The position numbers were made by a program, and so were the translations under genes. Below, piece by piece: positions 1-64,000 of a stretch of DNA of 64,000 nt. The DNA is taken from positions 1,149,398 to 1,213,397 of the forward strand of contig NC_053143.1 of assembly GCF_016808335.1 (NCBI RefSeq), read 5' to 3'. Each line of letters opens with the position of its first letter. Positions within the stretch are counted from its first letter, which is position 1. The DNA is from Panicum virgatum (lineage: Eukaryota; Streptophyta; Magnoliopsida; Poales; Poaceae). Under the pieces are notes generated by a model, which was given only the letters and a program-made list of their open reading frames with translations, was not told where the DNA came from and did no database searches.

Positions 1-2
1 GC

Positions 3-1034
3 GGCCACCACACCGCGCCACGCACCCTCGTGGGTAACGCGTTTCGGCAAGGCTTTTACTGGCCCACCGCGGTCGCCGACGCCACTGACGTTGTGCGGAC
101 TTGCGAGGGTTGCCAGTTCTACGCTCGAAAATCACGCCTCCCGGCCCATGCCCTGCAGACGATCCCCATCACATGGCCGTTTGCCGTATGGGGACTGGAC
201 CTCGTCGGTCCGCTGAAGAAGGCGCCCGGGGGCTTCACTCACTTGCTGGTGGCGGTCGACAAATTCTCTAAGTGGATCGAGGCTCGACCCATCGGCAAGA
301 TTAAATCCGAGCAAGCAGCTCTGTTCTTCAACGACATCGTCTTCAGGTTCGGGGTCCCGAACTCGATCATCACCGACAACGGCACCCAGTTCAGAGGCAA
401 GAAGTTCTTGGCGTTCTGCGACAGCTTCCACAAACGTGTGGACTGGTCGGCTGTGGCACACCCACAGACGAACGGGCAAGTGGAGCGTGCCAATGGCATG
501 ATCCTCCAAGGACTAAAGCCGAGGATCTTCAACAAGCTGAACAAATTCGGCCGGAGGTGGCTCACAGAGCTGCCCTCGGTCATCTGGAGCCTGAGGACGA
601 CCCCGAGCAGAGCCACGGGCTTTTCTCCATTCTTCCTGGTCTACGGTGCCGAGGCTATCCTCCCCACTGACTTGGAGTACGGATCGCCGAGGATTAAGGC
701 ATATCAAGAACAACGAAACCAGCGAGCACGCGAAGACTCGCTGGACCAAGTGGACGAGGCTCGAGACATGGCGCTCCTCCACTCTGCGCGCTACCAGCAG
801 TCCTTGCAAAGGTATCAAGCGTAGAGGGACCGGCGCTGAGACCTCAACGAAGGGGACTTGGTGCTAAGGCTTCGACAGGACAACAGGGGCCGCCACAAGC
901 TCTCACCTCCATGGGAAGGACCGTACATAATCGCCGAGGTGCTCAAGCCCGGCACGTACAAGCTGGCCAACGAAAAAGGCGAAGTCCTCACCAACGCTTG
1001 GAATATACAATAGCTACGTCATTTCTATCCCTAG
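3..1034 (+). pseudogene. Ty3 integrase C-terminal part of pol, broken
   Basis: Inserts retroelement cDNA into the genome. The frame is open from base 3 to 821. It shows the end of the HHCC zinc finger (GHH near base 3, FYWP, then C25 and C28 counted from the codon at base 30), a catalytic core with D57 (WGLD), D116 (TDNGTQF) and E152 (GQVERANG), so D116 and E152 are 35 residues apart, and then the LPSVIWSLRTTPSRATGFSPF region typical of this group. In-frame stops lie at 822-824 (TAG), 837-839 (TGA) and 1011-1013 (TAG). The sequence between them still reads as the integrase tail (GDLVLRL, then LSPPWEGPY), so the original frame ran to the TAG at 1032-1034. The TGA could come from a CpG transition. 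Clearly a decayed copy. Confidence 0.85.
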
Positions 1035-1592
1035 AATTTCAAGTTTTTTGTACATTTGCTCATACTTGAATCTTCAATTTCCCGAAATAATAAAGTACGC
1101 TTTACTGGCTTATTTTTGGGAACCGTCTGGGCCCTCGAAGGCTAGGATGCGCGTTAACGCTGAGGTACGCCCGGCTTTACCCTCGGCAAAGCCGAGCCTC
1201 CCTCGGGGGCTACTACGGGGGGAACCCCCGAACGTCCCCAAAAAGTCGCCAATGTTTTTCGAAATATTTCCGTCTCGACCCTAAGTTTCTCGTATCCTTG
1301 GAAAAAACGCACGCGAGGCATAAGCAACTACGGTACGGGGCCGGCCGAGTCGTGGGGCCACCTACGCCTCCGGGATACGGCACCCCCTCACCACCCTACG
1401 CCTACGTTGCTTATGAACGCGAACCCCCTCGCAGACGTCGTCCAAGTCGCATACAAGAACACGGGAATAAAGTAAAGGAACACAGGCTAGAGCACACAAG
1501 GCCTCGACGGGCCACGCACTCAAATTACGAAACAAAATCTTCTATATTCATAGAATGCGATTACAAAGCGCGACTATGACATAAACACTAAT
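1035..1592. other. Spacer between pol and antisense gene
   Basis: Noncoding internal part of the Retand-type element. Short open frames here (for example 1298-1579 plus) show no recognisable domain and no start context of note. An AT-rich stretch at 1025-1120 follows the pol end, then sequence rich in CCTCGG-like motifs. Confidence 0.5.
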
Positions 1593-4500
1593 CTATTTAC
1601 ATGGGCTTCGAGGCCCAGTTTTCCTACAGGCTATCATCCCCCCTTGCGGGCCCTCAGGGGCGTCGAATTCGGCGATGGGAGGGATGTCTGCTTCGAGCTT
1701 CTCGGCGAGAACGGTGGCGAACTCCTCCGCGGCTGCATCAGCTTCGTCCATGACGACCGACGCGGCGTCCGCATCCGCATCATCGGGAACGACGTACCCC
1801 AACGACACCCTCTGGAGATCCATGAGGTAGTGTGTCGAGGCCACGGCGAGAGCCCGCAGGACACCGAGACGGAAGGTGCCCTTGGCGTGTTCGGCAACCC
1901 GGCCGCCTAGCGCGCGCAGGCGGCTGATCACCGAACTGCCCGAGACAGCACCCTCCCCCTCGAGCTCTTGACACACGCTCACGGCGGTCTGCTCCAGCTC
2001 AGCAAACTCCATCTGTGCCGCCGTGAGCGCGGTGTGGACCGCTTCCTTCGCCGCGGTCTCGTCCGCCACCCTTTGCCTCAGCTCTGAGCAAAGAAAACCA
2101 ATGTCAGTTACGAAAGAAAACAAATCGACGAAAAATCAAAGGTACTCACCCGCCATGTTCTTCTACGCTTCCTCCCTCTGCGTACGGGCGGCCTCTTCGA
2201 GCGAGGACAAGGAGGCTTCCTTTTCTCTAAGGGCGGCCCCCATGTTCTGGAGGGCCACCTCCTTCCCCTCGAGGGCCTCGCCCTTTTCCCGGAGGGTCCC
2301 GGTGAGCGCGACCACGGCCACCTCTTTATGAAGGAGCTCGGCCTTCTGTTGCTCGAGCGTGGTGCTGAGGCGCTGCAGCTCAGCGCTCTGCACCTCCGCC
2401 TCGCGAGCTCTCTCCTCGAGCGCCGTCCGAAGGCGCTGCAGCTCGGCAGTTTGCGCCTCGGCCTCCCGGGCCTTCTGCTCCGCTGCCGCCCTCTGGACGT
2501 CTCGCTCGCCAGCAACTCGCGCCAGCTCCTCCTCCAGCGCCTGCTGACGCGCTCCCAGATCGGCCATCTTTGTGTTGGCGTCGATGTTTTTGAGCACCAG
2601 CTCGGCGTTGTGTTGCCCGAGCTGGCTCATCTGGGAGTACAGCCGGTTCATCTCGACGCTCTTTTGGCGCGAGATTTCCCTCAGCTGCTGCAAAGGGGGA
2701 GGGCGTGGGTGAAGACGCATAAAAGCTAAAACCGAATCCGAGCAATTTCCGGGGGGAAATATTTACCTGGCTGACCTGGTAATCCGCGTTCTGATGGAGC
2801 TGATAAGCACGGTCGAGGGCCTGCAAGATCTCGCGCTCGACGCCTATCTGCTTGTTCCAGGCCTCCTCCTCCTCCTGCTCCTTGCGGAGGAACTCCGAGG
2901 GGGCCCCGGACGGGACGATCACCCCGAGGTGGCTCCCCTCAGACGCCCCCACTTCGAGCACACCCGCGCTGGCCGACGCGAACTCGGCGATGTGTGCGGC
3001 AGCGCTCGCCGCAGCAGCGGGGTCGATGTCCTTCAAATCCCCGTACTCCTCGCTGCTGTCTGGTAGCTCCACCACCGCTGTCACACCCCCTCGCGCCATT
3101 GGCTGAGGCACTACCGCAACGGTACCCTCGTCCAGGGCCTCCGCGGGCCCCGGCGCAGGGGCTCCTTCCACCACCGGCGCTTCTTGCGCCGTATCATCCT
3201 CCACGACGCCCCCGCCCTCAGCCCTCGAGGGCTCGAAGACGAGGGTCTCCTCCACACGGTCGGCAGGACGCTCCTGCGCGCCCCCACCAGTCTCTCCTTC
3301 CGTGTCCGGTCGGGCGGCGCTGGCCGCGTCGCCCTAACCGGCCTCAACTTCGATGGCCGCCTGGGCAGCGCCACCGACACGGCCCCGGCCGGCCTCTACG
3401 CCGGCATCGGCCGCCTGAGCAGCTGCCTCAGCACCATGCTGGCCGGCGTCGCTCTGACCAGCGTCACCCTCCTCCTCCCGGGCTTGCTGCGCCGCCTGGG
3501 CCCCTCGGGCCATGGCCTCCCGTAGCCTAGCAGCCGCCGCCTCGAGATCCACTGCGGGCTGGGGCTGCGGTGCCGTGTGCGGAGTGCTGCGAGCCCCGGT
3601 CTTGAGAGCCTTGGCCGGGGCAAGCCGCACTGCTTCCTAGGGAACGGTCCCGGGGCTGGAAATCAAGAGACGCGGGTTGAGCAGGATCGAGAAATCCACC
3701 AAATACGTAACAAAAACGAAATCCAAAATACTTACCCAGATCGAGCACTCATGCTCTGCTTCCTCGTGGCGCTCCTTCAAGCCCGGGGCATCGAGCTGTC
3801 CCTCGAAGACTGCCCCGAAGGCGCCCCCCTCGTGTCGGCCCGGTGGCTCGAGGCTGCCAGCACGGACGACTCCTCTCCCGCCGCAGCCTCGACGCCACGG
3901 ATCAACACCTGGGGCGCGAGCGTCTCATCGGCGGCCGCCGACGGGGATGACTCCCGCGCCGCAGCCTCGAGGGAGGGATTCGCCGATGGCCCCGCTACGG
4001 CCCTCGGCTCCTCTGGCACCACGGTCGCTCCCTCTTCTTCGTCCCACAGGTAGAACGGTGGGGGGCTCGCGCCCTCCCCGTCCCTCCTTGGAGCGTGGTC
4101 CTCGGCATCAGAGGCCTCCTCCTCATCCTCTTCTGAGGACTCGGGTGTGGCGGGCCGCGCCTTCCCCTCCGAGCGAGCGAGCTTGCACGCCTTGTCGTGC
4201 CTCGCCTTCCTCTTCCTTTTCCTCTCGGCCTTTGTCTCCGCCGCGTCCTTCCACCTCTCGGCCTTTGTCTCCGCGTGGAGGCAATTAATCAGGCGCTGTT
4301 CTGGGACCGGGGGCCTCGAGGTGCCGCACCTCAACCCCTGTAAAACACACCGGAGATAGGGTCAGGAAAGGGGAATTACACGATGCACGACGAGTTCGAA
4401 GCCAAAACTTACCAGGGAAATATACCCCGGCTCAGGGCGCATCTTGATCCTCCAAAGGTCCGCGGGATCTTGGGAAAACTCTGCCACCGCGTACTTCGGC

Positions 4501-5534
4501 CTCCGGGCGGCGTTGGTGTGGGAGAGAAGCTTGCTCGACGTCCTCGAGCCTTCGACTTTGCACCCGGGGGCGAGCTCGAAAATCGGCAGGGCCCTTTCCA
4601 CGAGAGGGATAACCCTCTGCCGGTGGAAGTTCGCGATGACGGCCGCTGCCGTCAGCCCCTTCTTCGCCAGACGCACCAGCGCGTCGGTGAGGCCCTCGAG
4701 CTTGGCCTGTTGCGCTGGGGGCGACACCCCCTAGTCCCACTTCGGCGGTCGCTCCCGGAGAACTTTGTTGGTGAACTCCGGAAGCGCGCCCTTGTGGTTC
4801 TGAAGGTAGAACCAACCTCGGCTACACCCAGCGTTGTTCGTCGTCATCTTGCTCGTGATGTAGAAGTTCCTCCGGGTCGGGCGGACGTGGAGCGTCAGGC
4901 CACCGGCGCGCGCGTACCGCCTCGGCTGGTTCCGCGCGTTCTCGACGAAGAGTTCGCCGCGGAACAGATGAACCCAGAGGTCCCAGTGGGCCTCGATGCC
5001 GAGGTACCCCTCGCAGACGGCGACGAAGACCGCCACCTGCGAGATGGAGTTGGGGCTGAAGTTGTGCAGCTCTACCTTGTAGTAGTCGCATAAGGCCCGC
5101 ATGAACCTGCTGACGGGAACACCGAAGCCCCGCTCGTGGAGGCGCACGAAGCTCACGACATAGCCTTGCGGGGGCCTTGGCTCGGTCTCGTCCGGGTGCG
5201 GGGAAATCCACGCCGGCGCCCCCAAGTCTGGGTTCCGTGGCAGCAGCCGGTCGGCGACCAGCTGCTCCAGGACCGCCACGGTGGCGGAGGACTTCCCCAC
5301 GGCAAGGGCTCCTGAATGTCCGACATGTCTTCGACTCGAAGGGGAATGTGGGAACGAAAGCTCTGGATGGCTAAGGTGCTTCTTTCTCCCTTCTCTCTCT
5401 CTCTCTCTCTTTTTCTCTTTCTCCCTTCTTCCTTCCGCTCTTGGCTGCGGGCTCAGGATGCAGGGATGCGGAGAAGGCGAAGCAGAGTAAAAGCAAATGG
5501 CCAGGTGAACCCGAAACCTCCCCTTTCTCTTCAT
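1593..5534 (-). pseudogene. Antisense Transposase_28-like gene of the Retand element
   Basis: A multi-exon gene opposite to pol. Likely exons, read on the minus strand: about 5534 to 4413, 4337 to about 3738, about 3654 to 2767, about 2687 to 2150, and 2083 to 1593. Splice sites that can be seen include donors GTAAGT at 4412, GTAAAT at 2766 and GTGAGT at 2149, and acceptors after TTTTACAG (4338), TTTGCAG (2688) and GCTCAG (2084). The first exon has a globular domain around YVVSFVRLHERGFGVPVSRF and EAHWDLWVHLF, which I recognise as the Transposase_28 (putative gypsy-type transposon) family. Later exons are acidic, Ala-rich and strongly coiled-coil (ELQRL and EKE heptads at 2170-2680). TAG stops at 4731-4733 and 2163-2165 interrupt the frame, so the copy is broken. 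Function of the family is unknown; a nucleoprotein or envelope-like role has no proof here. Confidence 0.65.
5391..5411. repeat. CT microsatellite
   Basis: A run of TC repeats continuing into a T-rich tract. On the minus strand it lies in the first exon of the antisense gene, where it codes an Arg/Glu/Lys run near the N-terminus, or in its leader if translation starts further downstream. Confidence 0.8.
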
Positions 5535-7983
5535 ATTTATTCACCATTACGGGCGCATCCGTAGCCATGGCCCAAATCTACCGCATTGAAGGCGGTAGAT
5601 TTTGCTATTGCTGACGGGTGGGTCCCACGACCGCGGAGTCTCCCACGTGCGCACGCGACAATAAATGCGGCACGGTAACCGGCGGGTGCGGCGCGACTGT
5701 TGCGCTGTCCCATCTGTCAGCCGCCGCCCACACCGCTTCGCTTGCCCGAGGCGGACACCTGAAAAGGCGCGCCCACGCCGTGCCGCCCAAATCGGGCCAC
5801 GTCGCCCGCTACCGGCGGAAGACCCGCGCGCGCGTGGCTCGCGGCTCTGCTACGTTTTCAGACCACGATGAAATATTCCTTCATAGGGGTCTCTCTACCC
5901 TCGAAGGAATCGCATTTCGAGGCCTTACTGATTAGGGGGTCGAAGCCTGGCCCTTCAGGGGGTTCGACAGGCGCCCCAGATCACCAGAGTCAGGGACTGC
6001 GGGGATGTGCCATACAAGTTACCCTCGAGCGCGGAGTTCGAGACATCCTACGCAGTGTTCACGGCCAGTCGAGGGTGCCTAGAAGGGGGATCCCATCGAG
6101 GGAGAGCATCGAGCCCTCGGACCCTATCGAATGGGTTCAAGCCCCGCCTAGCGAACCCTCGCGAGCGCTTTATGAGACGTGTCTATGGACCACGAGCCGA
6201 CCCCTATCGAACGGGGCACGGACGTCCGCTTGAACAACCCGCTAATAGCTCACTGAAGCAGCCATAGCTCGCGGCCCGGGCATGGGTAGCATGGTGCGCT
6301 TCACCCCTCCTCCCTGCGGAAGGGCGACGAGGGTCGTAGTCGAAGTCGAGGGTTTCCCCTGAACACCTTCACACGGGCCTAGGCTCGGGGGCTCCTCGCA
6401 CACCACGGTTCAAAACCACACCCTCGAATAAATCGACAACCGTCCCTTATGAAGCTCCACGCGTAAACCGAACCCGCCGCTATTAGCGTACGTTCCCCTA
6501 ACGGCTAGAGCTGAACGCCGGATCGCTGTACCAGCACCAAGAGTGCCGAGGCCGGCTGAAAAAGTGCCGATGCCGGCTGAAAAAGACGCTGGACGGCCAT
6601 CCCAGTAAAGCTACGCAGCGGGACAACGTTTATAGCCCTTGGACGAGCACAAACTCTCCTCCAAGGCCTCGGGGGCTACACCCGCGGGTGCGCTGACGCG
6701 CCCCCGCGAAGGTAACTTCACACATATTCGAGGGTCGTAACTCTATGTACACCCCTATACCCTCGGTAATCCTCCCCGCAGAGGAGAAATGGGACTTTAT
6801 TGCTCAAATGCAAATAAAGATTACAAAGGGTCACCGGCGCGAAGCCATCGAAAGATACAAACACGTTGCCACCTACGTGGCAATTTTCCCTGTCTTGGGG
6901 AGGAGCGAGCGAAGAAAGGCACCGAGCCCCTAGCTGACGCAGCAGCGAGGCTGCTAGGGATGCGAGAAGCGGCCCCCAGACCTCACGGGCCCAGCGGGAC
7001 ACTCTCCTCGCAAGCCTTCTTCTAGCGTCTCCTCCACCGAAGACCACGCGGGGGGTCGAGCTGGCGGACAGCGCCCTCCGCACCGTCTCCCCGAGAGCAA
7101 CCTTGTCGCCGGGGGGGATGATGCGAAAAACAGCCGCCGAACCTGGCGCCAGCACCCCGGTCAAGCATCTCCATCCCCCTTCAGGCTAGGGGACATCGCG
7201 GAAGCATGACCCCACGGGCCCAATGCTCTTCTGCTGATCTCACTGAACCTGAGGGATGGAGCGCACGCCCACTCCGGTCTTCCCCAACCGCTCGCAAGCA
7301 TTCTTCTAGCGCCAAAAGCCTAAAAAAGCCAGGCCACCCCATCTGGGGGCCGGTCACAAAAGGGCAGAGAAAACATTACAAAATTAGGGTGATACTAGAA
7401 GAAAGAGTCGGGAGGCTGGAGAAGAAGGGAAACTCCAGGACCCCTATTTATAGCTGCGCCGGGCACAAAGCTTCAAGCTTATCAAAGAGCGGAGGCTTGT
7501 ATCGCCCGTAACGAAGCGGCGCTCCACGAGCAAAGGATGTCCTCGGTCCCCGCGCTGAGATACGACCGAACGAAATAAAGCGGAGCTGAGCCCCTGGATG
7601 CTAAGCGGTGCAGCATTGGCTCTGGCCGGATGCCCTCGAACGGCGCGCCGTAAAGCAATCGGGAACGCCGGGGCCAAGGCCCTACGTACGGGACAGCGCG
7701 ATGGGAGCACCAGCTGCCAAGCAGCGGGCGCTACCATCTCCCTGGCCCCCCCCAGCGCGCGGACACGTCTTGTCCTTCAAACAAACAAACAAACAAAGAG
7801 GCGCGCGCCTCGAAGTACTCCCCCCTCGGGCGTACTACCCCGACCGGCGTGTTGTCACATCTGCTGAGCTGGCGCTTAGGCGCGTCTGGCGGGTGCGCGA
7901 CATTGAATGATCACGTCAAAAGGGAAATCACCGAATCACCCTTTGGCCGAATCCATTGACTCGACCAAAGCCTCGGGGGCTAC
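5535..7983. other. Noncoding 3' region of the Retand element
   Basis: Sequence between the antisense gene and the 3' LTR. It is rich in CCTCGAG and CCTCGGGGGC motifs and has only unrecognised short open frames (for example 6718-7164 minus, 7206-7511 plus). A short AAAC repeat lies at about 7779-7798. It ends in the G-rich tract CCTCGGGGGCTAC just before the LTR, which is the likely polypurine-tract region used to prime plus-strand DNA synthesis. Confidence 0.6.
6542..6583. repeat. 21-bp tandem repeat, two copies
   Basis: Two head-to-tail 21-base units with one mismatch, beginning AGTGCCGA and ending CCGGCTGAAAA. Confidence 0.9.
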
Positions 7984-8158
7984 TGTCGGGTGCCACAATT
8001 AGGGACACCCTAATCGGGGTCCTAAGACCGCTTTTAAAAACACAAACACCTGTTAAGTCAACTAGGCCCACGGCCTCCTTCCAATCCGAAAAAAGGAAAA
8101 GACTCAATAAAGCCCAGCACGCGGCCCATTCACATCCCCCTCGAACCCGCGGAACAAT

Positions 8159-8369
8159 CTCCGCCTCGCTCGAGGGTCCCTCCCGGGCCCGCTGGACAAT
8201 CTCCGCCTCGCTCGAGGGTAGCGAATCTACCCTCGAGCGGGTGATTCATTCTCCGCCTCGCTCGAGGACCCCCCCTCCCCGGACCCTCGACCGCGCAACA
8301 CACTTCCGCCTCGCTCGAGGGTAGCGGATCTACCATCGAGCGGGTAACTCATCTCCGCCTCGCTCGAGG
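8159..8369. repeat. CTCCGCCTCGCTCGAGG repeat cluster in LTR U3
   Basis: Five copies of a 17-base motif begin near 8159, 8201, 8251, 8304 and 8353. The copies near 8201 and 8304 are followed by the inverted form CTCGAGCGGG, giving short hairpins. They lie 550-760 bp upstream of the LTR TATA box, so they are candidate enhancer repeats; that role is inferred. Confidence 0.85.
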
Positions 8370-8916
8370 CCATCTCTCGGCACAAGGGACAAACGGCCCC
8401 GCCGCCCAACCGCCCGCCGTACGAAGGCATTAAAGGCCAGCCACTCCGCCACGGCTCAAAGGACGGGCGGCGTCAGAACGCCACTCCCACAGTAGATGTG
8501 ACCGGGGTCCTATCCGCTGACCCTGGTCATCACTCCGCCATCCCGGACACTGTAGCAGTGCCTTGGGACCTGCGATGCGGGACGAGACAGGCTGGTACAA
8601 CTCCCGCCGACCTTCCGGACCCGCCCCCCACTGAGGAAGGGGACCGGCGACGTCACGTGTCCCCCGGACCTTCTAGTGTGCACACCCGCACTCCGACAGG
8701 GGGTCCGGGGCCGACTCGCGCCATTACTACCGCCAAGGCACTGCAGGACGACCGGCGCCGTCCCCGCGGGACCAAGGACGAAATCCAGGACAACAGCAAC
8801 ACGCACTGTCTTCCCACAGTGTACTTCCTACAGTGTTCGACCACTGTACCCGCGATTCGGGGGAAAACGACGAATTCCGCGCCCTACACTTGTGTACGCC
8901 GCCCCCTCCTTGTGAC

Positions 8917-8924
8917 TATAAAAG
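8917..8924 (+). promoter_or_regulatory. TATA box of the Retand LTR
   Basis: TATAAAAG in a GC-rich setting within the LTR. Transcription would start near 8950, giving a U3 of about 960 bp. Confidence 0.7.
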
Positions 8925-9308
8925 TGGGAGGCGGACCCCCTTTAAGGGCCTCTGGGCTCATCTAGACGCGAGGCTCTAACTGGACTCTAGCCTGCTGGTC
9001 TCTCTGGTTTCTATCTCCCAAGAGAACTCTCAGCACTACTGATCACTCATCTCAACCGACTCCACTCCTAGCAGAGACTTGGGAGCTCCCCTCCCTCTCT
9101 CGCCTCGCTTGTATCCCCTACTACAAGCACCCCGGGTGCAAGATAATACAGTGCCCTCGCACACCCCCTTTGCTGGACGTACGGCCCCGCGGCCGGAACC
9201 AGGATAAAACCGTGCGTTACTGTGATTGCCTCTTGCATCATCATCTGGGACGAGGAACACGCAGCATTTACTAGTTGGGATCCAGGCCCCCGGGTCGGGA
9301 CACCGACA

Positions 9309-10951
9309 GATTTACAACTAAGCAAAATACATTTCTGAAAAGTACACATGCATATAAAGGATTTACTTAACAACATAAAAGAAAACTAGAGCTGGAACTA
9401 AACAATGCAAAAACTTAACTTACAGCCATGATTTAGTAACAAAAAGTTACCAGCAAGACAAGCTAGTGATAAAACATGCAACATAATTTTTCCCACATTT
9501 ATTGATGACCCAAAGCATTTATTTTAGCCCTAGGATGGAAATCCAACAATAATAAATCTACAAACATGCACCTAGGCTATGCACCTGAAAATTTTCCAGA
9601 GAACTACACATGCAAAGAGTAGGCTACCACAAAATTTTCAATATTTTTAGACAAACAGAACAACAGATACAAAATAAACTAGATTAAACACAACCCAAAA
9701 TTTTAGCAGGGGCAAAAATTACATTTCACAAGCATGGGTATTTTTCCTCTGTAGATCTTGATTTAAGAAACCTAACAAAATTTAGTTTGTATTTTTCCAA
9801 TTTTTCTATGATTTTTAATTGAATTTAGAAGTTCACTGCTTTTAAAACTAAAAAGGAAAAGGAACTTTGCAAACAGGCCCCTGGAAACTTAAAAGATATT
9901 ACAAAATGGCCCTTGGCCGGGGTTGGAGACAGGGGAGGCGGCGGCGGCCCGTTTTCCGGCGCCGGTGATCGCCGGCGGCGAGGGAGACGTTGGGGGAAAG
10001 CTAGAGGGGGTCCAGGCGAACCTGTAGAGGGACTTGGCCGGCGTTGGGGTGGCTCGTGGTGGCGGCGCCATGCGAGCAGGCGGCCGGTGGCGGCGCTAGG
10101 TCGCGGCGGCGACGCTCCGGCGAGTAAGGGAGGGCGCGGCTTGGTCAATGAGCTTCCTTGGGAGGTAGGGAACGCGGCTGGGTGGTCGTTTGGGGAGGAA
10201 GGAGGCCGGAGGTAGGGGCTGCATGGTGAGCTCCGCTCGACAGCGACTATGGCGGGTGGCGGCGGTAGCTGGTGGCGGCGGCGAGCTCGGCTCGTGGCCG
10301 CGGCGGCCATGGTTCGGCGCTGGAAGGCGGGGCGAGCGGGGCGGAGCGGCACGCGGCGAGTTCGGCTCGCGGCCACGACGGCCATGGCGGCAACGGCGTG
10401 GCTCAGGCGCGCACGGCGCGTGACGTGCATCGGCGACGCGAGGGGCGACGGCGCAGGGCACACGGGCTCGTGGCCGCGCGCGTGGGCTTGGCGCCGCGGC
10501 AGCAGCGCAGGCAGCAGTAGCAGCGCAAGCGAGCGGCGCTCGCGCGTGAGAGAGAGGCGAGGGAGAGAGAGAGAGAGGAGCAGCGGTGCCGTGGACGACT
10601 TGAGGACGGAAACGATCCGGGAGCTTTGAGAGGAAACGAGGAGATGACAAGCGGGCCCAGTGGTCAGGGGATCATAGTGAACACATTTGAATGATTTTGA
10701 CCCAAATTTGACGATCCAAAACTCAAAAATTTATACTGAAACTTGAAATTTGGCCAAAATAGAAGTTGTAGAGGAAAGAAAATCTACAACTTTTGTTTCG
10801 GGCAAAACTTGATTTGAAGCTTAGATTAGGGGGGAAAACACGACTGAACCTAGCTAAAGTGGAGTACACCATTCCAACTCAGTTAATGCTAATGACCCGT
10901 TTAGGCTTGAGATTAGCGGTTTAAACCTAAAATTAACACCGGGGTGTTACA
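9309..10951. repeat. Older Tekay-like LTR remnant hosting the Retand element
   Basis: The stretch ends in GGGGTGTTACA at 10951, the same terminal motif as the Tekay LTRs at 51201 and 60281. It has the same general design: an AT-rich part, then a GC-rich promoter-like part (about 9900-10630), then an AT-rich end. Its other end must lie to the left of the Retand insertion, outside the window. GC-rich open frames here (for example 9825-10463 minus) are low-complexity Arg/Pro/Ala frames without a domain, so I do not call them genes. Confidence 0.6.
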
Positions 10952-11832
10952 CTAGAGTCTCTAATTAATTAGCCAAGACCAGAGCCATATAGTATTGTGG
11001 TTGTACTGTTTTCTTGGGTGGTTCTCTATGTTCCAATTAAACATATAATCTTATAAATAAAGCATAGACAGAAGTATGGTTAGGGTCACTTGCCTTTCAC
11101 CAATGAAAAGCTACTCTTACTGCTCTTCAGCTTTTGCTCACTCGGAGAACTTGATCTTCAATCTTCAAACGACGATCCTTCTACTCGGGGCAATCAACGA
11201 GCAAACATACAAAGCAACAAACAAAAGATACAACTAAGAACAATACACCAAAATAAATAAAGGCTTTAAAAGAATATACTAAAGGATAGGGCTCGATGCT
11301 ATGGTTACGAGAGCGCAAGAAATGCGGAAAACGGAGCTAAAACGGCGATTCTATGGGATAAACGGTGCTTCAGGGATCTAGTCGCAATTAACTATAAATG
11401 TGAAAGGCTAGCAAAAAGGATTTGTGTGGCACAATAAAGTGTGCTCACAAAGGATAACAGGATGATAGAGCTATTGCACACATTGCAAGAATCACGTGGG
11501 CGCAAGAATCGATGAAAACGGAGCTAAAATGGAGAAGTTATGGCTAAAACAGAGGTCTAGAGGCTTATTTGCGAAGAAATAGAGCTTCCAGGGGCTAGAT
11601 CTGAAGAAACCGGGGACTAAAACATAATTAAACCCTAAACTCGGGGGCTAGCATGCAAAACTCCAGCTCAAGGACGACGGGTTCTATTTTACAAAAAGGC
11701 AGGGGCTAAACTAAAAAGAAAAGGGCTTATATGCAATTATTTTTGAACTAAAGTGGACCGCGGGTTGATTACTAGAAAACCTAAGGTCTCTTTTAATCAC
11801 ATCCTGAAATCCAAAAATTTCAGGGTGTGACA
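10952..11832. repeat. LTR fragment related to the Tekay LTRs
   Basis: From 10955 the sequence closely follows the Tekay LTR at about 49306 (shared run CCAAGACCAGAGCCATATAG and the following GTTGTACTGTTTTCTTGGG), then diverges but keeps recognisable blocks such as GAAAACGGAGCTAAAA. It ends in GGGTGTGACA at 11832, an LTR-type terminus. The preceding LTR (ending 10951) appears to be inserted into it. Confidence 0.65.
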
Positions 11833-13575
11833 AGAGCCGGCAGCTGAAAAAGACAACACCGGTTAAACCGACGAATAGAACTCCAACGTCGGTGCAGTTG
11901 TCCAGAGTCACCACAAAATGGACGTTGTGAATGCCGGTTAAACCGATGAAATCGAATCACCAACGTCGGTGCAGTTGTCCAGAGAGGCAACAAAACGTAT
12001 CACACCGAACGCCGGTTAAACCGACGCTAAGAAAAACCTATACGTTGGTGCAACGAGTAAAGAGACGCACAGAGGTCTCTGGTATAGCTTCACCGGTTGA
12101 TCCGATGCACTAGAGAGAGAATGCACTGGTGCAACCAAGCGAAAACCCCAAAAACCCTAAGAACACACCGGTTGATCCATTGACGTGCGTCGGTTCAACC
12201 GGTGATATGGGAAATTCTTCCCGAGCGCAGAACTGCTTTTTCAGCCCGCAACCTTTGGAAAACTTGATGATTGGAGGATCAAATCAAGTCCAGAGGAGCT
12301 CAAATTTTGGGGAGATGAAGATGATGACTTTGAAGACACATCCCCAAAAGATTTCAGTGAAATTCCTCACGAATAAAGAGGAATTGAAGGAAATCGGAGC
12401 AAGAGCGGGGTTTTGTGAAAAGCTCAGGAACGTCAAATTAAAGGAGCTCGTGAATCCCGCGGGTTTTGCACTAGGCAAGAGAGTATGGATTCACTACAAG
12501 ATGCTCAAAGAATCACTACAAACTTGTGCTCAAGAACAATCAAAGCGGAAATGAAAATCAACGCAGAGACAAGCACACAAAGTATGGAATTGATTCGAAA
12601 TCAAAAACCTGAAGGGCACGAGGAGGATAGGGCCTCCTTTCCCAATCAATCCCAGTACAAAGTCTCAAGAACCACAGCCCTAAGATCTACTCCTATGAAG
12701 GGGAGGAGAAGAACAGGGAGGAAGAAAAGGAGACGCCAGGGGGAGGGGGCGGCTCGTCTGGGCGCCAGGCAGAGAGAGCCAGAGAGAGAGAGAGAGTGGG
12801 TGAGTAGATATTTATGCCCACTAACTCTAGAACTAAAAGACTAAACTACCCCTAGACTTAACTAGACACTAGAAAGCCCGTAGGGGCAAAACCGGAAAGA
12901 GATACAAGGACTCATCCGACTGCCAAGGTTCTTTCTTCGAGTCGAAGTCTTCTCCGCGATGCCGCCGTGGGGATGAAGATCCGGTCCACGGTTTTGGAGG
13001 GTCCGCGAAACCCGGGTAGGTGGCCGGTTTTGAGAAAACCGCCAAAATTCCACGCGTGGGAAGATTCCCGCCTCCACGCCGTGGCCCTGGACGCTGTTCC
13101 CACCTCGGCCTTCTGACGGCCCTAGACGCCGCCCGACGCCCGTCACCTCCTCGCCCGCAGCGAGGCCCTAGACGCCGTCGACGCCCGTTCCTCCGCCAGT
13201 CCCGAGACCGACGCCCGTGCCTCCACGACTTGGCGTCTTCAATCGCCGTCCGCCAGACTTGGTTTTGTGGCGCAAACCAAGAAATCCGCCATCCACCGGT
13301 GCTTGCGCCCTCGATCCAGGAGTGGACGCCACAGCTGCCGCCCGGCCCGAGCTCTGGTCCCGGCTGCCCTTCACCGCCGTCCACCGCACGGTCCATCGGC
13401 CACAGCACCTCCACGGCAGCTCTCCGTCGACACTCGACGCCCGTGTACCTGCAACCAAAGACCAAGCACACGATCACACCGCACGGTTGATAATTCACTC
13501 ATCACAGCCAGGAGAAGGTACTCAACATTCCTCAGGTGGAGACATGCTGAGGCCATTTAGATCCAAGTGCTAACA
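11833..13575 (-). repeat. LTR fragment, probably Copia type
   Basis: On the minus strand the sequence begins TGTTAGCACTTGGATC at 13575, which looks like a Copia LTR start. It continues through a GC-rich half, an AT-rich ATAAATA stretch near 12810, a GA run at 12777-12797, and the 75-81 bp tandem repeats at 11859-12190. I find no clean second terminus and no target duplication, so it is a fragment or a solo LTR with a lost end. Open frames here (for example 12869-13498 minus) show no domain. Confidence 0.4.
11859..12190. repeat. 75-81 bp tandem repeats with CCGGTTAAACCG core
   Basis: Five diverging units start with CCGGTT near 11859, 11934, 12012, 12093 and 12168. The first units also share CAACGTCGGTGCAGTTGTCC. 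The core CCGGTTAAACCG is nearly palindromic. Confidence 0.8.
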
Positions 13576-14321
13576 GGTGAAAGTACTAAACTTTAGCACT
13601 AGCTCCCTCTAAACGGGAGTGTTAATGGGGTGGGCTAATGTTTAGCCAAGACTCAAAAACTTTGGCATGTGCATGAATACTAATATATGCTAAAGTTTAG
13701 CATTTAATTTTAGCTCATCTTTGAGAAAAAGCATCTCTTGATTTTCAACCGGCAATTAATGAACTACTGATACCCTGAACACCCTCAAAACTCTAGGCAA
13801 TAGTGTAAAACGTGGCTGTGGTGCTTGCTGGGGCTTTTTGTTAAGCTATAATTAGTGAAGTGGCAAATTAGAAAAAATAGAAGTAATGAAAATAGAAGGA
13901 ATTCACAAATCAACTACAATATGTATATATCTTGCTGTTGATGTGTATGGAGCACGTCATAAAAAGATAGCTTCAGTTTTCTCTGGTGCTCAGTAGGATC
14001 GGCAGCAAAGTGCCTTGCATTGTCATGCATATCAAATTCGGACTGCAATCGATCGAGGGTGTCACAACATGCTTTTTTTCATTTAATGCTTTGTTATGCA
14101 TATAAAAATATAAAAGTTGAAAATCACACCATGCCTATAGTCGAATGTTGTAAAATAGATCTTTTTCTTCTCTTCATGGTTGCTTGATACAAAAACTCAC
14201 AAAACTGACGCATTATACAATCTGGCTATATAAATATAATATTTTCACTCACAACTAGGAACAAGCATCTCTCTCTTTGGATCATTATCATGTCTTATCA
14301 AACTAGCTTTTAGTTGATACC
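13576..14321. other. 3' flank of the first WRKY gene, with MITE-like piece
   Basis: AT-rich noncoding sequence. TACTAAACTTTAGCAC (about 13586) and the inverted ATGCTAAAGTTTAGCA (about 13687) look like the arms of a small MITE of about 120 bp, but I cannot fix its ends. Nothing else recognised. Confidence 0.4.
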
Positions 14322-15442
14322 TTAATTATCAGGCTCCAAATGAAATCTTAGGAGTGCATCCAACTCCCAATAGTCCAAATCCAAGGGTGCAAATGGGTTC
14401 ATGTTCAATGGCTCGTAGAGGCTCTTTGTGACCAAGTCTGCAGATTTTTCGATCAGCTTATTGTCACATAGGGATGTCTGATGATCACAAGGATCTGTAC
14501 AGGTGGTCGATATGCTGGATCGGCTATCACTGCTACTTAGGGTGTTTGTCTCGGACTCATCGGTGCCTGAGTCGACGCCATTGTTATCCTTGCAGGTATG
14601 CTGGAAGTGGTAGACAACTGTGTACATCACGGGATTATCAGTACCTGTGCTTTCATCTTGCTGTTGCACCGTCTTTGTTGCTTTGCAGTCTTGTTCCTTT
14701 CTGTAGGTGCATCTGTAGTAGCTCCTGCCTCATGGAGAACCAGATTAATGATAGTCCAATTTAGTACATCTGTAGTAGCTCCTGGAGAACCAGAAATTTT
14801 ACGCATATCTTTTAGAAGAGAAAAGGTACCTTGGATGTTTCGCTTTGTTGATGTGCTTTTGCCCATACTTTCTCCATTGGCGGCCATCATAGTGCGGAAC
14901 AGGCGTTTCCAGTGACACCGTATCAATAGACCTCCTGCTTAAAATTTGTTTGCGTTGGGAGAATAAATGAAATAGCTTAATCACATGCAACATCGAGAAG
15001 TATATTCCAAAAGGAATCTAAACTTACGCTAGTTCAAACTTCAAACTGAATTAATCAGGTCACATATATCCACATACCTTCTCTTGTGCTGATGATGGGG
15101 GTTAGCAGTAGCACCCTCCTCCTTGATGCAGTCATCAGAAGAAATCTTCCTCACTCTCTTCTTGTCATCCACCATTGAGTCATCAGGTCGAGCATCAGAC
15201 TGATGCTGCAGCTGCAGCTCAGTTATGGCCCTGCTGGAGCAATCCAGTATGTTCTGGAACATCTGGGCAACAAGCTCGCAGCGTTGGTCCGCCTGCAGCG
15301 CAGGAAGGACGATGGCCCTCAGCTGCGTCACCAGAGACTGCCCCCTGGCAATCTCCTTCATCGCCGGCCCGTGGTCGGAGACAAAAGAGGGGCGATCAGA
15401 AGGTGAAGATTGAGGAAGGCATCTGCTATTGTGCTGCTTCAT
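14322..15442 (-). CDS. Group III WRKY transcription factor, first of cluster
   Basis: A nuclear DNA-binding regulator; the family binds W-box (TTGAC) DNA, often in defence and stress responses. Three exons: 15442-15078, 14934-14830 and 14724-14322, joined in phase with GT-AG introns, give 290 residues. The second intron falls in the conserved place inside the WRKY domain, splitting the Arg codon before SYYRC. The WRKY domain has WRKYGQK at 142-148 and zinc ligands C162, C170, H199 and C201, that is C-X7-C-X28-H-X-C. The C-X7-C and HTC pattern is group III, but the loop is longer than the usual 23 residues. The N-terminal half (QLRAIVLPAL to ILDCSSRAI) is the helical region seen in group III. 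Basic KKRVRK and HKRRR stretches are possible nuclear signals. No breaks seen. Confidence 0.9.
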
Positions 15443-15621
15443 CTCTGCTAATAATTTCTAGCTAGCTTTCCTCTTGTGTCTGAAGAAGACTGAGGCTCTG
15501 AACACAGGAAGGAGGGAAGCTTTTAACTGCTGGCTCGTTCTCTTGAAGTTGTGGGAGGAGGAAGGAAGGAAGCTAATTGTCAGCTGGCTATGGCGATAAG
15601 GTTACTCCTAATCCCTTGCAG

Positions 15622-15628
15622 TTATATA
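15622..15628 (-). promoter_or_regulatory. TATA box of first WRKY gene
   Basis: TATATAA on the minus strand about 180 bp upstream of the ATG at 15442. A TTTGAC W-box core on the same strand at 15791-15796 would allow WRKY binding, but a six-base match is weak evidence. Confidence 0.45.
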
Positions 15629-16280
15629 CAGAGATGGGAGTGGTATGGCACCCCATAATTAATGATCAACTTGGGCAGCAATATAATCAACCGCATGCGT
15701 AGGCAGGTGCAGAGCACATGGAAAGAGACAGGAAGGACTCTGACTTGGCAGCTACCGCGCGTTAGCAAACAATACTGTGATGGGTACGTAGTCAAAGGAA
15801 TTAACCTGGTACACGGATTGATTTGGCAAATTTCATCGTAATCAATTGTCGCTTGTGCTCACCAGGTACACCCTTCTCCCAAAACAAACAAGTCTGGTCA
15901 GTAAGCAGTTGCCTTCAGTTCTCACCTGAACTTTTCACCTTCTACTGTTCTGTCCTACACTACAGTCCAATTCCAACAATCCCAGATGCACATACACACA
16001 CAGAGGAAGAAAGAACACAAGACGTCCGTACACTTGAAATCTAACCACGGTTCGTTGGCACGCATTAATTGAAGAGTTCTCTAGTATCTTGTTTGAATAA
16101 GCCGGGATTGGAATCAGTTCATTTTACCTTGAGCCCTGAATGGGCTTGGCCCTGATCCCCACATATTTGCAAAAAAGTACTTGTGTGTCTTTACTTTGTA
16201 GGCTCTAGTTTTAATATATCTGAAGTGAATTAAGATATATAGTTGCATCCAAATTAGCACTCTCCACATACATATATATA
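15629..16280. other. Upstream region of first WRKY gene
   Basis: Noncoding. Contains the possible W-box noted above and no recognised gene or repeat. Confidence 0.4.
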
Positions 16281-16541
16281 CTCCCTCCGTTCCAAATTAT
16301 AAGTCATTCCAAGAATCTTTGAGAGTCAAAGTTTTTCAAGTTCGACCAAATTTATATGACAAGATAATAACATTTATAATACCAATTAAGTATCATTAGA
16401 TTCTTTATTAGCTATATTTTCATAGTGCACCTATTTGATGTCATAAATCTTTATATTTCTCTTTATAATTTTTTGTCAAACTTTGATATTGTTTGACTCT
16501 CCAAGATTTTTGGAATGACTTATAATTTGGAATAGAGGGAG
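16281..16541. mobile_element. Stowaway-type MITE (Tc1/Mariner)
   Basis: A 261-bp element with CTCCCTCCGTTCC at the left end and GGAATAGAGGGAG at the right end, flanked by TA on both sides. These are the standard Stowaway termini and TA target duplication. Confidence 0.9.
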
Positions 16542-16903
16542 TACTAGGTATTCATCATTTATATCTCATAAGGATATTCATGGTATATGTATATAGCTTA
16601 CTAGCTTGGAGACAATAGGTTTTGGCCAAGGATTTCATCATGCTGACAGATGCAAGCTCATGTCCGCACAAGTTCGTCACCTTCTAGCATTTCGTGTAAG
16701 CTCGAAAGTCCATCCAAAATCTTCCTAACGCTGTTTGTAAAAATGTCGTGTTGGTCGGGGTCCACATTGTTAGCGACTTATTAACAATTTAGTAATGGTG
16801 GTTTACACCACAGCGTACTGTTTAGTTTCCAAGGGCGCTTAATTCTTAGTTGGAGCAGTATAGTAAACAATGAGCTGCAGATCGATAAGGAGCAATACAA
16901 ATA

Positions 16904-17884
16904 GGGTAAAGTCCGTTTTTCAACCTTGAACTATCATGATCGTCCGATTTTGATTCTTGAACTACGAAACCCGACATTCTACACCTCCAACTGATGAAAC
17001 CGTTTGGAAAACAACCCTGGCCTCAGCCTTTGGTGGTTTTGCTACAGTATAATTTCCGAATTTCTAGAATTTCACATCTCTCTCAATTAAATAATAGAGA
17101 AATCAAAGTTAATATTGTCTAAAAATTGTAATATTTTGCTAGGAGGTAGAACAAGAGACAAGGAATCTATTTTGAGTAGATGTGCTACATTAGACATAAA
17201 GAAATTTGAATTATAAAATTTTAAAAGTAGATAGAATTCAAAATTCCTTGAAATTTTAAGCAACCTGAAACTTTGATAAAAATGTATTAAAGATGATAAC
17301 TCATACTTTTATATTTATTTTAACAAATTATTTTTTATTGGCGGAAGTTCTATAGAAAATTCACAAATTAGAAATTTGAGGAATCAAATTTGATTCAAAT
17401 TTAAGCGTTGTGAAGGAATTCAAACACTTTCAACAAAAATCAGACCAATAAAAAAAATAAATTTTTAAATTAAATAAAAAAATATGAATTATCATATTTT
17501 TAATGCATTTTTAGAAAAGGTTTAGTTGACCTAAAAATTCAAGGAATTTTGAATTCTACCCATTTTTGAAATTTTATAATTCAAATTCCATTATGTCTAA
17601 TGTATCACATCTAGCCAAAATAGATTCCTTTCTCTTGTTCTACCTCCCAGTAAAATATCACAATTTTTAGACAATATTAACTATGTTTTATCTATTATTT
17701 AATTGTGAGAGGTGTGAAATCCAAGAAATTTGGAAATTATACTATAGCAAAACCACCTTAGGCTGAGACTAGGTTGTTTTTCGAATGGTTTTGGCAGTTG
17801 GAGGTGTAGGATGTCCGGTTTTGTAGTTCAAGGACCAAAATCGGACGATCGTGATAGTTCAAGGTTGAAAAACAGACTTTACCC
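16904..17884. mobile_element. Mutator-like foldback element, 981 bp
   Basis: Starts GGGTAAAGTCCGTTTTTC and ends with the inverted counterpart, finishing CTTTACCC. Nearly the whole length forms two arms of about 480 bp meeting near 17394, with arms matching at most positions. The flanks carry a 9-bp duplication with one mismatch, ATACAAATA (16895-16903) and ACACAAATA (17885-17893), which is the Mutator signature. There is no transposase. A transcript would fold into a very long hairpin. Confidence 0.85.
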
Positions 17885-17893
17885 ACACAAATA

Positions 17894-18557
17894 ATGTATG
17901 TAGACTTGTGCTGCATAATAATGTTGTGTGGATGGTGGTTCTCTCAGCATTCTAGCACATGTGTGTCCCTTTGTGCCGACCACATCAGATCAGTGGCTAG
18001 CTTTTGACATGATTTTCCACGAAGCAGATCAAAGAGCAACATCAGTGGTAAAACTTTCGATATAGTCGCACCATTTATTTGGGTCTTGCTAAAAAAGGAG
18101 AAGAAAAGGGAGGGAGCGTACACTCACACCATGCTACTCTCTGAAGCTAGGTTATTGATTCTTTGTCGAGACTCGAGAGTCGATATACTAGTAAATAAAA
18201 TAATAGCGATTTTAGGAAAACATGCATCATATCCAGATGGTTTGAACTTTGAAGCATCATCATTGTTTCCATTCCATAACAAATTGCATGGGGGGTGGTT
18301 ATGCAAATTTCTCGGCTACACAAGGATCAAAGGAGTAAGTTGAGACAAGCACCCTGCATCCCTTCATCCATCCATCCGAGGAGATTGAGCATCTATCGAA
18401 GCATTCCTTCATTATTTCATCACATTTTTCCTTACTTAATAATTTGCATTGCAAGGTGGGTAGTAATTAAACACAACTCCGATCCTCTGACAACAACATA
18501 CAGGACATATCTTTCCAATTTTCAGGCTCACGGAGCTGATCAGAATATTCAGGCTCA
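17894..18557. other. 3' flank of RING gene
   Basis: AT-rich noncoding sequence between the foldback element and the RING-H2 stop codon. Short open frames (for example 18086-18343) show no domain. Confidence 0.4.
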
Positions 18558-19160
18558 CTAGCTAGCTGCCGGCGGCGCACGGAGCTGATCATCAGAGTCA
18601 GCAGGGGGTGGTGGATCCTGCTCCGACGACGGCAGTGGCAGCACCACCTCCCGGTCCCTGCTGGGCTCTGCAGCAGGGTTGTACGACTTGTATGATGGGA
18701 GGCGGGAGCGGCAGACGGGGCATGAGTTGTGCACCTCCAGCCACGGCACGATGCAGGAGGAGTGGTACAGGTGACCACATGGGAGCCTCCGCGCGGCCGC
18801 CGCGAGGGGGAGCTCCTCCTTGCAGATGGCGCAGACGGCGCCGGGCTCCGACACCTCCACCGTTGGCAGAGCGTCGATGGACGCTGCCGGCGCCGGGGCC
18901 GGCCCGCCGCCGATGCCGAACCAGGGCGCGAACACCACCGCGGGGGCCGGCGGCACGGCGAAGGGGCGACGAGGCTCTCCATCGCCGCCGTAGATTTGGT
19001 CGGTTGCGGCGACGAGGTCGTCGTCGATGTCGTCGTCCGATGAGGACGAGTAGATTAGCAGCAAGTCCTGCTCCGGGGGAGGGGACGACGGCAAGGACAT
19101 GGCCGGCCCTGCCCTCTCAGTTTTCGCTCTCAAGTGCTTAATTGGGGACTCCGCCGGCAT
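18558..19160 (-). CDS. RING-H2 finger protein, probable E3 ubiquitin ligase
   Basis: A single-exon frame of 200 residues. The RING-H2 finger has the full ligand set C-X2-C-X14-C-X-H-X2-H-X2-C-X10-C-X2-C, from CAICKEE (residues 110-115) to CPVC (147-150), with the Trp of PWLE that helps contact the E2 enzyme. RING-H2 proteins pass ubiquitin from an E2 to a substrate. The N-terminal half has an acidic SSSSDDDIDDD stretch; the tail is Pro- and Asp-rich. No membrane segment is visible, so a soluble protein is likely. The start is uncertain: the Met at 19160 is used here, Met at 19100 (MSLPSS) would give 180 residues, and the frame is open up to 19268. The finger is intact in every case. Substrate unknown. 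Confidence 0.8.
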   Translation of the reverse strand: MPAESPIKHLRAKTERAGPAMSLPSSPPPEQDLLLIYSSSSDDDIDDDLVAATDQIYGGDGEPRRPFAVPPAPAVVFAPWFGIGGGPAPAPAASIDALPTVEVSEPGAVCAICKEELPLAAAARRLPCGHLYHSSCIVPWLEVHNSCPVCRSRLPSYKSYNPAAEPSRDREVVLPLPSSEQDPPPPADSDDQLRAPPAAS

Positions 19161-19852
19161 GGCATTGTTAAATGTTAATCTCTCTCGTCGTCTCTCTCGT
19201 GTCGTGTCGTCTTGTCCCATTCCGTTCGGCCAAAAAATGGATTGCATGCAGCTAGGGGGCCGGAGCACCGAGAATCAATTTCCTAATAATTAATTAACTG
19301 ATCATCACCTCATTAGTAACGTGATTGTTCATGCCCTGAACATGATGGCATACAACATGATGGGCAAGCCTGTGTCAGCATACACCATGATGACATAAAC
19401 CTTTTTTTAAAACTTGGCAATCTCTTTACTTGTTTGATAAGTTGTCAGTGACAATTACATGGACATCTCCAGAAATAGAACTAGTGATTAGCTCTTCCCC
19501 TCCAACGCACTCAGAACCCAAGGCTGCCAAAGTGTGGGCAGCCTATGCCAACTATACTAAAAAAATCAAGTTATTTTTTTAGATCACACAATACAACTTC
19601 AAACGTCGTCTACCACTGAATGCACAACGCCGTTAAATCCCACAATATTCGCTCCCATGAGGAGTCGAATTCAGAACCTCAGGTGCTACCGAGACTCTTG
19701 TAACCACTAGGCTACGGGCCTTTTCGCGAAAAATCAGTTACTAATTACAACTGTTTGTTTGCTGTCAAAAGAAAAAAATAGAACTGTTTGGTTGGGCTTC
19801 TCTGCAGCTTCTTCACGCTAGAAGAAGCAAGAAGGCCATGGAAGCCCACGTT
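19161..19852. other. Intergenic region 5' of RING gene
   Basis: Noncoding. Repeated CATGATG motifs at 19337-19395. At about 19650-19725 there is a tRNA-like GTCGAATTC...ACCACTAGGCTACGGGCC stretch that looks like a decayed tRNA-derived repeat, not a tRNA gene. CTGTTTGGTTGGGCTTCT at about 19783 is a typical MITE end, suggesting the next element is nested in another. Confidence 0.4.
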
Positions 19853-19855
19853 TTA

Positions 19856-21474
19856 CCCTGTTTGGTTACAGGAACTTTTTCATAAGTTCCTGAGACTTTT
19901 GGGACTAAAAACCCAAACATGGGAGACTTTTTGGGACTAAAAACCTGATAGGGGCTAAAACTTGAGAAGTCTCTCAAGAGGTGCTTTTTGGGACTTTTAG
20001 ATCCAGATTCCACTCTACCCTTGCCCCTGGGTCCACCCACCGCGAGTCCAGGCCACCCGTGACCCCCTCCCGCTCCCCCTCCCGATCCACGCCGTTGCGC
20101 CACCTGCGCCCCGCTCCACCCGCCTGCATCTCCACGCCGCCAACAGCGCCGCCGCCGCCGCCGCCACCTGCAGATCCGAGCGCCTCCACCATGGACGACT
20201 TCGCTCATGGCACCCGCGCGCGCCCCGCGGAGCTCCCTTCCACTCCTTCGCCGGCGGGGCGCGGGGGTCATGGCGGCGGCGCTCCGAGCTCGGCCTGCTC
20301 ACTCCCCTCCCTCGTTCCGGCGCTACTCCGGCCGGCCTCGAGAGGATCTGTGGCGGCGGAGCACGGCCAGCCTCCTGCTTGAGCTCGGAGGCCATGGCGG
20401 CGGCAGCCATGGCGAGCCTCGAGCTCGGGCCGTGGAGGGAGGCGCAGACCAGGGGCATGGCAGCAACTCCTCGCGGCGGCCGCGAGCGGAAGGAGCACGG
20501 CGCGGCATGGCTCTGCAAGGAGGGGTATTTGGAGACCCGCGCGACCTCCCGGGCCGCGGCCATGGCGAGCCCGATGTGTTGGACCCGCCCGGGATGAGGA
20601 CGTGGCGGCCTTTGAGCGGGATGCGCGGGGGCGCGTCAGGAAGGCGAGCGCGGCAGGGCCGGCGAGGATGGTGCCGTGGCGCGCCCAGGCAGATCCGAGC
20701 GGGGGCAGGAGGCGGTAGGTGCCGGCGAAGGGGTTGCAGACGGCGAGCGATTTGGGCGGGTGCGCGGGCGAGGTGGAGGTGGAGGTGGAGGTGGATGTGG
20801 AGGGGAGGAGGGGCGAGGTGGATGTGGAGGTCTCGAGCCAGAGGTAGAGGAGGGAGGTGGAGGAGGCGACGGGGGAGAAGGAGTGGTAGGGGAGGAAGTG
20901 GGCGAAGGGTAGGCGGAGCCAGTGGCGGAGCGCGGGATCGAAGGCGTGGAGGCATCCGCCACCTTCGGGGCGCGGGTGGCGGAGGAGGAGGAGGCGCAGG
21001 GTGGGGAGCAGCGCGAGGAACTGGGCGTAGAGGGTGTCGTGGAAGAGACGCGAGACGGGGCGGCAGACGACGGCGTCGCGCAGCTGGAGGCGGAGAAGGA
21101 CGTTGTGGAGGGCGTCGGGCGGAAGGTGGTGGATCGGCGGCGGGGGCTGCGAGTCGGCGGCGGGGTCGGAGCCGGCGGCAGCCATGGCGGATGGGGGTGG
21201 GGTTTGGTGGTGGCCGGCCTGGTGGGGATTTTTTTGTTGGGGACAAACAGATGACTACTCGGGGGAGAAGAAGGTGGAGTGCGGGGATGGATCGGGGTGG
21301 CGGGGTTGAAGAAGTGGGGACTGGGCAAGGGTATTTGTGTTCTTTCACAACTTCATTTAATGTTCTCTAATCCCTTTAGCACCTCAAACCAAACAGGTTG
21401 GGACTTTTTGTTTTAGTCCAGAGACTAAAATTAGCTCATGGACTTTTAGGAACCAAACAGGGGCTTAGTGGGAC
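19856..21474. mobile_element. Nonautonomous inverted-repeat element carrying an F-box fragment
   Basis: The left end is CCCTGTTTGGTTACAGG and the right end, inverted, GCCCCTGTTTGGTTCC. TTA stands directly outside both ends (19853-19855 and 21475-21477), the target duplication of PIF/Harbinger (Tourist) elements. Subterminal parts repeat GGGACTAAAA and ACTTTTTGGGAC motifs. The GC-rich middle (20000-21290) is captured gene sequence with an F-box start. No transposase. The element lies only 160 bp upstream of the threonyl-tRNA synthetase start codon. Confidence 0.65.
20268..21185 (-). pseudogene. Captured F-box protein fragment
   Basis: A 305-residue open frame. Residues about 17-60 (HHLPPDALHNVLLRLQLRDAV, then CRPVSRLFHDTL) fit an F-box, the module that binds Skp1 in SCF ubiquitin ligases. 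The next part (CLHAFDPALRHWLRLPF, SLAVCNPFAGTYRLLPPL) resembles F-box proteins with kelch or associated C-terminal repeats. After about residue 195 the frame turns into Arg/Gly/Ala-rich sequence with no match to the family, so the gene copy is cut there and fused to unrelated sequence. A Thr/Ser (ST) run comes from a short GGTGGA-type repeat. It lies inside an inverted-repeat transposon, so it is most likely a captured fragment; expression is unknown. Confidence 0.6.
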
Positions 21475-21634
21475 AAGCCCAAAGGAAGCTTGGGAAATGA
21501 ATAGCTTCCGGGAGAAATTACAGCCCATAAATCTGCCACGTCAGCAATCGAACCGTTTTTTTTCTTCTTTCCGTCCAACCCTACCTTGTCCAGTCTCCAC
21601 CCCGGCGGCCGCCGCCCTGCTCTCTTCCTCCCAT

Positions 21635-24600
21635 ATGCTAGTTTGCCTCCGGCGAGGCCTCTCGCTCGTCAGGCAGCGCGCACCCCGCTTCCTTCCCTCG
21701 CCGGCTCCCCGTCCCGCCCGCCGCTTCCTCCACCACCTCCCCGCCGCCCACGGGATGGGTGAGGGCTCCGCTGCCGGAAAGGACGCCAAGGGGAAGGCCA
21801 AGCCCAAGGCCCCCACCGCGGCTTCCGCCCCGGTCGTCGCGCGCGATGAATCCTACCTGGAGGCCGTCACGAACAAGAGGGTCCGCATGTTCGAGGAGAT
21901 CCAGGCAAGGCAGGCCCTCCACCGGCTCAACATCGGCGGCGAGGCCATCAAGTGAGAGCTTTATTTCACCCATCTGCTTCCGTGCTTGTTGCCGAATTAG
22001 ATTCAATATTCACACTCAAGTTTAGATTTTGATATTCACATCAACTGCCTATTGTTCGCTGTATTATTACGCTGGATTTTCACACTTTGAAGCACTGTTT
22101 GGGGGCTATTATGTCCTTCAGAGTAACTCTGCCCGATGGCGCTGTCAAGGAAGGGAAGAAGTGGATAACAACCCCAATGGATATCGCCAAGGAGATATCC
22201 AGCGGATTGGCAGCTAGCTGTTTGATAGCTCAAGTGGACGAAACGCTCTGGGATATGGGGAGGCCACTGGAAGGTGACTGTAAATTGCAGTTGTTCAAGT
22301 TTGATAGCAACGAAGGGCGTGACACCTTCTGGCACTCAAGTGCTCATATTCTTGGAGAGGTGAGATGGCGTTTTGCATGTTGATGATGCTCTTTTTTTTT
22401 TGCTGTTTTTATCTTCAAATGATGAGTTTCAGTATTTGTACATGACAATCCATTTTCAGTTTAATTATCACTAATTACAGGTCTAAATTTGTAGGCTCTT
22501 GAGAGAGCATATGGCTGCAAGCTGTGTATTGGGCCTTGCACTACAAGAGGGGAGGTATGAAAATGATATGAGGATCAATCAGCGTAATGAATTAACTAAC
22601 CCGTCTTGTCTGTGGTTAAACTGTTTTCTAATATCTTCTCTTAACTTGTTAAAGGGTTTCTACTATGATGCTTACTACAATGATCTGACATTGAATGAGG
22701 AGCACTTTAGTATCATAGAAAACCAAGCTCAAAAGGCTGTCACGGTAAGCTGTGAACTTTTAATTCATTTCATTTTAGTTTTTGCTGAGGCTTGTATCAG
22801 TACATCTCCTTCTGTGGATCACAAAGTACATATGATGATCCCAAATTTTAGAATTGCTAATGTTGTATCACTTTGTTTCCAAAATTTGGAATTCATAATG
22901 ATGTATCAATATCTTGCATTTTTTTGTGTGGAACACACAATTGAAGTACTCCAGCAAAAAAACATTGTTTTCTTAAACTATTAGAGTTTACTTGATGCAG
23001 GAAAAACAGCCATTTGAACGAATTGAGGTCAGCAGAGCAGAGGCTCTTGAAATGTTTGCTGAAAATAAATTCAAGGCAACCTTCCTTGCTCCTGTCTTGT
23101 TTATTTCATTTTTTTATATCTTCTTGCTGCTTATTTGAAATATTATGTGACCTCCATTCATCTTAAAAAAAATTGGACTATATGTTTAGGTTGAAATCAT
23201 TAATGAGTTGCCCGAAGACAAGACCATTACAGTATACAGGTGTGGTCCTTTAGTGGACCTATGCCGTGGGCCGCACATCCCGAATACTTCCTTTGTCAAA
23301 GCTTTCGCTTGTCTGAAGGTGAAATGATTTCTTTGGTTATGTGTGAACCTCAACTTTCTCTTTTTAGTCCAACTGGTTATTTCAGATTTAAACCTGCATG
23401 CAAAAATCAGGCGTCATCATCATATTGGAGAGGAAAAGCAGACCGCGAAAGCCTGCAGAGAGTGTACGGAATTTCATTCCCTGATTCTAAACGTCTCAAG
23501 GTAAACTGGTTCCTAATCAATAAACCCTGCTGAACGCATCTCTTAATCTTGCATTTTAGATAATGGCATAAGTTATTTTTTCATGATCCATGGGTTGCAG
23601 CCGACTTAGCAAGATAGTTTTACAGACATGATATGACAACTTTTCATAGAATCAGTACCTTGAAACTGTATCTATGATATTGCGGCTTTCGATGCCTGTT
23701 GGGTATGGGGTTGGGGATAATTTGCACGCCATGCTGTATGGTAATCTTTTAAAACTTACTGGGAATATCTCTGTGAGGCATTAGTATTGCTCAGCTCAGA
23801 GCCTCGGATAAAATATCTCTATGAATATAGTATATCAAGACAGGGCATTTTAAATCTTCTATCATAATAATATGCCATTGAATGATGTGTTTACATTTTT
23901 CATTTCACTGGTCTCTCCTTTTGCATCTATATTTATGATTTATCACATGATATTTTGCAGGAATATAAACATTTTTTAGAGGAGGCTAAAAAACGTGATC
24001 ATAGGTTACTAGGACAGGCACAGGAACTCTTCTTTTTCCATCCGCTTAGGTACCTGTACCTTAGCACTCCTTTATGATTTTCTCTTCTCTTTCTTTCATA
24101 TCTCAATTCGACATCTTTGGTTAATAATGAATTGCTGATTTATTTACAATTATGCAGCCCTGGAAGCTGCTTCTTCCTTCCACATGGTGCTAGGATATAT
24201 AATAAACTGATGGACTTTTTGCGACAGCAATATAGAGATAGAGGATACCAAGAGGTATAGTTGTTATTTACTCAATGAGATTGTTGTGCAACTCCACTGT
24301 TTCTGTTCCTTACGCCTGACGTATAGGTGTTGAGCCCAAATATTTACAATATGCAACTTTGGGAAACTTCTGGACATGCGGCAAACTACAAGGAGAACAT
24401 GTTCGTTTTTGAGGTAGGCGCATCTACAGATGATACAGCACAATCATAAGTGTTGGTTATTTTACATATGCCATAGACTCAGCAGTGAGTTACTAACTTC
24501 TGCTGGTTGCTTGTCTGATCGATTCTCCAGATTGAGAAGCAGGAATTTGGATTGAAGCCGATGAATTGCCCTGGCCACTGTCTAATGTTTGATAATAGAG

Positions 24601-27600
24601 TTCGTTCATACAGAGGTGAGTTTCCTCCTAATTTGATATTCTATTCTAAATTGTTTTATGTCAAGTGAGTCATACTGCTTTCACAATAATGCCTTGAAGC
24701 TTCTTCTTTTCTGAACTGTTGTTTTCTGCCAAAGTTTGTATATTTTCTTGTTATCCTTAGGTCGGTATTTATTATTAATCTTTGGTTCTTTGTGTCATCT
24801 ATAATCACATTTTATATGTTCTTTTAAGTACTTTTTCTTGGTAAAAGAACTTGAACTCTAGAATTATGAAGAGATTAAATTTGAGCCTGTTTTATTCAGT
24901 ACTTCATATCATGCTAATAGAACTTGAGCTGTAGAATTATGAAGATATTAGATTTGAGCCTGTTTTATTCAGTACTCCAAATCATGCTAATATCTACATT
25001 AGATGGTCCTTGGGCAAGGGACACTATGGGCATGCCACAATTGAAACTACTGATGTGCAGGACTCCAAAAACCATGAACTGAGTTGGGCAAGATAGAATG
25101 CTTACAGGGTGAGGGGTTTGCCATTTTTGTATCGGATATAATTTCACGGCTTGCCTTGAAATGAGATAGATAGGGCCTTTCAATGAAATGCAATCAAATC
25201 AACTCATACTAAACTTTTTCCTAAGCGAACTCGGATCGAAGCTAGAATGGATCCAAAGAAGCCTGTACTGTCACTGATGCTAACTCCAGATGGCACCACA
25301 TGCGTAATTAAGCTTGATTGTTCCTATTCCATTCACCCTTTTTTTTATTATCTTGATTTTTAGTGGATCCTTTTTTTATCATTCTTGTGCATCCGTTGGT
25401 TTTGACAAATCTCATGTGCAAGCCTTTCTTCTCTTTTGAAATGCTCTACAGAGTTGCCTCTTCGTATGGCTGATTTTGGAGTTCTTCATAGAAATGAGCT
25501 TAGTGGTGCACTTACAGGTTTGACACGTGTTAGGAGATTCCAGCAGGTAAGGAGGCTGTTCTGTGAGTTTTCAGTTATATTTAATGATTTTGTTCTGTCC
25601 ATACTAATTATTTTTTTGATGTTTACGTTTCCGGCAGGACGATGCTCATATCTTTTGCAGAGAGAACCAAGTAAGCTTTATTTGGATAGACCATACTTGT
25701 TTACTATCCTCTAGAATGAATTATATAATACTTTATTCAGTAATAGTCAATTGTTCTATAATTTATATAAAAGTGTATGATGTTATGATGATTGCTTTTG
25801 CATGCTGAAGAGTGAAGACCAGCACTCTGCATACATTCTAATTTGCATCCCTACTTGCATTACTAAGTTGTATAGTGTGTTAGCTATGCCTTCCTTTTTC
25901 TGACTGTAGATGAATTGTGGCTTGGATTAGTTGGATATCTTTCCCAGTATTGTTGCCTACATTTATTAAAGTTTGTTTTTGTTGCAGATCAAGGATGAAG
26001 TTAAGGGTGTTTTGGAGTTCATCAATCATGTTTACGAGATATTTGGCTTCAAATACGAGTTGGAGTTGTCTACGGTATTCTTCTATTCTTATCGTATACT
26101 GATAGCATTTATAGGTTCATAGGAACCAGAATCTATGTCTGAAAATTGGCACGAAATGATGACGGATTGGGGGCTTTAAGTTGCAATTTTAATATGCATG
26201 ATTAAGTTCACTTTGATGAACAGCCTTGTTCTTTTCCCTTTTATTTTCTTAACCATTAAGGAATTAGAATCACAAGATAACTTGTGTATCTGTGAATGAA
26301 TGTTGCTAGGGTTATACCATCACGTACTTCTCTTTCAGACCTATTTAAATCTGGGTAATCATGTTAGTTTGTTCATGGTTGCTGGTTGCATCCCTTTTAT
26401 TATCTCAGTGAACTGTATTTAGATATGTATGTTGCATTCTTGTTTAACTTGGAGTTGGTAAAGTTCATGGCATGATCTCCCAAACTCTCTTCTAGCATTT
26501 GATGTTCATGTCTGTCTTTAATTCTGGACATCTTGGTTGGATTGATATATTGTCTTATGGTGATTCAAAAGACTGATTATTTTCATAATTACTGAGTAAT
26601 TGCATGTTAAATTGTGACGGCGATTTCTTTTCTATCTTTGCTATTGCCCATTATGACATAATCTTTGGGGGCATAATGTGAATTCTCTGAGCCTCAAAGA
26701 TAACCCTTGATATTACTTGTTGCTCTTAGTTCATACTCTAACCTGATCATAATGTTGTTTTTACCAGAGACCAGAGAAGTATTTGGGTGATATTGAAACC
26801 TGGAATAAAGCAGAGCAACAATTGACAGAAGCCTTGAATGAATTTGGGAAGCCGTGGCAGGTACCTACGCAAAGACTATGAAGGAGCCATTCTCCCCTTA
26901 TTCTTGCCATGCCATTATGCTGCTGGACCTGCATTTGTACACAATATTCATTATTTTGCTGCAGTAAATGGGGTTTTCAGTAAATTATGCTGTTAAAATT
27001 CTGTAATTTTGATCATTTGTCTTGATTGTTGTTATTCATGGATGCTAGCAAGTCTAATCCTTGGGGAAGAGTCTAGGGCTTTTAATTAATTCTTGCTGAT
27101 TTCTGGGGATGAAATTACGAGTAACGTCTAATGAGCTTTAAAATATTTGATGTTGAAACAACTATGTTGTTTTCGCTTCATCTTGGGACTGAAGTATTGG
27201 AATCTTGTCATCACGCTTACTCTGATTCTGATTGATTTAGTTGCTATGCAAGAGTACACTTCTTTTGTTTTTTCTGTTGCTCTACAAGGAAGCGCATATA
27301 CATTTTGCAAAATTGTTTAGCCGTTGCTTGTATTCAGAGGACTTATGTAGATGTTCGAATGCAGATTAATGAAGGAGATGGTGCTTTCTACGGTCCAAAA
27401 ATTGATATTGGTGTGTTTGATGCCCTCAAGAGGAAATTTCAATGTGCAACCCTACAGGTTCACCTGAATATTATTCTGCCATTAACTTTAGATTTTTAAA
27501 AATAGTCTCATGTATCTAACTTATATATTATATGTTACAGCTGGATTTTCAGCTCCCCCTTCGCTTCAAGCTGACTTACTCTGCCGAGGATGAAGCCAAA

Positions 27601-28815
27601 CTTGAAAGACCTGTGATGATACACAGAGCAATCTTAGGATCCGTTGAAAGGATGTTTGCCATTCTTTTGGAGCATTACAACGGTAAATGGCCCTTGTGGC
27701 TAAGCCCTCGCCAGGTCATTGTTTGCTCGGTATCTTCTGGTTCAGCGGAATATGGAAAGCAGGTAAATGGTCCTCGTATCTGCAAACTGAGTTAAGCTAC
27801 ATAGTTCTCTGTGGTAGCTGATGCTACCAAAAAAAAACTGCTTTAGTTATTCCATTTGGTGGTCCTCCCTAGTGAAATGGTATCTTAGATGGTTCTTTGC
27901 GATTACTGGTGTGAAGTTACTTAGATTTTGTCTCTAATTCATACAACAAATATTTTTGCTAACTTTGAGTTGGTGGATGAGGATTATGACTTATGTTTGT
28001 TTAAACTCAACATTTGATCATTTAACTTGCTGTGGTATATGGGTTTCATGTAATATATGTTCCCAATAAATTCCCTTTTACAGACTTAGGCAAACTTGAC
28101 TGTGCTTATTTTACAAACTTGCTAATTGATCTTTCGGTTTTCTGATACCAGGTCCTTGCCAGGCTACATGAAGCTGGTTTTCATGTTGATATTGACATTA
28201 GTGACAGAACAATCCAAAAGAAGGTACTTCCCTGTAGCCATTCTCTTTTACCAGTTTCTTTTGGTTTTTTATATTTGTTTCCTCATCCTTATTTAATGAA
28301 ATTCTGTGTCACAAGGTAAGAAATTACATGTAGCAAGTGTATTTGTTTCATATGTTGCACTAAAAGATGGTTAGTTAAGTAATGACATTTATAACATTAT
28401 TAGGACTATCCATGTCATTTTTCTTGTCCATACAGTGAGCAAAGTTGTCTTTGATGTTTAAGCAACGGGGTTCATATATATCTTAATAATAATGCACCGA
28501 TTTCTTGCAGGTACGGGAAGCCCAGCTAGCCCAATTCAACTACATTCTTGTTGTAGGTGCACAAGAGGCAGAGACTGGAAATGTACGTTTTCTTTTCCTT
28601 GTGCCATTTTTCTTTGTACATTCTGTATAATTCTGTATGAGTACCAATCCTCAGATATTGATGCAAGCATCCTTGCTGGTTCATGTGAGATAATTACGTG
28701 GCTCCCTTGTGTATTGCAGGTATGTGTTAGGGTAAGAGACAGTGCCAACCTATCCACAATGAGCGTTGATGGCATCATCACACGTTTAAGGGAGGAAATA
28801 TCAGCTTTCAAATGA
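21635..28815 (+). CDS. Threonyl-tRNA synthetase, dual-targeted type
   Basis: Attaches threonine to tRNA-Thr using ATP. Twenty exons join in frame to 739 residues: 21635-21951, 22122-22359, 22495-22554, 22655-22744, 23001-23075, 23190-23318, 23411-23500, 23961-24049, 24158-24254, 24327-24413, 24531-24615, 25452-25546, 25638-25670, 25988-26074, 26768-26860, 27365-27457, 27541-27762, 28152-28223, 28511-28582, 28720-28815. Order: Arg-rich transit-like leader (1-40), TGS domain (from 107), editing domain with H177, H181, C285 and H289, class II core with motif 2 around [17 protein letters not shown], catalytic zinc ligands C437, H488 and H614, and anticodon-binding domain (from about 640). A second Met at 41 (base 21755) removes the leader, as expected for an organelle form and a cytosolic form from one gene. 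All catalytic residues are present. The intron after 23075 starts with GC. Confidence 0.95.
24848..24993. repeat. 73-bp tandem duplication in an intron
   Basis: Two adjacent units of 73 bp, both beginning AACTTGA and containing TTTGAGCCTGTTTTATTCAG, with several differences. They lie in intron 11 of the threonyl-tRNA synthetase gene. Confidence 0.85.
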
Positions 28816-29723
28816 TAATGATGCTCCATGATTTTTTTGCCCCTCAGTCATTGACTCCATTTGTGATTTTGACGGAGTTTGTAGCCAACAGCATCAAATT
28901 CTTCGTGTTACAATCCTTGTTTCTGTGGTTGAAATGCTAAAAACGGATGTCCTTAGTTAATTACAGATGTGCAAGTTAGTGCCATGATTTTCTGTTAAAA
29001 GAAATGCTTTATTTATTTTTTCTTAGTAGCTGTGCATGTGTGTGGTGCTACGGGAGACGGAAATAACGTCCTAAGAGGTGCATGTAAAAGCATGATGTTT
29101 TGCTATGACTAGAGACTACAGTCGCCATGATCTTGTTTTGAGGCACATTCTAATCATGACAAAGAACATAGGTGCGCATCTTTGTAATCTTTGAAATTTT
29201 TTAGGTGCGAATGATCAACATCAGATATTGAAGGCAAAAAGTGTTGACTTAGAGCAACAGATTAGCTAAAATTTCTAGCTAAATGACTTGCCAAATGACT
29301 AGGTAAAACAATAAAAAGCCAGCCAAAAGCTGGTAGATCCAACAGCCTCTCCATCCACCCCTCTCTTCCACTCCAAAAAAATTGATATGACACCTGGGAT
29401 CCAGTCGTCATCCCCACTCCTTTGCCTTCTTTCCCCTTCTTGCTGCCTCCTGCTAGCCGCCGGTGCCTCGCCGGGCAGCAGGCGGAGCTCCGGCGCATGG
29501 AGCCGAAGGCCGCCGGAGCTTCCTCCTCGCGGCCTGCCGGACCCGCCTCCCGGAGCTCGCCTTCCACGCTGAATCCAGCGACCTGCACGACGTCGCGCTC
29601 CGCGGAGGCGGCAGCGTGGAGGTCCCTTCGTACCACGACGGATCCGCCCGCGCAAATTGCCGACGTCCCTCCTCGTGCGGGATGAGCTGCTCCGCGGCGC
29701 AGCAGGCGGCAGGGGGGGGCAGA
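28816..29723. other. 3' flank of the tRNA synthetase gene and GC-rich fragment
   Basis: 28816-29230 is the probable 3' UTR and downstream sequence. From 29240 an AT-rich MITE-like start (AGCAACAGATTAGCTAAAATT) leads into a GC-rich piece (29400-29715) with a short frame reading LPELAFHAESSDLHDVALRGG; I do not recognise its source gene and treat it as a captured fragment. Confidence 0.4.
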
Positions 29724-30623
29724 TAAGGATGGCAGCGGGGCGGGTTTGGTGCGGATATCCGCGGGTTTCGGGTTTGGTTCCTGATTTTCACCCGCGGATT
29801 TGCGGGTTTGGGTACCCGAAATATTTCGGGTTTGGTGCGGATCCTAAACTGTACCCGCGGAGCTCCATTGGGCCTCCGAAGTCTTTCAGCCCAGTAAAAG
29901 CCCATCTTGAAACCCTAGCTATATAAGGCTGAAATCCTTCAACTCCTCACCTACCCCTCCCGTCCCGACCCATCCGCACCTGCAGATGATGCGTCGCCTC
30001 GTCTCGTCCATGGTGGCCAAGAGCGGCGGCGGCGCCGCCACCGTCGAGTTCGCCGCCATGGCTTCCTCCTTAAGGTCACAGGGGACCAGCAAGTGTTGCG
30101 GCGGCTCATCTCCTCCATGGCGGCTGGGAGCGACGGCGGCGGGTTCGCCGCGTCGCCACGATTTCCTCCTCAAGGTCGCCGAGGATCCGCAGGCATTGCG
30201 CCGCCTCGTCTCCTCCATGGAGGACAGGAGTGGCGGCGGCAGTGGTGCCGTCGGGTTCGCCGCCGCGACGCCGGAGGAGTGCCTACTCCTCGACGAGCAC
30301 GGCCTTCGGCGCTGATGTGGGCACCGTCGCCGCGGACCTGGGCGCGGGTCTGCCGTGGACGGCCTGGCTCGACTGCTCGAGGTCACGCCGTGGACGGTGG
30401 CGGCGGCTGGTGCTCGACTGCTCGAGGCGTCTGTACTGTGCGTGTGTTGGATTATCCGGGTTTCGGGTTATTCGTCGGGTTTCGTGTATCCGCGGGTTTC
30501 GGGTTTGGAAATGAATTCTCACCCCAACAGTAGTTTGGGGCGGGTTCGGGTTTTAGGTTCGGGTTTCGATTTTGGGTGTCCAGACACTCCACCCGAACCG
30601 AACCCGACCCGTTGCCACCCCTA
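29724..30623. mobile_element. hAT-like nonautonomous element with captured fragment
   Basis: The left end TAAGGATGGCAGCGGGGCGGG and right end, inverted, TAGGGGTGGCAACGGGTCGGG match the GGATGGCAACGGGT-type termini of a common plant hAT family, followed on both sides by many GGGTTTCGGGTTTGG-like subterminal repeats. No clear 8-bp target duplication is visible. The middle (29986-30315) has a plus-strand frame with three diverged copies of a block reading RRLVSSM or RRLISSM followed by Gly-rich sequence. No transposase. Confidence 0.5.
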
Positions 30624-31105
30624 CCGCCGGAGGGGCGCGCCGGCGAGGGATGTCGGGGGCGGCACGGGACAGCGGCGCAGATGCGGGACATGGGGGCAGC
30701 GGAGGCGGCCCAGGTCGGCGGGGACGGCAGCGCCGGCGAGGGGCGGCGGGCCGGCGGCGACGGCGCCGGGACATCTCGGTCCGTGGAAGGTCCATGGAAA
30801 ATCAGAGGAGGGGGAGGGTGGTTCCATGCGGTAGGAAGGAAGATGGTGAATGGGATCCGTTCGGGAAAAATGCCTCACGCGGAGCATGGGATACCGAATA
30901 TGATAGCGAGGGAAGCAAGATAGAGAAGCTGTTGGATTCTGTTTTTATCCTAATTTTGCTATTTTTACCTATCCATTTTACTTTACAGATGCTGTTGGAG
31001 TTGATCTTACATATGTTTCGGAGCATAGTGCTACCAACACATAAATATCGGTTGTTTTTGACACGATATATATTCCTATGTCTATTCTATTCTATTAGGT
31101 AAAGA
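30624..31105. other. GC-rich to AT-rich intergenic stretch
   Basis: Low-complexity Gly/Arg/Ala-coding sequence to about 30830, then AT-rich sequence. No recognised gene. Confidence 0.35.
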
Positions 31106-34100
31106 CTAGTTTTAAGCCGGCCGTACATTCGCATGTTCGCACGGCCGGTCCACCCGATTCCTCGCTCTCCTCTGATTAAATGATCGTTCCCCGTCTGTCT
31201 CCCCATCCCTCTCCTCCTCCATCCTATTCACCTCTCTCTCTCTTCCCCCAATCCCACCTCACCTCTCACCTACGACCCTGCTGGCCCTCCCTGGCCGCCG
31301 CGCCGCACCTCTCCCCACCCCATCATGCCTTCTCTCCGGCGCCGCCCCCTCCGCACCCCTTCCCCTGCGGCACGAGGGTGGGCTGCGGCGGCATGCGGCA
31401 CGGAGCTGCGCGGCGCGCCATCGAGCTGCAGCGACAGCGCAGGGGCGGGCCTCGGCAACGCGCGGCGCGAAGCAGGGCAGGCCACGGCGGCGCAAGGTGC
31501 GGAGACGCGGCGGCAACGCGAGGGCAGGCCGTGGCGCAGAGCAGGACGGGCCGCAGCGGCGCGCGGTGCAGAGCTGCAGCGGCGGCGTGAGGGCAGGCCG
31601 CGGTGCGCGGTGCGGAGGAGGATGGGCCGCGTGGCGTGAGGAGTGGCGGATCGAATGTTCCTCAACCCTAAGGCCCCACCCTGCTCACTGGATCTGTCGA
31701 CTTCGCATCAAGAGGAGCAGCGGTGGCGCTCGGGTGACTATGCGGAGCTGTACCGATAGAGCTTCCTGGATCCACGAGAAGAAATGGGAGGTGAACGACC
31801 ATGCTGGCTGTGGAGGTCTCCACACCGTCAGCCCTGATGGATGTTCTTCAATCTCCATCACCGAGGATTCGAGGTGAGGGGGCTAGGGATCTAGTTGTTC
31901 GACGTGGTTCTGATTTTACCATTTCTACTTATCAATTGTGTGCTTGTTGTTTTGGTGCTAGAGCTGGCTCATAGGAATCGAGCGATGCAACCAATCCATA
32001 TTTGTAGCTAGAGGATGGCAAGTGAAGAACTGGAGATGTGGATGGCTGTGTTTAGGATTCTGCAGTACATACGATTTTTATTGTTTGATGTTTGTTCAGG
32101 AATTGAACTTTTTGTTGTAGTTGTCTGTTGCAACCATGAGCCTTGTGTTAGTTGGCAACAATAGAGTAAATTGTTGAAATGCTTAACTAATATCATTAAA
32201 ATGCTGAACTGGTATCATTGCCTACACAATACTAATCAAAATGCTTATGATATTCAAGAGAGTATTGTCAAAATGTTTATGATATTCAGGAGAGTATTGG
32301 AAAGTATTGACTGGTCCATGTTTTTTTGGTAGTCCTGTAGTGATGTATCGGATTGCTAGGTGTTTATTTTTATTGGTATGGTCCAGTGTAAGGCTACAAG
32401 ATTATGATGTGTTTGATTTATTGAAACTACCCATAACGGAAATGTAAAATGATTAACTGATATTATTAAAATGCATACTTAGTATTAACTAAAATGCTTT
32501 TTTATGATCCCATGTTGGATTCTAGCTTCAGGGGATTAGAGGCAAGAAGGTTAGAGAGGATTTAGGAATTGGTGTTCTGCACATTGACCTATTGTTGCAG
32601 ACTTGCATTTTCGGGCTAGGTGATTAGGTGTGATGCGTTAGTTGGGTCAGGGAATGGGGCATGGGGACTCAGGCAGCATCTGTTTAGTAGGGCAAGTAAA
32701 GCAAGTATTCGAGTTGTGGTTTTGATTCATGATGTATCTGTTTTGATTCCATGTTCTCATGATTAAACACCATCGAAAGCTGCTAGTCACTGGATCCCTC
32801 TTATGGATATAAATTTGAACTAGTCAATTTTACTAGTTTAATCAGGTGGGGCAAGTGGCCGGCGAGGTGTGCGTCAGCACACACCGAATCTCTATCTCGA
32901 GGGTCCTCGGCTCCCATCATTACACCGCTCACTGCAACCTCTTCTGCCTCCTCAAGTAATTCTCCCCCCTCTCCCACTTCTATTGATTAATTGTTGGTTC
33001 ATGTTGGTCCTGGAGCGGTGGAGCGGAGAGCTACACGGTATGTGCTCAATCGAAACCGTCTATCAGACTTAATTGGATGCCTTTGGTGGTTGTTAGGTCG
33101 GCAGGTCCCTTTGTTGGTTTGTCTTCTAATTGTAGGGATCCAAATCTGGAGCTGAATAAAATCTTGCCAATTATCATACTTAGTTGCTTCCAAAAAAAGG
33201 TGTGCTAATTCTTTCATAGCTAAGATATTCAGGATGGGCTCTGCATATCTTTTCAAGCATTTATTTGAATTTTTGCTACTTTGTTTGGATGGATATACTT
33301 GGTGGTTTGGATTTGAAACCAGGCGAGCATAGTTAGAATCTGAAATTGGGTATAAATTCGTGCGGACGATATTAAACTCCTAAAATGCTTAACTGGTACT
33401 ATTAAAATGTTACTTAATATTAACTAAAATGCGTAGAACAGATATAAATACATACATGCACTCAACTCCATGATTTAGACAAGAAAATATGCACATTGTG
33501 TTGATAATAGTACGTCACATGTGCTACTATTTTCTGCTAGGCAATAGTTCATTTTCAAATATATTGAGAAAAGTCTAGCATTATCTAAAGATTGATCAGC
33601 TTTTCCTGCAGTTATGTGGCAGTTTTCGTGAGGAGGTTCAGCTCTGCAATTGAGGAGGTTGTCACTAGGTGTGGATAATATAATGTGATGCTAAATAGTA
33701 AGAACCCCACCTCATGCTATGTTAAGTTTTCTTTTATGATCAGTTTGTTGTGTTCACAAGGTTAGGGGTAGTATAGCTGCCAGCCTGCCACAAGTGCTAT
33801 GTGAAGTGGATGGTCTGGCTATCTAGTATTTTCTTTTCCAGTTATTAGTAAGGTCATTCGTGTATATTGTATTGTTTGCGGTTATAGTCTAAAACTCTAG
33901 CATATTTCTAATTACAGCTAAGCACTTTACTTATGGCATCTTAGCAAATTTTAGACTAATATATTATAATTTTGCAATTACAGCTCGAGACTTCAGCATT
34001 TCTCTAGTTACAGTTAAGCTAATTCTATATTATCCAAAACAGTATACTTCATTAGTCAACAATATGGCTCTGAACTAAGCAAAATAGTTTCATTAGCCAA

Positions 34101-36188
34101 TGTTTAGTTTAAAATTTTATAATTTGTTTTCATTGGGTTCCTGAAGTACTAGGTAATATCAACTATCAGAACTGGTATTTAACATAGAACTTAGTTCTTT
34201 AGCTGATCTGACCATATGGGAGTAAATGTTGTGTATAGTCATCTTGAGAGTACATATTCACTTATGGGCCAAATTAGACAGTTATGTGGTTCTCAATTAG
34301 GCAATAATATGGCACTAGAAAGACAAAATAGTTTACATTTTTAGGCAACGTTACTGAACATCTAATTTCAGCTTGTCATAGATAGATAGCACATCTAATG
34401 TTAGATTGTCTCTTGACATACAGTTCAAATTTGTAGCGATTGTTAATGACTTTGCATGCTACAGTGAACTGAACTTGAAAATTATCAACTGAACTTGAGT
34501 GTTTCCATGCTGACACATCAGAGCTTGTTATCCCTGGGAGGGGCAAGATCTTAGGTATGATCTCTTTCACATTGTCTTAGGCATTTCAGTACTTTGCAAT
34601 AGACATTTTTGTCAAACAGTAGAAGTATTTTCAGTACTTTCCTACAGGCAACTATCAATTATAGAAGCATTTATCTTAGCTTGACTAGGCATCTATTTCA
34701 GTTTTATGCATCATTTATCAACACAATCACATCTCTTTTCAGGTTTGGTTTCTCCTTGTTCCTTAGGCCTCAACAAGATCACTCTCAGATTCGGTGCCAA
34801 TGTACAAGGGCGATACATCCTCCACGCCGCATGGGCGACACCTACAGGTTACCCTCCTCACCCGATTCGTTTCTGGAACCTTCCGGAATGCTAGATCTGG
34901 CAAGCTAGGATTGTTCCTTAATTCCCGAGGTGATCTAGGATGCGGTAGGACTCTTTTTTCATTTTGGTCGGTGAAGTGAGGAATTGTTCTTTGTTTGGTG
35001 ATTTGATGATGCCTTTGCGCAGCTTAAGAGTGACATGAACCACTGTGTGCCATGCTTTTCAGAATAGTGTCCTCATCGTTTTAGGGATTTTGGGTGAAAA
35101 TTGTAGTCAGCATTTGCTCCATGGTTTAGTTATTACGAACTGTCTACTGTCTAGAAAATTGATAAGTAGAACAATGTATCTAGAACTCTGTGCATTTATC
35201 TAGGGTTTCTGTTTTGCTAAATAATAATTTAATCAGTGAGCTAGGCAACCCAGTGCATTTATCCAAGCAATTCTTCTCATTTCATATCCGCAACTCAATG
35301 CATTTATCTAGGAAATAATGCGTTAAGAACAAGGCAAACCCAGTGCATTTATCTGGACAATTCTTGTACATTTCAGTTACCTGGAAAATAGTAAATCATT
35401 TCTACAATCATCTTGTACATTTCAGTTATTTGGGTAGTTTGTCCCTTTTGAGTATCTTGTTTACAGGTTTTGCATGGAGCAAAGTCAAGTAGTAAGACCT
35501 TTAAAGAACTAGAGGATGGACGGTTTTTTGTGCAATTATTATATTTTCCTTGTTAGGCATCCTACTTGATTGCCAAGTATAATTAACATTGCCAAATTAG
35601 TTTTTATGCGCCCATGTCTAATTTTGTGCTGTGAGTTTCTTGTTGGATGGTTCCACACAATCTACCTGAAAATTTCATTTTTTTTGCTTCACATGTCATC
35701 ATGGCACTATACATATCTTTCCTGTCTTGTTAACCAAAAAGTATCAACGTTTATCTGTTATTGCTGACCGTGATAAGATTGTTAAAAAAAAATGCTTACT
35801 AATCCAATGCTTCGTTATTTAGATCAAGGATGGAGTTGAGGGCAAGCACCTTTTGATGACTGTCCAGTCAGCCATGGGGGAGGACCATATCTGTGAGCAA
35901 AGGACATTGCACCCAAGTAAAATTTTTAGAGAACACCAGCCATGGAACAGAGCGATCGATTGTATTTGGTGCTTTTGTGCTTAGGTGCTATAGTAAGCTC
36001 ACACAAATCTTGATGATGGAGCCATTCCTTTTTTTTTCAATTTGGTGATAGAGAATGATGCCTGAGATTTTTTTTTGTGAAAGTTTAGAATTTAGATGGT
36101 CAAAAATACCTTTGTATATGTTCAAATTTGCTTACAGCTTTTCGAAGCTTTGCCTGCTATGTTCCCAAAAGTTGCTTTTTATTATAGA
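31106..36188 (-). mobile_element. Possible Helitron with gene fragments
   Basis: Read on the minus strand, the right-to-left end shows an 8-bp stem (CCGGCCGT 31117-31124 with ACGGCCGG 31141-31148) followed by 7 bases and CTAG (31106-31109) then T, as at a Helitron 3' end. A candidate 5' end, A followed by TCTATAAT, lies at 36181-36189. Between them are a GC-rich Arg/Ala repeat (31330-31640), AT-rich sequence with scattered copies of AAAATGCTTAACTGGTA (32170, 32460, 33380) and GTGCATTTATCTAGG (35190-35370), and an eIF5A-like exon. No Rep or helicase. The 16-nt hairpin loop is long for a Helitron; the call is tentative. Confidence 0.25.
35823..35921 (+). pseudogene. eIF5A last-exon fragment
   Basis: The frame reads IKDGVEGKHLLMTVQSAMG and continues EDHIC, close to the C-terminal part of plant translation factor eIF5A (family pattern IKDG, GK, V.SAMGEE.IC). 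It starts right after TTATTTAG, so an intron border came with it: this is a genomic fragment, not a processed copy. The N-terminal part with the hypusine site is not found nearby, so the piece cannot be functional. Confidence 0.55.
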
Positions 36189-37161
36189 TGTTGAGTTAAA
36201 TTACTAGTAATAAGAGGATAGAATCATTCGGAAGCAGGCAAAATAGGAGGAAGCGGTAGTGAAGATTTGGTTCTGCCAGGACTTTAATCTTAACTAGTGC
36301 AGCTGGGTTTTTTATTGCTAAAAAAAGGAAAGATGGCACGTGGGGGTGTTCTCCTTTCCCATAAAGGAGCAGCCGCAAGACAGATTTATATTACGGCCTG
36401 CCGTAAGTTAGCTACATCCATTCTATTATGTCTGTGCTTATTTTTTTTCTATAATGAAATAAGGCAATTACACACAACCCCCCCCCCCCCCCACCGTTCT
36501 AAACTGCTAATATAAATTGTCCCATCTTTCCAAATTGTAGCTAGCCATACTTAGTTTTCCAAAACAAAGAAATAGGCACATCTGAAACACTCTAAATAAA
36601 GCAGGCATTAAAAATGTTTTGTTATTTGGGGTGCCCATAATACAGTTATATATTAGCCAACACATGGCGCAAATTTAATCACACAAAAACTACAATAGCA
36701 CCCAAAAATAGCTTAAATGTTAATATTTATTTACCATGCTTAGAGTAGCAAGACTAAAACTGCCTATGTATTTGGAATCAAGAAGAGTGGTTCTAATATT
36801 GAAACTTTGTATTCCCATCTGAAGCATTCTAAAAATCAACTGATTTAATTAATCTACATTATTGATGATTAAGCCAATGCAAGAATATATACTACTCCTA
36901 ACGGATAATTAAATAATTGCCGACTTCACATTGCAGGAATTGAATATTGTAGCTTTTTGAGCTGTTATTTAAATAATGAATCCGTGTACAGCATAAATTT
37001 GACTGTTTGCTAAAGCTGGTTCTTCAAACTAAAACCTACCAATTTCATTCACCGTCCAAATATTCGAGGGTATATACTGGTTAACCAATTTACACACCAC
37101 TGAATCAGTATAGTAGCCAAAATTTGTAAACCTACAACTCATGGTGCATAAGCCAGATATA
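36189..37161. other. 3' flank of second WRKY gene
   Basis: AT-rich noncoding sequence. A run of 15 C bases lies at 36478-36492, unusual in this AT-rich setting and prone to length error. No gene recognised. Confidence 0.4.
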
Positions 37162-38509
37162 TCACATCTTCCCGTCATCCCATTCAACGAGAGAGTTGTC
37201 AAACACCTCTAGTAAAGCTGGCAAGTCCAAGTCTGTCTCAGGCTCTTGAACATTTGCTGTTGCTTGAGCCATTTCCCCGTTTTGAAGATCCATATTAACA
37301 GGCTGCTGCTGGGGTGCCTGGACCATGCTGATGTTATGGTCCTTGCAAGTGTGATCTCCATAGTACACAACAGTGTACTTGGCGTTTTCCACTCCAGCAA
37401 TGGCACTACTGGTACCGGCATTATTTTGTTCCTGTTGCTCAATTGTCTTGGTTGCTGAGCAGTTCCTTTCTCTGTAGGCACATCTGTAATAGTTCCTGCT
37501 CAGTCAAAAGATCATGTGATACGATTATTATTAGTATATATGTATGTATGTGTGTGTTCATCAGTTTGTTTGAGACCATATATATCCTGATTTTGCAAAG
37601 GGAGAATTAGATAATTTTTCCCATGGAACTACGTACGTAGCTTCGTTCATTTGCTGATGATGAAGAATATGACGCATATATAAAAGAGATACATGCATGG
37701 GCGGTTAATATAAATACTTAGGATGTTGCCTCCCGTTGATGTTCTTCTGCCCGTATTTTCTCCATTGATGATCATCATAATGTGGAACATGTGTTACAAG
37801 GGCTCTTGATCGCTGCTTGTCGTTCCTCCTATAGATATATAACATACATATATGAGCCAAAAATGGATCAATTATATTGGTGATGCATGTTACAGAAGAT
37901 TAGCATTAGTATTACCAACTCCTATATATACATACATATTGTTGAACATGCATGAGATAGTTAATATATATAAGATATGTTCAATTAATGTTAGTATTAT
38001 TACCAATACTGGTCACATATATATGAAGATTATGTTCAAAGCAGCTGGGGAATAATTCATATTGATGCATCAGCGCGCATCTGCATATATAATTACACAC
38101 CGTACCTTCTCTTTTGACCAGCGCTATTATTAGGCTTGGCTTGTTCCTGATCCGTCGTCCTGTCACCAGTAATAGTACTGTTCCTCTTCCTCGCCAACGA
38201 CGACTTCTTCGACTTGTCGTCGACGACGAGCTCTACAGCTGGTCCATCATCATCATCTCCGGTCGTACTCATGATGAGGCACCCTTCAAGCATAGATGCC
38301 ACGCTGACGTTGCAGCCGATCACGTCGTCAAAGAGCTGGGCGGCGATGTCAGCCGAGGTATCATGGACACCGTGGAGCAGGGGGAGGACGAGCGCTCGGA
38401 GCTGCATCAGAAGCTCCTGTTGACTCCTCATGCTCTCCATCATCAACATCATCTCTGACTCTGAGCCATGGCAGCAGGGCCGCAGCGTTAGGCTGCTCTT
38501 GCGATCCAT
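37162..38509 (-). CDS. Group III WRKY transcription factor, second of cluster
   Basis: Three exons, 38509-38106, 37828-37718 and 37495-37162, join in phase with GT-AG introns to 282 residues. Intron positions and phases equal those of the first WRKY gene, including the intron that splits the codon before NYYRC. WRKYGQK is at 157-163. Zinc ligands are C177, C184, H220 and C222, that is C-X6-C-X35-H-X-C. Group III normally has C-X7-C-X23-H-X-C, so one residue is missing between the cysteines and the loop to His is 12 longer. The N-terminus has the group III helical region (QLRALVLPLL to LFDDVIGCNV) and a basic KSKKSSLARKR stretch. The C-terminal tail is acidic (LDLPALLEVFDN) and may activate transcription. 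A GA run (38594-38611) lies just upstream of the ATG. Confidence 0.88.
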
Positions 38510-38798
38510 TCAGTATGTACGCTCTCAATTATTTGTGTTTGCGTTTGTCACTGCGTCTGTGATTGCAGGTAGTTTTCGCTGGGGTGCGACTTTGAGAGAG
38601 AGAGAGAGAGGGACACAGCGAGACTTTGCAGCTGGTAGCTTAGCTAATAGGTAGAGGTCGTGCAGTGTGTACTCGGCCATCAGCATGCACTTGGTTATAT
38701 ATGTGTATACAGTACTAGTGCTAGAATTATCGAATGTGCATGCTGTGTGTGATGTCAAGCTTAATTGGCACGTGCTGCTGAGTCAGTAAATATGGCTC

Positions 38799-38806
38799 TT
38801 ATATAG
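38799..38806 (-). promoter_or_regulatory. Possible TATA box of second WRKY gene
   Basis: CTATATAAG on the minus strand about 290 bp upstream of the ATG; a second candidate TATATAA lies at 38695-38701. Nearby are a G-box GCACGTGC (38768-38775), TGAGTCA (38779-38785) and a W-box core TTGAC on the minus strand (38754-38758). Confidence 0.4.
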
Positions 38807-39209
38807 GGGTATTCAGGAAGATGGATAAAAAGAAGCAGTGAGACATCCATTTCGTGGTGTGAACGCATGGGCGTGCATGAGCATGACCTCCATCTCTCCA
38901 TTCCATCGAGCATGCACGAGCCAGGAGGTCAGACTTTCAACACACTATACCATGCGCATGTGCCGATCGGCTACATTCACTTAGACCACATGGAAGGGTT
39001 ACTATATATTACTAACTGAAGGTTAATTAATTAAACACGCACAGCCAACCAATACTAAACGCACCACCCAAAGAGAAGAAAAAATACACACGATTGTGAG
39101 GATTCAAACCCACAACCTCAAACCTCGTGTATAACTTCTATTGCCATCACACCTATGCATCACATGTGACTGTGTGCGAAATGCTTTCCTTTTAAATAAG
39201 CTGTGGATG
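38807..39209. other. Upstream region of second WRKY gene
   Basis: Noncoding; a GATTCAAACCCACAACCTC stretch at about 39100 looks like a decayed tRNA-derived repeat. No gene. Confidence 0.35.
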
Positions 39210-39490
39210 CCTATTTAGTACCGGGCCAAGACGCTGACCGGTACTAAATGTCACCCTTTAGTATCGGTCGGTGTCATTGATCGGTACTAAATGACCATGT
39301 CATTTTAGTACCTGGCCAAAACACCAACAGATACTAAAAGGTGACGTTATTACCGGGTGGTGTTATGATCCGATACTAAAATGGCTCCGGAGGCTTTTAA
39401 ATTTGGACCCGATACTAAAATAGCTTCGTGACAACTTTAGTACGAGACTAAATTATGACTGGTACTAACATCCAGGGACTTCTTGTAGTG
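39210..39490. mobile_element. CACTA-type transposon end fragment
   Basis: Many copies in both orientations of TTTAGTACCGG and CGGTACTAAAT form the subterminal repeats of grass CACTA (En/Spm) elements. The right end is CTTCTTGTAGTG at 39490, the inverted form of CACTACAAGAAG. I find no matching left terminus, so this is one end of a truncated element. Confidence 0.75.
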
Positions 39491-41612
39491 ACGCTAGGAA
39501 AGAAATTCTAAAAATCTCATAAGATAAGAAGAATCGGAAATATCATACTATCAATTGCATTGTGTAGGTTCTGATCATCATAGTTATTGAATCAATTATA
39601 TTTTTCTTTTAGAGACATCAAGGAAAACATGCATGATTGCTAAACATTATAATTAGGAGCCAGGGGCGGAGCTAGAGAGAAACTGAGGGGGGGTGCGGCA
39701 TTTCAGATCATATGGATTATGTTTGAGTTTATATGGTGATATTTTAGAAGTAATAGCTAGTTTTCAAAATTTTGTGGGTACGCCCGCACGAGCCGGGGTT
39801 TATGTTGTCCTTGCATATTCTTTCATCAATTAACCACGTTTCTGGTCAACAACTTGAGATATATAGTATAGTGAACAAAATTAAATTAAGGTAGAAGCGC
39901 TGCATATACATCAGGCACATATACTAGTACACTACACAACATGATAAGAACCATGCAATTCACACTTGAAGGTTAGGTGAACGGAGATTTTCTTTTTAAA
40001 GATCATGAACCTTGCGGTCCGGCATATATATTATTAAGAAAAGAATTGATCCAGTTATAGGTAAACTGGATCCGAAAACCACACACCAAAACTACAACAC
40101 CTACAGCTACATCTACAACTAAAGCCGATCGGATTTGAATATATATCGACGACGCCATCCTGGTCGGTTGGAATGGGAACAACACGACCACACCACCGCG
40201 CCCAGGTCGGATTGGGACATCGACCCAGGTCCCAACTCCGTCTGGTTTAATTGCGACATCAACACGAGTCTCAAGAGATCTCTGTCCGATCGGATTGGGA
40301 CGTCGACACGAACAACCACACAGCCAACACTTATCGTAGACTGGAAATTAAAAAAAGAAAAGAAAAACTAAGAAAGAAAAGCGCCCTTTCAGAAGCAGCC
40401 ACCGCCGAAGCAAGCATCCTTGTAGGGACTGCCCGACAATGCCTTCCGCGCGGTAGAGATTTCCGACGTCGGCTTCAGGAAGGACGCAGTAGAGATGCTC
40501 GACGTGGCCTCGAGGAAGGACGTGAGATTAACGGAGAATTCCTCCGTCATTATATTCAGTTTGCGACTCTTGAAATCAGGTCGGCCTGTGATTTGTCGGT
40601 CAAGTTCAGATAGATACCATTGGCTAGGCTTGTCTTAGGCGGGAGCGAGTAGTCGTCGGTCGTAGCGTTGTCCGGAAGGACGGAGTGTTGATGAAGCAAA
40701 ATAAAAAATTAATAGTGTATAATAAGGTTGACCGGTCAAAAGATTTTAAGAATCTATGACTAGCTATAGGACACATCGGTATCATGCATGCATGAGTATA
40801 TATGTCATGTTCGTGGAGTATGTGCCGTATGCTTCTAGAAAACAGAGGATAGTTTTTGTGTTTTTGGTTGATCGGCTAAGCTTGAATATAATTGACAAAC
40901 AAACAAACACACACACACACATATATATATATTAGCTTAAAAGTACTAGTAAATGACAAGATAATAAAGTGATAGTGATCGCAGATACAAATAATGCAAG
41001 CTAGCTAGGCGGCCAGTGGCCGTAAGCTGCACACGGCAATAGAGTGACGCCACGGGCGTGATGTCATGGCCTGGGAAAAATCGTGCATCTCGTGCAGGGC
41101 TGCTGGTCCAGCCAGTGGGGCCACCTATTTAAAGCGATAGTGATTACTGGGCTGGGCTCCAGGCCAGCTTGACGGGGGTTTTTTTTTTGGAGGGAACGGA
41201 GGACCTTGACGATTTTGTCTACCAGGGCATAGTAAGCATATATACCGACTTTCGTGTTGGCCCATGCATCAAGGGCCCGTGTTTTTTTTCTCGAGGCACA
41301 TTGTTTTCTTGATAGTGCAGATGCAAACGATCATAAACACGCACACACACTGACAATTATAAACACACAAATAAAACCCTATCCTTGTGAATATCACCGA
41401 GGGATGGAGCCAGTTGATCCTCGATATTTGCAAAGTCATCACAGATGCTACGTCGCCTACCAAAATTGAGCTATGCGTACCTCTATCAAGGGCCCGTATT
41501 TGTATAGTCAGACTAGGTCCGTTTTATATATTTTGTGGGGAACATTAAGATTACCGTTTTATATATTTTGTGGGGAACATTAAGATTACGCTTTACGTCT
41601 GGTTTATCCTAA
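39491..41612. other. Intergenic region between second and third WRKY genes
   Basis: No gene recognised. CAGGGGCGGAGCTAGAG at 39662 resembles a common plant transposon end. 40140-40320 has repeated TCGGATTGGGACATCGAC-like blocks. An AC then AT microsatellite lies at about 40909-40933, a poly-T run at about 41179-41189. Confidence 0.4.
41520..41589. repeat. 35-bp perfect tandem duplication
   Basis: Two identical 35-base units beginning CGTTTTATATATTTTGTGGG. Confidence 0.92.
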
Positions 41613-41946
41613 GGGCCGTGTTTACATCCAAAAAATTTACCCTAAAATTCGTCACATGGAATGTTTGGACACATGCATGGAGTATTAAATAAATCTATTT
41701 ATAAAACTTATTACACAGATGAGTTGTAAATCGCGAGACTAATCTAATGAGCCTACTTAATATATAATTTGCAACGGTGATGCTACAGTAACCATTCGCT
41801 AATTATGAATTAATTAGGCTCATTAGATTCATCTCGCGATTTACAACCTATATGTGCAAAAGGTTTTCTAAATAAATTTTATTTAGTAATCCGAAATAGT
41901 AAGATTCTATTTTAAAAAAATTACGCCAAAGAAACTAAACACGGCC
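41613..41946. mobile_element. Tourist-like MITE (PIF/Harbinger)
   Basis: A 334-bp element with GGGCCGTGTTTACATCC at the left and AAACTAAACACGGCC at the right, flanked by TAA on both sides (41610-41612, 41947-41949). It also has an inner inverted pair (AATCGCGAGACTAATCTAATGAGCC and its reverse), typical of the family. Non-coding. Confidence 0.85.
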
Positions 41947-42176
41947 TAAGTACGTATATATCACTGTATGATATATGTAAAGTTGTTTTGAGTGCATAAT
42001 ATTTTCCAGAGCAGGAGTTATTGTTTGGTGAAGTGGCCAAGTATTTAATTATCATCTTAGCCTAATTTGAATTTTTTTAGAAAGAAAACAAATAAGCAAC
42101 TAACTCAAGCAAGCATGCATCCATGTAAGTACATACAGCAGTACAAGGATCGCCCTTCACCACCGCATAATACATA

Positions 42177-42328
42177 CTCCATCCATTCCAAAATGTAGGT
42201 CGTTTTGGCTTTTCTAGATTCATAGTGTTTGTTAAGCACCTAGATATATCATATGTGTAGACTACATACATAACAAAATATATAAATTTAGAAATGTCAA
42301 AACGATCTATATTTTAGAACAGAGGGAG
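42177..42328. mobile_element. Stowaway-type MITE, 152 bp
   Basis: CTCCATCCATTCC at the left, AACAGAGGGAG at the right, TA on both sides. It ends 12 bp from the stop codon of the third WRKY gene, so it probably lies in or next to that gene's 3' UTR. Confidence 0.85.
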
Positions 42329-42339
42329 TACCTAGCTAG

Positions 42340-43320
42340 CTAGAAGGAGAAATGGGAAACAGTATGATGCTGATCATTACTAGCTAGCTGCTGCAGCAGC
42401 AAGTGATGGTCATCAATCGTCCAACAAGCATCCGCTGCGGCGATGTGCACCGGTGACCGGATTGGTCCGGTGAAATAATCTTCTTCCATCTCCTGCAACG
42501 CAGCAGCCGTTGCTGGGGCCCAGCTGTCATGGACGCCGAACAACCTGCTCCAGTAGGTGATGTCGTCCGAGAACGCCGGAGACTCATCAATCCCGGCGGT
42601 AACGGTGTTATTGGTGCTGGGGCTGCTAGAACAATAAGAGCCGCCTGATGATGATGTTGGGGCGACACTAGTAATAGTAATGGTACGGTGTCGTCATGAT
42701 GATGATCTTGAGGGGTTCTCCTGTTATTGGTGCTCTTAATAACTGCAGGGACGACGGCGGTGGTCTCGAGGATGACCGGCGGCGCCTCCATGGAATCGTC
42801 GTTGGGCGTGCAGGTGTGCTCCCCCATGTACACCACCGTGTACTTTGGGGCCGCAGCTCCGCCGCCGCCGTCGTTGCGCTGCACCGTCCGTTTGGCCGGG
42901 CAGCCTTGCTCCGCGCTCCGGGTGCACCTGTAGTAACTCCTGCGTGCATGCGTGCGTGTGAACAAATTAATTAAACTCGATCATCAGTATGTAGTGTGCA
43001 AGTCTTACTCCTTTTCTTTCCCTCAAGAATTATTCATACTTGTATATAACTTTTAGCAGCTCAATTATTCTTCTGAAAATACAAATTTGCAAGCTTACGT
43101 ACTGTCTCAATCGCTGGGTCATTATATTGGTCCTGAAACACATGCGACAACCAAGGCCTAACGTGTATCATGACAGATACAGTCATCATTTGTGTTGCAG
43201 CTAGCGTTGGTAGCGAGGGGCCGGGACCAAACGGAACTAAAGGGACAGCGCATCATCGTCAGGCATCCATCAGCAGCTAGCTAGTGTCACTGTCCAAATA
43301 AAGATTATTGGGTGGAGCTT

Positions 43321-43375
<55 letters not shown>

Positions 43376-44080
43376 ACCAGAGAGACTACCCAGAGAGAAT
43401 CTCTAAAAATTCTTTCGATACACAACAATATATATGCATGAAATGCATGGGCAAATGGCATCTTAGGGCGATCGAGCTCCTTTTCTGGTTTTTTTAACGA
43501 ACAAGCTAGCAGGAAGTAATTAAATTAAAGATTTTTACCGTACCTAGCGTAGATGGCACCTTCGATTTGCTTCTGGCCGTACTTCCTCCATTGGTACCCA
43601 TCGAAATCGGGCACGGATGTCACGAGAGACGACGTGCCGCCGCCGCCGCCGCTCATCTTCTGCCGCCGTTGCTTATTCTGCTGCTTCCTGCTGCAGCTCA
43701 AATAAATGCAATCCATATATTATCGTTCATGCTACCATGATACATGCGTGCAATGCAAATCGAAGAAGCCAGTGTACCTTGTTTTGCAGGATTTATGACG
43801 AGGAGGCTCCAGGTGTTGTTCGCCGCCATTGTACGACTTGCTGTCGTCGTCTTGAGGCCGGCCTCTCTTGCTCCCCCGCGGGCGCCGCCGTCTCCCATCG
43901 CAGCATGACGACGACGGCGCTGGAGGCTGCTGTTCCGCCTTCAGTGCCGCCGCCGGACGACGACTGATCATCATCCACCTTCGTCGTCGTCGGAGATGGC
44001 ATGAAGAAGAGCATCAGGTCGCGGAGCTGAGCCTGGAGCTCATCATCACCCTGCTGCGGCCCTACTACTAGTAGCGTCAT
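42340..44080 (-). pseudogene. Group III WRKY gene, third of cluster, two frameshifts
   Basis: Exons 44080-43778, 43687-43544 and 42939-42340 keep the splice sites and phases of the other two WRKY genes. The domain is complete: WRKYGQK in exon 2 (QWRKYGQKQIEG), then SYYRCTRSAEQGC with C-X7-C and HTC after 27 residues. But exon 1 needs a frame change between about 43974 and 43900: the start frame (LQAQLRDLMLFF) leads to a stop, while SKRGRPQDDD and HKSCKTR lie one frame away. Exon 3 needs another near 42690: family-like tail sequence (SPAFSDDITYWSRLFGVHDSW to 42340) lies in a different frame from the zinc finger. Either the gene is recently broken or the assembly has two indels. A (CA)n run sits in intron 2. 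No corrected product is given. Confidence 0.75.
43325..43373. repeat. CA microsatellite
   Basis: About 24 CA repeats in intron 2 of the third WRKY gene; likely polymorphic. Confidence 0.95.
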
Positions 44081-44130
44081 CGTCCCCGGCCGGCTGCTAG
44101 CTTGACTACATACTCCGCTAGCTTTTGCTG

Positions 44131-44138
44131 TTTATAAA
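44131..44138 (-). promoter_or_regulatory. Possible TATA box of third WRKY gene
   Basis: TTTATAAA about 50 bp upstream of the ATG at 44080. The short distance would give a very short leader. A TTGAC core lies at 44102-44106 (plus) and another on the minus strand at 44456-44460. Confidence 0.4.
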
Positions 44139-44645
44139 GGCTGGCCAGCTGCTCGGCTCGGCTCGGCTCGGCACAGCATGCATGCGCTCCACCAGCAATT
44201 GCATGCGTGCACACGTATACTAGTGACGCAAGCACCATGACGTACGTGTATATGCAAGATCGTACAGCTAGGGATGCGAGTGAGTACCCCGTTAGTGTTT
44301 TTGGATTTCTTCATTTTCTCTCCTAAATTAATTACATAACATGACATTCTAGTTCATTTTATCATGTTTTCGGTCGACCCAATGATCCAAAAAAATTGGA
44401 ACTTGCATCTCTAAGTACAGTCTTTAATTATTTCGAGTATGTACGGTTGATCGGTGTCAAGCGCGCAGTTATGGAACATGCATGCATCTAGATTATATAT
44501 ATTGCACGCAACTAACGCTCTGGTCTTCTCAACTTAATTTAGCTGAGGACGCCTGCTAGCCGCATCTCTAATTTAATTTCGTAATTCTAGTGTGAGTCTT
44601 GCATTGGTTACTGTAGTTCCACTATGTTTTAGAGATGGCTATGGG
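44139..44645. other. Upstream region of third WRKY gene
   Basis: Noncoding, many GCATGC motifs. No gene recognised. Confidence 0.35.
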
Positions 44646-44757
44646 TACCTGAAATCCGATAGGTACACAATTTAGCGCCCATGCATGCATAACGCCCTTC
44701 AGTTGTTCACAATAAAAATATGTGTGAATGCATATAATTAAGATGCATGCCTTTTAA
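44646..44757 (+). repeat. Direct repeat, left copy
   Basis: Begins TACCTGAAATCCGATAGGT and runs through GCCCATGCAT and ATGTGTGAATGCATATA. Nearly the same sequence, in the same orientation, occupies 63886-64000. The two copies flank the whole transposon stack. Confidence 0.85.
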
Positions 44758-45261
44758 CATTTTGCTTTAATTTCATTCTATCTTCACATATTTACAGAAA
44801 TATAATTATAAGAATAATAATCGCATATATATGCATCAATAATTGTGAAGATCGACGAACAGAGGAGAGAGAGATCGTCTCTAGTAGTTAATTAACTGAG
44901 GGTCTTGGAGTACGAAAGGAACTCTTATATAGTAGATTACATACATTATTTTACTCATTGTAGAAATAAATTTTATCTGTTATTTGTAGCCACAAGTGTC
45001 ACTCAACACATCTATCTGCTGTGTACACGAAGGCCAGGTAGAAAGAAAGAAGGGTGGGTGGCTGTGTGTGTATATATATATATGTTAGGAGCCTAAGGCT
45101 TTCAATAAGAAATGAAAGCCTCGACTAACCAACTGCTTTCTGGGCGGAATCAACTCCTCAACCAACCAGCCCATTGAGCCCAGCCCAGACCCAGGCATAT
45201 ATAAATACATCCACCTCATCCAATAACCCTAATCTCCTCCCCCCCTCAACATGCCTCCAGC
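44758..45261. other. AT-rich spacer ending in a promoter-like stretch
   Basis: AT-rich, with a TA run at 45070-45083. ATATATAAATAC at 45196-45207 followed by CCCTAATCTCCTCC and ATG at 45251 looks like a plant promoter and leader, but the frame after it is repeat sequence without a domain. Confidence 0.35.
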
Positions 45262-45640
45262 ACCCCCGCCGGCGGCTTGCGGCGACGCTGGAAGGGCGCA
45301 GCAGCCCGGCGCAGCGCTTGGCCGGCGGAGGCACAGATCCGGCGGCTTGCGGCGGCGCTGGAAGGGCGCGGCGGCACGGCGCGGCGCTCGACCAGTGGAG
45401 GCACGGATCCAGCGGCGGCCGGGCGTGCAGGCCCAGCAGGGCGGCTGCTTGTGGCGGCACTGGCAGGGCGTGGCGAACCGGCGACGCTCTCGGCCGGTGG
45501 AGGCACAGATCCGGCGGCGGCCAGGCGCGTGGGCCCAACAGGACGGCGGCATGCGGCGGCGCTGGAAGGGCGCGGCGACCTGACGAGTTGCTCGACCGGC
45601 GGAGGCTGGGCGTGCGGGCCCAGCAGGGCGGCGGCACGAG
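45262..45640. repeat. GC-rich minisatellite, units about 70-100 bp
   Basis: About four to five diverged tandem units, each with CGGCGCTGGAAGGGCGCGGC, a CTCGACCGGCGGAGGC-like block and, in the later units, GGGCGTGCGGGCCCAGCAGG. Long open frames on both strands (for example 45158-46072 minus, 45174-46094 plus) come from this GC-rich repeat and its flank and have no domain. Confidence 0.75.
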
Positions 45641-46111
45641 CAGGGCATGCAACGCGAGGCGCGCGGGAAGGGAGGGCAGCCAAGCCGGCTGCGGCGGCGC
45701 GGCAAGGACGCCACGCGAGGAGCAGCGGGGTGGAGTGGCAGCAGCTCGGGTCCAGCAGATCCGGCCACTGGCGCCCTCCACCAGTGGCGTGGCGGTGTCC
45801 TCTCCGGCGGTGTGCGGCGGTCCCGGTCCCCTTTCCATGGCGGCATGGCAATCCCCCACCCCCCGCGGTGCGCCGCCCCTCCGGCGTGCGCCGAATGACG
45901 AGGAGGTGCAGTCACTGTGGCCACACAACACGGCGGCATCACCTGCAAGCTGCGTCGAGCGTCGGCGGCGGCCCCTGTCCAAGAGGCGGAGGCTGCAGTG
46001 GCATCGAGTGGATTGGTATGGAGGCGGCTTGTTGGAGTCCTCTGGCTGGGGTGCGGCGGCAGCACTCAACAATCCCCCTGTCCCGGCGGTGTGAAGGTGC
46101 CCCTTCCCCGG
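45641..46111. other. GC-rich flank left of the solo LTR
   Basis: GC-rich sequence with no recognised domain. It ends in CCCGG (46107-46111), the left target-site copy of the solo LTR. Confidence 0.45.
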
Positions 46112-48386
46112 TGAAGCGTCCCCTCATGATAGAAGACTTAAAAGTGATACAATATCAATCCCAGAAGGCTGATAACACTTTTATTACATCAGATGGTACA
46201 TCACCATACAACTCTACGCAGAAGTGGGCAGTGAAGCGCCACTATCGCGAGGATAATGACTAACACCCACACAACGATATTAACTACGAAAAGGGTGTCA
46301 TCACAGTCTTGCGCCATACGGAACTTTCTGCGGGTGACCCTATCCACAGGCAAGGTCGGGTGCAAGACGGGACCTCTACTCAACATCTTCGGGAACGAAG
46401 TCTGGATCTTCCTCTATAAAAATTTAGAATGGGGTGAGTACAAACGTACTCAGCAAGTCCAACCACACCCACGGAGGGGGTATAAACAGAATATAATGCA
46501 CAGGGTAAATCAAGGATAAGGCGAGGGTTTAATTTGCGGAAAGCTAATTTTTATGCGGGGGTTCATTTGAAAGAAAGGATTTTCAAAGCAAGTTTTCTTG
46601 TACCAAGTAACACGTAGTGTTGATCCACACAGGATCCAAGTTTTAAGTTGCTACCAGACTCCTCATCCGCCATAGCACACGGCATAACTGCCGGACACTT
46701 TTCCCAAAACAACTCACGCCAACCCGTCCATTCCCAGAAGAAACACTAGTTATGTGACCACACCGTAACTCGCCCAGTACCGTGGGCACGGCTATTCGAA
46801 TAGATTTTAACTCTGCAGAGGTGTGCAACTTTACCCACAAGCGGGGTACCACAGCTCGATCACCGTAGTGTCGGTGCAGATCCCAACAAAGTCATTACCC
46901 ACCTTAGCTAGACCTGACTAGCCATCACAGGATCCACCAAGGGGTCATTGACTTATCACAGAGGTTTTAACCAGGGCATAAGTCACACAGAGCTAATCCC
47001 TTCTCCTTGATCACCCGTTGCTCTCAGTTCTCCTGATGGCTATCAGACTAACTAGTGGGGTTTATGCTAAGCCGTTGTCCATTCAACAGTCGAGTGGTTT
47101 GCACGATAGTGGAGTTAGGTGAGATGACACACCAACTCGGTCCTTAGTTGTGACAAGATGGATATCTCCCTTCCTTGCTCTGCCACACAGGCGCGAGCAC
47201 ACCATTCGACAATTCACACAGAAGTGCCATACATCTCATCTAATCTCATCTTTCGAAATCCCACATTTTTTCCTTCCCACACACTCACACATTTTCCTTT
47301 TATAAAACAAGTTGTATTGTGTTTAAGGTCCTAAGCGTTCTAGCGGCGATTAACGTCCAAACACATTCAGACATTAATCTAGGTGGTCAAGGAATGGTTA
47401 TAACAAATCAAGGGGTGGCTATCCAACCATGTTTTCAGCAGGCAAAACATATGCAGTTTTATAAAACAGGCCAATAGGTTGTGTTTATAAAAACTAGGAC
47501 AAAATATGCATCAAAGGGTGGGATTGAACTTGCCGTCTTCGAAGCCTTCCGGGAAGTCCTGCTCGAGGTACTGTCCTTCGGGTTCGGGGTCGCGGAACTG
47601 GTCCTCGTTCGCTTGCTCGCAGTACAGTTCGTCGACGGGTTCTCCCTCGTTCACACCGTGATCTACAACGCACACAAGCAAGCACACAATCAGGAAAAAG
47701 AAATAAAAGTTTTATCGTTGAGCTTGAATCGGAAACGATTGAGATATGGAGATAGGAGTAATATTTTTGGGCGGTTTCCTAATGGCAAGACCAAAATTAT
47801 GTTAGGTTTGGCGTGGTAAAGTTTCAGGTCGATTGGAGATTGTTTGGCGCATAAAATGATAAGTTAACGTGGTGTTTAGGGTCTAAACAAGGATCCAGGG
47901 ACTTGTTTGTAATTAGTGAAAGGACCTGACTAGAATTCTGAGGAGTGTTTGGGTTATTCTGGAAAAGGTAGGGGTTTATTTAGAATTAAGTTTATATGGT
48001 GGAAGGGTTTATTTTGAAATATAATAAAAGAGGGGGTTTCTTTTGCAAAATAGTTAGAAAGGGGGAGGGACTCTTTAGGAAAAAGAGAGAAGGGGAGGGG
48101 CCAAGGGCAAATCTGCCCTCTTCTCCTTCCTTTTGACTGGGAAACAGGGGAGGGGGAGGCAAGGCGCCGTCGGCGGCCAATCCGGCGGGCCTGAGCTCCG
48201 GCGACGGCCGTGGAGGGGGGGAAGGAAGAGGGAGGCGAGAGGATTTGATTCCCCCACTCACCTTGGACTGGGACGTGGCGAGAAGGCGGGGCAGCGGCGG
48301 GGCCGGCGGCCGGCGAAGGCGTGCGTGGCGGCGGCGCTAGAGGCAGGGAGGAGCTGGGCTGGGCGGAGCTACAGGTTGTGGGGGCG
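46112..48386 (-). repeat. Solo LTR, left part
   Basis: Starts TGAAGCGTCCC. Together with 60282-61090, which ends GGGATGTTACA, it forms one LTR of about 3.08 kb split by the Tekay element. The ends are imperfect inverted repeats, and CCCGG stands outside both ends (46107-46111 and 61091-61095), a 5-bp target duplication, so this is a true solo LTR left by recombination. Orientation is minus: AATAAA lies at 46180-46185 and a TATA box at 60307-60314 in the right part. Confidence 0.85.
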
Positions 48387-51201
48387 TGTCACACCCGGTT
48401 TATGAAGGCAAACCGAATGCATCTCATATGTGCGCCAGGATCAGTTTACACACATATGATTAAACATAAAGTAAATATCACAACTAGTGCAAACGTAAAG
48501 AGAGTATTAAAGATTTTATTACAAGACCGAATGTCGAAAGCGAATAAATAAACGTCTAAAGAGTAGCAGCGGAATCTTCTTCAGCACAGGCAGATGACTG
48601 GGAGACATACGCCTAGAAATCCTCGAAGTCTTCTGGAAACTCCGGGCAGTTGTTATTACGGTCTGAGCAGCAAGTATGCAAGGGTGAGTACACTTATGGT
48701 TGGTACTCAACAAGTGGTAGGGAAACAACTATAATATATGCAAGGCTATTTCAAGGAATAGCTGACACGGTTTTAACTGCACTCAGCCATTTTTAGTTGA
48801 TCATATTTTATTAGCAAGCATTAACTAGATATAAGTATATACCATTAAACTCATAAGATAAGCATATATGAAGATATACATCATAACCATAAGTAAAAGC
48901 ATCGATTTAGATCAACTTCAAGTTCAATTATCATGTGAGGGTCCAAGCCGCTCTTGACCGTGAGCACGGCTAACCGGTTAGTTTTACACTCTGCAGAGGT
49001 TGTACACTTTCACCACAATTCGCGTAAAAGCTCCGAAGAACTTTAAACCCAACCATGCAAGTGCGGGCCAAGCACCATATCACACTTCCTTAGGTATGAC
49101 TGCATAGGGACGCTACGAGGCCTTTACAAAGATTCCCTAACCTATGACAACCCGCTAAGGTTTCAAGTCAAAGCGGTCATAACACTGTCCTAATGAGGTG
49201 GTACCTTACCAAAGGACCATCAAACAATACCAATTGCCCCAAGAGGACCGAGCTATACCCCGTCGATGCATCCCCTCTTGCCCTTTCGGTAAGATTGTCA
49301 CAAGCTAGAGTTTCTAATTAATCAGCCAAGACCAGAGCCATATAGTAATTGTGGTTGTACTGTTTTCTTGGGTGGTTCTCCATGTTCCATTTAACACATA
49401 TGATCTTGATTAACAATATTAAACCATCATGAACTTGAAGTAAACAGGTGTAACATTTGTAAAATTATCCACCCATAACCAAGGTAAAGCAACTAGCAAA
49501 AGCTACCCAACATGAAATTAAACCCAAGTTGATCAAGGAATAAGGTATACAATACTAGGCATGTCCTTAACTCGGTTCCCATCAAATTATAGACTCATGC
49601 ATGAACATAAAAGTAAATGTGATAGATTTAGTGATTTCATGGGTCAAAAGTATGATCAAGGGTCCACTTGCCTTCCTCAAACTGCTGCTGATCCGGTCCT
49701 CCGAAGCCTTGATCTTGCTGCTGCTCCTCGAACTGCGGATCGTCTATCGCATCACACACGCACATGCAAGCAAACAAGTACAAACAATAAGAAACAGTAC
49801 ACCAAACAACAAAAACAGTACAAAAAGAGGTTACTAAACTATTCTACTCGTTGCAACGATCGCGTGAGCGCAAAGATCATCGAAAACGGATCTAAAACGA
49901 GAAAGTTATGGCTAAAACAAGATCTAAGGGCTAAATCGTAATTAAACCTTATACGCAGGGGCTAGATCATAAAAACAGGGGCTGATTTGTAAATATTTTT
50001 CAACAGAAGAGGACGGCGGGTTAATTTTGGAAAAACAGAGGGGCTTTAGTGCAAAACCGACACGGTTGACCGTTTTCCTGGCTAGGTTGACTTCGATCCG
50101 ATCTAATCCGAGCCGTGCGTTTTAGATCTGACGGCTAGGGTTCTTTGGGGCGGGCTGGCGGCGGCGGAAATGACCGGCGGTAAGTTAAGACGGCGGCGCG
50201 CGGCGGCGGGACGGCCGGAGTATGCTAAAACAGCCGTCCGGGGCTCGTTTGGCTCGGGTCTTGGACCGGGAGCACGCGCGCGAGCACACGAACTTGATGA
50301 AGGAGCTTGTGCGGAACATAAGCGAGCGGAGCGGCCGTGCGGCGGCGCATGGCGGAGCGGCGGCGCCGGCGAGCTAAAGCGGACGAAACGGAGCGTGAAG
50401 GAGAAGAAAAACAGGCCGATGAGCCTCACTACCTCGGTGCGAATCTCCTGGAGGGCTTGAAGTCGACGGGGACGCGTTGGAACGGCGGCGTCGCGAAGAA
50501 CCCCGAGCTCCAACAATGGCGGCGGTTTTGGGAGCTAGGGTTAGCGAGGGCTTGGGCGGCGGCTGCGGGTTTGGCGAGGGCTAGGAGGGTGTCTCGGGTT
50601 CCTTTTATAGGGGCGGGCGCTGGCCTTGGCGTGCGGGCCCGAGGGGAACACGGCGGCGCGCGCGTGGCCGGGTTGGACTCGAGCCAGAGTCCGGCTCGGA
50701 CGGGGGAGGGAGACGCTCCCGATAGGCGGGACCCCCTTGGCAGCGAGACAGGGAGGGGGGAGGGGGCGCTGGGCCGGAACGGGCCGGGAGGCGTGGCGAA
50801 CGGGCCGGCGGGGAGGAAAAAGGGGTGGGGCGCCGGTTGGGCCAAAACAAAAGAAAGCGGCCCGCGTAAAAGGAGAAAAGAGGAAAAGAAAAAGGTGGGC
50901 CGGGCTGAAAGAGAGAGAGAAAGAGAAATGATTTTCCAATTTCCAAAACGATTCAAACTCTTTCAATTTAAATTCAAACTCAAAGATTTGAATTTAAGTT
51001 GAACAACAAGCAAATAAAAAATGCAAACCAGCATGAAATGCACACACCTATTTTCCTTATATTTATTTTATGGCTAAATAATTTATTTAAGCTCGCGATA
51101 AATGCTCTAAATTCAAGATAAATTAGATGAAACCTTATCGAGCCTACAATAAACCTAATCAAATTTACTTAGGTTCCTAATTTGAAAATACGGGTGTTAC
51201 A
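48387..51201 (-). repeat. 3' LTR of the Tekay element
   Basis: Begins TGTCACACCC and ends GGGTGTTACA on the plus strand. TATAAAAG (minus) at 50602-50609 and AATAAA (minus) at 48515-48520 place about 2 kb of R between promoter and poly(A) signal. Open frames such as 50337-51002 plus are GC-rich shadows. Confidence 0.95.
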
Positions 51202-51203
51202 AA

Positions 51204-51215
51204 CCTACCCCCCTT
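51204..51215 (-). other. Polypurine tract of the Tekay element
   Basis: AAGGGGGGTAGG on the minus strand, two bases from the 3' LTR; primes plus-strand DNA synthesis. The gag-pol stop codon (51214-51216) overlaps it. Confidence 0.85.
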
Positions 51216-54200
51216 AAAAGGAATCTCGTCCTCGAGATTCGGCTGGGCTAGCAAAGAGCTGGGGGAATTCTGCCTGTAACTCATCTTCTCTTTCCCAAGT
51301 AGCCTCATCCTCTGCATGATGACTCCACTGAACTTTACACATCCGTATCCTCTTACTCCGAGTAATCCTCTCTAATGTGTCTAGAATTTTGACCAGATAC
51401 TCAGTATAAGTTAGATCATCCTGCACATTCAGTTCCTCCAGTGGCAACTTCTCCTCTGGCACCCTCAAACACTTTCTCAACTGAGATATATGGAACACAT
51501 TGTGCACATCGGACAATCGGGCCGGTAGTTCTAGCTCATAAGCTACTTCACCCCTCCGGGCCAAGACCTTGAATGGTCCGATGTAACGAGGTGACAATTT
51601 CCCCTTAACTTTGAAACTGCGCAAACCTCTGATAGGCGACACTTTGAGATACACAAAATCTCCTTCTTCAAAGATCAACTCTCTACGTCCCTTGTCTGCA
51701 TAGCTCTTCTGTCTTGACTGTGCCACTTTCAGATTTTCTCGAACAATCTGTACTTGTCGTTCGGCCTCTTTGATGATCTCTGGGCCGAACAACTGGCTTT
51801 CTCCCGTCTCACTCCAATATAATGGAGTTCTGCACTTCCTTCCATATAGTGCCTCAAACGGTGCCATCTTCAAGCTGGCCTGGTAACTGTTGTTGTATGA
51901 AAACTCTGCGTACGGCAAGCTCTTATCCCAACTGCCTCTGTGCTTTAGAGCGCAAGCTCTAAGCATATCCTCTAACACCTGATTGGTCCTTTCTGTCTGC
52001 CCATCCGTCTGCGGGTGGTACGCTGAGCTGAAGTTTAGCTTCGTATCCATTGACTCATGCAACTTCTGCCAAAACCGTGACGTGAACTGAGTACCTCTAT
52101 CGGACACAATCTTCTTAGGTACCCCATGTAAGCAGACAATCCTGGATATGTATAGCTCTGCCAGTTTAGCTCCTGAGTAAGTGGTTTTCACTGGAATGAA
52201 GTGAGCTACCTTTGTCAACCTATCCACAATAACCCATATGGAATCATAGCCATCCTTTGTACGTGGTAACCCCACAATAAAATCCATACCAATTTCTTCC
52301 CATTTCCATTCTGGTATTTTCAATGGCTGCAACAAACCGGCTGGTCTCTGATGTTCTGCCTTGACTCTCTGACACACATCACATATGGCCACGTGAGCTG
52401 CAACATCACGCTTCATACCATACCACCAATATCTTTCTTTCAAGTCCTGGTACATTTTGGTACTGCCTGGATGAATCGAATAGGCGGAATCATGGGCTTC
52501 TTTTAGAATCTTTTCTCGCAGATGATCCACCTCTGGCACACATATCCTCTTTCTGAACCACACGGTTCCATGTTCATCCTCAGTAAAATCAGGTGCCTTG
52601 CCTTTTTCCATCAGCTCCTTGATCTCTTTGATCTTATCATCCTCAAGCTGACCCTTCCGTATCTCTTGCTCAAGAGTCGGCTCGACTTCTATGGTGATTC
52701 CCTCGGTGTGACCAACAAAACCAAGGTTGAGTTTCTCAAACTCCCAACACAATTCTTGAGGCATCTGCCTAACTCTCATTGCGTTTACATGGCTCTTGCG
52801 GCTCAAAGCATCTGCAACCACATTAGCTTTCCCTGGATGGTAGTGTATCTCCAGGTCATAATCTTTTATGAGCTCTAACCATCTTCTCTGTCTCAGGTTG
52901 AGATCATTCTGAGTGAAGATGTACTTCAGACTCTTGTGATCAGTATATATCTGACATCTATGTCCCAACAAATAGTGTCTCCATATCTTCAAGGCATGTA
53001 CCACGGCTGCTAATTCCAAGTCATGGGTGGGATAATTCTGCTCATGCTTCCTTAACTGACGAGACGCATAAGCAATCACATGTCCCTCTTGCATTAGCAC
53101 ACAACCAAGTCCCTGACGAGATGCATCACAATATATATCGAAACTCTTGTGAATGTCAGGCATAGCCAACACTGGAGCTGTAGTCAGCCGCTTCTTTAAT
53201 TCTTCAAAACTGGTTTGGCACTCATCTGACCATACAAACTCTTTTCCTTTCTCCAATAGTGAGGTAAGGGGTTTCACTATCTTGGAGAAGCCTTCTATAA
53301 ATCTTCTGTAGTAGCCTGCGAGTCCTAAGAAACTCCGGATTTCTGACACTGTCTGAGGTGGTTCCCACTTCAACACATCTCTGACCTTGCTGGGATCGAC
53401 TGCAATTCCTCCATCTGTGATAACATGACCAAGAAACGAAACCTCTTTCAACCAGAATTCACATTTGCTGAGCTTGGCGTACAACTGATGCTCCCTGAGC
53501 TTCTGCAAAACAAGCCTCAAGTGCTCCTCATGTTCCTCCTCATTCTTGGAGTACACCAAAATATCATCGATGAACACCACTACAAACTTGTCGAGATACT
53601 CCATAAACACATTATTCATCAAGTACATAAAGTAAGCTGGTGCATTGGTCAACCCGAATGACATGACCGTATATTCATATAACCCATATCTGGTAGTGAA
53701 CGCGGTCTTGGGAATGTCTGACGGTCGTATCCTCAACTGGTGATACCCTGACCTCAGATCGATCTTGGAGAATACCTTGGCTCCTCTCAGCTGATCAAAC
53801 AAATCTTCTATACGGGGCAACGGATACTTGTTCTTGATGGTAACTTCATTTAATGACCTGTAGTCCACACACATCCTTTGTGTACCATCCTTCTTGTCCA
53901 CAAAGATCACTGGGGCTCCCCAAGGTGATGAACTAGCTCGAATAAATTTCTTATCTAACAATTCCTTTAATTGTTTCTTAAGTTCTTCTAGTTCACCAGC
54001 AGACATTCTATATGGTCTCTTAGCAATAGGTGCAGTGCCAGGTAAAAGGTCTATAATGAACTCAATGTCACGTTCAGGTGGCATACCTGGCAAGTCATCG
54101 GGGAACACATCTGAGTACTCGCATGCTATCCTGATGTCCTCTATCAGAGCAGCCTTCATCTGATTTACCGTACAATCTGCTGATGTTGGAGGGGTTGCAG

Positions 54201-55824
54201 CAAACTCAAACCTCTCACCGTCTGGGCTAGTGAGGAGTACTGATCTCTTGGCACACTGAATCACTGCATCAACCTTGCTCAACCATCCCATCCCAAGAAT
54301 GATATCGATTCCTCTAGTATCCAGTACTATGAAGTTGGCACGGAATTCTCTACCCATGATCTGGAATCCGACACCAAGGCACTGGTACATAGCCTTCATA
54401 TTTCCCCCGGGCGAACTAACTAGCATGTGTTTTGACATAGAATGCACGGGAATACCATATTTTGCTACGAACTGAGCAGAAATGAAAGAATGCGATGCTC
54501 CCGAATCAAATAAAACCATTGCAGGGGCGGAGTTGACTAAGAACATACCGTATACAACTTCCTGGGCCTCCTGAGCGGTCTCCGCAGCAACATGGTTCAC
54601 CCTCCCTTGAACATAATTCTGCTGTCCTCGGTTACCCTGGGGAGTCTGGTTGTTGTTCCTCGGCTGCTGCTGCTGTTGTTGTTGGGGGGTCTGCCTTTGC
54701 CCACTGTTACTGGATTGGCCTGGCGTACCCTGGGTATTCCTGTTGGGACAAGCGTGAGCAAAGTGCCCAAGCTGACCACACTTGAAGCAAGCATTGCCTC
54801 CAGAAGGTGCGGGGTTGTTGTTTCTCACAGGGGTACCGACTGGAGTGTTCTGGCGATTCTGCTGGGGAGTGGAGCGTTGAGCTAACTGCTGATTCTGCTG
54901 GTACTGCTGAGCTGGGCGCTGGTACTGATACTGATTCTGCCCAAAATTGACATTCTGTCCTCCTGTGCGGTACTGGTTACCTTGCGGGGGTCCAAAGCGC
55001 GGGCGCGAATTGCTAGACTGGCCTTGTGACTCGAACTTCCGCTTCTGCTTGCCCATCTCCTTGCGAGCATTCTCCACGGCGATGGCATTATCCACCAGTT
55101 TCTGAAAGCTATCAAACCTGTGCACCAACAACTGATATCTGATGGGTGCAAGCAGCCCTAGCCTGAAGTAATCCTGCTTCTGCCCATCTGTGGCCACGTC
55201 TGCGGAGGCATAGCGGGACAGCTGGATGAACTTGTCCCGATACTCACTTACGGACATTCCACCTTGCTTCAAAGCTAGAAATTCCTGCCTCTTCAGCTTC
55301 ATCAAACCCTCAGGTATGTGGTGCTCCCTGAATTGGGTCCTGAACTCATCCCAGGTGATGGTGTTTTGATCAACATGGGCGGCGGTATAAGCATCCCACC
55401 AGTCTGCTGCAGTTCCTTCCAATCTGCCTGAAGCATACAGTACCTTCTCCCTGTCTGTACACTGAACTATATTTAGCATCTTCTCAATGGTCTTGAGCCA
55501 GTCATCGGCATGAAGAGGATCTGGAGAGTGGGAGAAAGTAGGAGGTCTGTGACTCATGAAGTCACGGTGGCGATCTCTCGGTGGTGGCTGTGGAACTGGA
55601 GCTTGATTTGCTTGAGCTTGTAGATTGGCCATGGCATTGGCCATTTGAGTCAACAGCTGTGTCTGCGCAGCAAGGAACTGCTCCATCCCTGCTGCTGGTG
55701 GTGGCGGTGGCCCGTTGTTCTGGTTGTTGCCTCCACTCATGTTGTTGGGTTGCTGGTTGTTGCCTCTTCTCTGACGCTGCACTGGTGGCTGATCAACCCC
55801 TGATCCGGACCTGGTGTTCACCAT
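51214..55824 (-). CDS. Gag-Pol polyprotein, intact, with chromodomain
   Basis: One uninterrupted frame of 1536 residues from MVNTRSG (an upstream Met at 55851 would add nine). Residue numbers below count from 55851. Gag core about 100-270, CCHC zinc knuckle C355, C358, H363, C368; aspartic protease DSG at 449-451; reverse transcriptase about 610-800 with FIDD, catalytic D762 and D763; RNase H with D909, E946 and D971; integrase with HHCC finger (H1120 or H1127 region, C1157, C1160) and catalytic D1190, D1251 and E1287 with 35 residues between the last two; GPF motif near 1425; chromodomain about 1482-1533 ([20 protein letters not shown], then [16 protein letters not shown]). Gag and Pol share one frame without a shift. 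All catalytic residues are present. The chromodomain probably directs insertion into chromatin with given histone marks. Confidence 0.95.
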
Positions 55825-56114
55825 CTGACCGGTTAGACAAGTAAGACTCATGAAATAACCATGGTAAAATATAGGTGCAAGGATGAGATAGGGACAATAT
55901 AAAATAAAATAGATAACCCCAAGCTTTACTAACTAGCTAACCTTATTAAAAACTTGGTGCAATTATGGTCATCACTCCATAATTACACCGCAATCATTAC
56001 AAAAAAACCAACTCACAAATGTTCACAAAACCAAGCATTCAAATACACTGATTAACTAACACACTTAAACAAACGTTCACGAGCTAGCGATTACAAAAAG
56101 ACTCTTTACAAGAC
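55825..56114. other. Spacer between the extra frame and gag
   Basis: AT-rich noncoding leader of about 290 bp. A second start on the same RNA would need internal initiation, reinitiation or a spliced RNA. Confidence 0.5.
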
Positions 56115-57266
56115 TCAACCTAAACTCTTAAGCCTATCATCTAATAGAAACGGTTCTGGTAGCCACGGTCGCCAAAACGAAGCCTCTTGCGCGGGGGGTG
56201 ACAAGGCGGGATGCGGGGGCTCCTCCTCTGGAACTGGTGGAGGCGCCTCTCCTGCAAGCTGGGCCTCTAGCTGGCGAATCCTGTGGTGAGTTTCCCTCAG
56301 TCGGTCTTGGGTGTCGTCCAGCTGGATGACGACGTTCCTTAAGTCCGTGTCGACTCCGGCGAGAGCTCGCACTGTGACATTGACGCGGTTCTCCTCGTCC
56401 TCTCCAAGTGTCAACTCCGTATGCTCTGTCCCACGAGCACGGCGAGGAAGGTGCTGATAGTCTGTGCTCTCCAAGTCTTGGCGGTTAGTGTGGTTGAGAG
56501 ACCAGAGAGCCCTCATGGCAGCTTGGCTGACTGCGGCACGGTAGGTCGCCATGGGTGTCGAGGAATCATGTGCGGAGACGGTCATCATGCCTCGGGGTCC
56601 AGTATCCACCCTTATGTGGACCCGAGTGACGAAGTAGTCGCCGAGCGCTGGGTCTTCATAATGCCTTGTCTCGTACATGGGAGCCACGGGGTTGTGAAGC
56701 TCTTCCAGCACGTCCCGAAGCAGCAGGGGGAAGTGACCCACCTCGTGGGTTGAGGTGTAGACGCAGTACAGTCCCCTTTCTTCTGGCGGGTTATCATTCT
56801 GATCATCTTCTTCATCATCCTCATCGCCCGGGTCCTCTGGGCCTTCCGGGTCTCCTCCAGCTGGTGCAGGCGCTGAAGCTGCTGGAGCAGGAGGTGCAAG
56901 TGGCGGTGCTGGGGCTTCATCCTCTGACATCTCTAGGGGCTCCTCCTCTTCTCCTCCTTCAGCGACGGCGGTCGCTGGAACCTGAGCTTCGAAATAGGCC
57001 AGTGGCGGGCCTAGTTCGTGTACTGGTGTAGGCGACGGTAGGGATGGTTGTATGTTCCCGTCCGCATCGACTTCCCGGATGTTGCCTTCTTGGTCTTCAT
57101 CGAAGAAGTAATCCACCCCGGGCACTTCCTCAACCTCTTCCTCTGGCTGAACTGGAACTGGAGCAGGTACTGGGGCGGGTACTGGCTCAGCGGGTGCAGG
57201 AACAGTGCGACGGGCGAAGGCACGACCTCCGGTGCGCTTGCGTGCAGTCTGCCTAGTTCTGGCCAT
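56115..57266 (-). CDS. Extra retroelement protein with histone H3-like N-terminus
   Basis: A 383-residue frame between the 5' LTR and gag, intact. It starts MARTRQTARKRTGGRA. After Met removal, 12 of the first 15 residues equal the histone H3 tail; K4, S10 and K14 are all Arg, Lys9 in QTARK is kept. Then come a basic patch (RRTV), a Pro/Ala/Val repeat (PAPVPAPVPV), an acidic region (QPEEEVEEV; later DPGDEDDEEDD), a possible globular domain about 165-270 (LYCVYTSTHEVGHFPLLLRD), and a helical region about 290-335 (LRNVVIQLDDTQDRLRETHH) likely coiled coil. The frame is open 35 codons further up, but TTCTTCAG just before the ATG is a good splice acceptor and the upstream part looks like leader. 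I know no named family for the body. Role unknown; chromatin mimicry is inferred. Confidence 0.85.
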   Translation of the reverse strand: MARTRQTARKRTGGRAFARRTVPAPAEPVPAPVPAPVPVQPEEEVEEVPGVDYFFDEDQEGNIREVDADGNIQPSLPSPTPVHELGPPLAYFEAQVPATAVAEGGEEEEPLEMSEDEAPAPPLAPPAPAASAPAPAGGDPEGPEDPGDEDDEEDDQNDNPPEERGLYCVYTSTHEVGHFPLLLRDVLEELHNPVAPMYETRHYEDPALGDYFVTRVHIRVDTGPRGMMTVSAHDSSTPMATYRAAVSQAAMRALWSLNHTNRQDLESTDYQHLPRRARGTEHTELTLGEDEENRVNVTVRALAGVDTDLRNVVIQLDDTQDRLRETHHRIRQLEAQLAGEAPPPVPEEEPPHPALSPPAQEASFWRPWLPEPFLLDDRLKSLG

Positions 57267-57450
57267 CTGAAGAACATGATAAAAAGGTTTTAGAACATAC
57301 TTGAAAGAAAAGACAAGTATGCGATCAAGGTTGAGATAAAAGCTATCAATAAGGATTAAGCAAATAAGCATGAAAGAGCATGGCTACTAAGCAAGATAGA
57401 CCTTAATTTTCGACCATTTCTATCTAGGCTAATGTCCTACAGTCAACACT

Positions 57451-57462
57451 GCTCTGATACCA
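57451..57462 (-). other. Primer-binding site, initiator Met-tRNA
   Basis: TGGTATCAGAGC on the minus strand, four bases inside the 5' LTR; complementary to the 3' end of plant initiator Met-tRNA, the standard primer of this group. Confidence 0.93.
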
Positions 57463-57466
57463 CTTC

Positions 57467-60281
57467 TGTCACACCCGGTTTATGAAGGCAAACCGAATGC
57501 ATCTCATATGTGCGCCAGGATCAGTTTACACACATATGATTAAACATAAAGTAAATATCACAACTAGTGCAAACGTAAAGAGAGTATTAAAGATTTTATT
57601 ACAAGACCGAATGTCGAAAGCGAATAAATAAACGTCTAAAGAGTAGCAGCGGAATCTTCTTCAGCACAGGCAGATGACTGGGAGACATACGCCTAGAAAT
57701 CCTCGAAGTCTTCTGGAAACTCCGGGCAGTTGTTATTACGGTCTGAGCAGCAAGTATGCAAGGGTGAGTACACTTATGGTTGGTACTCAACAAGTGGTAG
57801 GGAAACAACTATAATATATGCAAGGCTATTTCAAGGAATAGCTGACACGGTTTTAACTGCACTCAGCCATTTTTAGTTGATCATATTTTATTAGCAAGCA
57901 TTAACTAGATATAAGTATATACCATTAAACTCATAAGATAAGCATATATGAAGATATACATCATAACCATAAGTAAAAGCATCGATTTAGATCAACTTCA
58001 AGTTCAATTATCATGTGAGGGTCCAAGCCGCTCTTGACCGTGAGCACGGCTAACCGGTTAGTTTTACACTCTGCAGAGGTTGTACACTTTCACCACAATT
58101 CGCGTAAAAGCTCCGAAGAACTTTAAACCCAACCATGCAAGTGCGGGCCAAGCACCATATCACACTTCCTTAGGTATGACTGCATAGGGATGCTACGAGG
58201 CCTTTACAAAGATTCCCTAACCTATGACAACCCGCTAAGGTTTCAAGTCAAAGCGGTCATAACACTGTCCTAATGAGGTGGTACCTTACCAAAGGACCAT
58301 CAAACAATACCAATTGCCCCAAGAGGACCGAGCTATACCCCGTCGATGCATCCCCTCTTGCCCTTTCGGTAAGATTGTCACAAGCTAGAGTTTCTAATTA
58401 ATCAGCCAAGACCAGAGCCATATAGTAATTGTGGTTGTACTGTTTTCTTGGGTGGTTCTCCATGTTCCATTTAACACATATGATCTTGATTAACAATATT
58501 AAACCATCATGAACTTGAAGTAAACAGGTGTAACATTTGTAAAATTATCCACCCATAACCAAGGTAAAGCAACTAGCAAAAGCTACCCAACATGAAATTA
58601 AACCCAAGTTGATCAAGGAATAAGGTATACAATACTAGGCATGTCCTTAACTCGGTTCCCATCAAATTATAGACTCATGCATGAACATAAAAGTAAATGT
58701 GATAGATTTAGTGATTTCATGGGTCAAAAGTATGATCAAGGGTCCACTTGCCTTCCTCAAACTGCTGCTGATCCGGTCCTCCGAAGCCTTGATCTTGCTG
58801 CTGCTCCTCGAACTGCGGATCGTCTATCGCATCACACACGCACATGCAAGCAAACAAGTACAAACAATAAGAAACAGTACACCAAACAACAAAAACAGTA
58901 CAAAAAGAGGTTACTAAACTATTCTACTCGTTGCAACGATCGCGTGAGCGCAAAGATCATCGAAAACGGATCTAAAACGAGAAAGTTATGGCTAAAACAA
59001 GATCTAAGGGCTAAATCGTAATTAAACCTTATACGCAGGGGCTAGATCATAAAAACAGGGGCTGATTTGTAAATATTTTTCAACAGAAGAGGACGGCGGG
59101 TTAATTTTGGAAAAACAGAGGGGCTTTAGTGCAAAACCGACACGGTTGACCGTTTTCCTGGCTAGGTTGACTTCGATCCGATCTAATCCGAGCCGTGCGT
59201 TTTAGATCTGACGGCTAGGGTTCTTTGGTGCGGGCTGGCGGCGGCGGAAATGACCGGCGGTAAGTTAAGACGGCGGCGCGCGGCGGCGGGACGGCCGGAG
59301 TATGCTAAAACAGCCGTCCGGGGCTCGTTTGGCTCGGGTCTTGGACCGGGAGCACGCGCGCGAGCACACGAACTTGATGAAGGAGCTTGTGCGGAACATA
59401 AGCGAGCGGAGCGGCCGTGCGGCGGCGCATGGCGGAGCGGCGGCGCCGGCGAGCTAAAGCGGACGAAACGGAGCGTGAAGGAGAAGAAAAACAGGCCGAT
59501 GAGCCTCACTACCTCGGTGCGAATCTCCTGGAGGGCTTGAAGTCGATGGGGACGCGTTGGAACGGCGGCGGCGCGAAGAACCCCGAGCTCCAACAATGGC
59601 GGCGGTTTTGGGAGCTAGGGTTAGCGAGGGCTTGGGCGGCGGCTGCGGGTTTGGCGAGGGCTAGGAGGGTGTCTCGGGTTCCTTTTATAGGGGCGGGCGC
59701 TGGCCTTGGCGTGCGGGCCCGAGGGGAACACGGCGGCGCGCGCGTGGCCGGGTCGGACTCGAGCCAGAGTCCGGCTCGGACGGGGGAGGGAGACGCTCCC
59801 GACAGGCGGGACCCCCTTGGCAGCGAGACAGGGAGGGGGGAGGGGGCGCTGGGCCGGAACGGGCCGGGAGGCGTGGCGAACGGGCCGGCGGGGAGGAAAA
59901 AGGGGTGGGGCGCCGGTTGGGCCAAAACAAAAGAAAGCGGCCCGCATAAAAGGAGAAAAGAGGAAAAGAAAAAGGTGGGCCGGGCTGAAAGAGAGAGAGA
60001 AAGAGAAATGATTTTCCAATTTCCAAAACGATTCAAACTCTTTCAATTTAAATTCAAACTCAAAGATTTGAATTTAAGTTGAACAACAAGCAAATAAAAA
60101 ATGCAAACCAGCATGAAATGCACACACCTATTTTCCTTATATTTATTTTATGGCTAAATAATTTATTTAAGCTCGCGATAAATGCTCTAAATTCAAGATA
60201 AATTAGATGAAACCTTATCGAGCCTACAATAAACCTAATCAAATTTACTTAGGTTCCTAATTTGAAAATACGGGTGTTACA
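57467..60281 (-). repeat. 5' LTR of the Tekay element
   Basis: 2815 bp, the same length as the 3' LTR. Promoter TATAAAAG on the minus strand at 59682-59689 with start near 59655; AATAAA on the minus strand at 57595-57600. The R region is therefore about 2 kb and U5 only about 100 bp. Confidence 0.95.
59682..59689 (-). promoter_or_regulatory. TATA box driving the Tekay element
   Basis: TATAAAAG in a GC-rich region, followed on the minus strand by a GC-rich leader. No upstream ATG is needed before a possible donor GAG|GTAGTG near 59508. Confidence 0.7.
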
Positions 60282-61090
60282 GGGCGCCAGGGGTGCTCCT
60301 CGGCCCCTTTTATAGGCGGCCGAGGCGGTGGAGGGCGGGGCGCGTCGGTGGCGGCCGGCGGGCTTCGTGGCCGGCTTTAATGGCGGTGGGGGCGAGCTGC
60401 TGTGCGGCTCGGCGTCGCGGAGCGGTGGCACGGGCGGCGAGGTCGGCACGGGGTGACGCGACAGCTCGGGCAGGCGGCGAGCGGGGCAGGCGGCGCTGTG
60501 CAGCTTGACGACGGGCGGCGCGGCGAGTGCACGTGGGAGCAGGGGCGAGCGGGACCGGGGGCGGCCGGCGTCAAGCCGCAAGCGGCGAGTGGCACGGTGG
60601 GCGGCGCGCGTCGCGTGGTGGCGCGCGCGTTGGCAGCAGGCGAGCGGCGTGGCACGGGCGTCGCGGCTCGGTGCGCCGAGCGCCGCGTGCGTGCGTGCGC
60701 GCGTGCGCGTGCGCATGGGCAGGCCGGGGGCGGGCGCGCGCACAGGGACGGGGAGCGGCCGGGATAGCCAGCGGGCGTGCGTGAGCGTGGTCGGGGCGGC
60801 GCGGCAAGCGGACTGCAGCTCGCGGGAGAGGAGAGAGGGAAGGAAGGGAGGAGGAGGAGAAAGAAAACGAAGGAAAATGGAAAAAGAAAAAAGAGAAAGA
60901 AAAGGAAAGAGAGAAAAAAGAGAGAAAAAGAGAGAGATGGCAGGGATCGCGGCGGCGATTGGATGTCGGGACTGGGTTTTCGGGAGATCGGGCGGGGATC
61001 GATTTTGAATGGATTGAGCTCAACGATTGAAAAGAGGTTTTGAAATTATTTAGCGCGTGATTTGATTTGGTAATTTTTTGGGATGTTACA
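60282..61090 (-). repeat. Solo LTR, right part
   Basis: Completes the split LTR beginning at 46112. Holds the promoter end: TATAAAAG on the minus strand at 60307-60314, a GC-rich stretch, a purine-rich AAAGAAAA/GAGAG tract (60820-60935), and the terminus GGGATGTTACA followed by CCCGG. The first five bases are the duplicated GGGCG target. GC-rich frames (60249-60743 minus, 60505-61008 plus) have no domain. Confidence 0.85.
60307..60314 (-). promoter_or_regulatory. TATA box of the solo LTR
   Basis: TATAAAAG on the minus strand. The Tekay target site (60282-60286) lies 28-32 bp downstream, where transcription of this LTR would start. Confidence 0.7.
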
Positions 61091-61095
61091 CCCGG

Positions 61096-61320
61096 TGGCG
61101 TGCGGTCCTAGACTCCTCCCCGGCGGTGGTGAACGGCGCCCTCGGCTTCCTACTGTGCCATCTCAAGTTCACAAGCGAGATCCACGGCAGGCTTAGTGAC
61201 CTGCTGACGACGGCGACGCCCAGAAGCAAGGGGGACACGCCTCTGCACTGCACCGCCAGGGCCGCGGAACACTCTGATGGTCATCCGCCTCATGAAACTC
61301 TCCGATCTGCTCCTCTATGA
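61096..61320 (+). pseudogene. Possible ankyrin-repeat gene fragment
   Basis: The frame reads LSDLLTTATPRSKGDTPLHC then TARAAEHSD; DTPLHC.ARA fits an ankyrin repeat as in grass ACD6-like membrane proteins. Only about one repeat is seen and the frame is lost soon after. Its left side is the GC-rich sequence before 46111, since the solo LTR is inserted between them. Confidence 0.4.
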
Positions 61321-62702
61321 CATATCTCTATGGCATCTATGACATATGGTCATAGTTTTCTTTTGTTCCAGTTAGATTCGAAATTTAAAATTTTCATCCC
61401 AAGATGTCATGTCTCTTTCTATGCGTGTATGTACATACCTCCATGGCATCTTCGATATACGTTTCTATGCTACCATATAAATTATTCTACCATAGATGGG
61501 GTACTATGCGAAGTATCCGTGCATGTATTTCTACGCTACTTTGGCTAAGCTTCTATGATCTGAAATCATCAACAAATCGTTGGATTGTATTCCTACGTTA
61601 CTTCGGTCAAGCTTCTATGATATGAAATCATGAACAAATTGGATTGTATTCCTACGCTACTTAGGCTAAGGTTATATGATCTGAAATGATCAACAAATTG
61701 TTGGGAGTCATCACTGCATTCTTGAAACTTATGTACTGAAATCTATAAGCTTCTATGGTTGCCAAAACAAGGTCAGATGAAAGATTTTACTAATCATAAA
61801 AAATTCTTACCTGCAGAAACGCTTCAAATTCCTGCATGTGGAGATTTTTTATTAACGATTCTATGCTAGTTGCCACTGGGATTATATGCTAGTTGAGCGC
61901 ATCCAATTTATATGCTACGCCCGCTAATATTGGTTTATATGCCTATGATTTTATAGTAGATGGATTCAAATTTAAAATTCCAACAAAAAGGCATTGATCT
62001 CACGTGGTGACTAGATTACAATTTTAAACTTCACAATACAATTGTCCGGATACTCCGGGTAGACATGTTCGGACATCCGATTGACAACCCGAATACTCCA
62101 GACATATATTCGGACATCCGATCGACAGCACCGATACTTCGGGTATATGTTTCTATCTCCATGTTTCGCAGGAACCTCTGGGTATGGTTTCTGTAATATA
62201 AATTTCAAATTTTAGAGATAACTTCTCCTCTATACATATGTTTATATGATTGCACGCATATGGTTCTACGCCATGTTTCAGGACAGATACATCAATCACT
62301 ATAAATATGGCCATATTTCAGGACAGATACATCAATGGCTATAAATATAGTCCTATGTACAGATTTCTGTGATATGCTAGATATTTTTTTCTATAGTTCA
62401 ATTTTTAAATTTCAGAGGGAATGTGTGTCCCTGTACATATATTTCTATGACTGCAAATATATGACTATAACTATGGGCTTCTATGATGTCTAGATTTAAA
62501 TTTCAAAAAAATTATAAAAAATATTCTAAATAGATCTCATATGATGAAAAAAACTCCAGTAATCTAGTGGTGAAAATCGTTTGAGAACTGGAGATCCGAA
62601 TGAAAAGTTATTGCAGAAAAAGACACAAAAATAATTGCATGCATGGGTCAGTCACCTTTATCTCTCCTATGCCACGTCCTGCTAGCCTCGGCATGCATGC
62701 AC
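61321..62702. repeat. AT-rich region of short tandem repeats
   Basis: No gene. Contains a three-unit repeat of about 60 bp (61524-61704, TTCTATGAT and CTACGCTACTT blocks), two to three units of about 45-50 bp with TTCGGACATCCGAT (62040-62145), and two 39-40-bp units with TTTCAGGACAGATACATCAA (62272-62350). It looks like the inside of an unclassified repeat element. Confidence 0.6.
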
Positions 62703-63811
62703 GCTGGGTCGGTCCAGGATGCAGAATAAGTTATTCAGCGCCCTTCCCTCAACTCTGAAATTGGAAAAATACGATCTCAAAACCGGAAAATTCTTCTTTA
62801 AACCGAAAAAAGATAAGTATCCATTCGCAATCGGAAAATTAGGATGTTCAAATCGGAAATTGTTCTGTGTGACCGAAAAAGTTAGCTCATCCATTCCGCA
62901 ACCAGAAAATTAGGAGGTTCAAACCGGAAATTATTCTGTGCGACCGAAAAATTTAGCTAAGTCATGGTCATTCATTTTGCAACCGAATAATGAAGCTCCT
63001 AAAGTCGACGGCCAAGTCCAAACAAACCTACGAGAAATAAACTGAGGCATTAGAAGACATCAACAGGAACCTTGACAAATAATCATTTGTTTTCATCTTA
63101 TTTTGTTTTCCTGTTGCAAAAAAATCAACATTCTTCTACCCATGTTGTCAATTTAAATAACTTATCTAACCTCAGTGTGATCCCACACCCAACGTGATTG
63201 ATATATTCATAATTTTCTTGTTAGAAATTTTGATTTTTCCGACCACGGCCCATACTCTTTCCAAGGCAAATGGATTTCTTATGTAGTCCAATATGCTTGA
63301 TATTCATAATTTTCTTGTTACAAATTTTAATTTTTTGGTTACAATAACACGTTTATGGTTATTGAATCTTTATTTTCCTGTTTCAGCCTATCTCGAGTAA
63401 TTTTCTGGGTAAGTCACAATTTTCTGGTCTGAGAAATACATTTTCTGGTTCCAGATCCTTGAATAGAGGTGTGTCATGTTCTTTTCCGGTTAAGATTACA
63501 AGTTTCCGATTTTGAGATTTCATTTTCCGGTTTTAAATCCCTGTTCATGTGTTTTTCCAGTTGAACAAAGAATTTTTAGGTTTCGGAATTCTATTTTCGG
63601 GTTTCAAATTCCTGTTCATGTGTTTTTCCAGTTGAACTAAGAATTTTTCGATTTCGGGATTCCATTTTCCGGTTTCAAGTCCCTATTTATGAATTTTTCC
63701 GGTTCAACAAAGAATTTTTCAGTTTTGAGATTCTATTTTCCGGTTTCGGGTTGAGGGCTGGTGTGTGTGTGGGGAGGGGGAGGGGCGCTAAATAATAATC
63801 CAACACCCAGC
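62703..63811. mobile_element. Inverted-repeat element with tandem arms
   Basis: The left end GCTGGGT, TTATTCAGCGCCC, CCCTCAAC, GAAATTGG is matched in inverted order at the right end (CCGGTTTCGGGTTGAGGG, GGGGCGCTAAATAATAA, ACCCAGC). The right arm carries about five units of 71 bp (63440-63745) and the left arm shorter inverted units. No target duplication found and no transposase, so the superfamily is open. Confidence 0.5.
63440..63745. repeat. 71-bp tandem repeats with ATTTTCCGGTTT
   Basis: Unit starts near 63440, 63522, 63593, 63664 and 63734; the last three intervals are 71, 71 and 70 bp. Shared blocks: TTCATGTGTTTTTCCAGTTG and AAAGAATTTTT. Confidence 0.85.
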
Positions 63812-63885
63812 TCTCTCCCCCTCTCTCTATATATATATATGAAGAAACCGTCGATCGGAACGACAGCTGCTAGCTGAATCCAAAT

Positions 63886-64000
63886 TACCTGAAATCCGAT
63901 AGGTGCACAAGTTAGCGCCCATGCATAACGCCTTTCAGTTGTTCACATGGAAACAATGCAAAAATATGTGTGAATGCATATACTTGAGATGCATGCTTTT
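63886..64000 (+). repeat. Direct repeat, right copy
   Basis: Matches 44646-44757 with a few substitutions and a small insertion (about 63947-63957). It continues to the window edge, so its full length is not visible. Confidence 0.85.

Follow-up and report, generated by a model that had tools for sequence, protein, structure and literature searches.

Histone mimics are short copies of histone tails that engage the histone-modifying machinery, as known for the ARK sites of G9a, for influenza NS1 and for EZHIP. Among transposable elements, VANC of the VANDAL DNA transposons is an anti-silencing protein. Steinbauerova, Neumann, Novak and Macas (2011, Genetica 139:1543-1555, doi 10.1007/s10709-012-9654-9) reportedly found that the extra frames of chromoviruses lie only in 5′ regions in Poaceae; part of these frames are said to be partially similar to the histone H3 gene, from which the capture of a cellular gene was inferred.

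For Tekay elements of maize and sorghum, the sections dealing with the 5′ frame attribute to its protein a structure like that of DRBM proteins, a predicted nuclear localisation and a proposed modulation of silencing, and they also mention Vandal frames (PMC11728184, 2024). The role of the extra frames of grass retrotransposons is called unknown or speculative in the corresponding sections of two papers (PMC11728184, PMC6317226).

Here we describe such a frame from an LTR retrotransposon in the window, by which we mean the whole stretch of 64,000 nucleotides analysed. Its protein opens with a near copy of the histone H3 tail in which the equivalent of Lys9 is kept, and for which coding exon 1 of a host H3.3 gene is the best candidate origin.

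Results

The element and its extra frame

The following features were located in the window.

48387..60281, minus strand: whole LTR retrotransposon, from the LTR pair and its flanks (GGGCG on both sides, a 5-bp target duplication)
57467..60281, minus strand: 5′ LTR, 2815 bp, with 7 mismatches to the 3′ LTR
57451..57462, minus strand: primer binding site TGGTATCAGAGC, read by eye and adjoining the 5′ LTR; we take it to be of the tRNA-iMet type
57267..57269, minus strand: CAG immediately 5′ of the ATG, with a pyrimidine-rich run before it, resembling a splice acceptor
57219..57266, minus strand: H3 tail-like N-terminus MARTRQTARKRTGGRA, in which the Lys at codon 10 is the H3K9 equivalent
56118..57266, minus strand: extra 5′ frame (P0001), 383 aa, stop codon at 56115-56117
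56481..56741, minus strand: predicted dsRBD-fold domain, residues 176-262 (AF2, VIA-align, alignment rows)
56256..56396, minus strand: predicted long helix or coiled coil, residues 291-337 (AF2 model)
56118..56174, minus strand: C-terminal stretch unlike most full-length copies, whose matches stop at residue 364
51214..55851, minus strand: gag-pol frame with gag, zf-CCHC, protease, RT, RNase H, integrase and a weak chromodomain
48387..51201, minus strand: 3′ LTR, 2815 bp

The element has the gag-PR-RT-RH-INT order of Ty3/gypsy together with an LTR pair and target duplication, and its extra frame sits between the primer binding site and gag-pol; the label Tekay is that of the original prediction. 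At a substitution rate of 1.3e-8 per site and year, the 7 LTR differences correspond to an age of about 0.1 million years.

Near-identical repeats at 44646-44754 and 63886-64000, 19.2 kb apart, stand one on each side of the element and suggest that it is nested within another LTR element; a tandem repeat with a 71-bp unit (63474-63747) lies just beyond the end of the retrotransposon described here. The window edge carries an integrase core fragment (3-821, plus strand, E 1.4e-12), and a frame at 4734-5534 on the minus strand matches Pfam Transposase_28 (E 9.5e-18), a domain known from the extra frames of Retand elements according to the section of PMC6317226 that treats them. One locus of the window's own genome, L003, aligns over residues 1-383 and appears to share the C-terminal end of the window copy.

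The H3-like N-terminus

The minus strand from 57266 to 57219 encodes MARTRQTARKRTGGRA (the plus strand of the same coordinates being GTTSGALACSLPSSGH). As the original prediction had it, the extra frame does open with a near copy of the H3 tail at the exact N-terminal position: in an ungapped comparison with H3 1-15, 12 of 15 residues are identical and the differences are K4R, S10R and K14R. Over H3 residues 1-23 the identity is 12/23. That such a match is too long for chance was also borne out, since nine identities were reached by none of 1,000,000 15-mers, generated at random with the composition of the N-termini of 20 members, and eight by three of them; a chance match was rejected on this test.

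The window copy has a further in-frame ATG upstream, at 57371. An upstream ATG of this kind is present in only 33 of 69 copies, and MART is therefore the start common to all of them. A modifiable histone site is copied at a protein terminus, which is one of the features that characterize a histone mimic. The protein is poor in lysine (2 Lys and 29 Arg, compared with 97 Lys and 106 Arg in the gag-pol of the same element), and in the predicted protein of the relative P0015 K9 is the single lysine.

The motif in grass relatives

Three protein searches (E <= 0.001) returned at least 15, 5 (query included) and at least 126 proteins, 120 of the last being listed, and the sources among the named matches were grasses: Urochloa humidicola, Panicum miliaceum, Oryza sativa indica, Digitaria exilis and Eragrostis curvula. 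With the window's own this made 133 proteins, of which 50 with a readable N-terminus were kept and 83, later-starting or fragmentary, were dropped (among them P0036, which begins inside the motif). No relative was confirmed in viral_contigs, searched with P0003, or in genome_contigs, searched with P0002.

The N-terminal motif recurs across the 50 members and is a family trait. The residues identical to H3 number, in 50 rows that are not independent, many being from one species or group, 40 for A1, 45 for R2, 46 for T3, 13 for K4, 17 for Q5, 45 for T6, 34 for A7, 44 for R8, 42 for K9, 36 for S10, 42 for T11, 44 for G12 and 38 for G13; position 7 is Pro in 10/50, and position 14 is Arg in 33/50 and never Lys. 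The proposal that K4, S10 and K14 are all lost thus stands for K14, less so for K4, which persists in 13 members, and is not general for S10, which most retain. Likewise, T6-A7-R8-K9 is better retained than K4 or K14, but the QTARK context supposed to be kept around K9 includes a Q5 found in only 17/50.

K9 is the column richest in lysine (42 of 49 proteins). It is missing from eight of the 50 (P0031, P0044, P0056, P0066, P0067, P0093, P0118 and P0129), and four of these, P0044, P0056, P0066 and P0067, are equally poor in lysine with their lone Lys located elsewhere, so the loss of lysine does not always spare K9.

Copies in the same genome and in sister families

A search of the window's own genome (1.13 Gb, 627 contigs) with P0001 gave at least 133 matching stretches, from which 70 loci were taken: the best 30, and 40 of which most were picked because they extend to the N-terminus or are less identical. 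In all 68 copies with an N-terminus the K9 codon is AAG; as AAG contains no CpG, part of this constancy may be mutational. Position 4 is Lys in 18/68 and Arg in 44/68, and position 10 is Arg in 35/68 and Ser in 27/68. Other subfamilies in this genome retain K4 and S10, and the 15-residue reading shared by five of the 68 copies (L036, L053, L054, L063 and L069) marks K4R and S10R as subfamily changes, not family features.

More distant families were reached with P0020, which gave 67 matches in the same genome, and nine short pieces were fetched. Six of the nine (L071, L072, L073, L076, L077 and L078) have a MVLTRSVARS-like start in place of the H3 tail, one (L079) has MAKTRQTARKSIGGHG with a stop shortly downstream, and in L074 and L075 the N-terminus was not found. 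Relatives lacking the motif, which the original prediction had named as evidence against itself, therefore exist in some lineages, not in most. An AG directly 5′ of the ATG was seen in five of the six MVLTRSVARS-like frames.

Probable origin from an H3.3 exon

In divergent relatives the match to H3 extends to about residue 23 and then ends abruptly: among 20 rows picked to include the longest H3 matches, identity is 12-16/23 over residues 1-23 and 0-2/21 over residues 24-44. P16 and Q19-L20-A21 also agree with H3 in many of these rows. No histone family was found among the Pfam matches, and this, with the mismatch over residues 24-44, rules out the capture of a full H3 or of its histone fold.

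In the host genome, H3 1-136 is matched within a single frame at 16 loci, and at six a separate piece covers residues 1-25 or 1-26; all six were read, and two more partial loci (1-28 and 1-53) stood outside the comparison. In L082 and L083 the ATG comes right after tgcag and the exon codes for a 24-letter peptide, followed by GTAAGG; at the other four loci the coding stretch reaches the same codon before GT, with an ATG that does not abut an AG. The first coding exon of the host H3.3 genes is exactly the H3 stretch matched in the elements, and of 69 element copies, 66 have an AG abutting the ATG. The boundary at about residue 23 and the AG before the ATG are as expected from the capture of H3.3 exon 1, which, judged from the sequences compared, is the best candidate origin, with codons too diverged to prove the donor.

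A pyrimidine-rich stretch ending in AG (57267-57290, minus strand) is conserved at the same place in L001-L070. In the window copy, the 600 bases upstream contained no good donor for a leader intron, and splicing of the leader to the AG before the ATG is a guess.

The Ser10 codons of the elements are AGC/AGT and those of the host H3 genes read are TCC/TCG, which indicates that the element Ser10 is not a straight inheritance. This difference, and the absence of the motif from some sister families, would also fit a likeness due to chance or convergence, with no descent from H3. We consider this extremely improbable in view of the random 15-mers, of the agreement at P16 and Q19-L20-A21 and of the sharp end of the match at residue 23.

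Constraint on the motif

Rates over 305 columns were computed for 49 of the 50 proteins (P0009, which is short, was dropped), on a tree from whose construction the motif was left out. The mean rate is 0.60 for residues 1-14, 0.97 for residues 165-262 and 1.15 for residues 31-164, and it is 0.49 over R2, T3, T6, A7, R8, K9, T11, G12 and G13. Among single sites, K4 evolves at 1.42, Q5 at 1.00, S10 at 0.61 and K9 at 0.62; K9 ranks 72 of 305, and T3, T6, T11, R2, R8, A1, A7, G12 and S10 are slower. By parsimony, A1, R2, T3, T6, A7, R8, K9, T11, G12 and G13 need 4-7 steps each and K4, Q5, S10 and K14 need 9-11, the median of the other columns being 12 (gaps counting there as a state). The retention of K9 claimed at the outset is thus real in 42/50 members but incomplete: with 6 steps and at least five changes between Lys and not-Lys on the tree, K9 is kept but dispensable.

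By dN/dS among own-genome copies, the motif resembles the rest of the protein: 0.41 against 0.45 in the dsRBD with 20 representatives, and 0.59 against 0.48 with seven. These values do not support the use of own-genome dN/dS as proof of selection on the motif, and they are perhaps due to the decay of old copies.

Could the DNA, rather than the protein, be what is constrained? A splice acceptor or start context might keep this stretch and make the protein likeness a by-product, as the AG 5′ of the ATG in nearly all copies and a lower synonymous divergence in the motif (pS 0.33 versus 0.40 in the dsRBD, 20 representatives) would suggest. However, synonymous variants occur at T3, A7 and T11, and the interposed K4 and Q5 vary, so that the constraint tracks amino acids; we hold this explanation to be very unlikely.

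A captured H3 exon could also be kept for a general reason, either as a basic, disordered and lysine-poor N-terminus serving nuclear import or nucleic-acid binding, or by mere descent. The Arg at position 14 in most members, which preserves charge, the Arg-rich and Lys-poor composition of the protein, the absence of the motif from some sister families and its average own-genome dN/dS are all in keeping with this. But charge alone does not predict that residues follow the order of H3 right from the N-terminus, the uncharged T3, T6, A7, T11, G12 and G13 belong to the slower third of the 305 columns (ranks 10-89), and K9 is the lysine column most often retained. On balance we judge a general reason to be rather unlikely.

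The predicted dsRBD-fold domain

An alpha-beta-beta-beta-alpha dsRBD fold is predicted for residues 176-262 (AF2, VIA-align). Foldseek alone gave no convincing match to the P0001 model (best E 0.12); VIA-align, run on the Foldseek candidates, retrieved dsRBDs, and the modelled domain is predicted to be most like those of plant DRB/DCL proteins. With the P0020 model, the best Foldseek match among viral structures was a Moumouvirus DRBM protein, a weak one (E 0.0077). The KKxAK RNA-contact motif at helix 2 was looked for by eye in 17 of the 50 alignment rows and seen in none of them. Pfam, run on 19 members up to E 0.1, gave no dsRBD family and one weak Dicer_dimer match (E 0.067).

Discussion

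On the basis of the sequence and of how it is conserved within the family, together with the exon-boundary match and the predicted fold, we propose that a captured H3.3 exon has been kept as a mimic of the H3 tail and serves as a decoy for H3K9me/RdDM silencing factors, a plausible reading in which we place middling confidence. From a host H3.3 gene, an ancestor of this element lineage would have acquired coding exon 1 (H3 1-23) along with the splice acceptor abutting its ATG; this exon would have become the start of an extra 5′ frame and would have been retained by most descendants. Removal of Met would expose A-R-T-x-x-T-A-R-K-[S/R]-T-G-G, with a methylatable K9, in a mimic from which K14, K18 and K23, and in most lineages K4, are gone. 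The protein is probably nuclear, since a basic, NLS-like stretch closes the sequence of several relatives. It could then be a decoy or bait for proteins that bind the H3 N-terminus and K9, namely KYP/SUVH writers, SHH1, ADCP1 and ZMP-type PHD readers, and the occupation of these factors would weaken H3K9me/RdDM silencing of the element.

The factors concerned are described, in the relevant parts of the sources, as follows: the form of H3 bound by SHH1 has a methylated K9 and an unmethylated K4, and SHH1 may recruit Pol IV (PMC7617993); ADCP1 binds H3K9me2, its binding being reduced by phosphorylation of S10 (PMC6318295). Plant silencing reads the same H3 stretch, and a mimic that has K9 but is otherwise devoid of modifiable lysines would be well suited as a decoy or bait.

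Several results speak against the decoy: K9 is absent from 8/50 members, has changed state at least five times and ranks only 72/305; the own-genome dN/dS of the motif is unremarkable; 6/9 sister-family pieces lack the motif and A7 is Pro in 10/50; and the four K9-less relatives cited above are just as lysine-poor, with their Lys elsewhere. Against the explanation as a whole stand an acceptor that abuts the ATG at only two of the six intron-bearing host H3 loci examined, the Ser10 codons (AGC/AGT against TCC/TCG), a dsRBD that lacks KKxAK in the rows seen and the upstream in-frame ATG of the window copy.

The motif evidence would also serve a tether, in which the K9-methylated mimic docks a nuclear complex on heterochromatin through HP1-like readers, for targeting or for persistence. 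The element has a C-terminal chromodomain-like stretch, but the Pfam Chromo match there (E 0.0028, score 18.0) is under the cut-off of 25.1. We know of no link between the extra-frame protein and integrase, and only the Trp of the chromodomain cage is retained (by eye); we think a tether unlikely. Type II chromodomains are described with such a cage, Trp alone being kept, in the section of PMC6317226 devoted to them.

The decoy can be carried one step further. The H3.3-exon bait, methylated by host H3K9 methyltransferases and bound by SHH1/Pol IV and ADCP1, may be coupled to a DRB/DCL-like domain with the small-RNA machinery as its target, so that two host mimics would act against the chromatin and RNA arms of silencing; this version is tentative, and we would sooner expect it to be wrong than right. 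Should the tail act as a mimic, this would be a transposable element that disarms H3K9me silencing through imitation of the silenced substrate and whose means of doing so can be traced back to one host exon; the conserved extra frame of grass retrotransposons would then have a reason.

How does this frame compare with known systems? The frames reported by Steinbauerova and colleagues (2011) are said to be alike in lying upstream of gag in chromoviruses of Poaceae and in their partial similarity to H3, and the H3 resemblance of such frames has probably been seen before; the exon boundary, the mature N-terminal tail, the retention of K9 and the dsRBD are not known to be part of that account. The Tekay 5′ frame of PMC11728184, in the sections describing it, is also alike, being predicted nuclear and DRBM-like with a proposed role in silencing; it differs in that the main text does not contain the word "histone". 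The statement that Tekay elements had no such description is accordingly too strong. Among the literature matches listed, in which subscription journals are thinly covered, no title or abstract concerned an H3-tail mimic in a plant retrotransposon, and none was seen on the exon boundary, the N-terminal position, the K9 versus K4/K14 pattern or the dsRBD pairing.

With the histone mimics (G9a ARK, NS1, EZHIP) the frame shares a short linear copy of a histone tail; here, in contrast, the copy occupies the very N-terminus of a protein encoded by an LTR retrotransposon and has the look of a captured host exon. With VANC it shares the proposed countering of host silencing by an element-encoded protein; VANC belongs to another element class and is set apart, by description, from the H3-tail decoy and dsRBD mechanism proposed here. 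What we believe to be new is the exon boundary, the mature N-terminal position, the contrast between a retained K9 and lost K4 and K14, and the association of this tail with a dsRBD fold.
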